A stretch of DNA of 47,414 bases, taken from the IMG/VR virus record IMGVR_UViG_3300046820_001285, positions 1 through 47,414 of that record; one strand, written 5' to 3'. Shown here one piece after another: positions 1-47,414 of this stretch. The stretch comes from a virus. The notes beneath the pieces were generated by a model, which saw only the letters and a program-made list of their open reading frames with translations, was not told the DNA's origin and made no database searches. Made by a program: the position numbers and the translations under genes. Each line of letters begins with the position of its first letter. The stretch's first letter is position 1.

Positions 1-4
1 ACCC

Positions 5-400
5 GTGCCCACTGAGGCCGAACAGGCGCGTTACAACGCCCCACACGAGCCGACTAAAACCAGCCGTGCGCTGGTGGAGATGGGTTTGGCCGGGGGTTTC
101 ACGCAGGAGCAGATCGCCCGGGTTATGGGCATCAGCGACAAAACCCTGCGGAAATATTACGCACCGGAGATCGAGGACGGCGGCGCGACTGCCAGCCTGC
201 GGGTGGCCGGAAACCTGTTTCGCATCGCCACCCAGACCTCGGACAACAAGGCGGCGCTGACGGGGGCTATTTTCTGGCTCAAGTCCCGTTGCCGGTGGCG
301 GCAGGCTGACGGCATGGAGATTGATGCCGAGGCGAAGGTGGGCGAAGGTGACCAGCGCGTGGCGTTTACGCTGCGAATTGGCGAACGCGAATCGGAATGA
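5..400 (+). CDS. Terminase small subunit (DNA recognition)
   Basis: 131 residues from a GTG start near the window edge, so a longer form starting outside cannot be excluded. Residues about 20-52 form a helix-turn-helix (FTQEQIARVMGISDKTLRKYY), the usual DNA-binding fold of small terminases, which recognise the packaging site and feed DNA to the large subunit. The C-terminal half is helical and charged, fitting oligomerisation and motor contact. The stop overlaps the start of the large terminase gene by 4 bases (ATGA), implying translational coupling. Assignment rests on fold, size and position; the sequence alone would not separate it from another HTH protein. Confidence 0.85.
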   Translation: MPTEAEQARYNAPHEPTKTSRALVEMGLAGGFTQEQIARVMGISDKTLRKYYAPEIEDGGATASLRVAGNLFRIATQTSDNKAALTGAIFWLKSRCRWRQADGMEIDAEAKVGEGDQRVAFTLRIGERESE

Positions 401-1671
401 TCGAGCACGAGTACATCCGACCTTGGCTTTACGAGAAACAGCGCCTTGCGATCTTCGACTGCCAAGACCCTGCCGGACTGCCAGCCCGTTACGGCGTCAT
501 TGAGGCGTCGACCAAGGCGGGCAAGACGGTCGGCTGCATGGCTTGGCTGGTCGAGCAGGCGCTGATCAACGGACGCCCGGGCCGAAACTACTGGTGGGTC
601 GCCCCGGTTTATCCACAGGCCAAGATCGCGTTTCGACGCATCAAGCGTGGCCTGCCGTCCGGGATGTTCCACGCCAACGAAACTGAAATGACGCTGGCGC
701 TGCCCAACGGGGCCGTCGTCTGGTTCAAGTCGGGCGAGAAGCCGGACAACCTCTACGGCGAGGACGTGTTTGCAGCCGTGATCGACGAAGCGTCCCGCGT
801 GCGCGAGGACTCGTGGATTGCCGTGCGCTCCACCCTGACGGCGACGAGGGGGCCGGTGCGCATCATTGGGAACGTCAAGGGCCGCTCAAACTGGCACTAC
901 CGAATGGCCCGCAAGGCAGAAGCCGGTGAGCCGGGAATGTCCTACGCGAAGCTGACGGCGTACGACGCAGCAGCTGGTGGCGTGCTCGACATCTCGGAGA
1001 TCGAAGACGCAAAGCGCCTGCTGCCCGACAATGTTTTCCGCGAGTTGTACCTTGCCGAGCCAAGCGACGACGAAGGCAACCCATTCGGCATTAAGTTCAT
1101 TCAGGCATGCACAGTGCCGAAGATCAGCGACGGGGTTCCGGTGGCCTGCGGCGTTGACCTTGCGAAGTCGACCGACTGGACGGTTTGCATCGGTCTGAAC
1201 AAGGACTCACAGGTGTGCGGCTTTGAACGCTGGCAAGGCCCGTGGGAGACAACCGAGACAAAGATACTTTCACTCGTGGGCCGAACGCCAACCCTCATAG
1301 ACTCGACGGGCGTCGGCGACCCAATTGTGGAACGGCTACAAAAGCGCCGTCGCAACACGTTCACCGGGTACCACTTTTCGTCGAGCAGCAAGCAAAAGCT
1401 CATGGAGGGGCTGGCAGTCGCCATCCAAACGGGTGCGATCACCATCCCCGACGGCCCCATCCGGGCTGAGTTAGAAATCTTCGAGTACCAATACACCCGA
1501 ACTGGCGTGCGCTACAGCGCCCCAGACGGGTATCACGATGACTGCGTTGTGGCGTTGGCCCTCGCAGTCGAACACCACCGGCACCACCGCCCGAGTCAGT
1601 CGGGTGCAAGGCCGTCAGACTTTTCGCGCATAAGCCCTTGGCTTGGTTCGATTACCACAGGAGATGATTGA
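397..1671 (+). CDS. terL: Terminase large subunit (packaging ATPase and nuclease)
   Basis: 424 residues, full length for a compact TerL. It drives DNA into the prohead with an N-terminal ATPase and cuts it with a C-terminal RNase H-like nuclease. Visible motifs: Walker A ASTKAGKT at about 37-44, Walker B VIDEAS with D130/E131, and nuclease acidic residues in VDLAKSTD (D254), LIDSTGVGD (about 300-308) and HDDC (about 380). The start overlaps the small terminase stop. The stop TGA shares one base with the portal start. All key residues appear intact. Confidence 0.95.
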   Translation: MIEHEYIRPWLYEKQRLAIFDCQDPAGLPARYGVIEASTKAGKTVGCMAWLVEQALINGRPGRNYWWVAPVYPQAKIAFRRIKRGLPSGMFHANETEMTLALPNGAVVWFKSGEKPDNLYGEDVFAAVIDEASRVREDSWIAVRSTLTATRGPVRIIGNVKGRSNWHYRMARKAEAGEPGMSYAKLTAYDAAAGGVLDISEIEDAKRLLPDNVFRELYLAEPSDDEGNPFGIKFIQACTVPKISDGVPVACGVDLAKSTDWTVCIGLNKDSQVCGFERWQGPWETTETKILSLVGRTPTLIDSTGVGDPIVERLQKRRRNTFTGYHFSSSSKQKLMEGLAVAIQTGAITIPDGPIRAELEIFEYQYTRTGVRYSAPDGYHDDCVVALALAVEHHRHHRPSQSGARPSDFSRISPWLGSITTGDD

Positions 1672-3020
1672 TGGACACAAACGACGACCGCGTCGACTAC
1701 AAGTTGGCGTTTGACCCGAGCACGATCGGCTCCACCGGGCTTCGCCAGACGGGCGGCTACCTCTACGAGGAAATCCTCAAAGAGTTGCGTGGCCTACGCG
1801 GGGCAAACACCTACCGCGAGATGGCAGACAACGACCCGATCGTCGGCGGCGTGATCTTTGCCGTTTCTATGCTCATCCGGCAGTGCGACTGGCGCTTTCA
1901 GGCCGTCGACGAATCCGAAGAGGCTGACCTTGGAAAAGCGTTTGCCGAGGAAGTGTTCGACGACATGACAACGCCCATGTCATCCGTCGTGGCTGAAATC
2001 TGCACGATGTTCGTCTACGGCTACGCCCCGATGGAGATCATCTGGAAAAAGCGCGGCGGCATGGACGCAGCGGACGGCGAGAGCCGTTCAAAGTACGACG
2101 ACAACAAGATCGGCATTCGTGCGATCAGCCTGCGTGCGCAGCCGACCATTACTCGCTGGATGATTGACGCAGCAGACGGCTCAATCAATGGCCTCGTGCA
2201 GCAACCCATCGCGGGCGCACAGGTCGCCATCCCGATTGAGAAGATGCTGCTTTTCCGCACGACCGATGAACGTAACAACCCAGAGGGCCGCAGCATCCTG
2301 CGCAACGCCTACCGTCCTTGGATGTTCAAAAAACGCATCGAGGAAATCGAGGGGGTTGGTATCGAGCGCGACCTCGCTGGCCTGCCCGTCGCTTACATCC
2401 CGAGCGAGTACTTTGACGCAACGGCAGACGCACAGCAAAAGCAGACACTCAAGGCGTGGCAGCGCATGGTCACGCAGGTTCGTCGTGACCAGCAAGAGGG
2501 CATCCTCATCCCATCCGACCGCGACGCTTCGGGCAATCTGCTGTTCGACTTCAAGCTGCTCTCGACGGGCGGCACGCGATCGTTTGACACCTCAAAGGTC
2601 ATCGACCGCTACAACCGCGCCATCGCCACGTCGGTGTTGGCCGACTTCATCTTTTTGGGCCAACAGTCCGTCGGCAGCTTTGCTCTGTCGTCTGACAAGA
2701 CCGCGCTCTTTGCAACGGCGCTCGGCTCCTTCCTGCGCTCGATCGCGGACGTTTTCAATCGCCACCTGATGCCTCGTTTGTGGAAGCTCAACGGTTTGGA
2801 CATGACCCTCATGCCTACAATCGTCCCGGGTGACCTTGAGCGTGCAAACCTTGCCGAGTTGGGCGGGTTCCTGCAACAACTTACTGCCGCTGGCGCACCG
2901 CTTTTTCCAGACCGCGAACTGGAAAATCACCTCCGGTCTTTGGCGGGTTTGCCGCAAGCGCCAGAGGAATCCGCAGACATGCCCGGGGACATCGGTCTAC
3001 CCGGGGATGCCCAAGAGTAA
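1671..3020 (+). CDS. Portal protein
   Basis: 449 residues from ATG 1671, preferred over an in-frame TTG three bases upstream because the AGGAG-type ribosome site (about 1658-1664) is better spaced. Portals form the dodecameric DNA channel at one capsid vertex. The motif NDPIVGGVIFAVSMLIRQ near residue 55 and the FIFLGQQSVGSFALSSDKT stretch near residue 325 are typical of Mu gp29/DUF935-like portals. Position right after TerL supports this. The C terminus is Pro/acidic-rich and probably disordered. In most phages the MuF-type protein follows directly; here it is displaced to 5249 by an antisense gene island. Confidence 0.9.
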   Translation: MDTNDDRVDYKLAFDPSTIGSTGLRQTGGYLYEEILKELRGLRGANTYREMADNDPIVGGVIFAVSMLIRQCDWRFQAVDESEEADLGKAFAEEVFDDMTTPMSSVVAEICTMFVYGYAPMEIIWKKRGGMDAADGESRSKYDDNKIGIRAISLRAQPTITRWMIDAADGSINGLVQQPIAGAQVAIPIEKMLLFRTTDERNNPEGRSILRNAYRPWMFKKRIEEIEGVGIERDLAGLPVAYIPSEYFDATADAQQKQTLKAWQRMVTQVRRDQQEGILIPSDRDASGNLLFDFKLLSTGGTRSFDTSKVIDRYNRAIATSVLADFIFLGQQSVGSFALSSDKTALFATALGSFLRSIADVFNRHLMPRLWKLNGLDMTLMPTIVPGDLERANLAELGGFLQQLTAAGAPLFPDRELENHLRSLAGLPQAPEESADMPGDIGLPGDAQE

Positions 3021-3044
3021 CCAACGCAAGAGGAAACAAAACCG

Positions 3045-3236
3045 ATGAGCACTGTCAACGAACTAGATACACGCTTGGTCACGCACGAAGCCGTTTGCGC
3101 AGAGCGTTACAACCAGATCAACGCCCGACTCAAACGCATTGAGAAGATTTTGATGTGGGCCGCAGGCGCATTCATGACCGGAGGATGCGCGATGGGCTTT
3201 GCGATGATGCAAATCATCTTGTCCCGCGCACACTAG
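3045..3236 (+). CDS. Small membrane protein with short coiled coil
   Basis: 63 residues. Residues 1-35 are polar and helical with a conserved-looking THEAVCAERYNQINARLKRIE core; residues 37-58 form one hydrophobic segment (ILMWAAGAFMTGGCAMGF). Proteins of this build are common near portal or lysis genes in siphoviruses and have no firm function. A ribosome site AAGAGG lies upstream. It precedes a second membrane/coiled-coil protein, so the two could be a holin/antiholin or spanin-like pair, but that is a guess. Confidence 0.7.
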   Translation: MSTVNELDTRLVTHEAVCAERYNQINARLKRIEKILMWAAGAFMTGGCAMGFAMMQIILSRAH

Positions 3237-3245
3237 GAGGACGTC

Positions 3246-3578
3246 ATGGCATCAGAAAACGCCCAAAACGCAAAAAGTGCGCTGGTCGAGAAAATAGCGT
3301 TTGCTGTTCTCCCGATCCTTTTCGCTTGCGTCACTTACCTCATGTCGGCGCTGAACACGCTTCAGCACGACGTCACGATCTTGAACAGCAAAATGAGTCT
3401 TGTGGTCACGTCGGACAACAAGCAGGCGGTTAACACCGGCGCTGAGTTGGCACGCGAAAAGCTGCGGCAAGACCTTGAGAAGGAAATCCAACGCAACCGC
3501 GACATGATTCACGAGAATCGTCAAATGATCGCTGTCCAAGAGCAAAAGCTGTCGGCACTCAAGCGCGACACAAAGTGA
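3246..3578 (+). CDS. Membrane-anchored coiled-coil protein
   Basis: 110 residues with a strong AGGAGG ribosome site. One hydrophobic segment at about 17-37 (IAFAVLPILFACVTYLMSAL) is followed by a long charged helix (about 62-108, rich in E/R/K/Q) likely to form a coiled coil. The shape resembles an inner-membrane i-spanin or an accessory lysis protein, but no partner o-spanin lipobox is visible, so function stays open. It is the last rightward gene before the antisense island; its stop lies one base from the stop of the convergent gene at 3580. Confidence 0.65.
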   Translation: MASENAQNAKSALVEKIAFAVLPILFACVTYLMSALNTLQHDVTILNSKMSLVVTSDNKQAVNTGAELAREKLRQDLEKEIQRNRDMIHENRQMIAVQEQKLSALKRDTK

Positions 3579-3579
3579 A

Positions 3580-3789
3580 TCAGCGCGACCACCGTTTGGG
3601 TCGCAGAAATGTCGGGACGCCCTCAAGCAACTCGACGATGGACGCCGCGTACTCTGGCACCGGCAGTTGTCCTGCCGACCAGCGTTTGACCGTCGCGTAG
3701 CTGATGCCGGTTGCAAGCGAAAACCGCTTCTTCCAGCCCCACCGACCGAGCAGCGCCGCGCAACGAGTGTTGAACTCGTCATTCGTCAT
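3580..3789 (-). CDS. Small HTH (XRE-like) DNA-binding protein
   Basis: 69 residues starting at ATG 3789, which overlaps the upstream gene by 11 bases; a longer upstream reading runs through that neighbour and looks non-coding. The core RFSLATGISYATVKRWSAGQLPVP (here split) is a helix-turn-helix, with helix 3 around YATVKRW, close to small phage transcription factors. It is the promoter-distal gene of the leftward island at 3580-5143 and probably regulates transcription; the target is unknown. Confidence 0.65.
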   Translation of the reverse strand: MTNDEFNTRCAALLGRWGWKKRFSLATGISYATVKRWSAGQLPVPEYAASIVELLEGVPTFLRPKRWSR

Positions 3790-4045
3790 AGTTGCACTCG
3801 CACGAGAAGTTGTAGCAGCGCAGGCAGTAGCCGGTCTCAAGAATCTGCATTCGAACTTCGTGCCGCAAGCGACGGTACTCCTCGCTGCCTTCTTCGCTAT
3901 CGAGAAGCCGCGCCCAAGCCTCGAACAACTCGTCCTGCCGCTTGAAAGTGGACTCAAGCGACTTGTTTTTCGACGCGATGATGAGTTCGAGGTTGTCGAT
4001 CTTGGTTTGTTGCTCGGCGATGACCCGTGTCAGTGCTTCACTCAT
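3779..4045 (-). CDS. Hypothetical coiled-coil protein with C-terminal Cys cluster
   Basis: 88 residues from ATG 4045 with a strong AAGGAGC ribosome site. Residues 1-70 are almost wholly helical and charged. The last 16 residues carry four Cys (YCLRCYNFSCECNYDE), a possible metal site. Overlaps both neighbours in the leftward island, so it is translated as part of a compact polycistron. I do not recognise the family. Confidence 0.6.
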   Translation of the reverse strand: MSEALTRVIAEQQTKIDNLELIIASKNKSLESTFKRQDELFEAWARLLDSEEGSEEYRRLRHEVRMQILETGYCLRCYNFSCECNYDE

Positions 4046-4310
4046 GTTGGCTCCTTGCTCTGATGGCCGCAGCAATTGCCAGCGTGCCGTATTGCTCGAT
4101 GCCCATCTGTTCGACCAGACAGGCGACTTCTTCGCGCTCCTTGGCAAGCGCCGACTGGATTGCTTCGAGGCTTGCTTCGATGACGGCAGCGTCGTGCTTC
4201 TGCATGATCTGGCCGATCATCCACATCACGTTGCCGCCAAGGCGTGTGCTGGCTTCGGCCAGATTCTTTTGGTAGGTTGCGCTGCGCTCCTTCATGACAG
4301 CGACTTCCAT
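4038..4310 (-). CDS. Hypothetical helical protein
   Basis: 90 residues, start ATG 4310 preceded by AAGAGCAG; an in-frame Met at residue 6 is an alternative. Rich in Ala, Glu, Gln and Ile, predicted all-helical, no Cys. The stop overlaps the start of the next gene in the island by 8 bases. Composition suggests a small helical oligomer such as a host-takeover or inhibitor protein, but nothing in it is diagnostic. Confidence 0.55.
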   Translation of the reverse strand: MEVAVMKERSATYQKNLAEASTRLGGNVMWMIGQIMQKHDAAVIEASLEAIQSALAKEREEVACLVEQMGIEQYGTLAIAAAIRARSQHE

Positions 4311-4474
4311 CTGCTCTTTGGTTCGTTGGCCTTGCTGATGTAGAAATGGATCAGGAAGTTGAAGATTTGCGCGTAGCTCATGCGGATGCCGGTGTCGGCG
4401 GCAAGCCTGTCCCTGATCAGGTCAATGTCGTTCGACACCGGGATGGTGACCCGCTTGGAGGTTGGGTCAATCAT
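4292..4474 (-). CDS. Small ribbon-helix-helix-like protein
   Basis: 60 residues from ATG 4474. A beta-strand-like start (KRVTIPVSNDI) followed by two helices (about 20-30 and 33-50) fits an Arc/MetJ-type ribbon-helix-helix repressor, where the strand contacts DNA as a dimer; this is a fold guess by eye. The start lies inside the end of the upstream gene (8-base overlap), so translation is coupled. Could autoregulate the leftward island. Confidence 0.55.
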   Translation of the reverse strand: MIDPTSKRVTIPVSNDIDLIRDRLAADTGIRMSYAQIFNFLIHFYISKANEPKSRWKSLS

Positions 4475-4631
4475 GGCTTTCAAAGTCCTCGTCGCAGTGC
4501 TCGCAGCCCGGGTGATCTGGGTCGCGGCAGTCGGGGTTCCGCATGAGCCGGTTGTGGTACCGACGTTCTGCAAGGGCTTCTGCCCTCAGATCGTCGTATT
4601 CGTCGTTGTCGCGGTCGAAACGTGTGAACAT
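4467..4631 (-). CDS. Small acidic Cys/His protein (54 aa)
   Basis: 54 residues from ATG 4631, with a near-perfect AAGGAG ribosome site 6 bases upstream. Very acidic N terminus (FDRDNDEYDDLRAEAL) and a C-terminal half with three Cys and several His (NPDCRDPDHPGCEHCDED), which could bind zinc. The strong ribosome site and overlap with the next gene argue that this is real although short. Small acidic phage proteins of this kind often mimic DNA or bind host enzymes; no direct evidence here. Confidence 0.65.
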   Translation of the reverse strand: MFTRFDRDNDEYDDLRAEALAERRYHNRLMRNPDCRDPDHPGCEHCDEDFESHD

Positions 4632-4640
4632 CGTGACTCC

Positions 4641-4991
4641 TTATTCGATGCGCAGGACTTCAACGGACTGGCCGTTGACGCAGGATTTGTAGGTTCCAGC
4701 ACCCCAACGGTTTGAGCACCAGCCGCAAACCGCAGACTGCATGTGCGTTGGCTCCACCGTATCGGGGCAAAGAATCACGCCGACCTCGCCCGGGTTAAGT
4801 GCGGCGAGAACCGGCTGGTAAAGCTCGTGCAGGAAGCCGCGTGGGTAGCGTTGAACGCGCTTGTGCTCCACTTCCCTGACCACCTCGAGCGTGCCGAACT
4901 CCTCGCCGGTCGGCAGGATGATCTTGAACTCGGCCTTGCAGGCTTGCAAAAGACGAATGGCTTGTTCGGTCGTTTTGACTGTGATGCTCAT
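4641..4991 (-). CDS. Hypothetical phage protein
   Basis: 116 residues, ATG 4991, ribosome site GCGAGG. N-terminal 60 residues mix strands and helices (ITVKTTEQAIRLLQACKAEF); four Cys, one near residue 75 and three in the C-terminal part, VCGWCSNRWGAGTYKSC. No known family recognised. Member of the leftward island, 9 bases upstream of the next gene. Confidence 0.6.
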   Translation of the reverse strand: MSITVKTTEQAIRLLQACKAEFKIILPTGEEFGTLEVVREVEHKRVQRYPRGFLHELYQPVLAALNPGEVGVILCPDTVEPTHMQSAVCGWCSNRWGAGTYKSCVNGQSVEVLRIE

Positions 4992-5002
4992 GACGACCTC
5001 GC

Positions 5003-5143
5003 TCAGATGTTGAAAAAGATCGCGCAGGCGAGGCCGATGCCGATGGCGGTTGCCAGCAAAGCATCGAGCACCGGGGTTGGGCGGCGCTGGTTCATTTCCC
5101 GGGTGATGGCCCGGACGTTGGCGTGTTGTGTGTGTTGGCTCAT
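5003..5143 (-). CDS. Single-pass membrane peptide (46 aa), first gene of leftward island
   Basis: 46 residues from ATG 5143 with a strong AGAAGGAGAAA ribosome site; a longer in-frame reading to 5212 would run across the operator-like region and is rejected. Residues 1-25 are polar and basic; residues 27-45 are hydrophobic (LDALLATAIGIGLACAIFF). As the first gene it is probably the most strongly translated product of the island. Function unknown; could be a superinfection or membrane-effect peptide. Confidence 0.6.
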   Translation of the reverse strand: MSQHTQHANVRAITREMNQRRPTPVLDALLATAIGIGLACAIFFNI

Positions 5144-5165
5144 GTTGCTTTCTCCTTCTGGTACC

Positions 5166-5183
5166 CGGTGAAACCTCTCACCG
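5166..5183 (+). repeat. Small hairpin in the divergent control region
   Basis: CGGTGA and TCACCG form a perfect 6-bp inverted repeat with a 6-base loop; the right arm overlaps operator-like site A. A second perfect hairpin, TGGCGC/GCGCCA, sits at about 5195-5211. Both lie in the 105-bp gap between the start of the leftward island and the start of the MuF gene. They may be protein-binding sites or leader-RNA structure; neither has a U-tract. Confidence 0.4.
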
Positions 5184-5191
5184 TGGTGATA
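5178..5191 (+). promoter_or_regulatory. Operator-like site A (TCACCGTGGTGATA)
   Basis: Palindrome TCAC-CGTG-GTGA plus TA. It matches the form TCAY-N4-RTGA(TA) found at four other regulatory places in this window (5230, 45211, 45245, 46310). It lies 35 bases upstream of the island's first start codon, so binding here would control leftward transcription. Inference from recurrence and placement; no binding data. Confidence 0.5.
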
Positions 5192-5229
5192 GTTTGGCGC
5201 GTAGTGCGCCACTAATCAACTCAATTTTG

Positions 5230-5243
5230 TCATCGGGGTGATA
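5230..5243 (+). promoter_or_regulatory. Operator-like site B (TCATCGGGGTGATA)
   Basis: Second copy of the TCAY-N4-RTGATA form in the same gap, ending 5 bases before the ATG of the MuF gene at 5249. Bound protein would cover the ribosome site and any nearby promoter of the rightward head genes. With site A it brackets a divergent control region in the middle of what is normally one late operon. Confidence 0.5.
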
Positions 5244-5248
5244 TTTTA

Positions 5249-6385
5249 ATGAATCCTCTCAATCAGTTGCATCAAAGCGACGCAATCGGGCGGTACAAAC
5301 GCCTGTTGCCCCCAAATGCCGTGGTAATCAAGGCCCGTGGCGATGCCCCGATGAACGAGATCGAGCGGCTGGCGGGCAAGCTGGAGCCGCAGTTGGCGAA
5401 GGCCATCCTTGCCGGTTTGCAGAAAATGGGCGCTGATGCCGACCTCGACTTGATCGTGGCCGCTCTCCAATCCGGGGATGTGAGCAAGGTAATCGCTGCC
5501 TTGGCCATCGACCCCAAGGCGGCGTTCTCTGAGGTGTCACCGGCCATCCAAAGCGGGCTGTACGCCTCCGGGGCCGCAACAGCCGCCACCATTCGGCTCA
5601 CAGGGGCCGCGTTTGCCTTCGACCAACTCAACCCCCGGCTCATCACTTGGCTGCAAACCTACAACCTCGGGCTGATTCGCCAGATCAGCGACTCCACCAA
5701 GGAAGCAGTCCGTTCGGTGCTGGTCAGCGGCATGACGGACGGCAAGAACCCCAAGGACGTCGCCCGCCAGATCAAGGGCATCGTCGGCCTGACCGAGCGA
5801 CAGGCCAAGGCGGTGATGAATTACCGCAAGGAACTCGAAACGTTCCACCTCAAGCGCACGGCTGGCAGCTTTGGCTTGGGCCGCAAGGTCAACAGCGTCA
5901 ACGGCACGCAGGTGACCATCCTCGACGAGGACGGGCTGAACTCGGACGGCGTGAACGCACGTCGCTTGCGCGACTTTCGATACGACGGGCAACTTTCCCG
6001 AGCCGTTGAAACAGGCAAGCCGCTGTCGCCGGAGCAGATCGACAAGATGGTCGCCGCCTACCAGCGCAAGTACCTCGCCTATCGGTCGCGCACGATTGCC
6101 CGCACCGAGGCACTGCGCACCACCAACATGGGTGTCCAAGACGCATGGCGGCAGGCGATCGAAGATCAGGTCGTCCAAGAGTCGCTTGTGCGACGCCAGT
6201 GGGTGGTGGCGAAGGACGAGCGACTATGCGAGTGGTGCAGCCCAATCCCGAAAATGAACCCCAAGCGTGGCGTCAAACTCGACCAGCCTTTTGCAACACC
6301 AAAAGGCCCGGTGACACTGCCGCCAGTCCACCCCAATTGCCGCTGCACGGTTTTCATCCGTCAGTGGGAGCCTGAACAACTTTAA
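5249..6385 (+). CDS. MuF-type head morphogenesis protein
   Basis: 378 residues. The C-terminal 110 residues carry the Phage_Mu_F/SPP1 gp7 signature: SRTIARTEALRTTNMG at about 275-290, then ERLCEWCSPI and HPNCRCTVF, with the two CxxC-like pairs and the final HPNCRC. Such proteins sit in the head near the portal in a few copies and help assembly or early DNA ejection. The N-terminal half is helical. The ribosome site (GGGGTGA) is mediocre and overlaps operator-like site B. The gene is separated from the portal by the antisense island, so it needs its own promoter or readthrough. Confidence 0.88.
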   Translation: MNPLNQLHQSDAIGRYKRLLPPNAVVIKARGDAPMNEIERLAGKLEPQLAKAILAGLQKMGADADLDLIVAALQSGDVSKVIAALAIDPKAAFSEVSPAIQSGLYASGAATAATIRLTGAAFAFDQLNPRLITWLQTYNLGLIRQISDSTKEAVRSVLVSGMTDGKNPKDVARQIKGIVGLTERQAKAVMNYRKELETFHLKRTAGSFGLGRKVNSVNGTQVTILDEDGLNSDGVNARRLRDFRYDGQLSRAVETGKPLSPEQIDKMVAAYQRKYLAYRSRTIARTEALRTTNMGVQDAWRQAIEDQVVQESLVRRQWVVAKDERLCEWCSPIPKMNPKRGVKLDQPFATPKGPVTLPPVHPNCRCTVFIRQWEPEQL

Positions 6386-6395
6386 GGAGCAGACG

Positions 6396-6884
6396 ATGAC
6401 CACCCCACTCAAAACCCGACTCAACATCCTCAACGTCAAACTTGAGAAGGCTCTCGGTCGCAAAGGCCCGCGCATCCCCGGTGACGGCGATGGCGACGGC
6501 ATCCCTAACGAGGGCAAGAAGAAAGGCGGCGCAGCCCCGGCACGCGCTGCCAATCCCAAGGACGACGAGGCCGCTGCGCTTGCAAGCCGTCCCAAGATGG
6601 TCGAGGCTTACCGCAGCGCCGCAAAGCTGTCGAGCGAGAAGGGGCAAAAAGCACTGGACGTTGGCAACCCGGCGCTTGAAAGCAAGGATGCCAAGCAGGT
6701 CAAGGCGGCAATCACTGTCGTGACCGATGGCATGAATGCCCACAAGGCGTCCTACGCTGCCGCGCTGAAAATCCCCTACCCGGGCAATAGTTCTCCGTGG
6801 AAACACCACGAAGAGCGTGCCAAGGCACTGGGCGATCTGGCCTCGCGTCTGCAAGGACGATTGAAGGCTCTCACGGTCAAGTGA
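6396..6884 (+). CDS. Accessory head protein with DxDxDG-type loop
   Basis: 162 residues with an AAGGAG ribosome site. Near residue 30 it has PGDGDGDGIPNEG, resembling a calcium-binding DxDxDG loop (dockerin/thrombospondin-3 style) followed by a Lys/Ala-rich linker. The rest is helical. Placed between the MuF gene and the next head gene, so probably a minor virion or assembly protein. The loop assignment is by eye; only the spacing of Asp residues supports it. Confidence 0.65.
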   Translation: MTTPLKTRLNILNVKLEKALGRKGPRIPGDGDGDGIPNEGKKKGGAAPARAANPKDDEAAALASRPKMVEAYRSAAKLSSEKGQKALDVGNPALESKDAKQVKAAITVVTDGMNAHKASYAAALKIPYPGNSSPWKHHEERAKALGDLASRLQGRLKALTVK

Positions 6885-6889
6885 TGCCC

Positions 6890-7035
6890 GACGCCATCGC
6901 GGCGTCTAAAAGCTGGCTTTGTAGAGAGCCGACGAGAGTCGGCGAATCACCCGCGACGCAGTCCGCAAGGCTGTTTCTGTTGCAGGTGACATGGCGCGTT
7001 CCGCAAGCGCGTCAAGACGATCGCACGTGGCGATC
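6890..7035 (+). other. Hairpin-rich 211-bp spacer without a convincing gene
   Basis: The gap 6885-7095 contains three perfect 6-bp inverted repeats: GACGCC/GGCGTC (6890-6906), GCCGAC/GTCGGC (6928-6943) and GATCGC/GCGATC (7019-7035), each with a 4-5 base loop. A weak open frame crosses the gap (about 6884-7096) but has poor codon use and no ribosome site. The region may be a structured leader or processing site for the next mRNA segment; no U-tract makes termination unlikely. Confidence 0.4.
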
Positions 7036-7095
7036 AATTCTTTGTAAATGTCGATGGCCGACAGGTCACGGAACGGTTTATTCACAGGAGCAGTG

Positions 7096-7920
7096 ATGGA
7101 AAATCAACTCGTCGAGTTGCAGAAACGAATCGCAAGTCTATCAAGCCGCATTGGCATAGCCAGCGATCGTGTGTCAAAGGGTGAGACATTCACTCCTCCA
7201 GACGGCGTGCGCTCCGCTGCAAATCGTGGTTTGGAACTTCGCGCACAGTGGAAGCGTGGAGGATTGTCGAACAGTCAGGCAAGTGATCAAGGCATCGGCT
7301 CCGGCGTGCAGCGTGCCGTCAACCTCAAGAACGGCGACGCGATCAGCCTTGAAACCGTCAAGCGGATGCACGCGTTTTTCTCTCGCCACGCCAAGAACTA
7401 CAGGCCCGACGAAAAAGAGTCCGACGGCGGGCCGACCGCAGGAACGATTGCTTGGTACTTGTGGGGCGGCAACGCTGGCAAAGCATGGGCCGAGGGAATC
7501 GCAAACCGGGTGCGCAAGGATGCCATGCCTGCCGCAAATGCGGTGGGGCCGACCGCAAGTGCGGTGCATGTCCCCGCGCCAATGGGCAGCAAGCCCAAGC
7601 CCAAGAAAAAAGCCGAGCCGGTCAAGAAGCTGTCCGAGCCGATCGTCAATGCGCTGAAGCAGAAGGTTGAAGAAGCCAACGCAGCGGCAAAGGACGACAC
7701 CCGCAAGACGACCTTCGACGTGCTTCGGCAGGTCTACGAGCGCGGCGCTGCTGCCCATCAGGCTGACAAGACCACCAGTGCGACCTCTGGCGCTTACGCG
7801 CTGGCCCGGGTCAACGCATACCTGAAGCTGCTGCGCACCGGTCGGCCCGACAACAAGGCTTATGTGCAAGACAACGGCCTGCTGCCGTCTGGCCATCCAA
7901 AGGCAACAAAGGAGAAGTGA
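7096..7920 (+). CDS. Head-associated phage protein with conserved N-terminal module
   Basis: 274 residues from ATG 7096, chosen because AGGAGC sits 7 bases upstream; an in-frame ATG at 7048 lacks this. Residues about 35-135 match a module I know from many phage head proteins: GVRSAANRGLELR, then LETVKRMHAFFSRH, then AWYLWGGNAGKAWAE. Its biochemical role is unknown. A Lys/Pro/Ala linker follows, then a helical C terminus. The same module is often fused to MuF or protease proteins, which fits its place here. The next gene starts right at its stop. Confidence 0.75.
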   Translation: MENQLVELQKRIASLSSRIGIASDRVSKGETFTPPDGVRSAANRGLELRAQWKRGGLSNSQASDQGIGSGVQRAVNLKNGDAISLETVKRMHAFFSRHAKNYRPDEKESDGGPTAGTIAWYLWGGNAGKAWAEGIANRVRKDAMPAANAVGPTASAVHVPAPMGSKPKPKKKAEPVKKLSEPIVNALKQKVEEANAAAKDDTRKTTFDVLRQVYERGAAAHQADKTTSATSGAYALARVNAYLKLLRTGRPDNKAYVQDNGLLPSGHPKATKEK

Positions 7921-7922
7921 CC

Positions 7923-10900
7923 GTGGCATCAAACTTGTCTTTTGACCTTCTGCGTGCGCGTCTTGAGATCATCAAGGCGCTCGCCAACCGCTGGCCTGCC
8001 GGTACCCAAGGCGGGAAAGGGGGCCAGTTCGCCCCAAAAGGCTCCACGGGCGGCGCAAGCGGCACCCTGCAAGCTCCGCAGCTTGGCATCGGGCCAAAAG
8101 GCTACGCCCCCGCGTTTGGCTCGTGGGGGGCCAACTCTCTCGTGCCGGTAACGCCACCCAAGGGTGCCAAGCCGCACCAGCAAATGGGCGAGGACGGCAA
8201 GCCGGTGACGATTAATTACCCGAGCCGCGCCAGCAGCCCGCAAACGTGGACGGACAAAAACAAGACGGCCACTTTCACCCCCGGCAGTGCCACACCAGAA
8301 AAGCTCAACGGCGTGAAGATGTCGTCGTGGAAAGCCCCGACTGACAAAGCCGGGTGGGCCAAGGTGGACGGCACCAACCCTGACCTTGACGCGCTGCCTT
8401 TCCAGCCGCACCCAACCAAGAAAACGGGCGCTGGCGTGATGGTCGTCGAGCCTGATGGCCGTGTCTGGCTGACGCGCCCAACAAACAGTTTCGGTGGCTA
8501 CGTCCACACCTTCCCCAAGGGCACGGCAGAGGACGGTCTTTCCTTGCAGCAAAACGCCATCAAGGAGGCGTACGAGGAGACCGGGCTGAAGGTCAAGATC
8601 GTCGGCGTCCTCGGCGATTACGAGCGCGACACATCGAAGGCCCGCTTCTTTGTTGCACGCCGCGTCGGCGGCACGCCAAAGGACATGGGTTGGGAGTCGC
8701 AGGCCATGCGTCTTGCACCCATGAAGGAGGCGCTTCAGCTTCTCAACAAGCCGCACGACAAGGACATCCTCAACGCCCTGTCCTACGAACTGAGCACCTT
8801 GCGCAAGGCCGCTCCGGCTCCGGCAAAAGGCGGCGCGTGGCAAAAGCAGGAACGCTGGCCAGAAGGCACGCCCGTTGGCGGGCAGTGGAAGGCAATGGGG
8901 GCTGACGGCCTCACCTTGCCGCCCAAGCTCGGCAGTGCAGCCAATCCCGCCTACGACAAGAAGGCCGCGACGCTGCACGCAGCAGCGCAGGCAGGCGACA
9001 TCGCAAAAGTGCAGGCGTACGTCAGCGCCAACGCCGAGAAGCTCAACAAGTTCGATCAGGTCAAAGCGTCTGGCATCACGCCCAACTCCCAGACCAAGTG
9101 GGCAGCAGGCTCTGTGCAGTACGGCAACCAGTTGATCAAGGACTACGAGTCGAAGGGCAAGGCTGTCGCAAGCGCTGACAAACTCGCTGGCCCTGCCAAG
9201 TTGTCCGCATGGAAGCAGACAGGCGCAAAGCCCGGTGGCTCCAACCCCGGGGCGATCTACACCGACGAGAACGGCGTGCGCTGGCTGGTCAAGGGCAGCA
9301 ACGCGGGCGGCGCGACCAAGCAAAGCCACAACGAAGTGCTGGCGTCCAAGCTGATGGCAGCGGCAGGCATCGGCGTGCCCGAAATGAAGCTGGTCGATCT
9401 CGAAGGCAAGCACGGCGGTGGCATTGGCGTCGCGTCCAAGATGATGGACAACCTCCAGTCGCTTGGGTTGAACACCCCCGGTCACCTCAGTGCTGCGCAA
9501 GCCGACTTCGCCGTCCACGCGTGGCTTGCCAACTACGACGCGATTGGCATGTCCTACGACAACACGAAGATCGGCGTGGATGGCAAGGCCGTCAACATCG
9601 ACCCGGGCGGTGCGCTGGAGTACCGCGCCCAAGGCAAGCTGAAAACCGACTTCACCAACTCCGTGCTCGAACTAAAGTCGATGCGCGACGCCCAAAAGAA
9701 CCCGCAGGCTGCTGCCGTGTACGGGTCAATGACCAGCTCCCAGATTGCCGAAAGTGCAAAGAAGGTCGCGGCGATCAGCGACGACTCGATCACCAAGATG
9801 GTGATGACCTACGGCGGCGGCAACGACGCAGAGAAAAAGGCGCTGGCGCTCAAACTGATCAACCGCAAGCAGGACTTGGCCCAACGGGTTCTGGAGATGC
9901 AGACCGGTGAGAAGGTAAAGGCCGAGCCAGCGCCAACGGTTGCCGCCACAGCGCCCGTTTCGGTCGCTCCTGCGGCAACCCCCAAAGCGGCAGCGCCTGT
10001 GGCCGCACAGGCCCAAATCACCCAGAAGGTGACGCAGAGCGTTTTCCACAACACAAGCGACGGCCACAACAAGTTCTGGGCCGTTTCGGTCAGCGGCAAT
10101 ACGTTGGTGACGCACTACGGGAAGATCGGTACCGCAGGTTCAACGACGACCAAGCAGTTCGGCAGCACCGGGGAGGCGTCTGTTGCGGCTGCAAAGCTGA
10201 TGGCTCAAAAAACCAAGGGCGGCTACTCCTACCAAACAAAGCAAGACGCGCCAGACCAGATTGCGTTGTTGCACGGAGCGATGGGTGCTCCTGTTTCGCA
10301 AAAGCCCGCTGCTGTTGCGCAACCGGCCCCAACCGTTTCACAAACACCGGCTTCTGTATCGGGTGGGCGCGGCGGCAATCTTCCAAGCGTGCCTACGTAC
10401 GCTGGCATTCACCAAGCGAAGTACAAGGAAGTTTCAAAAGAAATAGCCAACATGCCGGTCGACGCTCTGATCGCCACAAAGCAGATCGCTGGCGGCAACA
10501 TCGTTTTCACAACCGGTGCCGGGAAAATCACCCTCAAAAACCCGCCAAGCAGCGCGGACGGGAAAAAGTTTGACAGCTACTTCAACAGCCTTGTCGCGGC
10601 CAAGACGGCTGCGGAGCCAGCGCAGGTCGCGCCTACGACGCAGGCCAGCGTTCAGGCAACGACTGCACCCAAAAAGAAGCTCGCCGACCTGCCAGCGTTT
10701 GTCGAAAGCGTCCCCGGTGCAAAGGCCAAGTTCGAGTTCCTCGCCGACAAGGCAACGAACAGTTGGGCGTCTGGCAACCTGACCATGCTGGAGGGGATGT
10801 TCCACGCCGCAAGCAACGAGAGCACGCACAACTCTGGACTGCTAACCGCGCACATCGGTGGCCTGATGGACGACCTCAAGGCCAAGCAGACTGCAACGCT

Positions 10901-12299
10901 GGTGGACAAGATGGGCGACGACTCGCTCAAGGCCGTCAACGTCCCGCAACCCGGCAAAAACGTCGCCGCTGGCCCCGCGATGCCAGACTTCGACAAGCAG
11001 AAGCTGCCAACGTCGAACACGAACGCGGCAAGTCACAACAAGAAGATCGACCAGATCAAGGCGTCGGCCCAATCCGGTGACGTCAAGGCGCTGCTTGGAA
11101 TGTCGTTTGCGACGAACACCTATGGCGTCAAGCAGGCCAAGATCGTCAACGACACGCTGGCATCGCTCGGCATCGCCGAGAAGGTTACGGCAGGCCAAAA
11201 GGCCAACACCCACCCCGCATTGTTTGGCGGCATGAAGCCAGCCGACGCGGCAGACCTGTTGGTGTCGCAAGGCAAGGCCATCCCAAAGCCACCACAAGCG
11301 CCCGGTACCACCGCTGTCAAGATCGACGCCGCCAAGCTGCCGTCCAAGCCGGAGTTCATCACCTCCAAAGTCGAGGTCAAAAAGGAGAACGAGCACCACG
11401 CAGAGGTGCTGTTGCAATTCGCCCGCAACGGCGACCTTGCAAACCTGAAGTCCTACGACAAGTTCAGCCAATTGAGCCAGAAGCTGACCGAGTTCAAGCA
11501 GGACTTGGTGCAGGAACTGGAGGTGCAGCTTTTCCCGCCGCGCCCCAAGACAGGCATGAGCAAGAACGTCCCACCGATCACGATCGGAAAGACGCCTTAC
11601 AAGAGCCTCGCTGCGCACGCCGAGCATTTCAAGCCGGTGCCCGTCACCGACGCTTACAACGTGTCGGCCCACCACAAGGCGGCTTCGTTCGTCATGCTTG
11701 GCAAGACGGATGCGGGAACAGTGAAGCAGGCGTTCGCCGGGGCTGGGACGTGGACAGGCAAGGTTCCGCAGTCGATCAAAGATCAGCACAACAAGCACAT
11801 CGAAACGCTCGACCAAAAGACCAAGGACAACGTGCGCAAGTACACGACCAATTGGGCCTTCGGTGCGAACGACCAGATGCGCAACAAGGGCGAGATCAAC
11901 TCAACGATTCAAGCCGTCTCGGAGGCGATTCACAAGGCGTCGCTGGAACTTCCAGAGGGAAGCCAGTACGCCCGGTCTATCAGCATCAGCGGCGGCGCGT
12001 TGAAGCAAATCCAAGCACTCCAGCCCGGTGACGTCATTCAGTCGCCGCAGTTTGAGTCCATCAAGCAAAAGGGTGGCTACGGCGAAGGCAAGAACGTGGA
12101 GATGCGTCTTGTCGCGGCGGCGGGCGCAAAGGCGATCTGGGTGGATGACAAGCTCTCCGCGCACAAGGGGGAACTCGAACTGGTCATGGCCGAAAACGCA
12201 CGGTATGCTATCAACCGTGTGTACGAATCCAGCGGAAAAACGATCATTGAAGCGGTAATCTTGCCGACCGTCAAAGGCACACTGAAGGGCAAACCATGA
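7923..12299 (+). CDS. Giant multi-domain protein: Nudix, kinase-like, WGR and ADP-ribosyltransferase
   Basis: 1458 residues from GTG 7923 (a GTG at 7917 is too close to the GGAG site). N terminus has a TQGGKGGQFAPKG motif, repeated loosely as TPVGGQWKAMG near 318. Nudix-like domain about 165-290: box GTAEDGLSLQQNAIKEAYEE (L and K replace the usual E and R). Kinase-like (HipA/PI3K-style) domain about 440-580: GVRWLVKGSN, NYDAIGMSYDN, NIDPGGA. WGR domain about 700-770: HNKFWAVSVSGN, HYGKIGTAGS. Helical repeats with AxxGD cores between. ART about 1225-1450: R1351, Ser in PQFES (about 1379), and E1417-L-E1419. Such ARTs attach ADP-ribose from NAD to protein or RNA; Nudix enzymes cleave nucleoside diphosphates; WGR binds nucleic acid in PARPs. 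Position among head genes suggests a virion protein ejected with DNA, as T4 Alt is. Individual domains are confident (ART, WGR, Nudix fold); activity of each is not. Confidence 0.85.
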   Translation: MASNLSFDLLRARLEIIKALANRWPAGTQGGKGGQFAPKGSTGGASGTLQAPQLGIGPKGYAPAFGSWGANSLVPVTPPKGAKPHQQMGEDGKPVTINYPSRASSPQTWTDKNKTATFTPGSATPEKLNGVKMSSWKAPTDKAGWAKVDGTNPDLDALPFQPHPTKKTGAGVMVVEPDGRVWLTRPTNSFGGYVHTFPKGTAEDGLSLQQNAIKEAYEETGLKVKIVGVLGDYERDTSKARFFVARRVGGTPKDMGWESQAMRLAPMKEALQLLNKPHDKDILNALSYELSTLRKAAPAPAKGGAWQKQERWPEGTPVGGQWKAMGADGLTLPPKLGSAANPAYDKKAATLHAAAQAGDIAKVQAYVSANAEKLNKFDQVKASGITPNSQTKWAAGSVQYGNQLIKDYESKGKAVASADKLAGPAKLSAWKQTGAKPGGSNPGAIYTDENGVRWLVKGSNAGGATKQSHNEVLASKLMAAAGIGVPEMKLVDLEGKHGGGIGVASKMMDNLQSLGLNTPGHLSAAQADFAVHAWLANYDAIGMSYDNTKIGVDGKAVNIDPGGALEYRAQGKLKTDFTNSVLELKSMRDAQKNPQAAAVYGSMTSSQIAESAKKVAAISDDSITKMVMTYGGGNDAEKKALALKLINRKQDLAQRVLEMQTGEKVKAEPAPTVAATAPVSVAPAATPKAAAPVAAQAQITQKVTQSVFHNTSDGHNKFWAVSVSGNTLVTHYGKIGTAGSTTTKQFGSTGEASVAAAKLMAQKTKGGYSYQTKQDAPDQIALLHGAMGAPVSQKPAAVAQPAPTVSQTPASVSGGRGGNLPSVPTYAGIHQAKYKEVSKEIANMPVDALIATKQIAGGNIVFTTGAGKITLKNPPSSADGKKFDSYFNSLVAAKTAAEPAQVAPTTQASVQATTAPKKKLADLPAFVESVPGAKAKFEFLADKATNSWASGNLTMLEGMFHAASNESTHNSGLLTAHIGGLMDDLKAKQTATLVDKMGDDSLKAVNVPQPGKNVAAGPAMPDFDKQKLPTSNTNAASHNKKIDQIKASAQSGDVKALLGMSFATNTYGVKQAKIVNDTLASLGIAEKVTAGQKANTHPALFGGMKPADAADLLVSQGKAIPKPPQAPGTTAVKIDAAKLPSKPEFITSKVEVKKENEHHAEVLLQFARNGDLANLKSYDKFSQLSQKLTEFKQDLVQELEVQLFPPRPKTGMSKNVPPITIGKTPYKSLAAHAEHFKPVPVTDAYNVSAHHKAASFVMLGKTDAGTVKQAFAGAGTWTGKVPQSIKDQHNKHIETLDQKTKDNVRKYTTNWAFGANDQMRNKGEINSTIQAVSEAIHKASLELPEGSQYARSISISGGALKQIQALQPGDVIQSPQFESIKQKGGYGEGKNVEMRLVAAAGAKAIWVDDKLSAHKGELELVMAENARYAINRVYESSGKTIIEAVILPTVKGTLKGKP

Positions 12300-12802
12300 C
12301 AACTCAAGACCACGACGATCTCATCGGCAGCGGCTTTGTTTCGCAAGTCGGCGACGCTGGCTCAAAGCCGATCTTGGCATCGCTGCAAACGGCGTCTGAC
12401 CTGCTGCGCAACTTGGTTGCCGACGCGCTTGCCCGCCGAGGTATGTACCTTGAGGGGAAGATGGAGCCAGCAGAAGCGCAGCAAGAAGACGTTGCAGCTT
12501 GCCTTGATCTTGCTGAACTGCTCATGGGCCGTGGCCCGCGATCGGTGGCCTTCTTTGTCCAGCCGTGGAATAGCCCGGAGCAGCTTGGTCAGTTCCTGAT
12601 CGACTCGTACGACTTGGAGTGCAAGGACGACGAGGCCGTGTTTTCTCTCCTCGTTTCGATGCTCTCTGCCGTCTACCAAGAGGTGGACAGCATGGCACTG
12701 AACAAACAGGACGCGGAAGAGGAAGGCTGGAGGCTTGACGGCATCATCGAAGCGCACGCGCACGCGCTGACCGGCATCCCATATCCGACCGAAGACGAGT
12801 GA
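12296..12802 (+). CDS. Hypothetical acidic protein coupled to the giant ART protein
   Basis: 168 residues, start overlapping the giant gene's stop by 4 bases (ATGA), so the two are co-translated. Acidic and helical, no transmembrane segment, no recognised motif; C terminus ends in EDE. Tight coupling to an ART-bearing gene raises the possibility of an immunity, chaperone or loading partner that keeps the toxin-like enzyme in check in the producing cell. That is inference from gene order only. Confidence 0.65.
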   Translation: MTTQDHDDLIGSGFVSQVGDAGSKPILASLQTASDLLRNLVADALARRGMYLEGKMEPAEAQQEDVAACLDLAELLMGRGPRSVAFFVQPWNSPEQLGQFLIDSYDLECKDDEAVFSLLVSMLSAVYQEVDSMALNKQDAEEEGWRLDGIIEAHAHALTGIPYPTEDE

Positions 12803-12832
12803 TCGTCACAACTAGCGCCAACATGGCCTAGA

Positions 12833-12853
12833 AGCCGCCAACCCTCGGCGGCT
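12833..12853 (+). repeat. Hairpin in the 12803-13015 gap
   Basis: AGCCGCC and GGCGGCT form a perfect 7-bp stem with a 7-base loop. No U-tract follows, so this is not a classic terminator. The 213-bp gap otherwise shows no convincing gene and ends in a strong AAGGAG ribosome site for the protease. It separates the giant gene unit from the capsid protease/scaffold unit and may hold a promoter I cannot define. Confidence 0.4.
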
Positions 12854-13015
12854 ATCACAACCACGACATTCAGCGCACGGGGCTACGGCTCCTGATGCGC
12901 TCATTTGTCTGGCCCGGGTGCATCACGCGCCACTTGCAAGCTGTCGCGCTGCGATACCCGTTTGGCTCGTGGAGCGCCCTTTTACACTTTTGAAACCAAC
13001 CCAAGGAGAACCCTC

Positions 13016-13408
13016 ATGGACTTCAGCATTGCCATCACTTTTGAAAAGGCCGACATCAGCGGAAAAACTGTCGCCGGTTGGGCAAGCGTCGCCACCGTGG
13101 ACGGAAAGGCCGTGACGGATTATCAAGGCGATATCATTTCCATCGACGAACTGCGCAAGGCTGCGCACAAATTCGTCTCAGACGCACGAGTCGCAAAGGC
13201 GATGCACGCTGGCAACCAAGTCGGAGAGGTTGTCGAGAGCGTGATCATCGATGATGAATTTGCGAAGGTACTCGGCATCACCGACGGCAAGCGGGGCTGG
13301 TGGGTCAAGATGCAAATCAATGACCCGGCAATCCAAGAGGGAGTGCGGAAAGGGAAGTACCGCGCTTTCAGTATTGGCGGCAAGGGTCGCCGTACGCCAC
13401 AGGAGTGA
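13016..13408 (+). CDS. Prohead protease, XkdF-like
   Basis: 130 residues from ATG 13016 with AAGGAG upstream. The pattern VAGWASVATVDGK, DYQGDII, the MHAG His (about residue 63) and the late KYRAFSIGGKG Ser (about 122) fits XkdF/S78-type prohead proteases, which cleave scaffold and capsid tails during maturation. At 130 residues it is at the short end; the typical C-terminal segment (a TIDEISLVDEGANGEA-type motif) is found at the start of the next gene instead, so protease and scaffold are split at an unusual point. Confidence 0.8.
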   Translation: MDFSIAITFEKADISGKTVAGWASVATVDGKAVTDYQGDIISIDELRKAAHKFVSDARVAKAMHAGNQVGEVVESVIIDDEFAKVLGITDGKRGWWVKMQINDPAIQEGVRKGKYRAFSIGGKGRRTPQE

Positions 13409-13413
13409 TGCGC

Positions 13414-14340
13414 ATGCCAAATCAACTGTCAGACATGACCATCGACGAGATCAGTCTCGTTGACGAAGGGGCCAATGGCGAGGCCCGCGTCGTCATTTTC
13501 AAAGCAAAAGCCGACTTCAAAACCTGCGCTGATTGCGAAACCCCCGACAAATGCGCCCGCAAGCGTTCTTGCATGGGTGCCACGAACACCGATGAGGACA
13601 CCAACGTCCTCTCAAAACTGTTGTCCCGTTTTGGGCAAACCGACCCGGGCGGTACCCCCCGGAATCCAGACGCTGCCGCTAGTGCGGCGGCTCAACTCAA
13701 GGAGCAAGACATGGACATTGAAGCTCTGTCAAAAGCACTTGAGGACGCTGAAGGCAAGCTGGTCGCGCTGGAAAAGCGAACCACCGAAGCTGAAAGTGCC
13801 CTCGAAGATGCCCAAGCAGTCATCAAGGCAAAAGACGACGAGATCACCGATCTCAAGCAAGCCACCAAGGCACAGGAATCTGACGAAGACGTCATGAAGT
13901 CCCTGCCTGAAGTTGTGCGCAAGCGCATCGAGGAGAGCGAGGCCAAGGCCAAAGCTGCCGAAGAAGCCGTCGCAAAAATGCAAGCTGCCACCGAAACTCA
14001 AGAAGCCATCGCCAAGGCCAAGACCCTCGGCTTCGGCAACGCCGAGGAAGTTGGCCCGATGCTGTTGCGCGTGCGCAAGGGTCTGACCACTGCTGCTGAT
14101 GCAGACGCACTGGAAACCATGCTCAAGGCTCAATCCGAGCAAGGCAAGGTCGCGCATCTGTTCAAAGCGATGGGCACCACTCAAGCCGTCGACGGCGACC
14201 CCGAATTGATCATCAAGGCCAAAGCCGATGAGATTCGTGCCGTCAACAAAGGCATGACCGCCGAGCAGGCATACGCGAAAGCCGTGGAAGAGAATCCCGC
14301 GCTTTACAACGCGTACGTCGCCAAGCGTCGCGCCGCCTAA
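13414..14340 (+). CDS. Scaffold protein with XkdF-type N-terminal segment
   Basis: 308 residues from ATG 13414 (GTG 13405 and ATG 13408 are too close to AGGAG). Residues 1-25 (MTIDEISLVDEGANGEARVV) look like the end of an XkdF protease. Then a Cys cluster, CADCETPDKCARKRSC (about 40-55), and a long charged coiled coil (about 100-200) typical of scaffolds, which nucleate capsid assembly and are removed. An internal ATG at 13711 with GGAGC just upstream could give a shorter scaffold, as in lambda Nu3. Confidence 0.75.
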   Translation: MPNQLSDMTIDEISLVDEGANGEARVVIFKAKADFKTCADCETPDKCARKRSCMGATNTDEDTNVLSKLLSRFGQTDPGGTPRNPDAAASAAAQLKEQDMDIEALSKALEDAEGKLVALEKRTTEAESALEDAQAVIKAKDDEITDLKQATKAQESDEDVMKSLPEVVRKRIEESEAKAKAAEEAVAKMQAATETQEAIAKAKTLGFGNAEEVGPMLLRVRKGLTTAADADALETMLKAQSEQGKVAHLFKAMGTTQAVDGDPELIIKAKADEIRAVNKGMTAEQAYAKAVEENPALYNAYVAKRRAA

Positions 14341-14364
14341 CCCAACAAACGAAAGGAGTCAGAA

Positions 14365-14745
14365 ATGGCATTCGAAATCGACATGGACAGAATCAGCCTC
14401 GTTGCAGGCGCAGATTTGTCAACCAAGCAGTTCCTCGCAGTCTCGATCAACGCCAACGGCGCTGCCGTGACTGCTGACGCTGACGACTTCGCCGTCGGCA
14501 TTCTGCAAAACAACCCCGGCAACGGTCAGGCAGCAACTGTCGCCGTCGGCGGTGTTTCCAAGGCTAAGGCTGGTGGAACCGTGGCCGCAGGCGCACGCGT
14601 GACCGCAAACGCCACCGGCCAAATCGTGGCTGCTGCCACTGGCGACTCCATCCTTGGAATTGCAGTGACTGGCGGTGTGTCTGGTGACGTGATCAGCGTG
14701 CTGGTCAGCGCCTCCGGTACCGGCGCTGCCGCAGTCGTTTCCTAA
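14365..14745 (+). CDS. Head decoration (capsid cement) protein, DUF2190-like
   Basis: 126 residues, AAGGAG upstream. Gly/Ala/Val-rich all-beta composition with GILQNNP, KAKAGGTVAAGARVTAN and DSILGIAVTGG blocks, as in DUF2190 cement proteins that bind the outside of expanded capsids at three-fold sites. Position directly before the major capsid gene is the usual one. Confidence 0.85.
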   Translation: MAFEIDMDRISLVAGADLSTKQFLAVSINANGAAVTADADDFAVGILQNNPGNGQAATVAVGGVSKAKAGGTVAAGARVTANATGQIVAAATGDSILGIAVTGGVSGDVISVLVSASGTGAAAVVS

Positions 14746-14774
14746 ACCGATCACCAGTTAAAGGAGATTCCAAA

Positions 14775-15761
14775 ATGAATCCTACCCCCGGCGACGTCCA
14801 CGTCAATACCCCGCTGACCAACATCAGCATCGCATTCCTGCAAAACGCCAACAACTTTGTTGCCTCACGCGTGTTCCCCAACATCCCCGTGAGCAAGCAA
14901 AGCGATCGTTACTACACCTACGAGCGTGGTGACTTCAACCGCGACGAGATGCAGGCCCGCGCCCCCGCCACCGAATCTGCTGGCGGCGGCTACACCATCG
15001 ACAGCACTCCCACCTACTTCGCCAACCGTTTCTCCTTCCACAAGGACATCCCTGACGAAGTGCGTGCGAACTCCGATGCCGCCCTGAACCCAGACCGTGA
15101 AGCCACCGCTTACGTGACGCACAAAGCCCTCATCAAGCGTGAGAAGCTGTGGGTGAACTCGTACTTCAAGACCGGCGTGTGGACGAACGAGAAGGCTGGT
15201 GCCGCCTCTGCACCAAGCGGCTCGCAAGTGCTGCAATGGAACGACGCCAACTCGAACCCCATCGAGGACGTGCGTGCCCAGAAGCGTGCCATCGCTCAGT
15301 CCACCGGCTTTGAGCCGAACAAGCTGGTGCTTGGCCGTGCCGTGTTCGATGCCCTGTTGGATCACCCCGACATCATCGACCGCATTAAGTACGGTCAGAC
15401 CTCTGGTGGCCCCGCAATGGCTGGTCAAGACACCCTTGCCAAGCTGTTCAACGTCGACGAAATCCTCGTGATGAACGCCGTCGAGAACAGCGCCAAGGAA
15501 GGCCAAGCTGCAAGCCACGGCTTCATCGGCGGCAAGAACTGCCTGCTGACCTACGCAACCAACGCTCCCGGTCTGATGACCCCGACCGCTGGTTACACCT
15601 TCTCGTGGACTGGCCTGTTGGGCGCTGGCGCAGAAGGCAACCGCATCCGTTCGTTCCGCATGGAGCAGTTGGGTGCCGACCGCGTTGAGATCGACATGAG
15701 CTTCGACCTGAAACTCGTGAGTGCCGATTTGGGCGCGTTCTGGAGTGGCGTCGTAGCCTAA
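14775..15761 (+). CDS. Major capsid protein
   Basis: 328 residues, AAGGAG upstream. N terminus NTPLTNISIAFLQNANNFVA and the following FPNIPVSKQSDRYYTYERGD are typical of a family of siphovirus major capsid proteins presumed to have the HK97 fold; FEPNKLVLGRAVFDALLDHP near residue 180 is a further family hallmark. Expected to be the most abundant virion protein; a terminator-like hairpin follows directly, as often seen after highly expressed capsid genes. Confidence 0.92.
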   Translation: MNPTPGDVHVNTPLTNISIAFLQNANNFVASRVFPNIPVSKQSDRYYTYERGDFNRDEMQARAPATESAGGGYTIDSTPTYFANRFSFHKDIPDEVRANSDAALNPDREATAYVTHKALIKREKLWVNSYFKTGVWTNEKAGAASAPSGSQVLQWNDANSNPIEDVRAQKRAIAQSTGFEPNKLVLGRAVFDALLDHPDIIDRIKYGQTSGGPAMAGQDTLAKLFNVDEILVMNAVENSAKEGQAASHGFIGGKNCLLTYATNAPGLMTPTAGYTFSWTGLLGAGAEGNRIRSFRMEQLGADRVEIDMSFDLKLVSADLGAFWSGVVA

Positions 15762-15770
15762 ACCAGCAGC

Positions 15771-15817
15771 GGCAGGGGGTGGAAACACCCTCTGCCCTGA
15801 ACTTCATTTCATTTTTT
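15771..15817 (+). terminator. Terminator-like hairpin after major capsid gene
   Basis: An 11-bp stem (15771-15781 with 15786-15796, one G-U pair) closed by a GAAA tetraloop is followed by a T-rich stretch ending in six T (about 15812-15817). This is a good intrinsic terminator, likely leaky, that would raise capsid mRNA over downstream genes and protect its 3' end. Confidence 0.75.
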
Positions 15818-15835
15818 CGTTGGAAAGCTCCGGTC

Positions 15836-16216
15836 ATGATTTACAGACCCTCCTTCTCGCCGAACAACGCCTTTCAGTGCGTCAAGCCATTCGTGATGAA
15901 CGGCGTGGCCTACAAATTGGGCGATCTGGTTGAGACAAAGAACATTGAGGTGCGCAGGCTGCGCCAGATGTACGACACGAGAATCATCGACGTCGCCACA
16001 GATGCAGCCAAGCCTGTGCCCAAAGAAAAGCCAAAGGCGGCGAAGCCCGTAAAGGACGCGCAGCCAGAGGCACAAAGCAACCCCCCGGCCCTGTCGGGGA
16101 ATGGCCTGCGGGCCGAGCATCGCGGCTTTGGTCGCTACTTCATCCTTGATGCCCAAGGAACTGAAGTGGAAGGGCCGATGAGCAAAGAAGCCGCTGACGC
16201 TCGGGTCGCCGCGTAA
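15836..16216 (+). CDS. Hypothetical virion-module protein
   Basis: 126 residues from ATG 15836; the in-frame GTG 15779 lies inside the terminator hairpin and is rejected. N-terminal domain (NAFQCVKPFVMNGVAYKLGD) is small and beta-like; a Lys/Pro/Ala linker follows; C-terminal RGFGRYFILDAQGTEVEGPM plus SKEAADA resembles a small domain seen at the end of several phage head proteins. Role unknown, probably head completion. Confidence 0.65.
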   Translation: MIYRPSFSPNNAFQCVKPFVMNGVAYKLGDLVETKNIEVRRLRQMYDTRIIDVATDAAKPVPKEKPKAAKPVKDAQPEAQSNPPALSGNGLRAEHRGFGRYFILDAQGTEVEGPMSKEAADARVAA

Positions 16217-16228
16217 CGAGGAACGAGC

Positions 16229-16789
16229 ATGGCATTGTTTGTTGAAGACGGGACTGGCAAGGCTGACGCTGACGCTTACGTGTCCGTTGCCGCGCTCAAG
16301 ACCTACGCCGACGCACGCGGAATCGCCTACGCTGGAAACACCGACACTGTGCTCGAGCAGAAGGTGCGCGAGGCGACGATCTACATTGACAGCCGCTACC
16401 GCTACAAAGGTAGCCGCATGCTCGGCTCGCAGGCTTTGGAGTTTCCGCGTGAATCGCTGTTCGACTGGTCGAGCCACGAAGTCACCGGCGTGCCAAAGCG
16501 CGTCCGGGATGCCTGCTGCGAGTTGGCGCTCAAGGCGCTGACCGAGGACTTGTACGTTGACCTCGATCGAGGCGGCAAGATCAAGAGCGAGTCCGTTGGC
16601 TCACTCTCGACCACCTACGCCGATGACGCCCCTGTGGGTAAGGTGTGGACAATTGCTGAAAACCTGCTCAAGCAGTACATCAAGTCCAAAGACCACGATC
16701 CGTCGCCCTTGTTTGGTGGAAGCACCACGGGCTATTTCGGCTTGGGCATGCATGACGCCCCGCCAGCAGGCAATGGCCTCACGGAGTAA
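16229..16789 (+). CDS. Head-tail connector / adaptor (DnaT-like family)
   Basis: 186 residues. GTGKADADAYVSVAALKTYADARG near the N terminus and YIDSRYRYKGSRMLGSQAL (about 52-70) are hallmarks of the phage head-tail adaptor family often labelled DnaT-like ssDNA-binding protein. Such adaptors form a ring under the portal. The C terminus is Gly-rich. Position after capsid and before closure proteins fits. Confidence 0.8.
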   Translation: MALFVEDGTGKADADAYVSVAALKTYADARGIAYAGNTDTVLEQKVREATIYIDSRYRYKGSRMLGSQALEFPRESLFDWSSHEVTGVPKRVRDACCELALKALTEDLYVDLDRGGKIKSESVGSLSTTYADDAPVGKVWTIAENLLKQYIKSKDHDPSPLFGGSTTGYFGLGMHDAPPAGNGLTE

Positions 16790-16791
16790 AC

Positions 16792-17166
16792 GTGGGGAAA
16801 TACGCTGCCAAAAACGCTGCCGCTTACGCGATGCTTTCGCGCAAGGGTGGCGTCGTGCCGATCACTCGGCGCAGCAAATCCGGCTTTGACCCGGTCACGC
16901 AGCAGGAAACCACAACCGCCCAGACCCTTGGGTTTGTTGGTGTGGCGTCGGCCATCAGCAAGAACTCGCTGGACTTCGACCTCGGGTCGTTGAGTTTCGC
17001 TGCCGCTTTGCAGTTTGACGTCGCCTACAAAGGCGTTCCAGCGTTTGAGCCTCGCCCCGGCGACTCTCTTGTCTGGAAAGGCAGCGACTGGACGATCAAG
17101 TCGGCCCAAGCCCTCGACCCGGCAGGAGACGGCACCATTTTCTACACCCTCGCGGCGGTGAGGTAA
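16792..17166 (+). CDS. Head closure protein
   Basis: 124 residues from GTG 16792 preceded by ACGGAG. Short, with a beta-rich C-terminal half (PGDSLVWKGSDWTIKSAQAL, FYTLAAVR) that matches the small beta-barrel head-closure or stopper proteins. Identified mainly by order: adaptor, closure, HK97 gp10-like, tail terminator. Confidence 0.7.
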   Translation: MGKYAAKNAAAYAMLSRKGGVVPITRRSKSGFDPVTQQETTTAQTLGFVGVASAISKNSLDFDLGSLSFAAALQFDVAYKGVPAFEPRPGDSLVWKGSDWTIKSAQALDPAGDGTIFYTLAAVR

Positions 17167-17169
17167 CCG

Positions 17170-17577
17170 ATGAAAACCGGGATGCAATTCAACGCCGACC
17201 TGTCCGCTTGGGCCAAAAAGGCCAGCGGCAAGCTCGATGCATTAGCACGCCAAGCCAGCCAAGAGGTGAGTTTCCGCGTGGTGCAGGCTACGCCCGTTGA
17301 CACCGGTTTCTTGCGTTCGTCGTGGCAACCTGCCATCGGCGCACCAAAAGCCGCACAGGGGGCCGCTGGAGGCCAAGCGAAGGCCAATGCTGACGTGGCT
17401 CTCGTGTGCTCCGGCATCAAAGCAGGGGACATCTACTGGATGACCAACAACGCCCGCTACGCCAAGTTTGTCGAGTACGGCACCACGCGCATGTCAGGCC
17501 GCTTTTTTACGACCGACACCGCCTCTCAATGGCAGTCGATCGTGAACAAGATCGCAATGGAGTTGGCAACGAAATGA
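17170..17577 (+). CDS. HK97 gp10-like neck protein
   Basis: 135 residues. The segment QATPVDTGFLRSSWQ (about 39-53) with the later ARYAKFVEYGT and GRFFTTDTASQW is the classic HK97 gp10 signature; this family joins head and tail. Overlaps the next gene by 4 bases (ATGA). Confidence 0.9.
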   Translation: MKTGMQFNADLSAWAKKASGKLDALARQASQEVSFRVVQATPVDTGFLRSSWQPAIGAPKAAQGAAGGQAKANADVALVCSGIKAGDIYWMTNNARYAKFVEYGTTRMSGRFFTTDTASQWQSIVNKIAMELATK

Positions 17578-17993
17578 GCGCCATTACTGTCCACTCCGAC
17601 CTTCGTGCGGCCATTCGCCAGTCGCTTCTGACGGTTCAAAACCTTCCAGAGCAGCAGTGGGAAGGCCGCGAGTTTACGGCGACCAAGGGAACGGCTTACG
17701 TCACTGAAAGCCTGCGCCCTTTGTCGTCAGATGTGCGTGCGCTTGGCCCCGGTGGGACGATCGCACACACGGTAAATGCAAGTTTCACCCTGCATTACCC
17801 TGCTAACGCGGGGACGGTCGACATCGAGCAGATGGCTGGCGTCCTCATGAAGCAATTTTGTCCCGGCACTGCGCTGGTCTACGGCTCGACGAAGGGTGTC
17901 GTGCAGCAGGTTCAGCGAGGCTCCCTCACGCAGGAGCCGGATTGGATCAACTGCTCGGTCACGCTCACCGCCGTGGCCTACACAGTGAATTGA
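17574..17993 (+). CDS. Tail terminator protein
   Basis: 139 residues from ATG 17574 (overlap with the gp10-like stop). Short alpha/beta protein with LPEQQWEGREFTATKGTAYV and a C-terminal WINCSVTLTAVAYTVN strand, in the slot and of the size of lambda gpU-like terminators, which cap the tail tube and fix its length. Assignment by position and shape. Confidence 0.72.
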   Translation: MSAITVHSDLRAAIRQSLLTVQNLPEQQWEGREFTATKGTAYVTESLRPLSSDVRALGPGGTIAHTVNASFTLHYPANAGTVDIEQMAGVLMKQFCPGTALVYGSTKGVVQQVQRGSLTQEPDWINCSVTLTAVAYTVN

Positions 17994-18013
17994 AATGAAT
18001 CGCCCTCAACCCC

Positions 18014-18030
18014 AACCCGCAAGTCGGGTT
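18014..18030 (+). terminator. Weak hairpin before tail tube gene
   Basis: AACCCG and CGGGTT form a perfect 6-bp stem with a 5-base loop, followed by CATCTTTG. It could be a weak terminator or an mRNA-stabilising element at the 5' side of the tail tube transcript. The stem is short and the T-run interrupted. Confidence 0.35.
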
Positions 18031-18054
18031 CATCTTTGAAGAAGGAGACCCCTC

Positions 18055-19233
18055 ATGCCCTTACAGAGTAACGTCAACGTCACGCTGCGCTACGGCGCAG
18101 AAACCACCTTTGGCACGGCGTCGTCCGCTGCCGGTCAACTGCTGCGCCGAGTGCAGTCGTCGCTGCAAACGTCGAAGGACGCGTTCCAGTCAAACGAGGT
18201 GCGCAGCGACCAGCAGGTCTTTGACGCACGTCACGGCACGCGTCGCGCTGGCGGTGCAATCAACGGCGAACTGTCGCTTGCCACCTACGACGACTTCATT
18301 GAAGCCGCTCTGCGTGGCTCTTGGACTGCCGGTGCGGCTGCATCCGCCACGCAGTTCACCAGTTTGGCCGTCAGTGGCAGCGCCTTCCAGATCACCGCTG
18401 GCACTTGGGCGGCTGCTGGTTTCCGCGTCGGAGATGTGATCCGTCTCAGCGGCTTCACCCACGCCAACGTCGGTAAGAACTTTCGCATCGTCAGCCTGAC
18501 CGCCACGGCGGCAACCGTCTTCCCGACGCCTGCCGTGATGAGCGCACAGACCACCTTTGGCGTGGCTGTCGCTGGCCGCAAGCTGATCAACGGCACGCAG
18601 CAACGTTCCTTCACCATCGAGCAGTCGTATCCCGACATCGATGTGAACGAACTGTTCACTGGCATGCGCGTTGGCGAGTGCGGCATCAGCCTGCCGCCTG
18701 CTGGCATCGCCACCGTCAACATTGGCTTCCAAGGCAAGAACGGCGTTGTGGCATCCGGCGCATCTGCTCCGTTCTTTACCAACCCTGCCGCCGAAACCAC
18801 TACCGGCGTGCTGGCTGGCGTCAACGGCAACCTGCTGATCGACGGCGTTGCCTCGGCGGTTGTGACTGGTCTGGACTTCCAGATCACCAACAACCTGTCG
18901 TCCAACCCCGTGATTGGCTCGAACGTTGTGCCTGAGATTTTCTATGGCCGCAGCGTGATCACCGGCAACGTTTCTGCTTATCTGGAAAACGAGTCGCTGC
19001 TCAACGTGTTCCTGAACGAGACGGAAGTTGCGATCGCCTCGACCCTCGAAGCCTCCGGCAACGATCCCAAGGACTTCCTGTCCTTCGCGTTCAACCGCGT
19101 GAAGTTCACTGGCGTGTCCAAAACCATCGGCCCCGATGGCGGTGTTGTCGCATCGTTCCCGTTCCAAGCTCTGCTCAAGAACGGTACTGGCTTCGACACA
19201 AGCACTCTGGTCGTGCAGCGTAGCAACGCTTAA
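18055..19233 (+). CDS. Major tail (tube) protein
   Basis: 392 residues, AAGGAG upstream. N terminus with RYGAETTFGTASS and a mid region with NGELSLATYDDFIEAALRG are typical of phage tail tube proteins that stack as hexamer rings. It is longer than lambda gpV, with an inserted domain and a repeated-strand C terminus (FTGVSKTIGPDGGVVASFPF). The strong ribosome site and the hairpin terminator just downstream fit high expression. Confidence 0.88.
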   Translation: MPLQSNVNVTLRYGAETTFGTASSAAGQLLRRVQSSLQTSKDAFQSNEVRSDQQVFDARHGTRRAGGAINGELSLATYDDFIEAALRGSWTAGAAASATQFTSLAVSGSAFQITAGTWAAAGFRVGDVIRLSGFTHANVGKNFRIVSLTATAATVFPTPAVMSAQTTFGVAVAGRKLINGTQQRSFTIEQSYPDIDVNELFTGMRVGECGISLPPAGIATVNIGFQGKNGVVASGASAPFFTNPAAETTTGVLAGVNGNLLIDGVASAVVTGLDFQITNNLSSNPVIGSNVVPEIFYGRSVITGNVSAYLENESLLNVFLNETEVAIASTLEASGNDPKDFLSFAFNRVKFTGVSKTIGPDGGVVASFPFQALLKNGTGFDTSTLVVQRSNA

Positions 19234-19245
19234 TGACCGCAAAAC

Positions 19246-19272
19246 AGCGTCGCCCACCACGGGCGGCGCTTT
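19246..19272 (+). terminator. Terminator-like hairpin after tail tube gene
   Basis: A 10-bp stem (19246-19255 with 19261-19270, one G-U pair) with loop ACCAC is flanked by A-rich sequence on the left and a short T-run on the right. Probably attenuates transcription past the abundant tail tube message, in parallel with the hairpin behind the capsid gene. Confidence 0.6.
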
Positions 19273-19304
19273 CCACATCCCCACTTGAAAGCAAAGAGGC
19301 AATC

Positions 19305-19739
19305 ATGGATTTTGACTTAGCAAGCGTAGACACCAAAACCCTGTCCGAGCAGGGCGTCCCACTCTCCATTCGTCGTGTTGACGGCTCACTGCTGCTCGAC
19401 CGTGACGGCAAAGAGGTTCAGATCACGTTGCTCGGGCCGGACTCGTCGAAGTACCGCAGTCTCACCCGTGAAAACGTGCGCAAGCGTCTTGAGCGCCGAG
19501 CACTTGGGGCGAAAGACCTGACCGTTGAAGAGATCGATGAAGTCGAAGCCGACAGCATGGAAATCCTCGCGGTTTGCACGACCGGCTGGGTTGGCGTCAA
19601 CACGCCCCAAGGTGAGCCGATTCCATGCACGGTCGAGAACGCACTCAAGTTGTACCAAAACTACCCCGTCATCAGGGAGCAGGTTGATGCGTTTGTTGGA
19701 AACCGGGCAAATTTTATTCAGGCGTTGTCGAAGCGCTGA
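19305..19739 (+). CDS. Tail assembly chaperone, upstream frame (gpG-like)
   Basis: 144 residues from ATG 19305 (AAAGAGG upstream); an upstream in-frame start at 19233 runs through the terminator hairpin. Contains a tail-tube-associated chaperone core, DLASVDTKTLSEQGVPLSIR, LLGPDSSKYRSLTRENV. It should bind the tape measure during tail assembly. Near its end, codons GCA AAT TTT hold a slippery heptamer (19709-19715) that lets a fraction of ribosomes shift to the -1 frame and make an extended product. Confidence 0.82.
   Translation: MDFDLASVDTKTLSEQGVPLSIRRVDGSLLLDRDGKEVQITLLGPDSSKYRSLTRENVRKRLERRALGAKDLTVEEIDEVEADSMEILAVCTTGWVGVNTPQGEPIPCTVENALKLYQNYPVIREQVDAFVGNRANFIQALSKR
19709..19715 (+). 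promoter_or_regulatory. -1 programmed ribosomal frameshift site (A AAT TTT)
   Basis: In the frame of the upstream chaperone the sequence reads GCA AAT TTT, giving the canonical X XXY YYZ heptamer A AAT TTT. After a -1 slip both tRNAs pair well (AAA, TTT). The zero-frame stop is 8 codons on (19737-19739). A short stem AGGCG/CGCCT closes 19720-19745 and could stimulate pausing. The -1 frame has a stop at 19685-19687 and no ATG, GTG or TTG for about 85 codons, so it is reachable mainly by frameshift. Confidence 0.8.
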
Positions 19740-20068
19740 TCGCCTACGCCCGTTTTCAGTTCGGTCTCAACAGACGATCGGGGGGGACTGCGCTCTCCGA
19801 TCACTACGCAGCGGTAGAGCGACAAACCGGTCGCAAATTCAAGGCGCAACCGCCGCCGTTCCCCAAAGAACTCCGTTACCTCTGGTCGGCATTCCTGTCG
19901 CTCTCGCGCACGCGTGGGAACAACGGGTTTGGGCCGAACCCCATCTCCTTCGGCGAGATCGAGGCATGGGTGCGCCTTATGCGCTTGCCTCTCGACCCGT
20001 GGGAGGTGGATACATTGAGAGCCATCGACGACGCCTTTCTTGAGGTGACGGCAGAACAGAACGACTGA
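19715..20068 (+). CDS. Tail assembly chaperone, frameshift extension (gpGT-like)
   Basis: 117 residues in the -1 frame, expressed as a fusion to the first 137 residues of the upstream protein (total about 254). Residues ELRYLWSAFLSLSRTRG, then GPNPISFGEIEAW and MRLPLDPWEVDTLRAID, are conserved features of phage tail chaperone second frames. It lacks its own start codon, the strongest argument for frameshift expression. In lambda the longer product binds tail tube and tape measure; the same is inferred here. Lies directly before the tape measure gene, as expected. Confidence 0.82.
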   Translation, partial: YSGVVEALIAYARFQFGLNRRSGGTALSDHYAAVERQTGRKFKAQPPPFPKELRYLWSAFLSLSRTRGNNGFGPNPISFGEIEAWVRLMRLPLDPWEVDTLRAIDDAFLEVTAEQND

Positions 20069-20082
20069 AAACAGGAGCACCC

Positions 20083-23000
20083 ATGAGCGACATTTTCGAA
20101 CTTGGTTTTAGGATTGACACCAGTCCGCTTCAGCAGGCAAAGAACGCCGCTGAAGGTGCTGCGGCAAGCGTCAGCAAGCTCGGTGATGCCGAGCAGAAGC
20201 TGGCTCGGGACGCAGACAAGGCCGCACAAGGGCTGAAACAGGCCAACGACGCCGCTAAGAACAGCGGCACGGGGGCTGCTGCCGCCGCAGAGCAATTCGG
20301 CAAACTGACGGGCACCATCAGCGTCAGCGCTCAACAGATTCAGATGCTGGCCGGTGCGCTCGGCGGCGGCATGGGCGGCAGCGGGCTTGCTGCCGCAATG
20401 GGCAACGTGAGTGGACTCGCAAGCCGTGCGGCAGCGGCCTTGGGGCCAGTTGGTCTAATGGCGGCAGGCGGTGCGGTTGCTGTCGGTGCCCTTGGTGCCG
20501 CTTGGTACAAACTGAATCAACCACTGGCCGAGGCGGCAGATCGTTACGGCCTGCTCGAAGCCCGCCTGCGCAATGCTCTCGGTTCTCAGGCCGCTGCGAT
20601 TCAGTCCCTGAATTCCTTGTACGAGACGACCCAAAAAACCGGTCTTGGGTTTGGTGCGGCGTCTGACAGCTTTTTGCGTCTTGCCCGCAACGGCGAGGCG
20701 CTTGGCGCAACTCGTGACCAAATTCTCAAGTTGTCGGAAACCATCCAGAAGCTCGGTGCCGTGTCAGGTGCCAGCAAGGGTGAAATCGGCAGCGGTATGG
20801 TTCAGTTGTCGCAAGCCTTGGCGTCCGGCAAGCTCAACGGCGACGAACTGCGCTCCATCATGGAGAACATGCCTGCGCTTGCAAAAGCGATCGCAGACGG
20901 CCTTGGCGTGTCCGTCGGGCAGATTCGTTCGATGGGCGCTGCTGGAGAGTTGACCGGCAGTAAGGTGTTCGAGGCCATCCTGAAGTCATCGGCAAAGGCC
21001 AACGAAGAGTTCGCCAAGCTGCCAGACACCGTCGAAAAAGCCAACTCGCGTGCCGCCGACTCATGGGATCAGTTGCTTGCAACGCTCGGCCAAAAATGGA
21101 ACTCGTCTGCGTTTGTTCGAAGCGTCCCGAACTTCTTTGCCGACTTGGTCAACAAGGCCAATGCGGCTTTGCAACCTGAAAACCTTGGAGCGCAGATCAG
21201 CGCCCTTGAGGCACGACGAGCCACATTTGCAAAGCTGCCCGGGGTTAACTCCGAGCGAGAGGTTGCATCAATTGATGCGCGTATCAAGGCATTGCGGGAT
21301 CAGGCCACAAGGGAGATGTCCGAGGTCTCCAAGGCTAATGCCGACGAAGAGGCAAAGCTGGCGCGGGCCTTCATCACAAAAGGTGCAGAGACAGGCGCAA
21401 ACGAGTTCGATGACTACAACAAGAAAGCACAGGCGCTGACGGCAAACGTTGCTGCCGTTGAGAACGCCCTTGCTGGCGTGCGCATACGCATGCAGACCGG
21501 AATTGCCACGGATGCAGATAGGGCGCTGCTTCCGTCGTTGACCCGTCAGGCTGCTGTCGCAAGGGCTGAACTCAGCCAGATGCTCACCACGCTTGCAAAG
21601 GTGCAACGCGAGGCCAGTGACGCAACGTTGGCAAGAAGCATCGGCGGTGGTGGCGGTGGCAATGCCATCGTCATGCAGGCCATTCAGATGCAGAGGGCCG
21701 CAGCCAAGGAAGGGACTGGCGGCTCTCTCAACGACTTCATCAGCGCCGGTTTGCAAAGGACGCTGACAGAAAAGGGTGACTCGATCACATCGCTTGAGCG
21801 TCAAACGCAAGCGCAGATTCAGCTTGCCGCTGCCGTTGGTGGAACCCGTGAGCAGATGCGGAGCGTCGAAGTGGCAACCGAGTCCGCGAACGCAAAGTTT
21901 GAAATGTTCGGCAAGCTCGGCGACGGCAACGCCGGAGTCACCGCGTTCATGAACAAGTACACGGCTGCTCTTGCCGCCAGCAAAAAGGCAGCAGATGACT
22001 TTGCTGATTCGCAGGCGCGAGTCAATGAGACGCTGCAAATTTCACTGGCGCAGGCCAAGCTCGACACCGTTGGCAACGGCTTCGCAGGAAGACTTGCCGC
22101 CAACACCATCAACGCCAACCAGACGGCACTGCGTGACCCGCAGTTGGCCGAGATGCAACGTCGTCGTTTCAGGATTGAGGAAGAGGCCGCAGCTAGGTCT
22201 CAGATATTCGAGTCTGACTTCAACACGACCACAAACCGCCAGATCATCGAGAACGGCTACAACAACAACAGGTTTGGTCGTCTTGGTTCGCAGGCTGAAA
22301 TTCGGCGCATTGAACTGAATCGTCGCATTGAGCGTGCGCAGGCAAACGTTGCCCCCGACCAGCGCGAGGCGCTCGGCAACTCCATGCGTGCCGAGAACCA
22401 AAGCGGCATCGAGCGAGACATGCTTGCACAGGAAAACGCCCTTAACCGGCAGTTGAAAGTCATCCAAGACCGCCAGAAGCTGGTTTTCATGACCAGCGAG
22501 GAGTTCCGTGTCCAGAACGCGCTGCTGGCAAAGCGAAATGAACTTGAGGGTGATGGCGCATCTGAGGAAGCGATCGCTCGTCAGTTGCGAATCACCGAAG
22601 AGATTGAGCGCCAGACCATCGCCTACGAAAAGCAGCGCCAGCGCGTTGAGAGCATTTTCTCGATCGTTGACGGCGCGGCATCCGACATGAAGAACGTCTT
22701 TGTCTCGTCTTTCGAGGAGATGTTCACCAGCGGGAAGATGAACGCAGACGCGTTCTTCAACGGAATCTCTAACATGGTTCGCAGAGCCGGTGCCGAGATG
22801 ATGTACGAGATTGGCGTCAAGCCTTTCGTAATGGCCGCTGCCAATGCGGCAAAGGCTGGACTTGCCCGCTTCTTTAGTGGCCCCGTCAGTCTTGGCGGCG
22901 GCACTGCTGGCGGCGGCGGTGCACCCGACCCATTTTCAGGGCCAACACTGACTGCGGCGTTTGGCGCAGCTTTCGATGCTGGCGGTGTTCGTCGGTTTGC

Positions 23001-23361
23001 GAACGGCGGCATTTTCTCGAATTCGGTCGTCAGCAACCCAACGCTCTTTAAGTACGCCAGTGGCGGCGCTTTGGGCCTCATGGGCGAAGCAGGCCCGGAG
23101 GCCATCATGCCCTTGCAACGCGACGCATCGGGCCGCTTGGGCGTTTCTGGTGGCGGTGGTGGCGTTGTTGTGCAGGTCTTTGACCAGCGCAGCAGCAGCG
23201 GCTCCAACCCTGTCGAGGTGGAAGAGAAGTCTGGGCCAGATGGCCGCAAGTTCATTTCTGTCTTGGTGCGTGATGAGGTTCGCAAGGCCATGCGCAACGG
23301 CGAGATGGACAGGGACATGCAAACAAACTTCGGTTCAACCCGACCCGTGACTAGGATGTGA
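20083..23361 (+). CDS. Tape measure protein
   Basis: 1092 residues, predicting a tail near 160 nm by the usual 1.5 Angstrom per residue rule. N-terminal coiled coil, then the tape-measure domain (about 140-290; YGLLEARLRNALGSQ, KGEIGSGMVQLSQALASGKL, NGDELRSIMENMPALAKAI), hydrophobic segments at about 120-145 and near 900-925 (possible membrane insertion) and C-terminal GLMGEAGPEAIMPLQRD, a lambda-type tape-measure ending. Long helical middle with many Gln/Arg. It sets tail length and probably helps DNA cross the envelope. Confidence 0.93.
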   Translation: MSDIFELGFRIDTSPLQQAKNAAEGAAASVSKLGDAEQKLARDADKAAQGLKQANDAAKNSGTGAAAAAEQFGKLTGTISVSAQQIQMLAGALGGGMGGSGLAAAMGNVSGLASRAAAALGPVGLMAAGGAVAVGALGAAWYKLNQPLAEAADRYGLLEARLRNALGSQAAAIQSLNSLYETTQKTGLGFGAASDSFLRLARNGEALGATRDQILKLSETIQKLGAVSGASKGEIGSGMVQLSQALASGKLNGDELRSIMENMPALAKAIADGLGVSVGQIRSMGAAGELTGSKVFEAILKSSAKANEEFAKLPDTVEKANSRAADSWDQLLATLGQKWNSSAFVRSVPNFFADLVNKANAALQPENLGAQISALEARRATFAKLPGVNSEREVASIDARIKALRDQATREMSEVSKANADEEAKLARAFITKGAETGANEFDDYNKKAQALTANVAAVENALAGVRIRMQTGIATDADRALLPSLTRQAAVARAELSQMLTTLAKVQREASDATLARSIGGGGGGNAIVMQAIQMQRAAAKEGTGGSLNDFISAGLQRTLTEKGDSITSLERQTQAQIQLAAAVGGTREQMRSVEVATESANAKFEMFGKLGDGNAGVTAFMNKYTAALAASKKAADDFADSQARVNETLQISLAQAKLDTVGNGFAGRLAANTINANQTALRDPQLAEMQRRRFRIEEEAAARSQIFESDFNTTTNRQIIENGYNNNRFGRLGSQAEIRRIELNRRIERAQANVAPDQREALGNSMRAENQSGIERDMLAQENALNRQLKVIQDRQKLVFMTSEEFRVQNALLAKRNELEGDGASEEAIARQLRITEEIERQTIAYEKQRQRVESIFSIVDGAASDMKNVFVSSFEEMFTSGKMNADAFFNGISNMVRRAGAEMMYEIGVKPFVMAAANAAKAGLARFFSGPVSLGGGTAGGGGAPDPFSGPTLTAAFGAAFDAGGVRRFANGGIFSNSVVSNPTLFKYASGGALGLMGEAGPEAIMPLQRDASGRLGVSGGGGGVVVQVFDQRSSSGSNPVEVEEKSGPDGRKFISVLVRDEVRKAMRNGEMDRDMQTNFGSTRPVTRM

Positions 23362-23362
23362 T

Positions 23363-23716
23363 ATGGCAATCGTTTACCCAACCGATCTTCCGCAGTTTGT
23401 CCTCGAGGAGGGCTACACCGAGAAGCTGAACGACCAAACAATCGAGTCGCAAATGGAGACCGGCTCGGTCAAAGTCCGTCGCCGCTTCACCAAGCAAATC
23501 CGCAAGTTCACCATCGTGCTCATGCTCAATGAGTCACAACTGGCGACATTTGAAGATTTCTGGCAAGACACGCTCCAAGGTGGCTCCCTCCCGTTCGACT
23601 GGCTTCACCCGCTGACCCGGGAGAGCATCACCCTGCGTTTTCGCAATCCGGCTCCGGCTTACACCCCGGCTGGCGGTGCCTACATGCGGGCATCAATGGT
23701 TCTGGAGACCGTCTGA
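23363..23716 (+). CDS. Minor tail protein (tail tip, gpM-like position)
   Basis: 117 residues starting 2 bases after the tape measure stop. Strand-rich, with VKVRRRFTKQIRKFTIVLML and FEDFWQDTLQGGSLPFDW, a pattern I associate with small distal tail proteins. By order it corresponds to lambda gpM, the first tip-complex protein after the tape measure. Sequence does not prove this. Confidence 0.72.
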   Translation: MAIVYPTDLPQFVLEEGYTEKLNDQTIESQMETGSVKVRRRFTKQIRKFTIVLMLNESQLATFEDFWQDTLQGGSLPFDWLHPLTRESITLRFRNPAPAYTPAGGAYMRASMVLETV

Positions 23717-23717
23717 T

Positions 23718-24188
23718 ATGAGCCGAGCACTATCCAGCCGCGCCATCGCTTCGGGGAACGCGCAGCAGACATCCGAAGTCTGGCTGGTGCTTCTGACCAT
23801 CAGCCACCCCGATCTTCTAGAACCGGTGCGTGTGGTCAACAACAACGAGAACATCACCTCTCGGGGAAACGAGTTCATCGCGTTCCCGTTTGAGATCGAC
23901 TTGCCCGGGGAAGACCCTGACATGCCGTCCAAGGCACGGCTGCGCATCGACAACCTCGACCGGCGCATCGTCAACATCATCCGGTCGATCACCTCGCCGC
24001 CGTCAATCTCGCTTGAGGTCATCCTTGCTTCGTACCCGGATGTGGTCGAGATCGGATTTGAGGGCTTGGTGATGCGCGAGGTGGAGTACGACGCGCAGGC
24101 CGTGACCGGCGACTTGGTCTACGAGTCCATCTTCACGGAGCCAATCACATCAACCATGACGCCGAGTCGATTTCCGGGGCTGTTCTAA
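23718..24188 (+). CDS. DUF1833-like tail tip protein (gpL-like position)
   Basis: 156 residues from ATG 23718, one base after the previous stop. Features: SEVWLVLLTISHPDLLEPV, VNNNENITSRGNEFIAFPFE, LPGEDPDMPSKARLRIDNLD, which fit the DUF1833 tail family. Lies between the gpM-like and NlpC/P60 genes, the slot of lambda gpL, a tip-complex protein that can carry an iron-sulfur cluster; no Cys set is seen here, so that feature is absent. Confidence 0.82.
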   Translation: MSRALSSRAIASGNAQQTSEVWLVLLTISHPDLLEPVRVVNNNENITSRGNEFIAFPFEIDLPGEDPDMPSKARLRIDNLDRRIVNIIRSITSPPSISLEVILASYPDVVEIGFEGLVMREVEYDAQAVTGDLVYESIFTEPITSTMTPSRFPGLF

Positions 24189-24623
24189 GTGGAAACCTTG
24201 CCGTCATGGGTCAAGTCGTACATCGGCATCCCCTACGTCACGCACGGCAGGGATTATCACGGTTGTGATTGTTGGGGGCTGCTGGCGTTGGTCTGGAAAG
24301 ACCAGTTTGGCGTTGCCCTGCCTGAGTACCTTGGTGATGGCTGGTACCCCGGCCAGAACCCAAAAGCCGTGGGACAGCACGCTGAAATCCATGCGGCGCG
24401 TTTCACGCCGGTACCAGCCGGTCTAGAGCGCACAGGCGATGGCGTCCTCATTAGAATGAGAGGCGCTCCCCTGCATGTTGGACTTGTGATAACGCCCGGT
24501 GTGATGCTGCACTGCCACGAAGATGCAGATTCTTGCGTGGAAAGCTACCGGACGTCGATGTGGGAGCGACGGGTAATAGGGTTTTACCGACACGAGGCAA
24601 CTGATGACCGGCGAAGTACATGA
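24189..24623 (+). CDS. NlpC/P60 tail-tip peptidase (gpK-like)
   Basis: 144 residues from GTG 24189, abutting the preceding stop. Catalytic Cys in GCDCWGLLALVW (about 26-38), His in PLHVGLVI (about 96-103) and a polar third residue near HCHED. This family cuts peptidoglycan peptide stems. In tails it helps DNA entry through the cell wall; it is not a typical free endolysin. The next gene starts inside its 3' end (20-base overlap). Confidence 0.88.
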   Translation: METLPSWVKSYIGIPYVTHGRDYHGCDCWGLLALVWKDQFGVALPEYLGDGWYPGQNPKAVGQHAEIHAARFTPVPAGLERTGDGVLIRMRGAPLHVGLVITPGVMLHCHEDADSCVESYRTSMWERRVIGFYRHEATDDRRST

Positions 24624-27600
24624 ATTGAGCACAGGAAACGAGGCTGCGCGTCAGCTTCTTGCCGTGCCGCCTTCGCAAATTGTCTACCAGCCGCACCCAT
24701 TTTCTTCTGCGTTTGAACAAGCCCTCGCCGTCGAGGGCCAGACCGTCGAGCAACTCGTTGCATCGCTCGACCTGAACGAAGCCTACGAAGGCCACATCCA
24801 CGTTTGGATTGGTGACCGTGAAATCTCCCGGCACCAGTGGCATCTCGTGCGCCCGCGAGAGGGCCAAATCATTTATGTGCGCGTTGTGCCGCACGGTGGC
24901 GGCGGTGGCGGCGGCAAAAACCTGCTGCGCACGGTTGCCTTCATCGTTGTTGCCATCGCCGCTGTCATGTCCGGTGGAGCGGCGGCGGCTGCGCTTGAAC
25001 TGACAACGGTCAACGCTGCCGGTGCAACGGTTCTGACCACAACCGGCATGGTTGTTTCAGCAGCCGTTTCGGTCGGCGTCTCGATGCTTGGCAATGCGAT
25101 CGTCAACTCGCTGATTCCACCGCCAACGCCGTCGTTCGACATTAACTCGTCGGCTGATGCCAACCCCGCTGCTGCCCCGCGCTACCAACTGACGGGGACG
25201 CAGAACCGTCTTGCGCCGTACGCCAACATCCCGCGCCTGTTTGGCAAGCGCCGGATGTACCCGCTGATGGCCGCACAGCCGTACTCGGAACTGCAAGGTT
25301 CAGACGAGTACCTGCGCTTGGCATTGCTGGTCGGGTGGGGGCCAATCAAAATCTCCGACATCAAGATTGGCGACACGCCGATCACAGCCTTTCAGGGTGT
25401 CGAGTACGAGGTGCGCGAAGGTTGGGATACCGACGCGCCACTGACGCTATTCACGCAAAGCGTCCAGCAGCAGAACTTCCAGATCAACCTTGAGCCGACC
25501 GTCTGGACGACGCGCACAACCGAGACAAGCGTCACGGAGATCAGCGTCGACTTGGCTTTCCCATCCGGCCTTGCCTACTACAACGACAACGGAGGTCGGG
25601 ACGCCATCACGGTTGAGTTTGACGTTCAGTTTGCCGTCGCTGGGTCAAACAACTGGCAAGCCGCTTCGTGGGCAAACAACTCTGACGAAGGGTTCGGCAC
25701 TGGCGGCAAAATTTCTGTCACCGCTGCCGACGCATCATCCATCCGTAAGTCAGGCCGAGTTTTGGTCACCAAAGGCCAGTACGACGTTCGAATTCGCCGC
25801 ACAACCGCAAGATTTGGTTCGCGCTACGCCGACAATGCTTTCTGGTCGGCATTGCGTTACGTGATTGACAGCAAGCCGATCGTTCAGAAGAAGGTCGCCC
25901 TGATTGCGCTCCGCATCAAGGCGACGGGTCAACTGAACGGCGTGCCACAGTCGATCAACTGCATTGCTGAAAGCTACCTGCCCGTCTACAACGGCAGCAC
26001 TTGGTCGTTCCAGATCACGCGAAACCCCGCATGGGCTTTTGCCGACCTGCTGCGACGTCGGTTTGGAGAACCGTACCTGTCCGACAGTCGCCTCGACTTG
26101 CCCGCGCTGCAAGCATGGGCAGCATCGTGCGACGCGCTTGCTGGAAACTCTGGCAAGCCTTACTGGCAATTTGACGGCGTCTTTGAGGGCGGCTCGATCT
26201 TTCAAAGCCTTAAGGTCATCGGGTCGCACAGCCGCGCAAACTACACCATGCGCGATGGTCGTCACAGCATCGTGCGCGACGTCGCTCAAACGGTTCCAGT
26301 GCAGCACATCACGCCGCGCAACTCCTTTGGCTACACAGGCCACAAGACGTTTGTGCAATACCCGCACGCGATTCGTGTGAAGTTCACCAACGAAGAGAAC
26401 GGCTGGCAAGAGGACGAGGCCATCGTTTACGCAGACGGATACAACGAATCAAACGCGACCATCTTTGAGTCGCTTGACCTGCCCGGGTGCTCGAACTTTG
26501 CGCAGGCATGGCGCGAAGGCAGGTACCAGCACGCGGTTGGTCGCCTGCGGCCAGAGGAGCACATGATCACGATGGACATCGAGGCGATGCGCTGCACGCT
26601 TGGTGACCTCGTGATGTTTTCACACGACGTTGTTTCAATTGGAATCGCATCGAGCCGAATCAAAAGCCTGACGCGCAATTCGAACAGCGCCGTGACAGCG
26701 ATCGTCCTTGAAGACGAGGTTTATTTTGACCCGGGTCTTGCGCGAGACTATGTTTTGCGCGTCCGCACTGCCACGGGCACCAGCCAGCTTATTTCGCTGG
26801 TTAGCGTCGGCGTTGGAAGCACCGCCGTTGTTATGCCGCTCACTCCGATCGCCGCCAACGTGGCCCCGGAGGTTGGCGACTTGGTGATGTTTGGCGAAGC
26901 CGCACGCGAAACGGCTCCGATGATTGTTCGCAAGATCGAACCCGGATCAAACCTGACCGTTCGCCTTGCACTTGCCGACGCCCAACCCGGCGTTTGGACT
27001 GCCGACACGCAGGCCATCCCGGCGTTCAACAGCTACATCACAACAACAACGCCAACAGCCGAGGCGAAACCCGGACTGGTTTCAATCGGCAGTGTTCGTT
27101 CTGATGAGACTGTCCTGCTGCGATTGGCTGACGGTACGTTGCAAGACCGCATTTTTGTGGAGTTGGTGGCTCCAAACTCTGGCCTTGTTCGAGTCGCCAG
27201 CATGGAATTGCAGTACCGCCCGCAAGGGGGTGTGAACTGGATTGTGGCAAGTCGCGTAACCGTTGATGCGCCAACGGCATTCATCACCGGAGTGCAGGCA
27301 GACCGCTACTACGAGATTCGTGTTCGTGGCATTTCCGAGAACAACATTGCAGGGGACTGGTCGGCAACCATTAACCATCGCGTCATCGGTAAGACGACAA
27401 AACCGGGCGCTCCGCAGTCGTTCACGGCATCTTCACGAGTGGACAGCGTTCAACTGGCATGGACTGCGCCGACAGACATCGACGTCATTGGGTACAACAT
27501 CAGGCGAGGAACCGATTGGGCTTCTGCCGAGGTGGTGACAGACAAATATTCAGGTCTGACTTTGTCGGTTCCGGTTTTGAGCGCGGCAACAGAAACTTTC

Positions 27601-28770
27601 CTGATTCGTTCTGTTGATGCCATTGGACTTGAGTCCGACGCTGTTCTTTCTGTGAGTGCTGCGCCCGCTGCGCCTGCTGACGTTCCAGACTTCAACGTGT
27701 ACGCCCGTGAAGACTATGTTGCGTGCTCTTGGACGACAGTTGACGGCATCGGTATGCAGTACGAAATTCGCACCGGTGAATCGTGGGCAACCGGCGCTGT
27801 GATTGGTCGTACTGCTGGCGACAAGCTGGAGGTGAAATACCCCGTACGAGTTGCGGGTGATGTCACGTACTGGATCAAGGCTGTTTCGCCAGTTAATCTG
27901 TATTCACAGAACTCACTTTTTGCGACGACCAGACAAGCGCCAATCGTAAACCGAAACATTGTGTTCGAGCAGGACTGGACTGCGCAAAACTATCCGGGCG
28001 TCAAGCTCGATTTGGTTCAAAACGTGACGGCTCTTGAACTGGTTAAGTTCAACGGCCAGAATTCCCCGCGTGGCGACTACTTTGCCGAGGTCACACTCCC
28101 CGCAAACTTTTACGCTCGTTCGTGGACGGAGGTCAGATCAGCTTCGGTTGCGAACTCAGGAACTACGTGGGCTGCTGCCTCTTTCATTTGGGACGCAGCT
28201 GGCTCACAAACATGGCAGGGCAACATTGGCGACAGTGAAGCCGGTGTGGCGAATATTTTTATCTCGGCATACACCGGCCAGTTAAAAGGCTCGGTGATCG
28301 AGGGCTGGCGCTTGAACGGCACAACGACGGGCGTGTTGGGCACACAGGCCGCTGATTTTGCCAATGCCCCCTACTCGCCATGCCGCTTTGCAAACGGCCT
28401 ACAAACGGTCGGAACAACCAAGGCGGGATGGAACGTCAACGTGCCGCAAGTGTTCTCAACCGTGTTTGACTTCAGGTCTGACAACTTCCTTGACCAAGAC
28501 CAGTGTCTGCTGACTATGCAGTCTGGCTCTGGTTATTTACGACTCGTCTTTGATGCGGTACTCGACAGGTTTGCCTTGGTAGACCACATCGGGAATCGTG
28601 TCGACGTTGCCGTGCCAATTGAAAGCGGTGACGTTGTCACCTTTGGCATTTCCCAATCGCCAACATCGCGGGCCTTATACGCCGCAACGAGGCGTTACCC
28701 GAATCCCGTGGTGGGCGAAATCATCGTCGCCCCAATCGGGAATTTCACAAAACTTTCCATCACTGCTTAA
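24604..28770 (+). CDS. Central tail hub / host specificity protein (gpJ-like)
   Basis: 1388 residues. N-terminal 90 residues form a small domain like gpI, then poly-Gly, a hydrophobic stretch (LLRTVAFIVVAIAAVMSGG, about 101-119) and a hub core with NRLAPYANIPRLFGKRRMYP and SDEYLRLALLVGWGPI (about 205-245), standard in gpJ-type hubs. Fibronectin type III-like repeats near 870-1090 (PGAPQSFTASSRVDSVQLAW). The C-terminal 250 residues look like a beta-sandwich with possible carbohydrate binding. Hubs close the tail tip and contact the receptor. The fusion of gpI-like and gpJ-like parts is inferred from the N-terminal extension. Confidence 0.9.
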   Translation: MTGEVHELSTGNEAARQLLAVPPSQIVYQPHPFSSAFEQALAVEGQTVEQLVASLDLNEAYEGHIHVWIGDREISRHQWHLVRPREGQIIYVRVVPHGGGGGGGKNLLRTVAFIVVAIAAVMSGGAAAAALELTTVNAAGATVLTTTGMVVSAAVSVGVSMLGNAIVNSLIPPPTPSFDINSSADANPAAAPRYQLTGTQNRLAPYANIPRLFGKRRMYPLMAAQPYSELQGSDEYLRLALLVGWGPIKISDIKIGDTPITAFQGVEYEVREGWDTDAPLTLFTQSVQQQNFQINLEPTVWTTRTTETSVTEISVDLAFPSGLAYYNDNGGRDAITVEFDVQFAVAGSNNWQAASWANNSDEGFGTGGKISVTAADASSIRKSGRVLVTKGQYDVRIRRTTARFGSRYADNAFWSALRYVIDSKPIVQKKVALIALRIKATGQLNGVPQSINCIAESYLPVYNGSTWSFQITRNPAWAFADLLRRRFGEPYLSDSRLDLPALQAWAASCDALAGNSGKPYWQFDGVFEGGSIFQSLKVIGSHSRANYTMRDGRHSIVRDVAQTVPVQHITPRNSFGYTGHKTFVQYPHAIRVKFTNEENGWQEDEAIVYADGYNESNATIFESLDLPGCSNFAQAWREGRYQHAVGRLRPEEHMITMDIEAMRCTLGDLVMFSHDVVSIGIASSRIKSLTRNSNSAVTAIVLEDEVYFDPGLARDYVLRVRTATGTSQLISLVSVGVGSTAVVMPLTPIAANVAPEVGDLVMFGEAARETAPMIVRKIEPGSNLTVRLALADAQPGVWTADTQAIPAFNSYITTTTPTAEAKPGLVSIGSVRSDETVLLRLADGTLQDRIFVELVAPNSGLVRVASMELQYRPQGGVNWIVASRVTVDAPTAFITGVQADRYYEIRVRGISENNIAGDWSATINHRVIGKTTKPGAPQSFTASSRVDSVQLAWTAPTDIDVIGYNIRRGTDWASAEVVTDKYSGLTLSVPVLSAATETFLIRSVDAIGLESDAVLSVSAAPAAPADVPDFNVYAREDYVACSWTTVDGIGMQYEIRTGESWATGAVIGRTAGDKLEVKYPVRVAGDVTYWIKAVSPVNLYSQNSLFATTRQAPIVNRNIVFEQDWTAQNYPGVKLDLVQNVTALELVKFNGQNSPRGDYFAEVTLPANFYARSWTEVRSASVANSGTTWAAASFIWDAAGSQTWQGNIGDSEAGVANIFISAYTGQLKGSVIEGWRLNGTTTGVLGTQAADFANAPYSPCRFANGLQTVGTTKAGWNVNVPQVFSTVFDFRSDNFLDQDQCLLTMQSGSGYLRLVFDAVLDRFALVDHIGNRVDVAVPIESGDVVTFGISQSPTSRALYAATRRYPNPVVGEIIVAPIGNFTKLSITA

Positions 28771-28780
28771 GGAGTTAACC

Positions 28781-29311
28781 ATGCAGAAAATTGAACGCAC
28801 CATCGAGGTTTGCTCGGTTCAGGACGCACAAGACTGGCTCGCACGCATGCGCGATGCCGCCCCCCGCACCAATATCGGCATCCGTGGGTTTTCTGAGTCA
28901 ATGCTGTTCCGCAAGGACGGCATCATTGAAGTGCGTCACAAAGAGAACGGCATCAGCGACGCTGGTTTCGACTTCATCTCCCACGCAATCGGCAACCGTG
29001 CTGCTGCTGGCGCGACTGCCGCCATGAGCCACATTGCCGTTGGCACTGGCGCGACTGCTTTTGCCGCTGCGCAAACAACGCTCGTGACCGAACTGAACCG
29101 CCAAGCCGCCACTTTCGCTCACACCATTGGCACCAAGGTGTTTTCGTTCAGCGCCAGCTACGCTGCTGGTACCGCAACTGGTGCGATCACAGAAGCAGGC
29201 GTGTTCAATGCGGCCAGCGCGGGCACCATGCTTGACCGCGTGACGTTTGCCGTGATCAACAAGGGTTCTGACGACTCGTTGACCCAGACCTTCACCTTCA
29301 CGATGTCCTAA
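28781..29311 (+). CDS. Tail tip/fibre-associated protein
   Basis: 176 residues from ATG 28781 with AAGGAG upstream. Residues 95-176 (MSHIAVGTGATAFAAAQTTL, FSASYAAGTATGAITEAGVF) match a family found beside phage tail fibres, beta-rich and probably part of the fibre base or an adhesin connector. The first 50 residues look like a small domain with an IGIRGFSESMLFRKDG core. Confidence 0.75.
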   Translation: MQKIERTIEVCSVQDAQDWLARMRDAAPRTNIGIRGFSESMLFRKDGIIEVRHKENGISDAGFDFISHAIGNRAAAGATAAMSHIAVGTGATAFAAAQTTLVTELNRQAATFAHTIGTKVFSFSASYAAGTATGAITEAGVFNAASAGTMLDRVTFAVINKGSDDSLTQTFTFTMS

Positions 29312-29326
29312 TCAGGAATCGGGTCT

Positions 29327-31210
29327 GTGGCAGTCACCATAACCTCTGGGGCGGGTTCCAGTTACACGTTCGGTGGCGCGACGTGGGACTGGAACGACGT
29401 CCGTGGTGCAAAAACGTGGGCCACAGCCTACGCGACCTCGTACGCCTGTACCGAGGCAGACGCTGCACCTGCTTTTGTTGAGGCTCGACGCGTCAACATT
29501 GCTGCAACAGACCCCGAGGTCTTTGCCGTCGGCGAGTTGCGTCGTTCAACAATCACAGATTCGCAGTCAGAGGCTTTTGCTACGGCTGAAGCACGATCTG
29601 ACGTTTGGACTGCCGCCCGGACGTTTGCTGAAACGCTGGCGACAGTGGAGCGGCGATTTGCAGCCGTGGGAGCCTTTGAGCCAGAGGTGTTTTCGTTTGT
29701 CAGTGCCCGGACGGATGTTTGGAATGCCATCAGCAAAGCGTTTTCAACTTTCAGCACGGCTGAGACTTACGTAGATTTCTGCGTTTGGATTCAAGCGAAC
29801 CTTGAGTCGTTCCAAACACAAACGTTGCCTTCCCGCGTTTTTCAAAAACGAGCACTAGCTGAAGTCTTTGCAACAAGTGAGGCAAGGCGATCTTCGCTTG
29901 AGACAACCGTTCAGCGGGCGCTTGGCATCGCATCCGCAAACCGCAAGGCCGTCTTCGCGGTAGAAAGCGAAGCGTTCTCAAACGTCTCCGCGCAATCAGA
30001 AGTTTGGTCGGTTGTAAGAACACTTGCCGAGGCATTTGCGACAGCGGAGCGTCAAGCAGCCAGCGTTTCTGCGATTGATGCTGAATCGTTTGCCGTTGCT
30101 GAAAACAGAACCGACGTCGTTGCTTTTGCCCGTTCGTTCAGTTCTGCCTGTGCTTTTGCTGAGAATCGAACAGATGTTTGGCAGGTCGTCCGTTCTCAAC
30201 CAGAAACATTCGCAACCGCAGAAAAACGCGTGGCATCGACAACGAAGGTTCCACGCGAAACGTTGCAGACAAATGAATCTCGTTCAGATGTTTGGACAGT
30301 CACACGCAATCTGGCCGAGCCACTTGGCGTCACATCTGCTGCCCAGACTAACATTTTCAGAAGCAGTGCCAGCGCGTTTTCCATCGTCGATGCGCGGGCA
30401 GATGTTGTGCAGTTTGTACGTAACTTCTCAAGTGCCATCTCGTGGACAGAGATTTATTTCGACAACATCAGTTGGATCAATGCCATCGACGAAACGTGCA
30501 GTTTTTCTGCCGTCTACCGTAAAGGGATGGGCGTATTTGAAAGCGAAGTTTTTACCGCAACCGATCGCCTTGCCAAATCGATCACAGCACCTAAAACCCG
30601 GGCGCTGTCGATTGGCGAAAGTTACACAGACCTGATTGCTTGGATTCAGGCAAATAGTGAGAGCGTGGCATTTGCGGAGCAGACGCCAACTGCAATTGCC
30701 AAACAAATTGTTCGCACGCTTGCTGTTCGAGACATGCTGCTTCGCAATGCGTCCGGCGTTTTCGCCGATCTGTCTGTACGTTCATCGTCAATGACTGCCG
30801 CGCAGTTTGCCGACCTATTCTCGACGCGACACCCAGAGGGCTACGAAGACTTCAAGCAGTACCTCCCCGGCGACTACAAGTTCCAGAAGGCACTGATCAA
30901 CATCGCACTAATTCCGACTGATGGGGCTTCACAAACGCTTTCACTTCAGTCTGCACGCACGACTGTTGACGTGCCAGACGTGACAGATCGTGGAAGCCAA
31001 ACTCTCACCACTGCTGGTGCGACGATCAGCTACGCACGAACGTTCTACATCCCACCGGAGATCAGGATTCAGCAAACTAGTGGTGCTGGCCCGGCGATCG
31101 CAATGGTGTCCAACGTGACCACCACAAGTTTCTTTGTGCGGCTCTTTGATGCCGCCAGTCCAACAACCCCTGTCTCTGGCTCGATAAGCTGGAGCGCATT
31201 CGCTTATTGA
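29327..31210 (+). CDS. Repetitive tail fibre protein
   Basis: 627 residues from GTG 29327. Residues about 60-480 consist of degenerate units of about 20 residues with a core like E-[A/T]-FATAE-x-R-x-DVW (SEAFATAEARSDVW, AEAFATAERQAASV, PETFATAEKRVAS, ENRTDVWQVVRSQ). The end (about 485-627) is different, with GYEDFKQYLPGDYKFQ and a beta-rich tail. The regular pattern suggests an elongated solenoid or trimeric fibre shaft. No chaperone domain visible. Close in order to the hub, so likely a side or tip fibre. Confidence 0.75.
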   Translation: MAVTITSGAGSSYTFGGATWDWNDVRGAKTWATAYATSYACTEADAAPAFVEARRVNIAATDPEVFAVGELRRSTITDSQSEAFATAEARSDVWTAARTFAETLATVERRFAAVGAFEPEVFSFVSARTDVWNAISKAFSTFSTAETYVDFCVWIQANLESFQTQTLPSRVFQKRALAEVFATSEARRSSLETTVQRALGIASANRKAVFAVESEAFSNVSAQSEVWSVVRTLAEAFATAERQAASVSAIDAESFAVAENRTDVVAFARSFSSACAFAENRTDVWQVVRSQPETFATAEKRVASTTKVPRETLQTNESRSDVWTVTRNLAEPLGVTSAAQTNIFRSSASAFSIVDARADVVQFVRNFSSAISWTEIYFDNISWINAIDETCSFSAVYRKGMGVFESEVFTATDRLAKSITAPKTRALSIGESYTDLIAWIQANSESVAFAEQTPTAIAKQIVRTLAVRDMLLRNASGVFADLSVRSSSMTAAQFADLFSTRHPEGYEDFKQYLPGDYKFQKALINIALIPTDGASQTLSLQSARTTVDVPDVTDRGSQTLTTAGATISYARTFYIPPEIRIQQTSGAGPAIAMVSNVTTTSFFVRLFDAASPTTPVSGSISWSAFAY

Positions 31211-31220
31211 AGGAGAGCAA

Positions 31221-32384
31221 ATGGCACAAACGTACAACGACATCCCGTCAACCGACACGCTTTCGGCATCGCGGCAAAAGATTCTCGACCGAGATGAGGC
31301 AATCAAGTCCAGCTTCTCGGGCACGGCTTTCCCGACGACCAGTCTTGTCGTCGGTATGCTTTGCTACCGGACAGACCTGACAAAGCTCTACATCCTGAAG
31401 GACACAACTCCGACTTGGATTGAGGTCGTCAGCATCGCTGGCGCAAGTGGCATGGCTCCAAACGCCGACAACTTGGACGGCTACACAACCTCAACCACTG
31501 CGGTTGCGGCTCGCATCCCTGTTTACAACGCCAGCGCTCAACTGGTCGGCGACATTACCGGTAATGCTCCGACGGCAAGCAAATGGGCGACGGCACGAAC
31601 TGAAACCCTCACTGGCGATGTGACGGGGTCGACGACGGTGGATGGCTCTGCCAACTACTCCATCGCTACGACGCTTGCCAACTCTGGCGCAACCGCTGGC
31701 TCATACACAGCAGCCAACATCACCATCGATGCCAAGGGTCGCGTGACCGCAGCCTCCAGCAACACATCGCTGGTCACATCGTTCAACACCAGAACTGGCG
31801 CAGTGACGCTTTCCAGCGCCGACGTAACTGGCGCACTCGGCTTCACGCCACTGAACGCGGCTGGAGGCACTATCTCCGGTGCGTTAACCGTCTCGGGCGG
31901 CAACGTATCTGTTTCAGGAGGCAACGTGGTCATGAGCAGTGGACGCAACTTTGTTTCTGGTCGACCCGGGAACAACGCACGCGACACCGGCTTCAAAATG
32001 AGCGACGGCCAAGACCTCGGTGAGATGGACAGAAGCACGCAGTACTTCGACGACGTTGCCACAAACTGCAACGGTTACATGCCAAACGGAAACTGCGCAG
32101 GTAACACGTACTACACCCCGCCGAACGGCAACTGGTGGACGTGGGGTGTCGCGGGCGTTCCAACTTCAAATTGCGCCAACAACAGTGCTTTTGATGGAGC
32201 AGGCGGCAACACTTCCACGCTCAACGCAGTCACGGTGGGCTTTAACTACGACGCCTACTACCTTGCAGCCGACGAAATTGGTGGTCAAGAGTACCGACGC
32301 AACTACCGCAATTGCAACTGTGGGGCTTTTAATTGCCGTACCAACTGCAACTGCAACTGCGATTGCAACTGCACCTGCAAGTAA
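31221..32384 (+). CDS. Tail fibre with Asn-Cys-rich C terminus
   Basis: 387 residues. The first 250 resemble many phage fibres (DNLDGYTTSTTAVAARIPVY, GDVTGSTTVDGSANYSIATT, GALGFTPLNAAGGTISGA). Residues about 280-360 are Asn/Gly/Tyr/Trp-rich. The last 24 residues contain nine Cys, mostly separated by a single Asn: NCNCGAFNC then TNCNCNCDCNCTCK. Such alternation could bind metal, cross-link trimers or be a modification substrate. Two 2OG/Fe oxygenase genes and a SPASM radical SAM gene follow within 4 kb. Confidence 0.82.
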   Translation: MAQTYNDIPSTDTLSASRQKILDRDEAIKSSFSGTAFPTTSLVVGMLCYRTDLTKLYILKDTTPTWIEVVSIAGASGMAPNADNLDGYTTSTTAVAARIPVYNASAQLVGDITGNAPTASKWATARTETLTGDVTGSTTVDGSANYSIATTLANSGATAGSYTAANITIDAKGRVTAASSNTSLVTSFNTRTGAVTLSSADVTGALGFTPLNAAGGTISGALTVSGGNVSVSGGNVVMSSGRNFVSGRPGNNARDTGFKMSDGQDLGEMDRSTQYFDDVATNCNGYMPNGNCAGNTYYTPPNGNWWTWGVAGVPTSNCANNSAFDGAGGNTSTLNAVTVGFNYDAYYLAADEIGGQEYRRNYRNCNCGAFNCRTNCNCNCDCNCTCK

Positions 32385-32393
32385 GGACACGAC

Positions 32394-33293
32394 ATGCAAA
32401 AAATCAAAATTCCACCGCCAGAGTTTTCGACTACGTACAAGCCGCCTGCTGCTTACGTAGTTCGGCTTGAAGTAATTGAAGGCTGCTTTGTGGCACGTTA
32501 CTTTCAGGTTGTCGACCAAGTGGACGAGTCCGACAAGACAGTTCGTGACTCAATGAAGCCTATCAGCCTTCAGCCTCCTTTGCTGATGCGCAAGGTCGAA
32601 ACCCAGAGAACTCTGGTTTTGCCGTCTGCGGTAACAGACAATGCAGAAGTTCAGGACAAGCTGCTCATGGACATCGGATATCAAGTCTTTGCTCCAACAA
32701 GTGGTTCAAACTCTGTTTGTGGTTTTGGAGAGAGACAAGACTTTGCACTCTGGTGTTTGCCGTTTACTCACCAAGGAAAGGTTGGTGAGCCTTTTAACCA
32801 TTTCACAGAGGGCGAAATCGTCAAAGGTAAAGTCACAAGGATAGGAAGACTTCGTGATGCCCAGCCGATCTTTATTTTCTACGCAGACGTAGCCAATGCT
32901 CCATTGACAAGCTGGAAGCTGCATTACGTGGACTTCCCAACGTTTATTTTGGAGGACGCGACTGCCGGAAGCTGGACTGTCCAGACGCAGGCGTTTGACT
33001 ACATCTCACTGCTCCCAACATTTGAATCTTCTGCGCCTTCTTCCGTCGGTGAAAGTGGCTCGGCAAACGTCAGCATCACACTTAAACGCAATGGGACAGC
33101 AATTGCGTACAACGGTGAGATTGAAGTTGACGCAATTTCAGGCTACGTTCCAAAGCGCCGCGCAACGGTTGTGAACGGCGTCGCCTCGATCAAAGTCATG
33201 CCGCTTGGCCTCAGTGCCGGAGACAGCGTCCGCATCAAGGTCGGGACACGCAACGTCAGTGGGCTGGCCGACGTCACCATCCCGGTGGTTTGA
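32394..33293 (+). CDS. Fibre-associated protein with Ig-like C-terminal domain
   Basis: 299 residues. N-terminal 200 residues are beta-rich with no recognised family. Residues about 215-299 form an invasin/Big_1-like Ig domain (SSVGESGSANVSITLKRNG, RATVVNGVASIKVMPLG, VRIKVGTRNVSG). Likely a receptor-binding or fibre-bound surface protein. Its stop overlaps the next start (TGATG), so it is coupled to the first oxygenase gene; it may therefore also be a substrate. Confidence 0.65.
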   Translation: MQKIKIPPPEFSTTYKPPAAYVVRLEVIEGCFVARYFQVVDQVDESDKTVRDSMKPISLQPPLLMRKVETQRTLVLPSAVTDNAEVQDKLLMDIGYQVFAPTSGSNSVCGFGERQDFALWCLPFTHQGKVGEPFNHFTEGEIVKGKVTRIGRLRDAQPIFIFYADVANAPLTSWKLHYVDFPTFILEDATAGSWTVQTQAFDYISLLPTFESSAPSSVGESGSANVSITLKRNGTAIAYNGEIEVDAISGYVPKRRATVVNGVASIKVMPLGLSAGDSVRIKVGTRNVSGLADVTIPVV

Positions 33294-34144
33294 TGAGCGT
33301 CGGGTTGACGCGCTTTCAAGAGTTAAGTCGTCAACACCGGCTTGCCGAGGCTTTGCTTGATTGCAAGTCTCCGGTGGCACCCGGGGAAATAGTGAGCGTT
33401 CCGCTGCCGGTCGCTCAAGACGCTCTCGTTGAGGCCGTCCGTCTGGTGGAGAGCAAGTACCCGTTGCGTGGGTTTGCCAACGCCGAGGGCCACGAGGACT
33501 CCGCTTATCAGAATGTCTCCCTGACATTCAACCCGGCGATCCACGGCGACCCACACCACTCGACCCTCGGGACTGCTTCGATCTCGAAGAAGGACTTTTT
33601 CTACGGGAACGCACGCACTGCGTCGGCGATCGGTGGCATGCGTGACTCGTACTACGACACATACGGCTTTCGCCATCTGACGCCAGCGGGGCGCGAGGAG
33701 CTTGGCTTGCTGACCAGCCGGTTGAAGAGAAGCCTTGTGCGCTCTCGCTTGTCCGTTATCCGTGCCGGTCAGCCCGGGCCGTCCAGCTTCATGTGGGGCT
33801 GGCACAAGGACGAGCCTGTGTTCGAGAACTTGCGAGTCAACATCCACGTGACCGACTCGCCGTGCCACCGAATTCAGATCATGCGCGAGAACAGGATGCC
33901 GACCTCCCAATGGGACGATTCGCTGGTCGAGCATCACTTTAAAGCAGGATTCTGCTACTCGTGGGACACACACCTGCCGCACAGAGCTTGCGCTGTCCTG
34001 CCGTCGCGTGATGACCGCGCCGCCATCGTTCTTGGCTTGTCACCTTGGTTTGATTTTGACGTCGAGAATGACGAGTGGGCACCCAACGAATTCTTTGGGA
34101 AAAAGCACCCGCTTCAAATGCTGATTGATGGAGACGTGATATGA
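33293..34144 (+). CDS. 2-oxoglutarate/Fe(II) oxygenase, Asp/Asn beta-hydroxylase-like
   Basis: 283 residues from ATG 33293. Iron triad on a jelly-roll: H171 and D173 in WGWHKDEPVFENLRVNIHV, distal H227 or H230 in WDTHLPHRA, with R242 in DDRAAIVLGL as 2-oxoglutarate ligand. The HxD context and spacing resemble aspartyl/asparaginyl beta-hydroxylases, which hydroxylate Asp or Asn in Cys-rich repeats; some family members use His as the only other ligand. Substrate unknown; the Asn/Asp/Cys-rich fibre end is an obvious candidate. Coupled to both neighbours (1-base and 4-base overlaps). Confidence 0.82.
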   Translation: MSVGLTRFQELSRQHRLAEALLDCKSPVAPGEIVSVPLPVAQDALVEAVRLVESKYPLRGFANAEGHEDSAYQNVSLTFNPAIHGDPHHSTLGTASISKKDFFYGNARTASAIGGMRDSYYDTYGFRHLTPAGREELGLLTSRLKRSLVRSRLSVIRAGQPGPSSFMWGWHKDEPVFENLRVNIHVTDSPCHRIQIMRENRMPTSQWDDSLVEHHFKAGFCYSWDTHLPHRACAVLPSRDDRAAIVLGLSPWFDFDVENDEWAPNEFFGKKHPLQMLIDGDVI

Positions 34145-34878
34145 CACCGTCCGTGCAAAAACTAATTGATAGCCAGTGGCCTCTGAAGTTGGCCCAGAAC
34201 CTTGGTCGCTACGACGACCTTATTTTTTGCCCTCTTGACCTCCCGCCGCCTCCTGACATTGACACGGCTGCATTCGTCGATTGGATGCTGCGTGTCGGCT
34301 CTTCGAGCATGGCTCCAAAGAAGGTCTACGAAAAGCTGAACGGTCATGAATATCCGTGGGTGTGCGCTGCACCAAAGGGCGGCTCTTTCCTTGCGATGAA
34401 GGAGGCTTTCCCGCAGATCACCGACTACTTGGATCACTACCCTTTTGACGAAATTGACCACTGCGTTGTTCTGGCCCAGCGCGGCTACCAACACGTCTTC
34501 ACGCACACCGACGGGGACTACCTGCGAGGGATGCGGCTCTACCTGAAGTCAAAAAACAAAGAGGGCTTGCACTTCTTTCGCGGGCGTGAGAAGTACGACG
34601 CCTTCGACATGTACAAGACCAAGCCGGACGGCGACGTCGATCGGATCAATTGGGAAGAGTCGCATCACATGGACAAGCCGATCTACGCGGACTTTCCAGA
34701 CAATTGCCAGACCTTCATGGTCAACAGTGGCCGAGCCTGTCACGCCATCGACTCGAACACTTGCGAGTTGGGCGACCGGATTGCAATCCTGATTCGAGGC
34801 ACTTACAACGAGCAGCGGTTCAACGACCTCATCGAGCGATCGCTGGCAAAGTACGGCGACAGAGCCATCTGGTACTGA
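34141..34878 (+). CDS. Second 2-oxoglutarate/Fe(II) oxygenase
   Basis: 245 residues starting inside the end of the first oxygenase gene (ATGA). H122 and D124 in HVFTHTDGDYLRGMRLYL, distal H201 in ACHAIDSN, R213 in GDRIAILIRG: a complete HxD...H...R set. Sequence is only distantly like the first enzyme, so the pair may hydroxylate different sites or act on different substrates rather than be a recent duplication. Confidence 0.8.
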   Translation: MTPSVQKLIDSQWPLKLAQNLGRYDDLIFCPLDLPPPPDIDTAAFVDWMLRVGSSSMAPKKVYEKLNGHEYPWVCAAPKGGSFLAMKEAFPQITDYLDHYPFDEIDHCVVLAQRGYQHVFTHTDGDYLRGMRLYLKSKNKEGLHFFRGREKYDAFDMYKTKPDGDVDRINWEESHHMDKPIYADFPDNCQTFMVNSGRACHAIDSNTCELGDRIAILIRGTYNEQRFNDLIERSLAKYGDRAIWY

Positions 34879-35448
34879 TCAGAAGTCGCCATCCATCGGA
34901 GCGACGGCTGCAATGATGACGGCGTTTGCTGAGACCGGTCGACTCCCAAGGATGAAGCGGTTGAAGTCGCTGTACCTTGACAAGCTGCCAGCCGGGATTT
35001 GCTCTGCGACCGTGCGGCGGTAGTGCTCGAAGCGGCCAACTCCTTTTGCGAGGGTGCTGTCCTTCCAAGCCGTTCCGCTCGACCTGACGTGATAGGTGAG
35101 CCTGCGCTGGTCGCTTTCCATCTCAAGCAGGCAGGCGTCAAAGGTCGCCTGAAAGCCGCTCTTCCTCGGGCTGTAGATGCCACCGGTCGGTCTGTTGCAG
35201 CCCATCACGATTGTCGAGGCTGGCAGCGATGGCCAAGGCCACACGATCGTGAACGCTTGCACGAGATCGCCCGACAACGCCCCGTAAGCCACACAGCCCG
35301 ATCGAAGAAGGTTGGTGAAGGTGCCCGCGTAGGGATCGCGCCCGGGTTGCTTGACGGCCATCATCACCTTGGGTTGGCTGTCAAAGCATGCCTGAACATC
35401 GATGGCGTCAGAAGCTGTCAGGCGCTTAACAAAAAGTTGGTTGGTCAC
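34879..35448 (-). CDS. Phage accessory protein, GNAT-like shape, antisense
   Basis: 189 residues from GTG 35448 on the opposite strand, ending at the very next base after the oxygenase stop. Segments YGALSGDLVQAFTIVWPWPS and LLEMESDQRRLTYHVRSSGTAW, then RFEHYRRTVAEQIPAG, recall a phage-only family seen beside fibre and 2OG genes; the fold looks acetyltransferase-like, but the acetyl-CoA motif is not clear. Convergent with the oxygenases and divergent from the desaturase. Function unknown. Confidence 0.55.
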   Translation of the reverse strand: MTNQLFVKRLTASDAIDVQACFDSQPKVMMAVKQPGRDPYAGTFTNLLRSGCVAYGALSGDLVQAFTIVWPWPSLPASTIVMGCNRPTGGIYSPRKSGFQATFDACLLEMESDQRRLTYHVRSSGTAWKDSTLAKGVGRFEHYRRTVAEQIPAGSLSRYSDFNRFILGSRPVSANAVIIAAVAPMDGDF

Positions 35449-35524
35449 TTGAAGTATCCCGGCTCACATAAAATTCTCATTGCAATATCATGCCTGTAAC
35501 GATCAGAAACGAAAAGAGGTAGCC

Positions 35525-36241
35525 ATGTTTGAGTGGACGTCATCAAAAGCAGCCGTTTTTCAGGGGTTGGGTACATTGTCAATCCCATTCGGCCTGTTCT
35601 TTTTCGACCTTTCATGGTTGCTAGCAAGCCTGATGGTCTTCTGGTTGCTGGCGCTGATGTCCACCGTTGCACTGCATCGTCTTTTTGTCCACGCGACCTA
35701 CAAGTGCTCCCGGTTCTGGCATTGGACACTCGGCACACTTAGCTGCTTGACCATGACCTCAAGCCCGCTGCAATGGGCGGTGGCGCACTACACGCACCAC
35801 AAGCACTCAGACACCGATCAAGACCCGCACAACAACAGTCTGGCAAAGATTTTCGGTCTGGCCTATTTCACAAAGAGCAGCTACGACTTCACCCGTGCCC
35901 GTCGGCTGATGCGCGACCCGCTCCACGCGACGCTGCACAAGAACTACCTGCTTGTTCACGCCGCATGGGTGGGCCTTTGGTGGGTCTTTGCAGGGCTTCA
36001 GGGCGTTTATTTTGGCTGGATGCTGCCTGTGACCGTTTGGATGTGGGCGGGGGCCGTGCACACCCGCTTTTCGCACCGTAACGGCCAGCCGGTGAACATG
36101 CACTGGCTTTTTGGCTTCGTTTTCTTGGGAGAGCACCTCCATCGCCTGCACCACGCTCAACCGTTCCATCAGAACTACGCCACGGAGCCGGGGCAAATGG
36201 ACATTGGCTATCAAGTTATCCGGCTGATTAGCCGTCCTTGA
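35525..36241 (+). CDS. Membrane fatty-acid desaturase
   Basis: 238 residues from ATG 35525 (AAAAGAGG upstream). Three His boxes: HRLFVH at 51-56, HYTHHKH at 88-94, HLHRLHH at 204-210, all intact, binding the di-iron centre of acyl-lipid/acyl-CoA desaturases. Hydrophobic segments at about 12-45 and 130-175. It would introduce a double bond into fatty acyl chains in the host membrane. Desaturases occur in some aquatic phages. A weak hairpin near 36265-36283 follows. Placed between fibre-modifying candidates and the radical SAM gene, but with no direct link to them. Confidence 0.88.
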   Translation: MFEWTSSKAAVFQGLGTLSIPFGLFFFDLSWLLASLMVFWLLALMSTVALHRLFVHATYKCSRFWHWTLGTLSCLTMTSSPLQWAVAHYTHHKHSDTDQDPHNNSLAKIFGLAYFTKSSYDFTRARRLMRDPLHATLHKNYLLVHAAWVGLWWVFAGLQGVYFGWMLPVTVWMWAGAVHTRFSHRNGQPVNMHWLFGFVFLGEHLHRLHHAQPFHQNYATEPGQMDIGYQVIRLISRP

Positions 36242-36344
36242 CGGAAAACCACTAGGCCGACCGCCCGGGAACATCTCCCCCGGACTCTCATTTTGGTGAC
36301 AAAATCTTGCTCATCCCAACTTGCAGATGAGAAAGCGGAGTCAC

Positions 36345-37709
36345 ATGCCTGAGTTCGTAATTGAGACCCAACGGCCTGACGGCAAAGTCGGCCCGTCCTA
36401 CATTTACAAGACCGACACATCTGAGCTGCTGGACGCCATGATGCGCCAGCCGGTTGTCCCGGTTTCGACAAGCGTTCAGCCAAGACCGACCGCGTTTCGC
36501 GTCAGCAAAGACAATCCTGCTGGAAAAGTCAGCCCGAAGGTTTTGAAAATCTCACTGGGCCTGTCTTGCAACTACGAATGCGAGTACTGCTCCCAAAGGT
36601 TTGTGCCACGGGCAGACGAGACGAACCCCGGGGAGGTTGAGGGATTTGTTGCTGGCCTTGACGCATGGGTGACAAGCCCGCCCGAGCGCATTGAGTTCTG
36701 GGGCGGTGAGCCGCTGGTCTATATCAAGACCCTGCGCCCTCTGCTGGCCGCGATGAAGGCCAAGTACCCGGAGGCTGACCTCTCCATCATCACCAACGGC
36801 TCCTTGCTGACGCCGGAGATCAACGACTGGATTGTTGAGTCCGGCCTTTCGGTCGGCATGTCGCATGACGGCCCCGGGCAGCACGTTCGTGGCCCAGACC
36901 CTTTGGACGACCCCGAAAAAAAAGCAGCCATCCTTGACCTTTACAGCCGCCTGCGCCCGCTTGGCAAGATGAGCTTCAACGCCATGATGAACCGGTCAAA
37001 CACGTCCCGGTCAGCGGTGGTGCAGTTTTTCGTTGATCTGACTGGCGACCCATATGTCCCGATCGGTGAAGGTGCAATCGTTGATGCTTACGACGACGGA
37101 GGTGCTGCGCTTTCGCTGTCCCCGGAAGAAGAGATCAATTACCGACGTCTGTCTTTTGCAGAGATTCGCACGGGTCGCCCGCGCAACTTTAGCCTTGTGC
37201 CAATGAAGATCGACTCGTTCATTCAGTCGATTCAGACTCGCCGCCCGATGACTGCCGTTGGACAAAAGTGCAGCATGGATCAGCCAGACCAGATGGCTGT
37301 TGACCTCAAAGGCAACGTTCTAACCTGCCAAAACGTAAGTGCCGTGTCTGCCTCCCCAAGCGGCGAATCCCACCTGATCGGCCACGTTACCGACCTCGCC
37401 AATGTCAAGCTGACAACCGCGACGCACTGGTCAAACCGAGACGAGTGCAACGTCTGTCCGATGGTTCACATTTGCCAAGGCGCATGCATGTTCTTGTCCG
37501 GGCCACTTTGGGATCAGACCTGCAACAACGCGTTTTCAGATGCGGTGCCGTTCTTTGCCGCAGGCATTGAAATCATGACCGGCAACATCCCGGTTCGCAT
37601 CATTGGCCCACACCGGGCCGACCGCCACGACATTTGGGCGTTTAAAGACTCTGCGTCGGCCATCCGTGGCTCGCGCAAGGTCATCCCGATCAACAAGGCG
37701 GTGGCATGA
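36345..37709 (+). CDS. Radical SAM enzyme with SPASM domain
   Basis: 454 residues. Start ATG 36345 with GGAG nearby; ATG 36327 and TTG 36321 are alternatives. Radical SAM cluster C75, C79, C82 (CNYECEYC), GGEP at 120-123. C-terminal SPASM domain with Cys at 309, 328, 368, 371, 377, 381 and 393 (CNVCPMVHICQGAC core) for two more 4Fe-4S clusters. SPASM enzymes mostly modify peptides or proteins: sulfatase activation, sactionine or Cys cross-links in RiPPs, or epimerisation. No RRE or RiPP precursor is visible nearby; the Cys-rich fibre (31221-32384) and the Ig-like protein are the best protein substrates in the window. The next gene overlaps by 4 bases. Confidence 0.9.
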   Translation: MPEFVIETQRPDGKVGPSYIYKTDTSELLDAMMRQPVVPVSTSVQPRPTAFRVSKDNPAGKVSPKVLKISLGLSCNYECEYCSQRFVPRADETNPGEVEGFVAGLDAWVTSPPERIEFWGGEPLVYIKTLRPLLAAMKAKYPEADLSIITNGSLLTPEINDWIVESGLSVGMSHDGPGQHVRGPDPLDDPEKKAAILDLYSRLRPLGKMSFNAMMNRSNTSRSAVVQFFVDLTGDPYVPIGEGAIVDAYDDGGAALSLSPEEEINYRRLSFAEIRTGRPRNFSLVPMKIDSFIQSIQTRRPMTAVGQKCSMDQPDQMAVDLKGNVLTCQNVSAVSASPSGESHLIGHVTDLANVKLTTATHWSNRDECNVCPMVHICQGACMFLSGPLWDQTCNNAFSDAVPFFAAGIEIMTGNIPVRIIGPHRADRHDIWAFKDSASAIRGSRKVIPINKAVA

Positions 37710-38239
37710 ACGGCAAGAAAATCATCGGCCTGATCGGCGTTGCTGGCAGTGGGAAAACGCTGGTGGCAAAGCACCTTGTGGAGCGCCACGGCTTTGTGCG
37801 CCAGCGCTTTGCAGGGCCGCTGAAGGAGATGATTAAAGTTGGGCTTGGCCTGACAGACCAGCAACTCGACGGCAACGGAAAAAACGACCCGATCGCTTGG
37901 GCTGGTGGAGCAACTGCACGGCACATGATGCAAACGCTCGGCACCGATTGGGGCCGTCGCATGATTCACACCGACATCTGGATCAACCGGTGGCGGCACC
38001 TCGTTGAAACCGAGTCGTCTGAATTGATCGTCGTGGACGACGTGCGATTCCCCAACGAAGCCGCCGCCCTGCGCGACGTAGGGGGCCAGCTTTGGCGCGT
38101 TTATCGCCCGGGCCTTACCACCGCCAGTCATGCTTCGGAACGCGCACAGGCCCAAATTGCCGAGGACATTCTTATCAACAACGCCACCAGCATCGGGGAG
38201 ATGATTCGCTCCGTTGATGCGGTGGTTTCACAAATGTAG
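37706..38239 (+). CDS. Deoxynucleoside monophosphate kinase
   Basis: 177 residues, starting inside the radical SAM stop (ATGA). P-loop GVAGSGKT at 11-18, then RQRFAGPLKEMI and HMMQTLGTDWGR, with IVVDDVRFPNEA near 110-121, all typical of phage dNMP kinases (T4 gp1 family), which phosphorylate dTMP, dGMP and modified dCMP to diphosphates. Could supply nucleotides late in infection. Its coupling to a radical SAM gene is unusual. Confidence 0.88.
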   Translation: MNGKKIIGLIGVAGSGKTLVAKHLVERHGFVRQRFAGPLKEMIKVGLGLTDQQLDGNGKNDPIAWAGGATARHMMQTLGTDWGRRMIHTDIWINRWRHLVETESSELIVVDDVRFPNEAAALRDVGGQLWRVYRPGLTTASHASERAQAQIAEDILINNATSIGEMIRSVDAVVSQM

Positions 38240-38248
38240 AGGTGAAAT

Positions 38249-38782
38249 ATGGGTGACTGGAAAGCAATCCTTGGGGCGGTAGCTCCGACCCTTGCAACGG
38301 CAATCGGTGGCCCATTCGCTGGCATGGCTACCAAGGCGATTGCCGGTGCGCTGCTTGGCAAAGAGGATGCGACGCAAGACGAGATTTCCGTCGCACTCTC
38401 AGGGGCGACACCGGAGCAGCTTGTGGCGCTCAAAAAGCTGGACGCCGACTTTGCCGTTCGCATGAAAGAGTTGGACGTTGATCTTGATCGGATTCAAGCC
38501 GCCGACCGAGACAGCGCCCGCAAGCGACAGATGGCCACAGGCGACAGAACGCCACAACGGCTTGCGTATTTGTACGCGACCGCTTTTTTCGCTGTCATCG
38601 CCTTCCAGTGCTGGCTTGCCTATGAGCAGAAAGAAGTTCCGGTCATGATCGGAAAAACGCTCGACATGCTGCTTGGCGTCCTCACCGCGATGGTTTTGGG
38701 CAGCAAGGAATACTTCTTCGGGTCGTCGTCCTCGTCGGCCAAGAAAACTCAGCTTATGGCCGACAACGCCTCTAAGACTTGA
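38249..38782 (+). CDS. Holin, GTA-type (3-TM family)
   Basis: 177 residues. Gly/Ala-rich N terminus (MGDWKAILGAVAPTLATAIGGPFAGMATKAIAGALLG), a charged helical middle and two hydrophobic segments near 108-125 and 132-150 match the GTA holin family. Holins form membrane lesions that release or activate the endolysin and time lysis. Last gene of the rightward late block; a strong terminator follows at 38821. Confidence 0.82.
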   Translation: MGDWKAILGAVAPTLATAIGGPFAGMATKAIAGALLGKEDATQDEISVALSGATPEQLVALKKLDADFAVRMKELDVDLDRIQAADRDSARKRQMATGDRTPQRLAYLYATAFFAVIAFQCWLAYEQKEVPVMIGKTLDMLLGVLTAMVLGSKEYFFGSSSSSAKKTQLMADNASKT

Positions 38783-38820
38783 TCCGCAGATTGTTGCCAT
38801 GACGACTCCTTGTCGTCCTC

Positions 38821-38852
38821 AAGCCCCGGGATTCAACCCCCGGGGCTTTTTT
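38821..38852 (+). terminator. Strong intrinsic terminator of the late region
   Basis: Perfect 10-bp stem, AAGCCCCGGG (38821-38830) with CCCGGGGCTT (38839-38848), 8-base loop, followed by TTTTTT. It closes the rightward transcript after the holin and also faces the leftward units. The stop codon of the small leftward gene at 38851-39027 lies in its T-run, so it could terminate from both sides. Confidence 0.9.
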
Positions 38853-39027
38853 ATTTGGCGTCTGCTGCGCGGGCCATCTCCACCAGCAGGGCGACCGCAG
38901 GCATGACCGTATCAGGCTGGCGCAGTGCATCGAGGATGGCGGGCAGGCGCTGCTCCCAAGACGGGGGCGCTCCGGCAGGGTCAACGACCCCAAATGACTC
39001 GTGGATGTGGTTTTCTAGGTGGGCCAT
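38851..39027 (-). CDS. Small hypothetical protein (58 aa)
   Basis: 58 residues from ATG 39027; the stop TAA falls in the T-run of the bidirectional terminator. Reads MAHLENHIHESFGVVDPAG to a helical AVALLVEMARAADAK end. GC-rich third positions look coding. The ribosome site is weak. Sits between the terminator and the tRNA gene, so it would be the last gene of the leftward early transcript if that reads through the tRNA. Confidence 0.5.
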   Translation of the reverse strand: MAHLENHIHESFGVVDPAGAPPSWEQRLPAILDALRQPDTVMPAVALLVEMARAADAK

Positions 39028-39109
39028 GACGTGATCTTACTGTGCCGGGGTGTGCCTGAGTATGTGCCTTCGGTTCTTGCGCGATGATCGCTCCGTGCGC
39101 AAAAGCTAC

Positions 39110-39200
39110 TGGCGGTGGGGGTGGGATTCGAACCCACGGAAGTCTTTGAAACTTCGGTGCTTTTCAAGAGCACTGCCATAAACCACTCGGCCACCCCACC
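39110..39200 (-). tRNA. tRNA-Ser (anticodon UGA), complete with CCA
   Basis: 91-base type II tRNA on the minus strand. Acceptor GGTGGGG pairs with CCCCACC; D-arm GCCGAGTGGTTTATGGC; anticodon stem GTGCT/AGCAC with loop CTTGAAA, anticodon TGA (39164-39166 on plus, as TCA); long variable arm GAAGT/ACTTC; T-arm GTGGGTTCGAATCCCAC; CCA is encoded. All stems pair. It lies 115 bp from the end of the integrase gene, so it may be the attachment-site tRNA carried whole by the phage or the target regenerated on integration. A phage-owned tRNA is the alternative. Confidence 0.92.
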
Positions 39201-39315
39201 AGCTACTGTCAAAAGCGTGATACTCGTCCCACGGTTTTCAAGACCGCTTTTGAGGTGCCCCAACGGTTTCTCTAAGGTTCTGGAAACGCGCATATTACTC
39301 CGTTGAGTCCGCGAC

Positions 39316-40467
39316 TTAGCCGTTTGCGGCGGCAAGGGTGTGCGGGGCTTCAACGCTAGGGTTGTGCCCGGTCTGTGCCGGTTCTGGCTTGGTCATGGCG
39401 TCCCTGAAGTCGGCAACGTAGGCCAGATAAATTTCGGTGGTCTTGACCGATGTGTGCCCGAGGTGCTTTGAAAGCGCGTAGATGTCGCCGCCCGCCAGAA
39501 GCCAACGAACGGCAAAGGCGTGCCGAAGGTCGTGGAAGCGGAACGGGCGCAACGTGCGGCCTTCAGCGGCCTCTCCGGCGACCGCCCGGGCCATGACCTC
39601 GCGGAACTGTCCTGCGGCGTTCCTGAAGGCTTCCCCATCGATGCCGTGCCAAAAAAGCAGCCCAGAACGGATGTGCCGGGTTGTGCCGGTCACTGTGCCG
39701 GTTGCATCGCCGCCCGGGGTTTTGAGGCGAACCACGCGGGGCCGGGAAACCTTGGTGCGCGGCAACAAAACCTCGCCGTCCCCACGGACGTCACGCCACT
39801 CAATGCCGACCGCCTCCTTCTGGCGCACGCCGGTCTTGGCAGCAAACTCGATCAACTTCTTGAAGTGCCCGGTGGCGTAGGCAAGTACGGCGTCCACCTC
39901 GTGCGGCAGCGGCGGCACAAACACCCGCTTGCGCTCCTTGATCACGCTCCTGTCCCAAAGCCTCGGTGGGTTGTAGTCCGTGAGGCCAGCGGCAACTGCT
40001 GCCCGGAAAACGCTCGACAGGGCCGTCAGGTCGCGCCGTACGGTCGCGTTTGTGACCGGCTTGATGGTTGCCTTGGTTCCATCCGGTTCGGGCCGCACAA
40101 AGCCGCGTTTGCGGGCCTTCACGAATTCTGCGATCTCCGGCCTGCCAATTTGTGAGAGGCGCAGCTTGCCCCAAAGGTGGTCGACCATCCGAATGGACTC
40201 GACGTACCGCTTTTTGACGTTGGCCTTGAGTCCATCCTCTTCACTCATGGCACCGATCGTTTCTGCCCAATTGACGACCGCCTGCCGCCACGTTGGGTCG
40301 GAGCCTTTGCCGCCGTCTGCGCGGCCTGCAAGCTCGGTTCGCCACGCCTCTACTTCACGGCGTGCTTCGGATTCATCAGCAGTGTGTAGGCTGCGTCGAT
40401 GCTCCTTGCCGCCAACCCAGACCCGCCCGTACCACGTTGAACCGCGTTTGTAGATGTTTCCGTCCAT
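39316..40467 (-). CDS. int: Tyrosine recombinase integrase
   Basis: 383 residues. N-terminal AP2-like/arm-binding part (GNIYKRGSTWYGRVWVGGKEHRR), SAM-like core-binding domain about 60-170, catalytic domain with R215 (TGVRQKE), H312 and R315 (FHDLRHAF), H338 (LGHTS) and nucleophile Y347 (TTEIY). Complete, so integration and excision are possible. Overlaps the excisionase-like frame by 118 bases at its 5' end. Gene points toward the tRNA-Ser, a typical integration target. Confidence 0.94.
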   Translation of the reverse strand: MDGNIYKRGSTWYGRVWVGGKEHRRSLHTADESEARREVEAWRTELAGRADGGKGSDPTWRQAVVNWAETIGAMSEEDGLKANVKKRYVESIRMVDHLWGKLRLSQIGRPEIAEFVKARKRGFVRPEPDGTKATIKPVTNATVRRDLTALSSVFRAAVAAGLTDYNPPRLWDRSVIKERKRVFVPPLPHEVDAVLAYATGHFKKLIEFAAKTGVRQKEAVGIEWRDVRGDGEVLLPRTKVSRPRVVRLKTPGGDATGTVTGTTRHIRSGLLFWHGIDGEAFRNAAGQFREVMARAVAGEAAEGRTLRPFRFHDLRHAFAVRWLLAGGDIYALSKHLGHTSVKTTEIYLAYVADFRDAMTKPEPAQTGHNPSVEAPHTLAAANG

Positions 40468-40640
40468 GAGGATTGCATCTCCGAAAGTGATTTAAGCCAA
40501 CGCTCGAAGCTGTCGCCATCGACAGTCCACAAGCGCCCAATACGGGCGGCTCCGGGGAGTGCGCCACGCTGGCACATAGACTGAACCATGCGGCGCGAAA
40601 CCCCAAGCCGTGAAGCAACAACGTCCGTGCGAAGTCGCAT
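40350..40640 (-). CDS. Excisionase-like HTH protein
   Basis: 96 residues. Residues 1-50 (TDVVASRLGVSRRMVQSMCQ, LPGAARIGRLWTVDGDSF) form a MerR/AlpA-type winged HTH of the excisionase family, which bends DNA at att sites and directs recombination toward excision. The last 40 residues lie inside the integrase gene in another frame and look low-complexity, so the functional part may be the first 55. Located directly upstream of int, as usual. Confidence 0.78.
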   Translation of the reverse strand: MRLRTDVVASRLGVSRRMVQSMCQRGALPGAARIGRLWTVDGDSFERWLKSLSEMQSSWTETSTNAVQRGTGGSGLAARSIDAAYTLLMNPKHAVK

Positions 40641-40648
40641 GATCTTTT

Positions 40649-40936
40649 TCAGGTCACGACGTCGACGGTTGGCAAAAGCGATTGATGAATGCGCTCCTTG
40701 AGCAGATAGCCCTCAAGCGCCCACAGCTTGTCGAACGCGTTGTCGTAGGCGATCGTTTCGCCGACTTCAGCGTTGAACGTCGCCGGGTCGACGCAGGCGC
40801 TTTCACCGGTCACAGCGAAGCCGTTGATCATCGTCAGGACGCAGATCGTCATCGTTGTCCCCGGAAGATGGTGGTATTCCACCTTCGAGATGCGCCGCGT
40901 GATTTGGTCGCGGGTTACCTTGTTGACGATTTCCAT
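40649..40936 (-). CDS. Phage Gp49-family protein
   Basis: 95 residues from ATG 40936 with a CAGGAG ribosome site; longer upstream readings look non-coding. NKVTRDQITRRISKVEYHHL, TMTICVLTMINGFAVTGESA, and DNAFDKLWALEGYLLKE match the widespread Gp49 (N4-type) family of unknown function, often in early regions. Spaced 2 bases from its upstream neighbour. Confidence 0.8.
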   Translation of the reverse strand: MEIVNKVTRDQITRRISKVEYHHLPGTTMTICVLTMINGFAVTGESACVDPATFNAEVGETIAYDNAFDKLWALEGYLLKERIHQSLLPTVDVVT

Positions 40937-40938
40937 GA

Positions 40939-41220
40939 TTACTCCTGCGGTGGTTGCTGCGCTTGCTGTGCCTGCTCGGCTTCTGCATTGCGCTTTTGAG
41001 CCTCTGCCAACGTTATCACGGGCGTGGCTCCGGGCTTCATGCGCATTGCAATGTCGCCTTCTGGCAGGTCGACAGGATTCACGCCCGCAAGCACGCCAGC
41101 ATTCCAAAGCGTGCCGAGCACGAAGGCTCGAAAGCTGCGCTCCTCGAGGTCAAGCGCGTCGACGACTTGTTCGATGCCGTCGTCGTCAATTGCAGCGACC
41201 AAGATCATGTGTTTTTTCAT
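40939..41220 (-). CDS. Hypothetical early protein
   Basis: 93 residues from ATG 41220 (AGAAAG upstream); Met at residue 5 is an alternative. N-terminal MKKHMILVAAIDDDGIEQVV suggests a small alpha/beta fold; the C terminus is Gln/Ala-rich (AEAEQAQQAQQ). Not recognised. Part of the leftward early operon. Confidence 0.6.
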   Translation of the reverse strand: MKKHMILVAAIDDDGIEQVVDALDLEERSFRAFVLGTLWNAGVLAGVNPVDLPEGDIAMRMKPGATPVITLAEAQKRNAEAEQAQQAQQPPQE

Positions 41221-41237
41221 TTCGTTCTTTCTAAAAG

Positions 41238-41582
41238 TTAACCGACGAGAATCATCGGTGGGGTTGCAAAATCCGAATCCACCCGACGCCACAAGTGGAG
41301 GCAGTTAGGGTGGACGTTGACGTACTGGCTTTTGGGTGGGTGGAACTGAACGACGCAATCCTCCGGCCCCCAAAACATGTCTTTGACTTGGCACATCTCG
41401 TCCCAAGTCGGCGTGCGGTCTTTTCGGCTGACGCTTACGTGCTCCCATCCGGCACCGTCACTGGCAATCACGCGAACAGACTGGCCGTGCTTAAGTTCAA
41501 TGATGAAAAACCCGTTCTTGTCGTCCCCGGGCGGGTAACCCGGAAGCGCGACCCTGAACTTGTCTGGAGCACGAAACGTCAT
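41238..41582 (-). CDS. DUF7694-like protein
   Basis: 114 residues from ATG 41582, set by the 4-base ATGA overlap with the upstream gene. The block WEHVSVSRKDRTPTWDEMCQ with VKDMFWGPEDCVVQFHPPKS and HPNCLHLWR is a phage family I know of as DUF7694, widespread in early regions, function unknown. Conserved Trp, His and Cys suggest a small folded, perhaps metal-binding domain. Confidence 0.78.
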   Translation of the reverse strand: MTFRAPDKFRVALPGYPPGDDKNGFFIIELKHGQSVRVIASDGAGWEHVSVSRKDRTPTWDEMCQVKDMFWGPEDCVVQFHPPKSQYVNVHPNCLHLWRRVDSDFATPPMILVG

Positions 41583-41827
41583 CGAGCAGACCCTACGCGT
41601 TGCCACTTGCCGCTGCGAATGACGTTCTCAGGCACGGCCTGTGGGACTGGCACTGCATCTTCGCAACCGGCCAGCTTGAGTTTCCACTCGCGCCATTTCT
41701 GCTGGTAAGCGGGCAACTCGGACGGGGGAACCCATCCGTGCTTTCTGAAAGTGACGGTTATGTCTGTCGCGGCTGCGGGAACCCATGTGAACCACGTTTC
41801 GTGGTATTCGACGGTCGTCTTTTTCAT
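41579..41827 (-). CDS. Hypothetical early protein
   Basis: 82 residues, start ATG 41827 overlapping the upstream stop (ATGA). Trp/Lys-rich (VEYHETWFTWVPAAATDITV, YQQKWREWKLKLAG). No family recognised. Translationally coupled on both sides. Confidence 0.6.
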   Translation of the reverse strand: MKKTTVEYHETWFTWVPAAATDITVTFRKHGWVPPSELPAYQQKWREWKLKLAGCEDAVPVPQAVPENVIRSGKWQRVGSAR

Positions 41828-42096
41828 GCCTTGTCTCCTAAGACTTTTTGAACGCGGCGGTTAAAGTTTTTGTCGTTGAGTGCTTTTTGCGCTTCGCGCA
41901 GAAGCCCAACCATTCCAGAGATGATGTCGCTCAAGCGCGGAGGCGCAGAAACGACGGCCCCAACCTGTCCACCATCAAAGAGTGGCATCTGGTTCGGGTC
42001 GGCAAGTTTTCGCTCTGCCTGCAAGCAGACCGGGCCGATACCTGCGTCGATGCTTTCAGGGTTTTTCAGCGCCCTACCGCACTTTCGGCACTTCAT
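41824..42096 (-). CDS. DUF6011-like zinc-ribbon protein
   Basis: 90 residues. N-terminal CRKCGRALKNPESIDAGIGP followed by VC gives a CxxC...C pattern, as in the small DUF6011 family (CxxCGRxL, GxGPxC). Probably one zinc-binding loop, then a disordered linker and helical C terminus. Overlaps both neighbours. Function unknown; often near phage replication or recombination genes. Confidence 0.72.
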   Translation of the reverse strand: MKCRKCGRALKNPESIDAGIGPVCLQAERKLADPNQMPLFDGGQVGAVVSAPPRLSDIISGMVGLLREAQKALNDKNFNRRVQKVLGDKA

Positions 42097-42439
42097 CTCT
42101 GGCTCCTTTGGGCATCAAGGCTCTCTCGATGGCAGACATCGTTGGGCGGCGTGAAAGCTCACGCTGCTTGCGTTTGCGTTCTGCATCGGTCATCCCTTTC
42201 GGGACGTTGGCGCTCCGTGCTTTGCCACCGGCAAAGATTCGGATGTAGCGGTTACCTCGCCTCTCGTAGCGGTCGATGTGAATCAGCCGCATGGCAAGCA
42301 GGTCAGACAGGTACCGCAAAGCCGATCGCTCGGATAGAAAGGCCACTTCGGCTGCTTCGCATGCGTCCAACTCCTCCCCGCGATCAAACGCTTCGAGCAG
42401 TAGGCGCATGTGCGAGTTTGATCGGACGCGTGCTATCAA
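42074..42439 (-). CDS. Winged-helix DNA-binding protein
   Basis: 121 residues from TTG 42439, chosen because GGAGGG lies 5 bases upstream and the start overlaps the previous stop (TTGA); an internal ATG at 42409 lacks a ribosome site. Residues about 20-70 look like a winged HTH (AAEVAFLSERSALRYLSDLL, RYERRGNRYIRIF); the tail is basic (ERKRKQRELSRR). Probably a regulator or replication accessory protein. Confidence 0.65.
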   Translation of the reverse strand: MIARVRSNSHMRLLLEAFDRGEELDACEAAEVAFLSERSALRYLSDLLAMRLIHIDRYERRGNRYIRIFAGGKARSANVPKGMTDAERKRKQRELSRRPTMSAIERALMPKGARDEVPKVR

Positions 42440-42606
42440 TCCGTCCCTCCGACCGATGGGTTGTCATTCAGCAACTGAACGACCTCTGTGGCGCAATCCC
42501 TGAAGTCACGCTGGACGTCCAACAACTCAGCAAGACGCGTCGCCGCGTGCCAGCAAAGTTTGGAGTCCGTGTTCTTCAGGGCGTCAATGAGTTCGTTGTC
42601 GCTCAT
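42436..42606 (-). CDS. Small hypothetical protein (56 aa)
   Basis: 56 residues from ATG 42606; helical, two Cys (SKLCWHAATRLAELLDVQRD). Overlaps the next gene by 4 bases. No family recognised. The compact coupling supports expression. Confidence 0.5.
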   Translation of the reverse strand: MSDNELIDALKNTDSKLCWHAATRLAELLDVQRDFRDCATEVVQLLNDNPSVGGTD

Positions 42607-42608
42607 GG

Positions 42609-42737
42609 TCAGCACCCAAAACCGATGCAGAAGAACCACGCAAAAACGCGTGCGGCCAGACCGAGGAAAATAATTCCAAGCAACGACGTGATCAGGACGG
42701 TCACGATCGAAATGAAGTCAGTTTTTCTACGTGTCAT
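42609..42737 (-). CDS. Small membrane peptide (42 aa)
   Basis: 42 residues from ATG 42737: a basic start (MTRRKTDF) then one long hydrophobic helix with aromatic end (IVTVLITSLLGIIFLGLAAR, VFAWFFCIGFGC). Stop 2 bases before the next start. Codon use looks coding and the membrane profile is clean, but the ribosome site is weak. Confidence 0.5.
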   Translation of the reverse strand: MTRRKTDFISIVTVLITSLLGIIFLGLAARVFAWFFCIGFGC

Positions 42738-42748
42738 GACCGACCCAA

Positions 42749-43078
42749 TCAGAACGGAATGTCGTCTGCCATGTCGTCAAAACCAGAGGCATTCGACTTG
42801 GGTGCTGCCTGTCGAGCCGGTGCCGCCGCTGGTGCCTGCTGCTGGCGCTGTGCGCCGTCCCGGGGTTTCACCTCAAAGCGGGAAAGCAGCACGCCTTCCT
42901 TGTTGTCTGGGTTGGGAACGCCAGCAGGGTTGAAGGTGCGATTGATTGAGATGAACTGCGAGCCGTCGTCCTTCTCAAAAACGCCGCCAACCTGCACGTA
43001 GCGATTGCGGGTCTCGCCTTGGCTGTCGACGTAACTGCCGACTTTGACGGCCAGATCATGTGTTTTGCGGGTTCCCAT
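42749..43078 (-). CDS. SSB-like single-strand DNA-binding protein
   Basis: 109 residues, ATG 43078 with GAGGAG upstream, directly after the HTH gene. An OB-like beta core (AVKVGSYVDSQGETRNRYVQ, QFISINRTFNPAG), Gln/Ala/Pro linker and an acidic tail ending DDMADDIPF, the signature that recruits partners to SSB. Companion of the annealing protein and exonuclease encoded upstream. Confidence 0.78.
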   Translation of the reverse strand: MGTRKTHDLAVKVGSYVDSQGETRNRYVQVGGVFEKDDGSQFISINRTFNPAGVPNPDNKEGVLLSRFEVKPRDGAQRQQQAPAAAPARQAAPKSNASGFDDMADDIPF

Positions 43079-43363
43079 TTATTGCTCCTCTTGTCGCTCT
43101 GCGACGTATTCAATTAAAAGTTCGTCTGGAGACACGCCCATCACGGTCGCGGCTCTGACGATCATGTCGGCACGCATCATTCGCGCACCGGCCTCGTGCC
43201 ACCGAATCGTGTTCACAGAACACTTCAGTGCGCTCGATAAGTCCAGCAGCCAGCATTTCTGACGCCTGCGGACTGCCCGGAACTGCGCACCAAGTGCGCG
43301 TTCCGTTTCACCCTTGGCGACAAGTTTTTTAGGCGTGGACGCTTGTGCTTGCGCTGTGGTCAA
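43079..43363 (-). CDS. HTH (XRE/Cro-like) regulator
   Basis: 94 residues from TTG 43363 with AAGGAGA 6 bases upstream, overlapping the end of the annealing gene by 35 bases. Residues about 25-85 form an XRE helix-turn-helix (LLDLSSALKCSVNTIRWHEA, MIVRAATVMGVSPDELL). A longer open reading to 43657 is antisense-like noise. Could be the lytic regulator that counters the repressor; its targets may include the operator set. Confidence 0.7.
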   Translation of the reverse strand: MTTAQAQASTPKKLVAKGETERALGAQFRAVRRRQKCWLLDLSSALKCSVNTIRWHEAGARMMRADMIVRAATVMGVSPDELLIEYVAERQEEQ

Positions 43364-44165
43364 TGGCCTCTCCTTCAATGTTGCCGCCGTGCGAAGTGAC
43401 CTCTGACGTCGGCGGCAAACCGTCAGTGCCAGCAAAGGCGTCAAGCGCGGCTTTGGCGGGCTTTTTGGCCGGTGCCGGTTGCTTTGCTTGAACCTCGATG
43501 ATGTCTTGCGCCTCCTCGGCAATTGCAAGGCCACGAAGGACGTCGGCGAAGCCTGCGCGAAGCGTCCACGCCCGGGCACGCATTTGCAGCATGCGTGCGC
43601 GGTACTGTTGCCACGGGCCGTCTTTGTTGAGCAGTCCAGCCTTGGCGGCGTCGTCAAGCAAGAACTGCTGAACGAATGGCGTCGGGATGCCTTTGCGGCG
43701 TGCCGAGCACCGGTAGCCGATGACTTGACCGTCTTTCTCCAGCGGCACCTCTTTGAAGTCCTCCAGCAGCCCGGACGCCTGAATGATGGCGAGTGCGCCG
43801 TCGCCCCAGATGCTTGGCACGTTGTTGATGACCGCGATCGACTGCAAGCTGGCGATGGGCGTCAGGCCCAACTCCATCCCGTGCATGACGCCCAAGACGA
43901 TCTTTGATTCGTCGTAGCCGAGGTCTTGCCGCTTGGGGTCGACCATGTACGAGCGTGGTGCCCAACGGGCCGCTGCGATGGCCTTGGCGAGTCGGAAAAC
44001 CTGCTCGATGTCCGTGGGGACGATGGCCGCAACCCTGCCGCCAGACGTCAGCGCGGGTTTGGCAGAGGTTGCGGGTACAACTTGCTGGTGCTGTGTCATG
44101 TCAATGGCCTCGAAAGTGGGGGCGACTTGCTCTTGCGTTGTGGTTTGTGTTTCGGTGTTGCTCAT
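43329..44165 (-). CDS. recT: RecT-family single-strand annealing protein
   Basis: 278 residues from ATG 44165, coupled to the exonuclease gene (ATGA). The core SKIVLGVMHGMELGLTPIAS, NNVPSIWGDGALAIIQASGL and RARMLQMRARAWTLRAGFAD is RecT-like. It anneals complementary single strands made by the partner exonuclease during phage recombination. N-terminal Thr/Gln-rich and C-terminal Lys/Pro/Ala-rich tails are probably disordered. Confidence 0.85.
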   Translation of the reverse strand: MSNTETQTTTQEQVAPTFEAIDMTQHQQVVPATSAKPALTSGGRVAAIVPTDIEQVFRLAKAIAAARWAPRSYMVDPKRQDLGYDESKIVLGVMHGMELGLTPIASLQSIAVINNVPSIWGDGALAIIQASGLLEDFKEVPLEKDGQVIGYRCSARRKGIPTPFVQQFLLDDAAKAGLLNKDGPWQQYRARMLQMRARAWTLRAGFADVLRGLAIAEEAQDIIEVQAKQPAPAKKPAKAALDAFAGTDGLPPTSEVTSHGGNIEGEAIDHSASTSVHA

Positions 44166-45169
44166 TTGGCTTCCTTGACGATGGTCATCGCTCCGCGATA
44201 GGTGAGTGCTTTTTGGATGCGTGCTGGCATCATCTTCTCGGCCCGGTTGATGACGGGCCAAGTGATGCGAAAGCCGTTACCTTTTGCCTTGGTGTTGGTG
44301 CCGAGGTGTGCGGCGATGCGGCCTTTGCTGGTCTCGACCTTGACCTCAAGCTGTGCGAGTTGTTCTTTTTCAGCGAGGTAGGTGTCGATCAACTGCTCGA
44401 TGCCTTCGGCTTCGGTCAGGTCGATCGCAGATTCTTTTTCACCAAAGGCGTACGCCTTGGCAACCGACTCGTAGTCGGCGACGCTGGTGGGAGGGTTCTC
44501 GGCCCGCACGTTGTGCCAGAAGGCAGCAATCGCCTCGGCAATCTTCTGCTGCGTAGGCTCATGGCGCTCGATGCGACCTCGATACAGCTTGTTGCCACCA
44601 ACGCAGGCGACAACCCAACCGTGGTCTGCGCCGGTTGCGCCCATTTGGTGCTGAAGCTGGAGGTTGATGTGAATCGGTGGGGCAAGCACCTCTTCGCCGT
44701 CGACAAGCCAGTCCTTCTGGAAGATCAAGAAGTCGACGTTCTTGAACTCGACCGGGACGCCAGTTACGCCGTCGCCGTGAACCTCAAAATCCAGTGATGC
44801 GCCCCATCCCGGGACGCCGTCGTGCGACATGTAGCGGCGCACCTTGCGAAGGGGCCAAGCAAACTTGTGCTTTGCCCACTCGGCCAGCGCAGGTTCCATG
44901 AACCGTCCGGCGTCGATGCGCTCCGATGAGAAGTCCTCTGGCATGACGATGCCAGCCTTCTCGTTGTAAAGACCGTAGGCGGTCTGAAAATGCGACAAAC
45001 ACCCGAGGGGCACGGCATCGGCGGGCACATCCTCGTAGGCGTGCCGCACGATGGTCGTGCCGTCGGGCAGTTCGTAGCGGTAAAACAGGCTGGCGACTTC
45101 TGAGCCGCCCACGAATTGCTCGCGGACGGACAGCCACTCAGCTTCGTTCTTAATTGCGATTGCAGCCAT
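44162..45169 (-). CDS. YqaJ/lambda Exo-type recombinase nuclease
   Basis: 335 residues, ATG 45169 with AAGGAGAAA upstream. PD-(D/E)XK fold: GGSEVASLFYRYE near 21-33, GRFMEPALAEWAKHK, D in GASLDFEVHG (about 126), E-x-K in PVEFKNVDF (about 139-141), then QLQHQM. A 5'-3' double-strand exonuclease that supplies single strands to RecT. First gene of the leftward early operon; its promoter overlaps operator-like site C. Confidence 0.88.
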   Translation of the reverse strand: MAAIAIKNEAEWLSVREQFVGGSEVASLFYRYELPDGTTIVRHAYEDVPADAVPLGCLSHFQTAYGLYNEKAGIVMPEDFSSERIDAGRFMEPALAEWAKHKFAWPLRKVRRYMSHDGVPGWGASLDFEVHGDGVTGVPVEFKNVDFLIFQKDWLVDGEEVLAPPIHINLQLQHQMGATGADHGWVVACVGGNKLYRGRIERHEPTQQKIAEAIAAFWHNVRAENPPTSVADYESVAKAYAFGEKESAIDLTEAEGIEQLIDTYLAEKEQLAQLEVKVETSKGRIAAHLGTNTKAKGNGFRITWPVINRAEKMMPARIQKALTYRGAMTIVKEAK

Positions 45170-45210
45170 GACTTTCTCCTTGTTGCACCCTCATGGGTGT
45201 GACAAGAGAA

Positions 45211-45225
45211 TATCATAACCGTGAT
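45211..45225 (-). promoter_or_regulatory. Operator-like site C over the exonuclease promoter
   Basis: On the minus strand ATCACGGTTATGATA fits TCAY-N4-RTGATA. The -10 TATGAT (complement of 45212-45217) lies inside it; a -35-like TTGGGG (complement of 45235-45240) is 17 bases away. A bound repressor would block the leftward early operon. The promoter is called by eye from spacing and match. Confidence 0.6.
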
Positions 45226-45244
45226 GCTGCTCAACCCCAATTAG

Positions 45245-45258
45245 TCATTTATATGATA
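45245..45258 (+). promoter_or_regulatory. Operator-like site D (TCATTTATATGATA)
   Basis: Perfect inverted repeat TCAT-TTAT-ATGA plus TA, 20 bases upstream of site C and just upstream of the -35 of the leftward promoter. Two adjacent sites at this promoter would permit cooperative binding of a dimeric repressor, as in other lambdoid switches. Confidence 0.55.
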
Positions 45259-45273
45259 ATCTTTTGGGAAAGA

Positions 45274-45894
45274 TTACAGCGGTTGCGTAATGGAGACAAT
45301 GCGATGGCCAGACAAAACCTCAACGTCCTCGAGCGTCCCGGCGTTCCACGAAACAAGCGCGTACAGCCCTTTTTGGCTCCCGCGCCGAACCTCTCGCACA
45401 AGCGGCTCCGACCGTCCTGCGACGTTCACGACGGCCAGCTTGCCGACCAATTTTTCTGGGCCGACCGGTGCGGTCTCAAAGTAAAAAATCCATCCTGCTC
45501 TAAGTGGGTGCATCCCGTCGCCTTCCACGCGGGCTGCTGTGAGGTCAACTCCGGCAGCGACACCCGATGGTCGCGGCACAAAGCCAATCGTCTGCATTTG
45601 AAAAAGTCTCCCGTTGATACCTATTTCGAATCGCAGGGGGACGTCACCCGCTACAGGATTTTGCGAGGCTCCTCTCCCCAAAATCTCATCAACCGTTGCC
45701 CCTGCGGCTTGGGCCAGCTTCTCAAGGGTGTCCGATGAGAGAGTGGCCGACTTGCCTGCTAGAAAGTTATAGATGGTCGATGATCGTATCCCCGCTTTTT
45801 GTGCCCACGGATGGGGCTTTAGATCACGATTGACCATGAACGACTTTAAAAGTTCGACCTTTGTCATTTGCATGTTTGCTTTTTTGGCTTTCAT
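45274..45894 (-). CDS. CI/LexA-fold repressor lacking autocleavage residues
   Basis: 206 residues from ATG 45894 with GGAGG 6 bases upstream; ATG 45915 would lose this. N-terminal XRE HTH (about 20-65; KPHPWAQKAGIRSSTIYNFL). C-terminal S24-like domain: the catalytic Ser of GDSM is Gly here (VEGDGMHPLRAGW) and the later Lys position reads R (PLVREVRRG), so the Ser-Lys dyad is missing. Likely maintains lysogeny by binding the operator sites, but RecA-type self-cleavage should not work; induction would need an antirepressor or another route. Confidence 0.85.
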   Translation of the reverse strand: MKAKKANMQMTKVELLKSFMVNRDLKPHPWAQKAGIRSSTIYNFLAGKSATLSSDTLEKLAQAAGATVDEILGRGASQNPVAGDVPLRFEIGINGRLFQMQTIGFVPRPSGVAAGVDLTAARVEGDGMHPLRAGWIFYFETAPVGPEKLVGKLAVVNVAGRSEPLVREVRRGSQKGLYALVSWNAGTLEDVEVLSGHRIVSITQPL

Positions 45895-45924
45895 GAAACC
45901 TCCCGTCCCAAACATCTCCCATTC

Positions 45925-46284
45925 ATGAGTTCTACAAACAAACCCCCATACCTCGGAAAAGTTTACTCCTCATCAGGGAAATACAAAAATAAAAAAGTAG
46001 AAATTGACGGCGTCACGTTTGACAGCAAAAAAGAAGCCAAACGTTACGGCGAGCTTAAATTACTGGAAAGAATCAACGAAATCAATGATCTAGAGTTGCA
46101 GCCGAAGTTCCCGATAGTGGTCAACGGCAAGAAGATCGCCACGTACATCGCTGATTTCCGGTACCGAACGAGCGACGGCAGCACGGTGGTCGAGGACGTC
46201 AAAGGGGTCAGGACGCCGGTTTACCGCATCAAGAAGAAGCTGGTTGAAGCACTGGAATCGATCTCAATCGTTGAAATCGATTAA
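45925..46284 (+). CDS. DUF1064 family PD-(D/E)XK-like nuclease
   Basis: 119 residues from ATG 45925; no good ribosome site, so perhaps leaderless. FDSKKEAKRYGELKLLERIN, LELQPKFPIVVNGKK, YIADFRY and VVEDVKGVRTP give the E...D...E-x-K pattern of DUF1064, predicted nucleases or junction resolvases near phage replication genes. The first 45 codons are AT-rich compared with neighbours. Starts only 30 bases from the divergent repressor start, leaving no room for two separate promoters in between. Confidence 0.82.
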   Translation: MSSTNKPPYLGKVYSSSGKYKNKKVEIDGVTFDSKKEAKRYGELKLLERINEINDLELQPKFPIVVNGKKIATYIADFRYRTSDGSTVVEDVKGVRTPVYRIKKKLVEALESISIVEID

Positions 46285-46293
46285 GACGGGGCT

Positions 46294-46323
46294 TTCACAT
46301 CCGGCGTTGTCATTGTTATGATA
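46294..46323 (+). promoter_or_regulatory. Promoter of the replication gene with operator-like site E
   Basis: A -35-like TTCACA (46294-46299), a 17-base spacer and -10 TATGAT (46317-46322). Site E, TCATTGTTATGATA (46310-46323), covers the -10 and is an inverted repeat TCAT-TGTT-ATGA. GTTATGATA with a following TTCTC is shared with the exonuclease promoter, so both early operons look controlled by one protein. Confidence 0.6.
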
Positions 46324-46393
46324 CTTCTCGCCACCCGGAATCATCTCGGTCGGCACCGGCCACGGTCGGGGAAGTAAAAAAGTAGAGGGTTTT

Positions 46394-47389
46394 ATGGAGA
46401 AAGATACTGACGTCGAACCGCTGGTCGCCCCCGAGGTTGACCTGCGTGACTTTGTTTTCATGCCGCTGGACGTGGTGCGGCTGCGCGACTCCGATCTTGG
46501 GGTGGTTTGCAGCGACGCCGAGATCAGGGCGGCTCTTTGGCTGTGGTGCGCATCGTGGCATCAAGTGCCAGCCGCAAGCCTCCCAGACCAAGACAACGTG
46601 CTTGCGTCAATGGCTGGGTTTGGGCGCGGCAAAGAAGCGTTGACGCGATGGCTTGAGGTGCGTCAAGGCGCGTTAAGGGGTTACGTCAAATGCGTTGACG
46701 GACGCCTTTACCACCCCGTCATCGCTGAAAAGGCGAACGAGGCTTGGGCCGAAAAAACCAAGTACCGGCAGCGCAGGGATGAGTTCCGCAAGAGGCAAAA
46801 AGACCGCGCCAATGCGCGATGGGACGGTAGCGCCCACTCACATGGCGACGATTCTGCAAGGCGATCAGGCGGCAAAACTGACGTTGATGCGGCACTGGCA
46901 TTTGACGTGAATGCCAATGCCGCATTGCCGCCTTGGCATGATGACGTGAATGCCAATGCAAACATGCCAATGAAAGGGACAGTAAAAGGGACAGTAAAAG
47001 GGACAGGGACTAAAGATATATCTTCGTCAACTGCGTCGCCGTTGACGGAGCCTGCTGAAAATCCTCCAGCACCAGAAAAGCCAGCCAAGGCCACGACCTA
47101 CCCGCCCGAGTTCTTGGAGGGCTTCTGGGACATCTACCCTCGCCGGGTCAACAAGCTGGATGCCTTGAAGTCGTGGAAGCGTGCCGTGACCCATGCCGGT
47201 GGTGGCAAAGACGCCCAAGACCGCATCAGGAAGGCCGCTGTGGCGTTTTCTGAGGCCAGCCGGGGCCAAGACCCCAAGTTCATCCCGCACCCCGCCACGT
47301 GGCTCAACAAGGGGGCTTGGGAAGAGGCCGAGAACTTCGCTCCCGGCCAGCACCGCCCGGGCTACATCCCGATGGGGGTGGGTGGTTGA
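46394..47389 (+). CDS. Replication protein, DUF1376 N-terminal domain
   Basis: 331 residues, GAGGG upstream. N-terminal DUF1376 (about 15-110: FVFMPLDVVRLRDSDLG, AALWLWCASWHQVPAASLPD, MAGFGRGKEAL) resembles phage replication initiators of O-protein type; a charged middle (EFRKRQKDRANARW); a low-complexity segment with tandem KGTVKGTVKGT; and a C-terminal domain with FWDIYPRRVNKLDALKSWKR, known from phage replication proteins. Iteron-like DNA repeats lie inside the gene, as the lambda origin lies inside O. Confidence 0.8.
   Translation: MEKDTDVEPLVAPEVDLRDFVFMPLDVVRLRDSDLGVVCSDAEIRAALWLWCASWHQVPAASLPDQDNVLASMAGFGRGKEALTRWLEVRQGALRGYVKCVDGRLYHPVIAEKANEAWAEKTKYRQRRDEFRKRQKDRANARWDGSAHSHGDDSARRSGGKTDVDAALAFDVNANAALPPWHDDVNANANMPMKGTVKGTVKGTGTKDISSSTASPLTEPAENPPAPEKPAKATTYPPEFLEGFWDIYPRRVNKLDALKSWKRAVTHAGGGKDAQDRIRKAAVAFSEASRGQDPKFIPHPATWLNKGAWEEAENFAPGQHRPGYIPMGVGG
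46903..47024 (+). other. Putative replication origin inside the replication gene
   Basis: An 18-bp direct repeat TGACGTGAATGCCAATGC occurs at 46903-46920 and 46942-46959 (39-bp period). Inverted repeats CAATGC/GCATTG (46915-46927) and TTGGCATG/CATGCCAA (46933-46970) lie around it. Then AAAGGGACAGTA repeats in tandem (46973-46984, 46985-46996, partial third), and a perfect 12-bp AT-rich palindrome AAGATATATCTT (47013-47024). Iterons next to an AT-rich element is origin architecture. The repeats keep reading frame, so coding low complexity is an alternative. Confidence 0.5.
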
Positions 47390-47390
47390 G

Positions 47391-47414
47391 ATGGCTTGTC
47401 ACAACCACGACAAC
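47391..47414 (+). CDS. Start of the next gene (cut by window end)
   Basis: ATG at 47391, one base after the replication gene stop, reads MACHNHDN to the window end. Only eight codons are visible; His/Cys-rich start suggests a small metal-binding or hypothetical phage protein. No ribosome site stronger than GGTGGTTGAG. Confidence 0.4.

Follow-up and report, generated by a model that had tools for sequence, protein, structure and literature searches.

A phage radical SAM/SPASM enzyme linked to a cysteine repeat at the tail-fibre tip, a probable maturase of the phage's own fibre

What does a radical SAM enzyme modify when it is carried by a phage? The question is raised by one gene in the 47,414 nucleotide stretch of viral DNA analysed here (IMG/VR virus record IMGVR_UViG_3300046820_001285, hereafter the window), whose product is laid out as follows.

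36345..37709, + strand: radical SAM/SPASM peptide-maturase-like enzyme, 454 aa, identified by profiles, Cys alignment and fold
Enzyme residues ~66-300: radical SAM core
Enzyme residues ~305-400: SPASM domain

Translation demonstrated an open reading frame from the ATG at 36345 to the stop codon at 37707-37709. An alternative in-frame TTG at 36321 would lengthen the frame; the ATG, which is preceded by GCGGAG, was preferred because homologues start at that position in the alignment. The Pfam profile PF04055 matched the protein above its curated cut-off, the NCBIfam SPASM profile TIGR04085 scored 30.2 bits (cut-off 27) and the PHROG 1802 profile aligned to residues 46-398 with an E value of 7.4e-59, placing the enzyme in that family and bearing out the initial annotation of a phage-borne SPASM radical SAM enzyme. 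The cluster site C75xxxC79xxC82 and GGEP at 120-123 supply the CX3CX2C and GGE motifs of radical SAM proteins, and the SPASM set (C309-X13-G-X4-C328 ... C368-X2-C371-X5-C377-X3-C381 ... C393) follows the pattern CX9-15GX4C - gap - CX2CX5CX3C - gap - C. The initial annotation had listed these same motifs and judged that the enzyme looks active, and the site is indeed intact: all 10 Cys (3 radical SAM and 7 SPASM) were invariant in 100 full-length relatives. In a 53-sequence enzyme alignment 40 columns were invariant, including the GGE motif and the SPASM glycine. The invariant D312, which adjoins C309, could serve as a non-Cys cluster ligand closing the Aux I site. An AlphaFold2 model of the enzyme (pLDDT 92) contained no RRE (winged helix-turn-helix) at the N-terminus; residues 3-30 form a small beta element, and three short strands are all the strand content before residue 60. 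The gene encodes a real, intact radical SAM/SPASM protein.

The initial annotation saw no RiPP precursor near the enzyme and named the fibre C-terminus among the places to look. The second point proved apt and the first needs correction: a Cys-repeat candidate linked to the enzyme forms the fibre C-terminus and is encoded in the same gene block, 4 kb before the enzyme gene.

31221..32384, + strand: tail-fibre protein, 387 aa, the proposed substrate, with an N-terminal attachment segment common to many phages
32310..32381, + strand: Cys-repeat C-terminus NCNCGAFNCRTNCNCNCDCNCTCK, residues 364-387, the proposed modified core

The main repeat of this fibre begins at N375 (32343), and none of 20000 shuffled versions of the protein had (xC)4 within the last 16 aa. 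Among 37 IMG/VR loci, fibre-like ORFs upstream of enzyme relatives ended in similar tails (YNFNCNCNCACDCCC, TRYNCNCDCNCC, NCACNCDCNCSC). Repeats were scanned near the ORF C-terminus or directly before a Hint domain, and mostly lay within a few residues of the ORF end. In 120 distinct tails the repeat length ranged from 3 to 8, Cys was the invariant residue, the first X of the repeat was Asn in 111, and later X positions held Asn 291 times, Asp 73 times, Ala 51 times and little else. In an extended chain this alternation would put all of the repeat Cys on a single face. The ratio from synonymous/non-synonymous counts in the repeat was 0.08, a value biased by the choice of repeats for their Cys and therefore given no weight here. 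The repeat was borne by about 75 distinct, unrelated pre-repeat contexts, its carriers being fibres, short tail proteins and, in one locus (L286), tandem peptides of 72-77 aa; candidate substrate proteins were mostly 300-600 aa long. The motif [DE]x(1,2)G[GSN] upstream of the repeat occurred in 28 of the 75 contexts as compared to 9% in shuffles, which is suggestive but does not make it a general recognition motif. A tblastn search of GenBank phages with the window fibre C-terminus returned no match.

Genetic linkage was assessed from both directions. When loci were fetched by the enzyme alone, with at least 5 kb of upstream flank, an ORF with an NC tail was found on the same strand in 30/34 viral and 52/61 bacterial-genome (GTDB) enzyme loci. 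The four viral misses comprised two loci with an NC repeat and Hint of variant sequence (L025 and L028), one at a contig edge (L004) and one decayed locus in which the tail is damaged and the enzyme frameshifted (L037). The last of these was seen again as L214 on the same contig (IMGVR_UViG_2799112299_000001), where the broken repeat reads NCNCDRNCGC and joint decay with the enzyme is possible. After dereplication at 90% enzyme identity, in a set that also holds loci found via the repeat, the NC tail lay on the same strand in 92 of 104 loci and on the opposite strand in 4 of 104. The enzyme was usually downstream of the NC-tail protein. The reverse search relied on a DNA pattern that described only the repeat, took no account of the enzyme and was codon-restricted, so that it favours GC-rich codon choices. 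It recovered the enzyme in 79/119 repeat loci, while an Asn-Ser control pattern of the same design recovered it in 0/120. Where the repeat either genuinely closed an ORF of 100 codons or more or preceded Hint, and 3.3 kb was left downstream, the enzyme was present in 59/63 loci representing 27 distinct contexts. Fibres matching the N-terminal 80 residues of the window fibre were also compared by tail: the enzyme accompanied 40/40 of those with a Cys tail and sufficient room and 1/5 of those scored as untailed, the single exception (L166) having a three-Cys NC tail just below threshold (otherwise 0/4). Because the contigs are related to one another and not independent, the counts of distinct contexts outweigh the statistics. 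Enzyme relatives without a recognisable NC tail were found in six loci (L276, L278, L281, L282, L295 and L296), in contexts that do not look like phage. Apart from L276 these are distant relatives, some of them beside genes that appear ATP-grasp-like by eye. Together these data make it almost certain that the enzyme is a radical SAM/SPASM protein whose active site is intact, and that it is linked to an NC-tailed virion protein across phages of many proteobacterial hosts, with the repeat rarely found without the enzyme. Such pairs recur in hundreds of phages.

In the Achromobacter phages JWF and 2-1 the repeat runs straight into a Hint self-processing domain (NCNCDCNCNCS-CFPAGT), the first Cys of Hint ending the repeat, and repeat plus Hint was also found in about ten further loci. 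Virion proteins with an NC repeat followed by Hint (hedgehog/intein-type) were observed at L039 (6844-8295), L040 (6667-8109), L057, L243, L274 and L291-L294. The arrangement suggests that autoprocessing by Hint exposes a modified C-terminus.

Other arrangements were observed at the margins of the family. In L286 (Bradyrhizobium hipponense, 5321-5785) two tandem ORFs of 72-77 aa ending in NCACDCNCACGK and ACACDCNCNCGK resemble RiPP precursors and adjoin a desaturase-like gene and the enzyme within a contractile-tail-like prophage. More divergent phage radical SAM genes lie beside proteins with (CQ[TGK])n and NCNCDCNCNC repeats in L050, L064 and L106. Multiple radical SAM/SPASM-like proteins each were found in BFVD for Myoviridae sp. 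ctkfK18, ctYA416 and Campylobacter phages. Erwinia phage phiEaH2 (L041) carries two radical SAM genes after two small ORFs with long C-terminal (Cys-Ser/Thr-Gly)n repeats, an independent, distant phage pairing of radical SAM with Cys repeats.

6141-6524, 6467-6934, 8100-9005 and 8998-10341 of L041: radical SAM/Cys-repeat set

Between fibre and enzyme the window holds five further genes.

32394..33293, + strand: Ig-like protein with no family match, homologues in 160/240 enzyme loci
33290..34144, + strand: 2-oxoglutarate/Fe(II) oxygenase-like protein, H172xD174...H231...R243 invariant in relatives
34141..34878, + strand: second oxygenase-like protein, HTD...H...R motif read directly, subgroup-specific companion
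34879..35448, - strand: antisense accessory gene, acyltransferase-like (GNAT-like) by eye, conserved in 5/239 related loci
35480..36241, + strand: membrane fatty-acid-desaturase-like di-iron protein (PF00487), subgroup companion

Apart from the fibre, no gene accompanied the enzyme as regularly as the one for the Ig-like protein, which is possibly an accessory, chaperone or substrate-presenting protein. Families resembling 2OG-Fe(II) oxygenases occurred in 113, 45, 24 and 13 of 240 enzyme loci; Pfam 2OG profiles match two of these families, and the remaining two were assigned by motif. The AlphaFold2 model of the 33290 product (pLDDT 57) gave weak but consistent fold matches, the best of them to non-haem Fe/2OG oxygenases, and as the model is of low confidence these matches serve only to support the HxD...H...R motif. 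A Pfam search with the 34141..34878 product found no match. The second oxygenase-like, GNAT-like and desaturase-like genes were confined to a small subgroup of 5-7 loci. Desaturase-like homologues co-occurred with the enzyme in 7 loci, including the Bradyrhizobium prophage with NC peptides, and in the window this membrane protein sits within a phage tail operon.

The curated families that the enzyme resembles are nearly all peptide or protein maturases (PapB, geopeptide, quinohemoprotein, HxsB and SCIFF), the exceptions being partial matches of viperin and MoaA to the common core. A peptide or protein substrate, which the initial annotation favoured, thus agrees with the nearest relatives, although the profile search reached no curated maturase-family cut-off. 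PapB (NF047865, ranthipeptide) scored best at 50.5 bits and matched all 51 members, but its cut-off is 340 bits and the alignment was limited to residues 71-178. Among solved folds CteB, the SCIFF thioether maturase (PDB 5why/5wgg), was closest (E 1.5e-13), followed by anSMEcpe, ChlB, TigE, SuiB and SkfB; the epimerase EpeE was also matched (E 2.7e-8). CteB and the phage enzyme both combine radical SAM with SPASM, both lack the extra Aux I Cys that anSME has at the first SPASM Cys, and the CteB substrate is Cys-rich, as is the fibre tail. They differ in that CteB has an RRE and acts on a small leader-bearing peptide, whereas the phage enzyme has no RRE and its candidate substrate is a virion protein terminus; identity is 13-14%. 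SuiB and SkfB also have an RRE, unlike the phage enzyme model. AlbA has seven SPASM Cys as does the phage enzyme (PMC6231123), and seven SPASM Cys for two clusters were used as an argument for an open substrate site in AlbA; CteB has one, located on Aux I (PMC6231123). Unlike in AlbA and other sactisynthases and in PapB-type maturases, no RRE, protease or exporter was seen near the phage enzyme; the initial annotation had likewise noted no RRE and no sulfatase in the neighbourhood.

Phages JWF and 2-1 are among the closest described cases. Their PHROG 1802 radical SAM proteins share 45-50% identity with the window enzyme and their NC-repeat fibre is encoded two genes upstream, but in these phages the repeat continues into Hint, which it does not in the window, and the genes are annotated as sulfatase maturase or radical SAM with no substrate given. 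The Campylobacter phages CP220 and CPt10 carry 11-12 copies of radical SAM proteins with related folds in a viral structure search, and the published reading of Campylobacter phage radical SAM genes, the sole explicit one to turn up in the open-licence literature, is host metabolism (PMC2853527). Measured against sactipeptide and ranthipeptide systems, the linked Cys-rich partner was found, as a virion protein and not a leader-core peptide, and an RRE was not. As there is no RRE, family cut-offs were not reached and the S-C bond is only predicted, we do not file the enzyme as a sactipeptide or ranthipeptide maturase. By analogy it would work like one, with a Cys-rich partner genetically dedicated to it.

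We propose that the enzyme is dedicated to the post-translational maturation of the tail-fibre or tail-tip protein of the phage that encodes it, an explanation that we hold, as a whole, at a probability of roughly 0.8. The part of it that the genetic linkage addresses most directly, that a peptide maturase modifies the NC tail of the fibre, is very probable. The enzyme would most likely chemically harden or cross-link the tip that contacts the host. For the chemistry, thioether cross-links in the NC repeat are the leading candidate, at about even odds, since CteB is the nearest fold, the SPASM domain has seven Cys and Asn is a known acceptor; Asn accepts the Cys thioether (sactionine) in thurincin H and ruminococcin C (PMC8172795). 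In this scheme the enzyme would bind the fibre end in the infected cell ahead of assembly, and a 5'-deoxyadenosyl radical would take hydrogen from residues in or beside the repeat. The auxiliary cluster may hold the substrate thiolate, as proposed for CteB and AlbA, while Cys sulfur is joined to carbon, giving thioethers probably from Cys to Asn, Asp or Ala, within or between chains. The outcome would be a compact, stable, redox-proof fibre tip. The 2OG oxygenases, and in the window subgroup the desaturase-like enzyme, may hydroxylate the same tip, and in Hint-bearing phages self-cleavage would release the same C-terminus. More tentatively, the Asn-Cys repeat on unrelated fibre tips could be turned into a rod or needle held by thioether cross-links, some of them perhaps between chains, and further oxidised by 2OG oxygenases.

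A different radical reaction on the same tail, such as L-to-D epimerisation of alternate residues, C-C cross-linking or oxidation of Cys or Asn, is somewhat unlikely but deserves serious weight. All three reactions are performed by SPASM/twitch radical SAM enzymes, an alternating (XC)n sequence suits an epimerase working on every second residue, and the matches include EpeE and the C-C cross-linking SuiB by fold and cyclophane-forming families by sequence. However, the invariant residue of the repeat is Cys, which fits sulfur chemistry, and the fold of EpeE is a weaker match than that of CteB. That the NC repeat is instead a metal- or Fe-S-binding or disulfide-bonded tip, with the enzyme acting elsewhere in the same operon, is improbable. 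Cys-rich repeats can bind metal and phage fibre or spike tips that hold iron via His motifs exist, but the repeat and enzyme are strongly linked across unrelated fibres, and only the fibre and the Ig-like protein match that linkage in constancy. Conversion of a fibre Cys to formylglycine, implied by the deposited annotation of the JWF gene, is very improbable: anSMEcpe ranks second among the solved folds, and anSME shares the fold and SPASM layout (4k36-4k39) and modifies a Cys in a partner protein, but no sulfatase was found among the conserved neighbour families of enzyme loci read by eye, TIGR03942 scored 26 against a cut-off of 349 bits and the eighth SPASM Cys of anSME is absent. A role in nucleotide or DNA modification, or as a viperin-like antiviral nucleotide enzyme, is the least credible reading, as the 4-base overlap with the dNMP kinase gene at 37706, on which the initial annotation had based this option, is real but a kinase homologue occurs in only 3/239 related loci and the overlap is therefore not evidence of joint function, while the viperin matches (NF038283 at 49.8 bits, PADLOC pVip at 49.5 bits) span residues 74-177 only, far from the 180-bit cut-off, in a protein with a SPASM domain. 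We know of no viperin that has a SPASM domain. Nucleotide or DNA modification was rejected on the kinase not being a conserved neighbour, and the viperin and sulfatase maturase identities on curated cut-offs that were not reached.

Maturation of the fibre tip by its own dedicated enzyme would place a known enzyme class on a new kind of substrate in a new biological setting. The sequences of PHROG 1802 and of the phage genes were already on record, labelled radical SAM or sulfatase maturase, and our search of the open-licence PMC literature found no publication on phage radical SAM enzymes acting on Cys repeats of fibres. To our knowledge no RiPP-type maturation of a virus structural protein has been described earlier, and if the proposal is true this would be the first, in the form of a transferable tip module for host contact. 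A large group of phage radical SAM genes, at present listed as orphan or metabolic, would gain a candidate substrate from this pairing, and a repeat this simple could serve as a portable cross-linking tag. Phage receptor-binding tips are usually regarded as plain folded protein, at times with metal ions; if the proposal is true, many phages would carry a chemically modified host-contacting end, among them phages of Burkholderiales, Rhodobacterales, Rhodospirillales and rhizobia.
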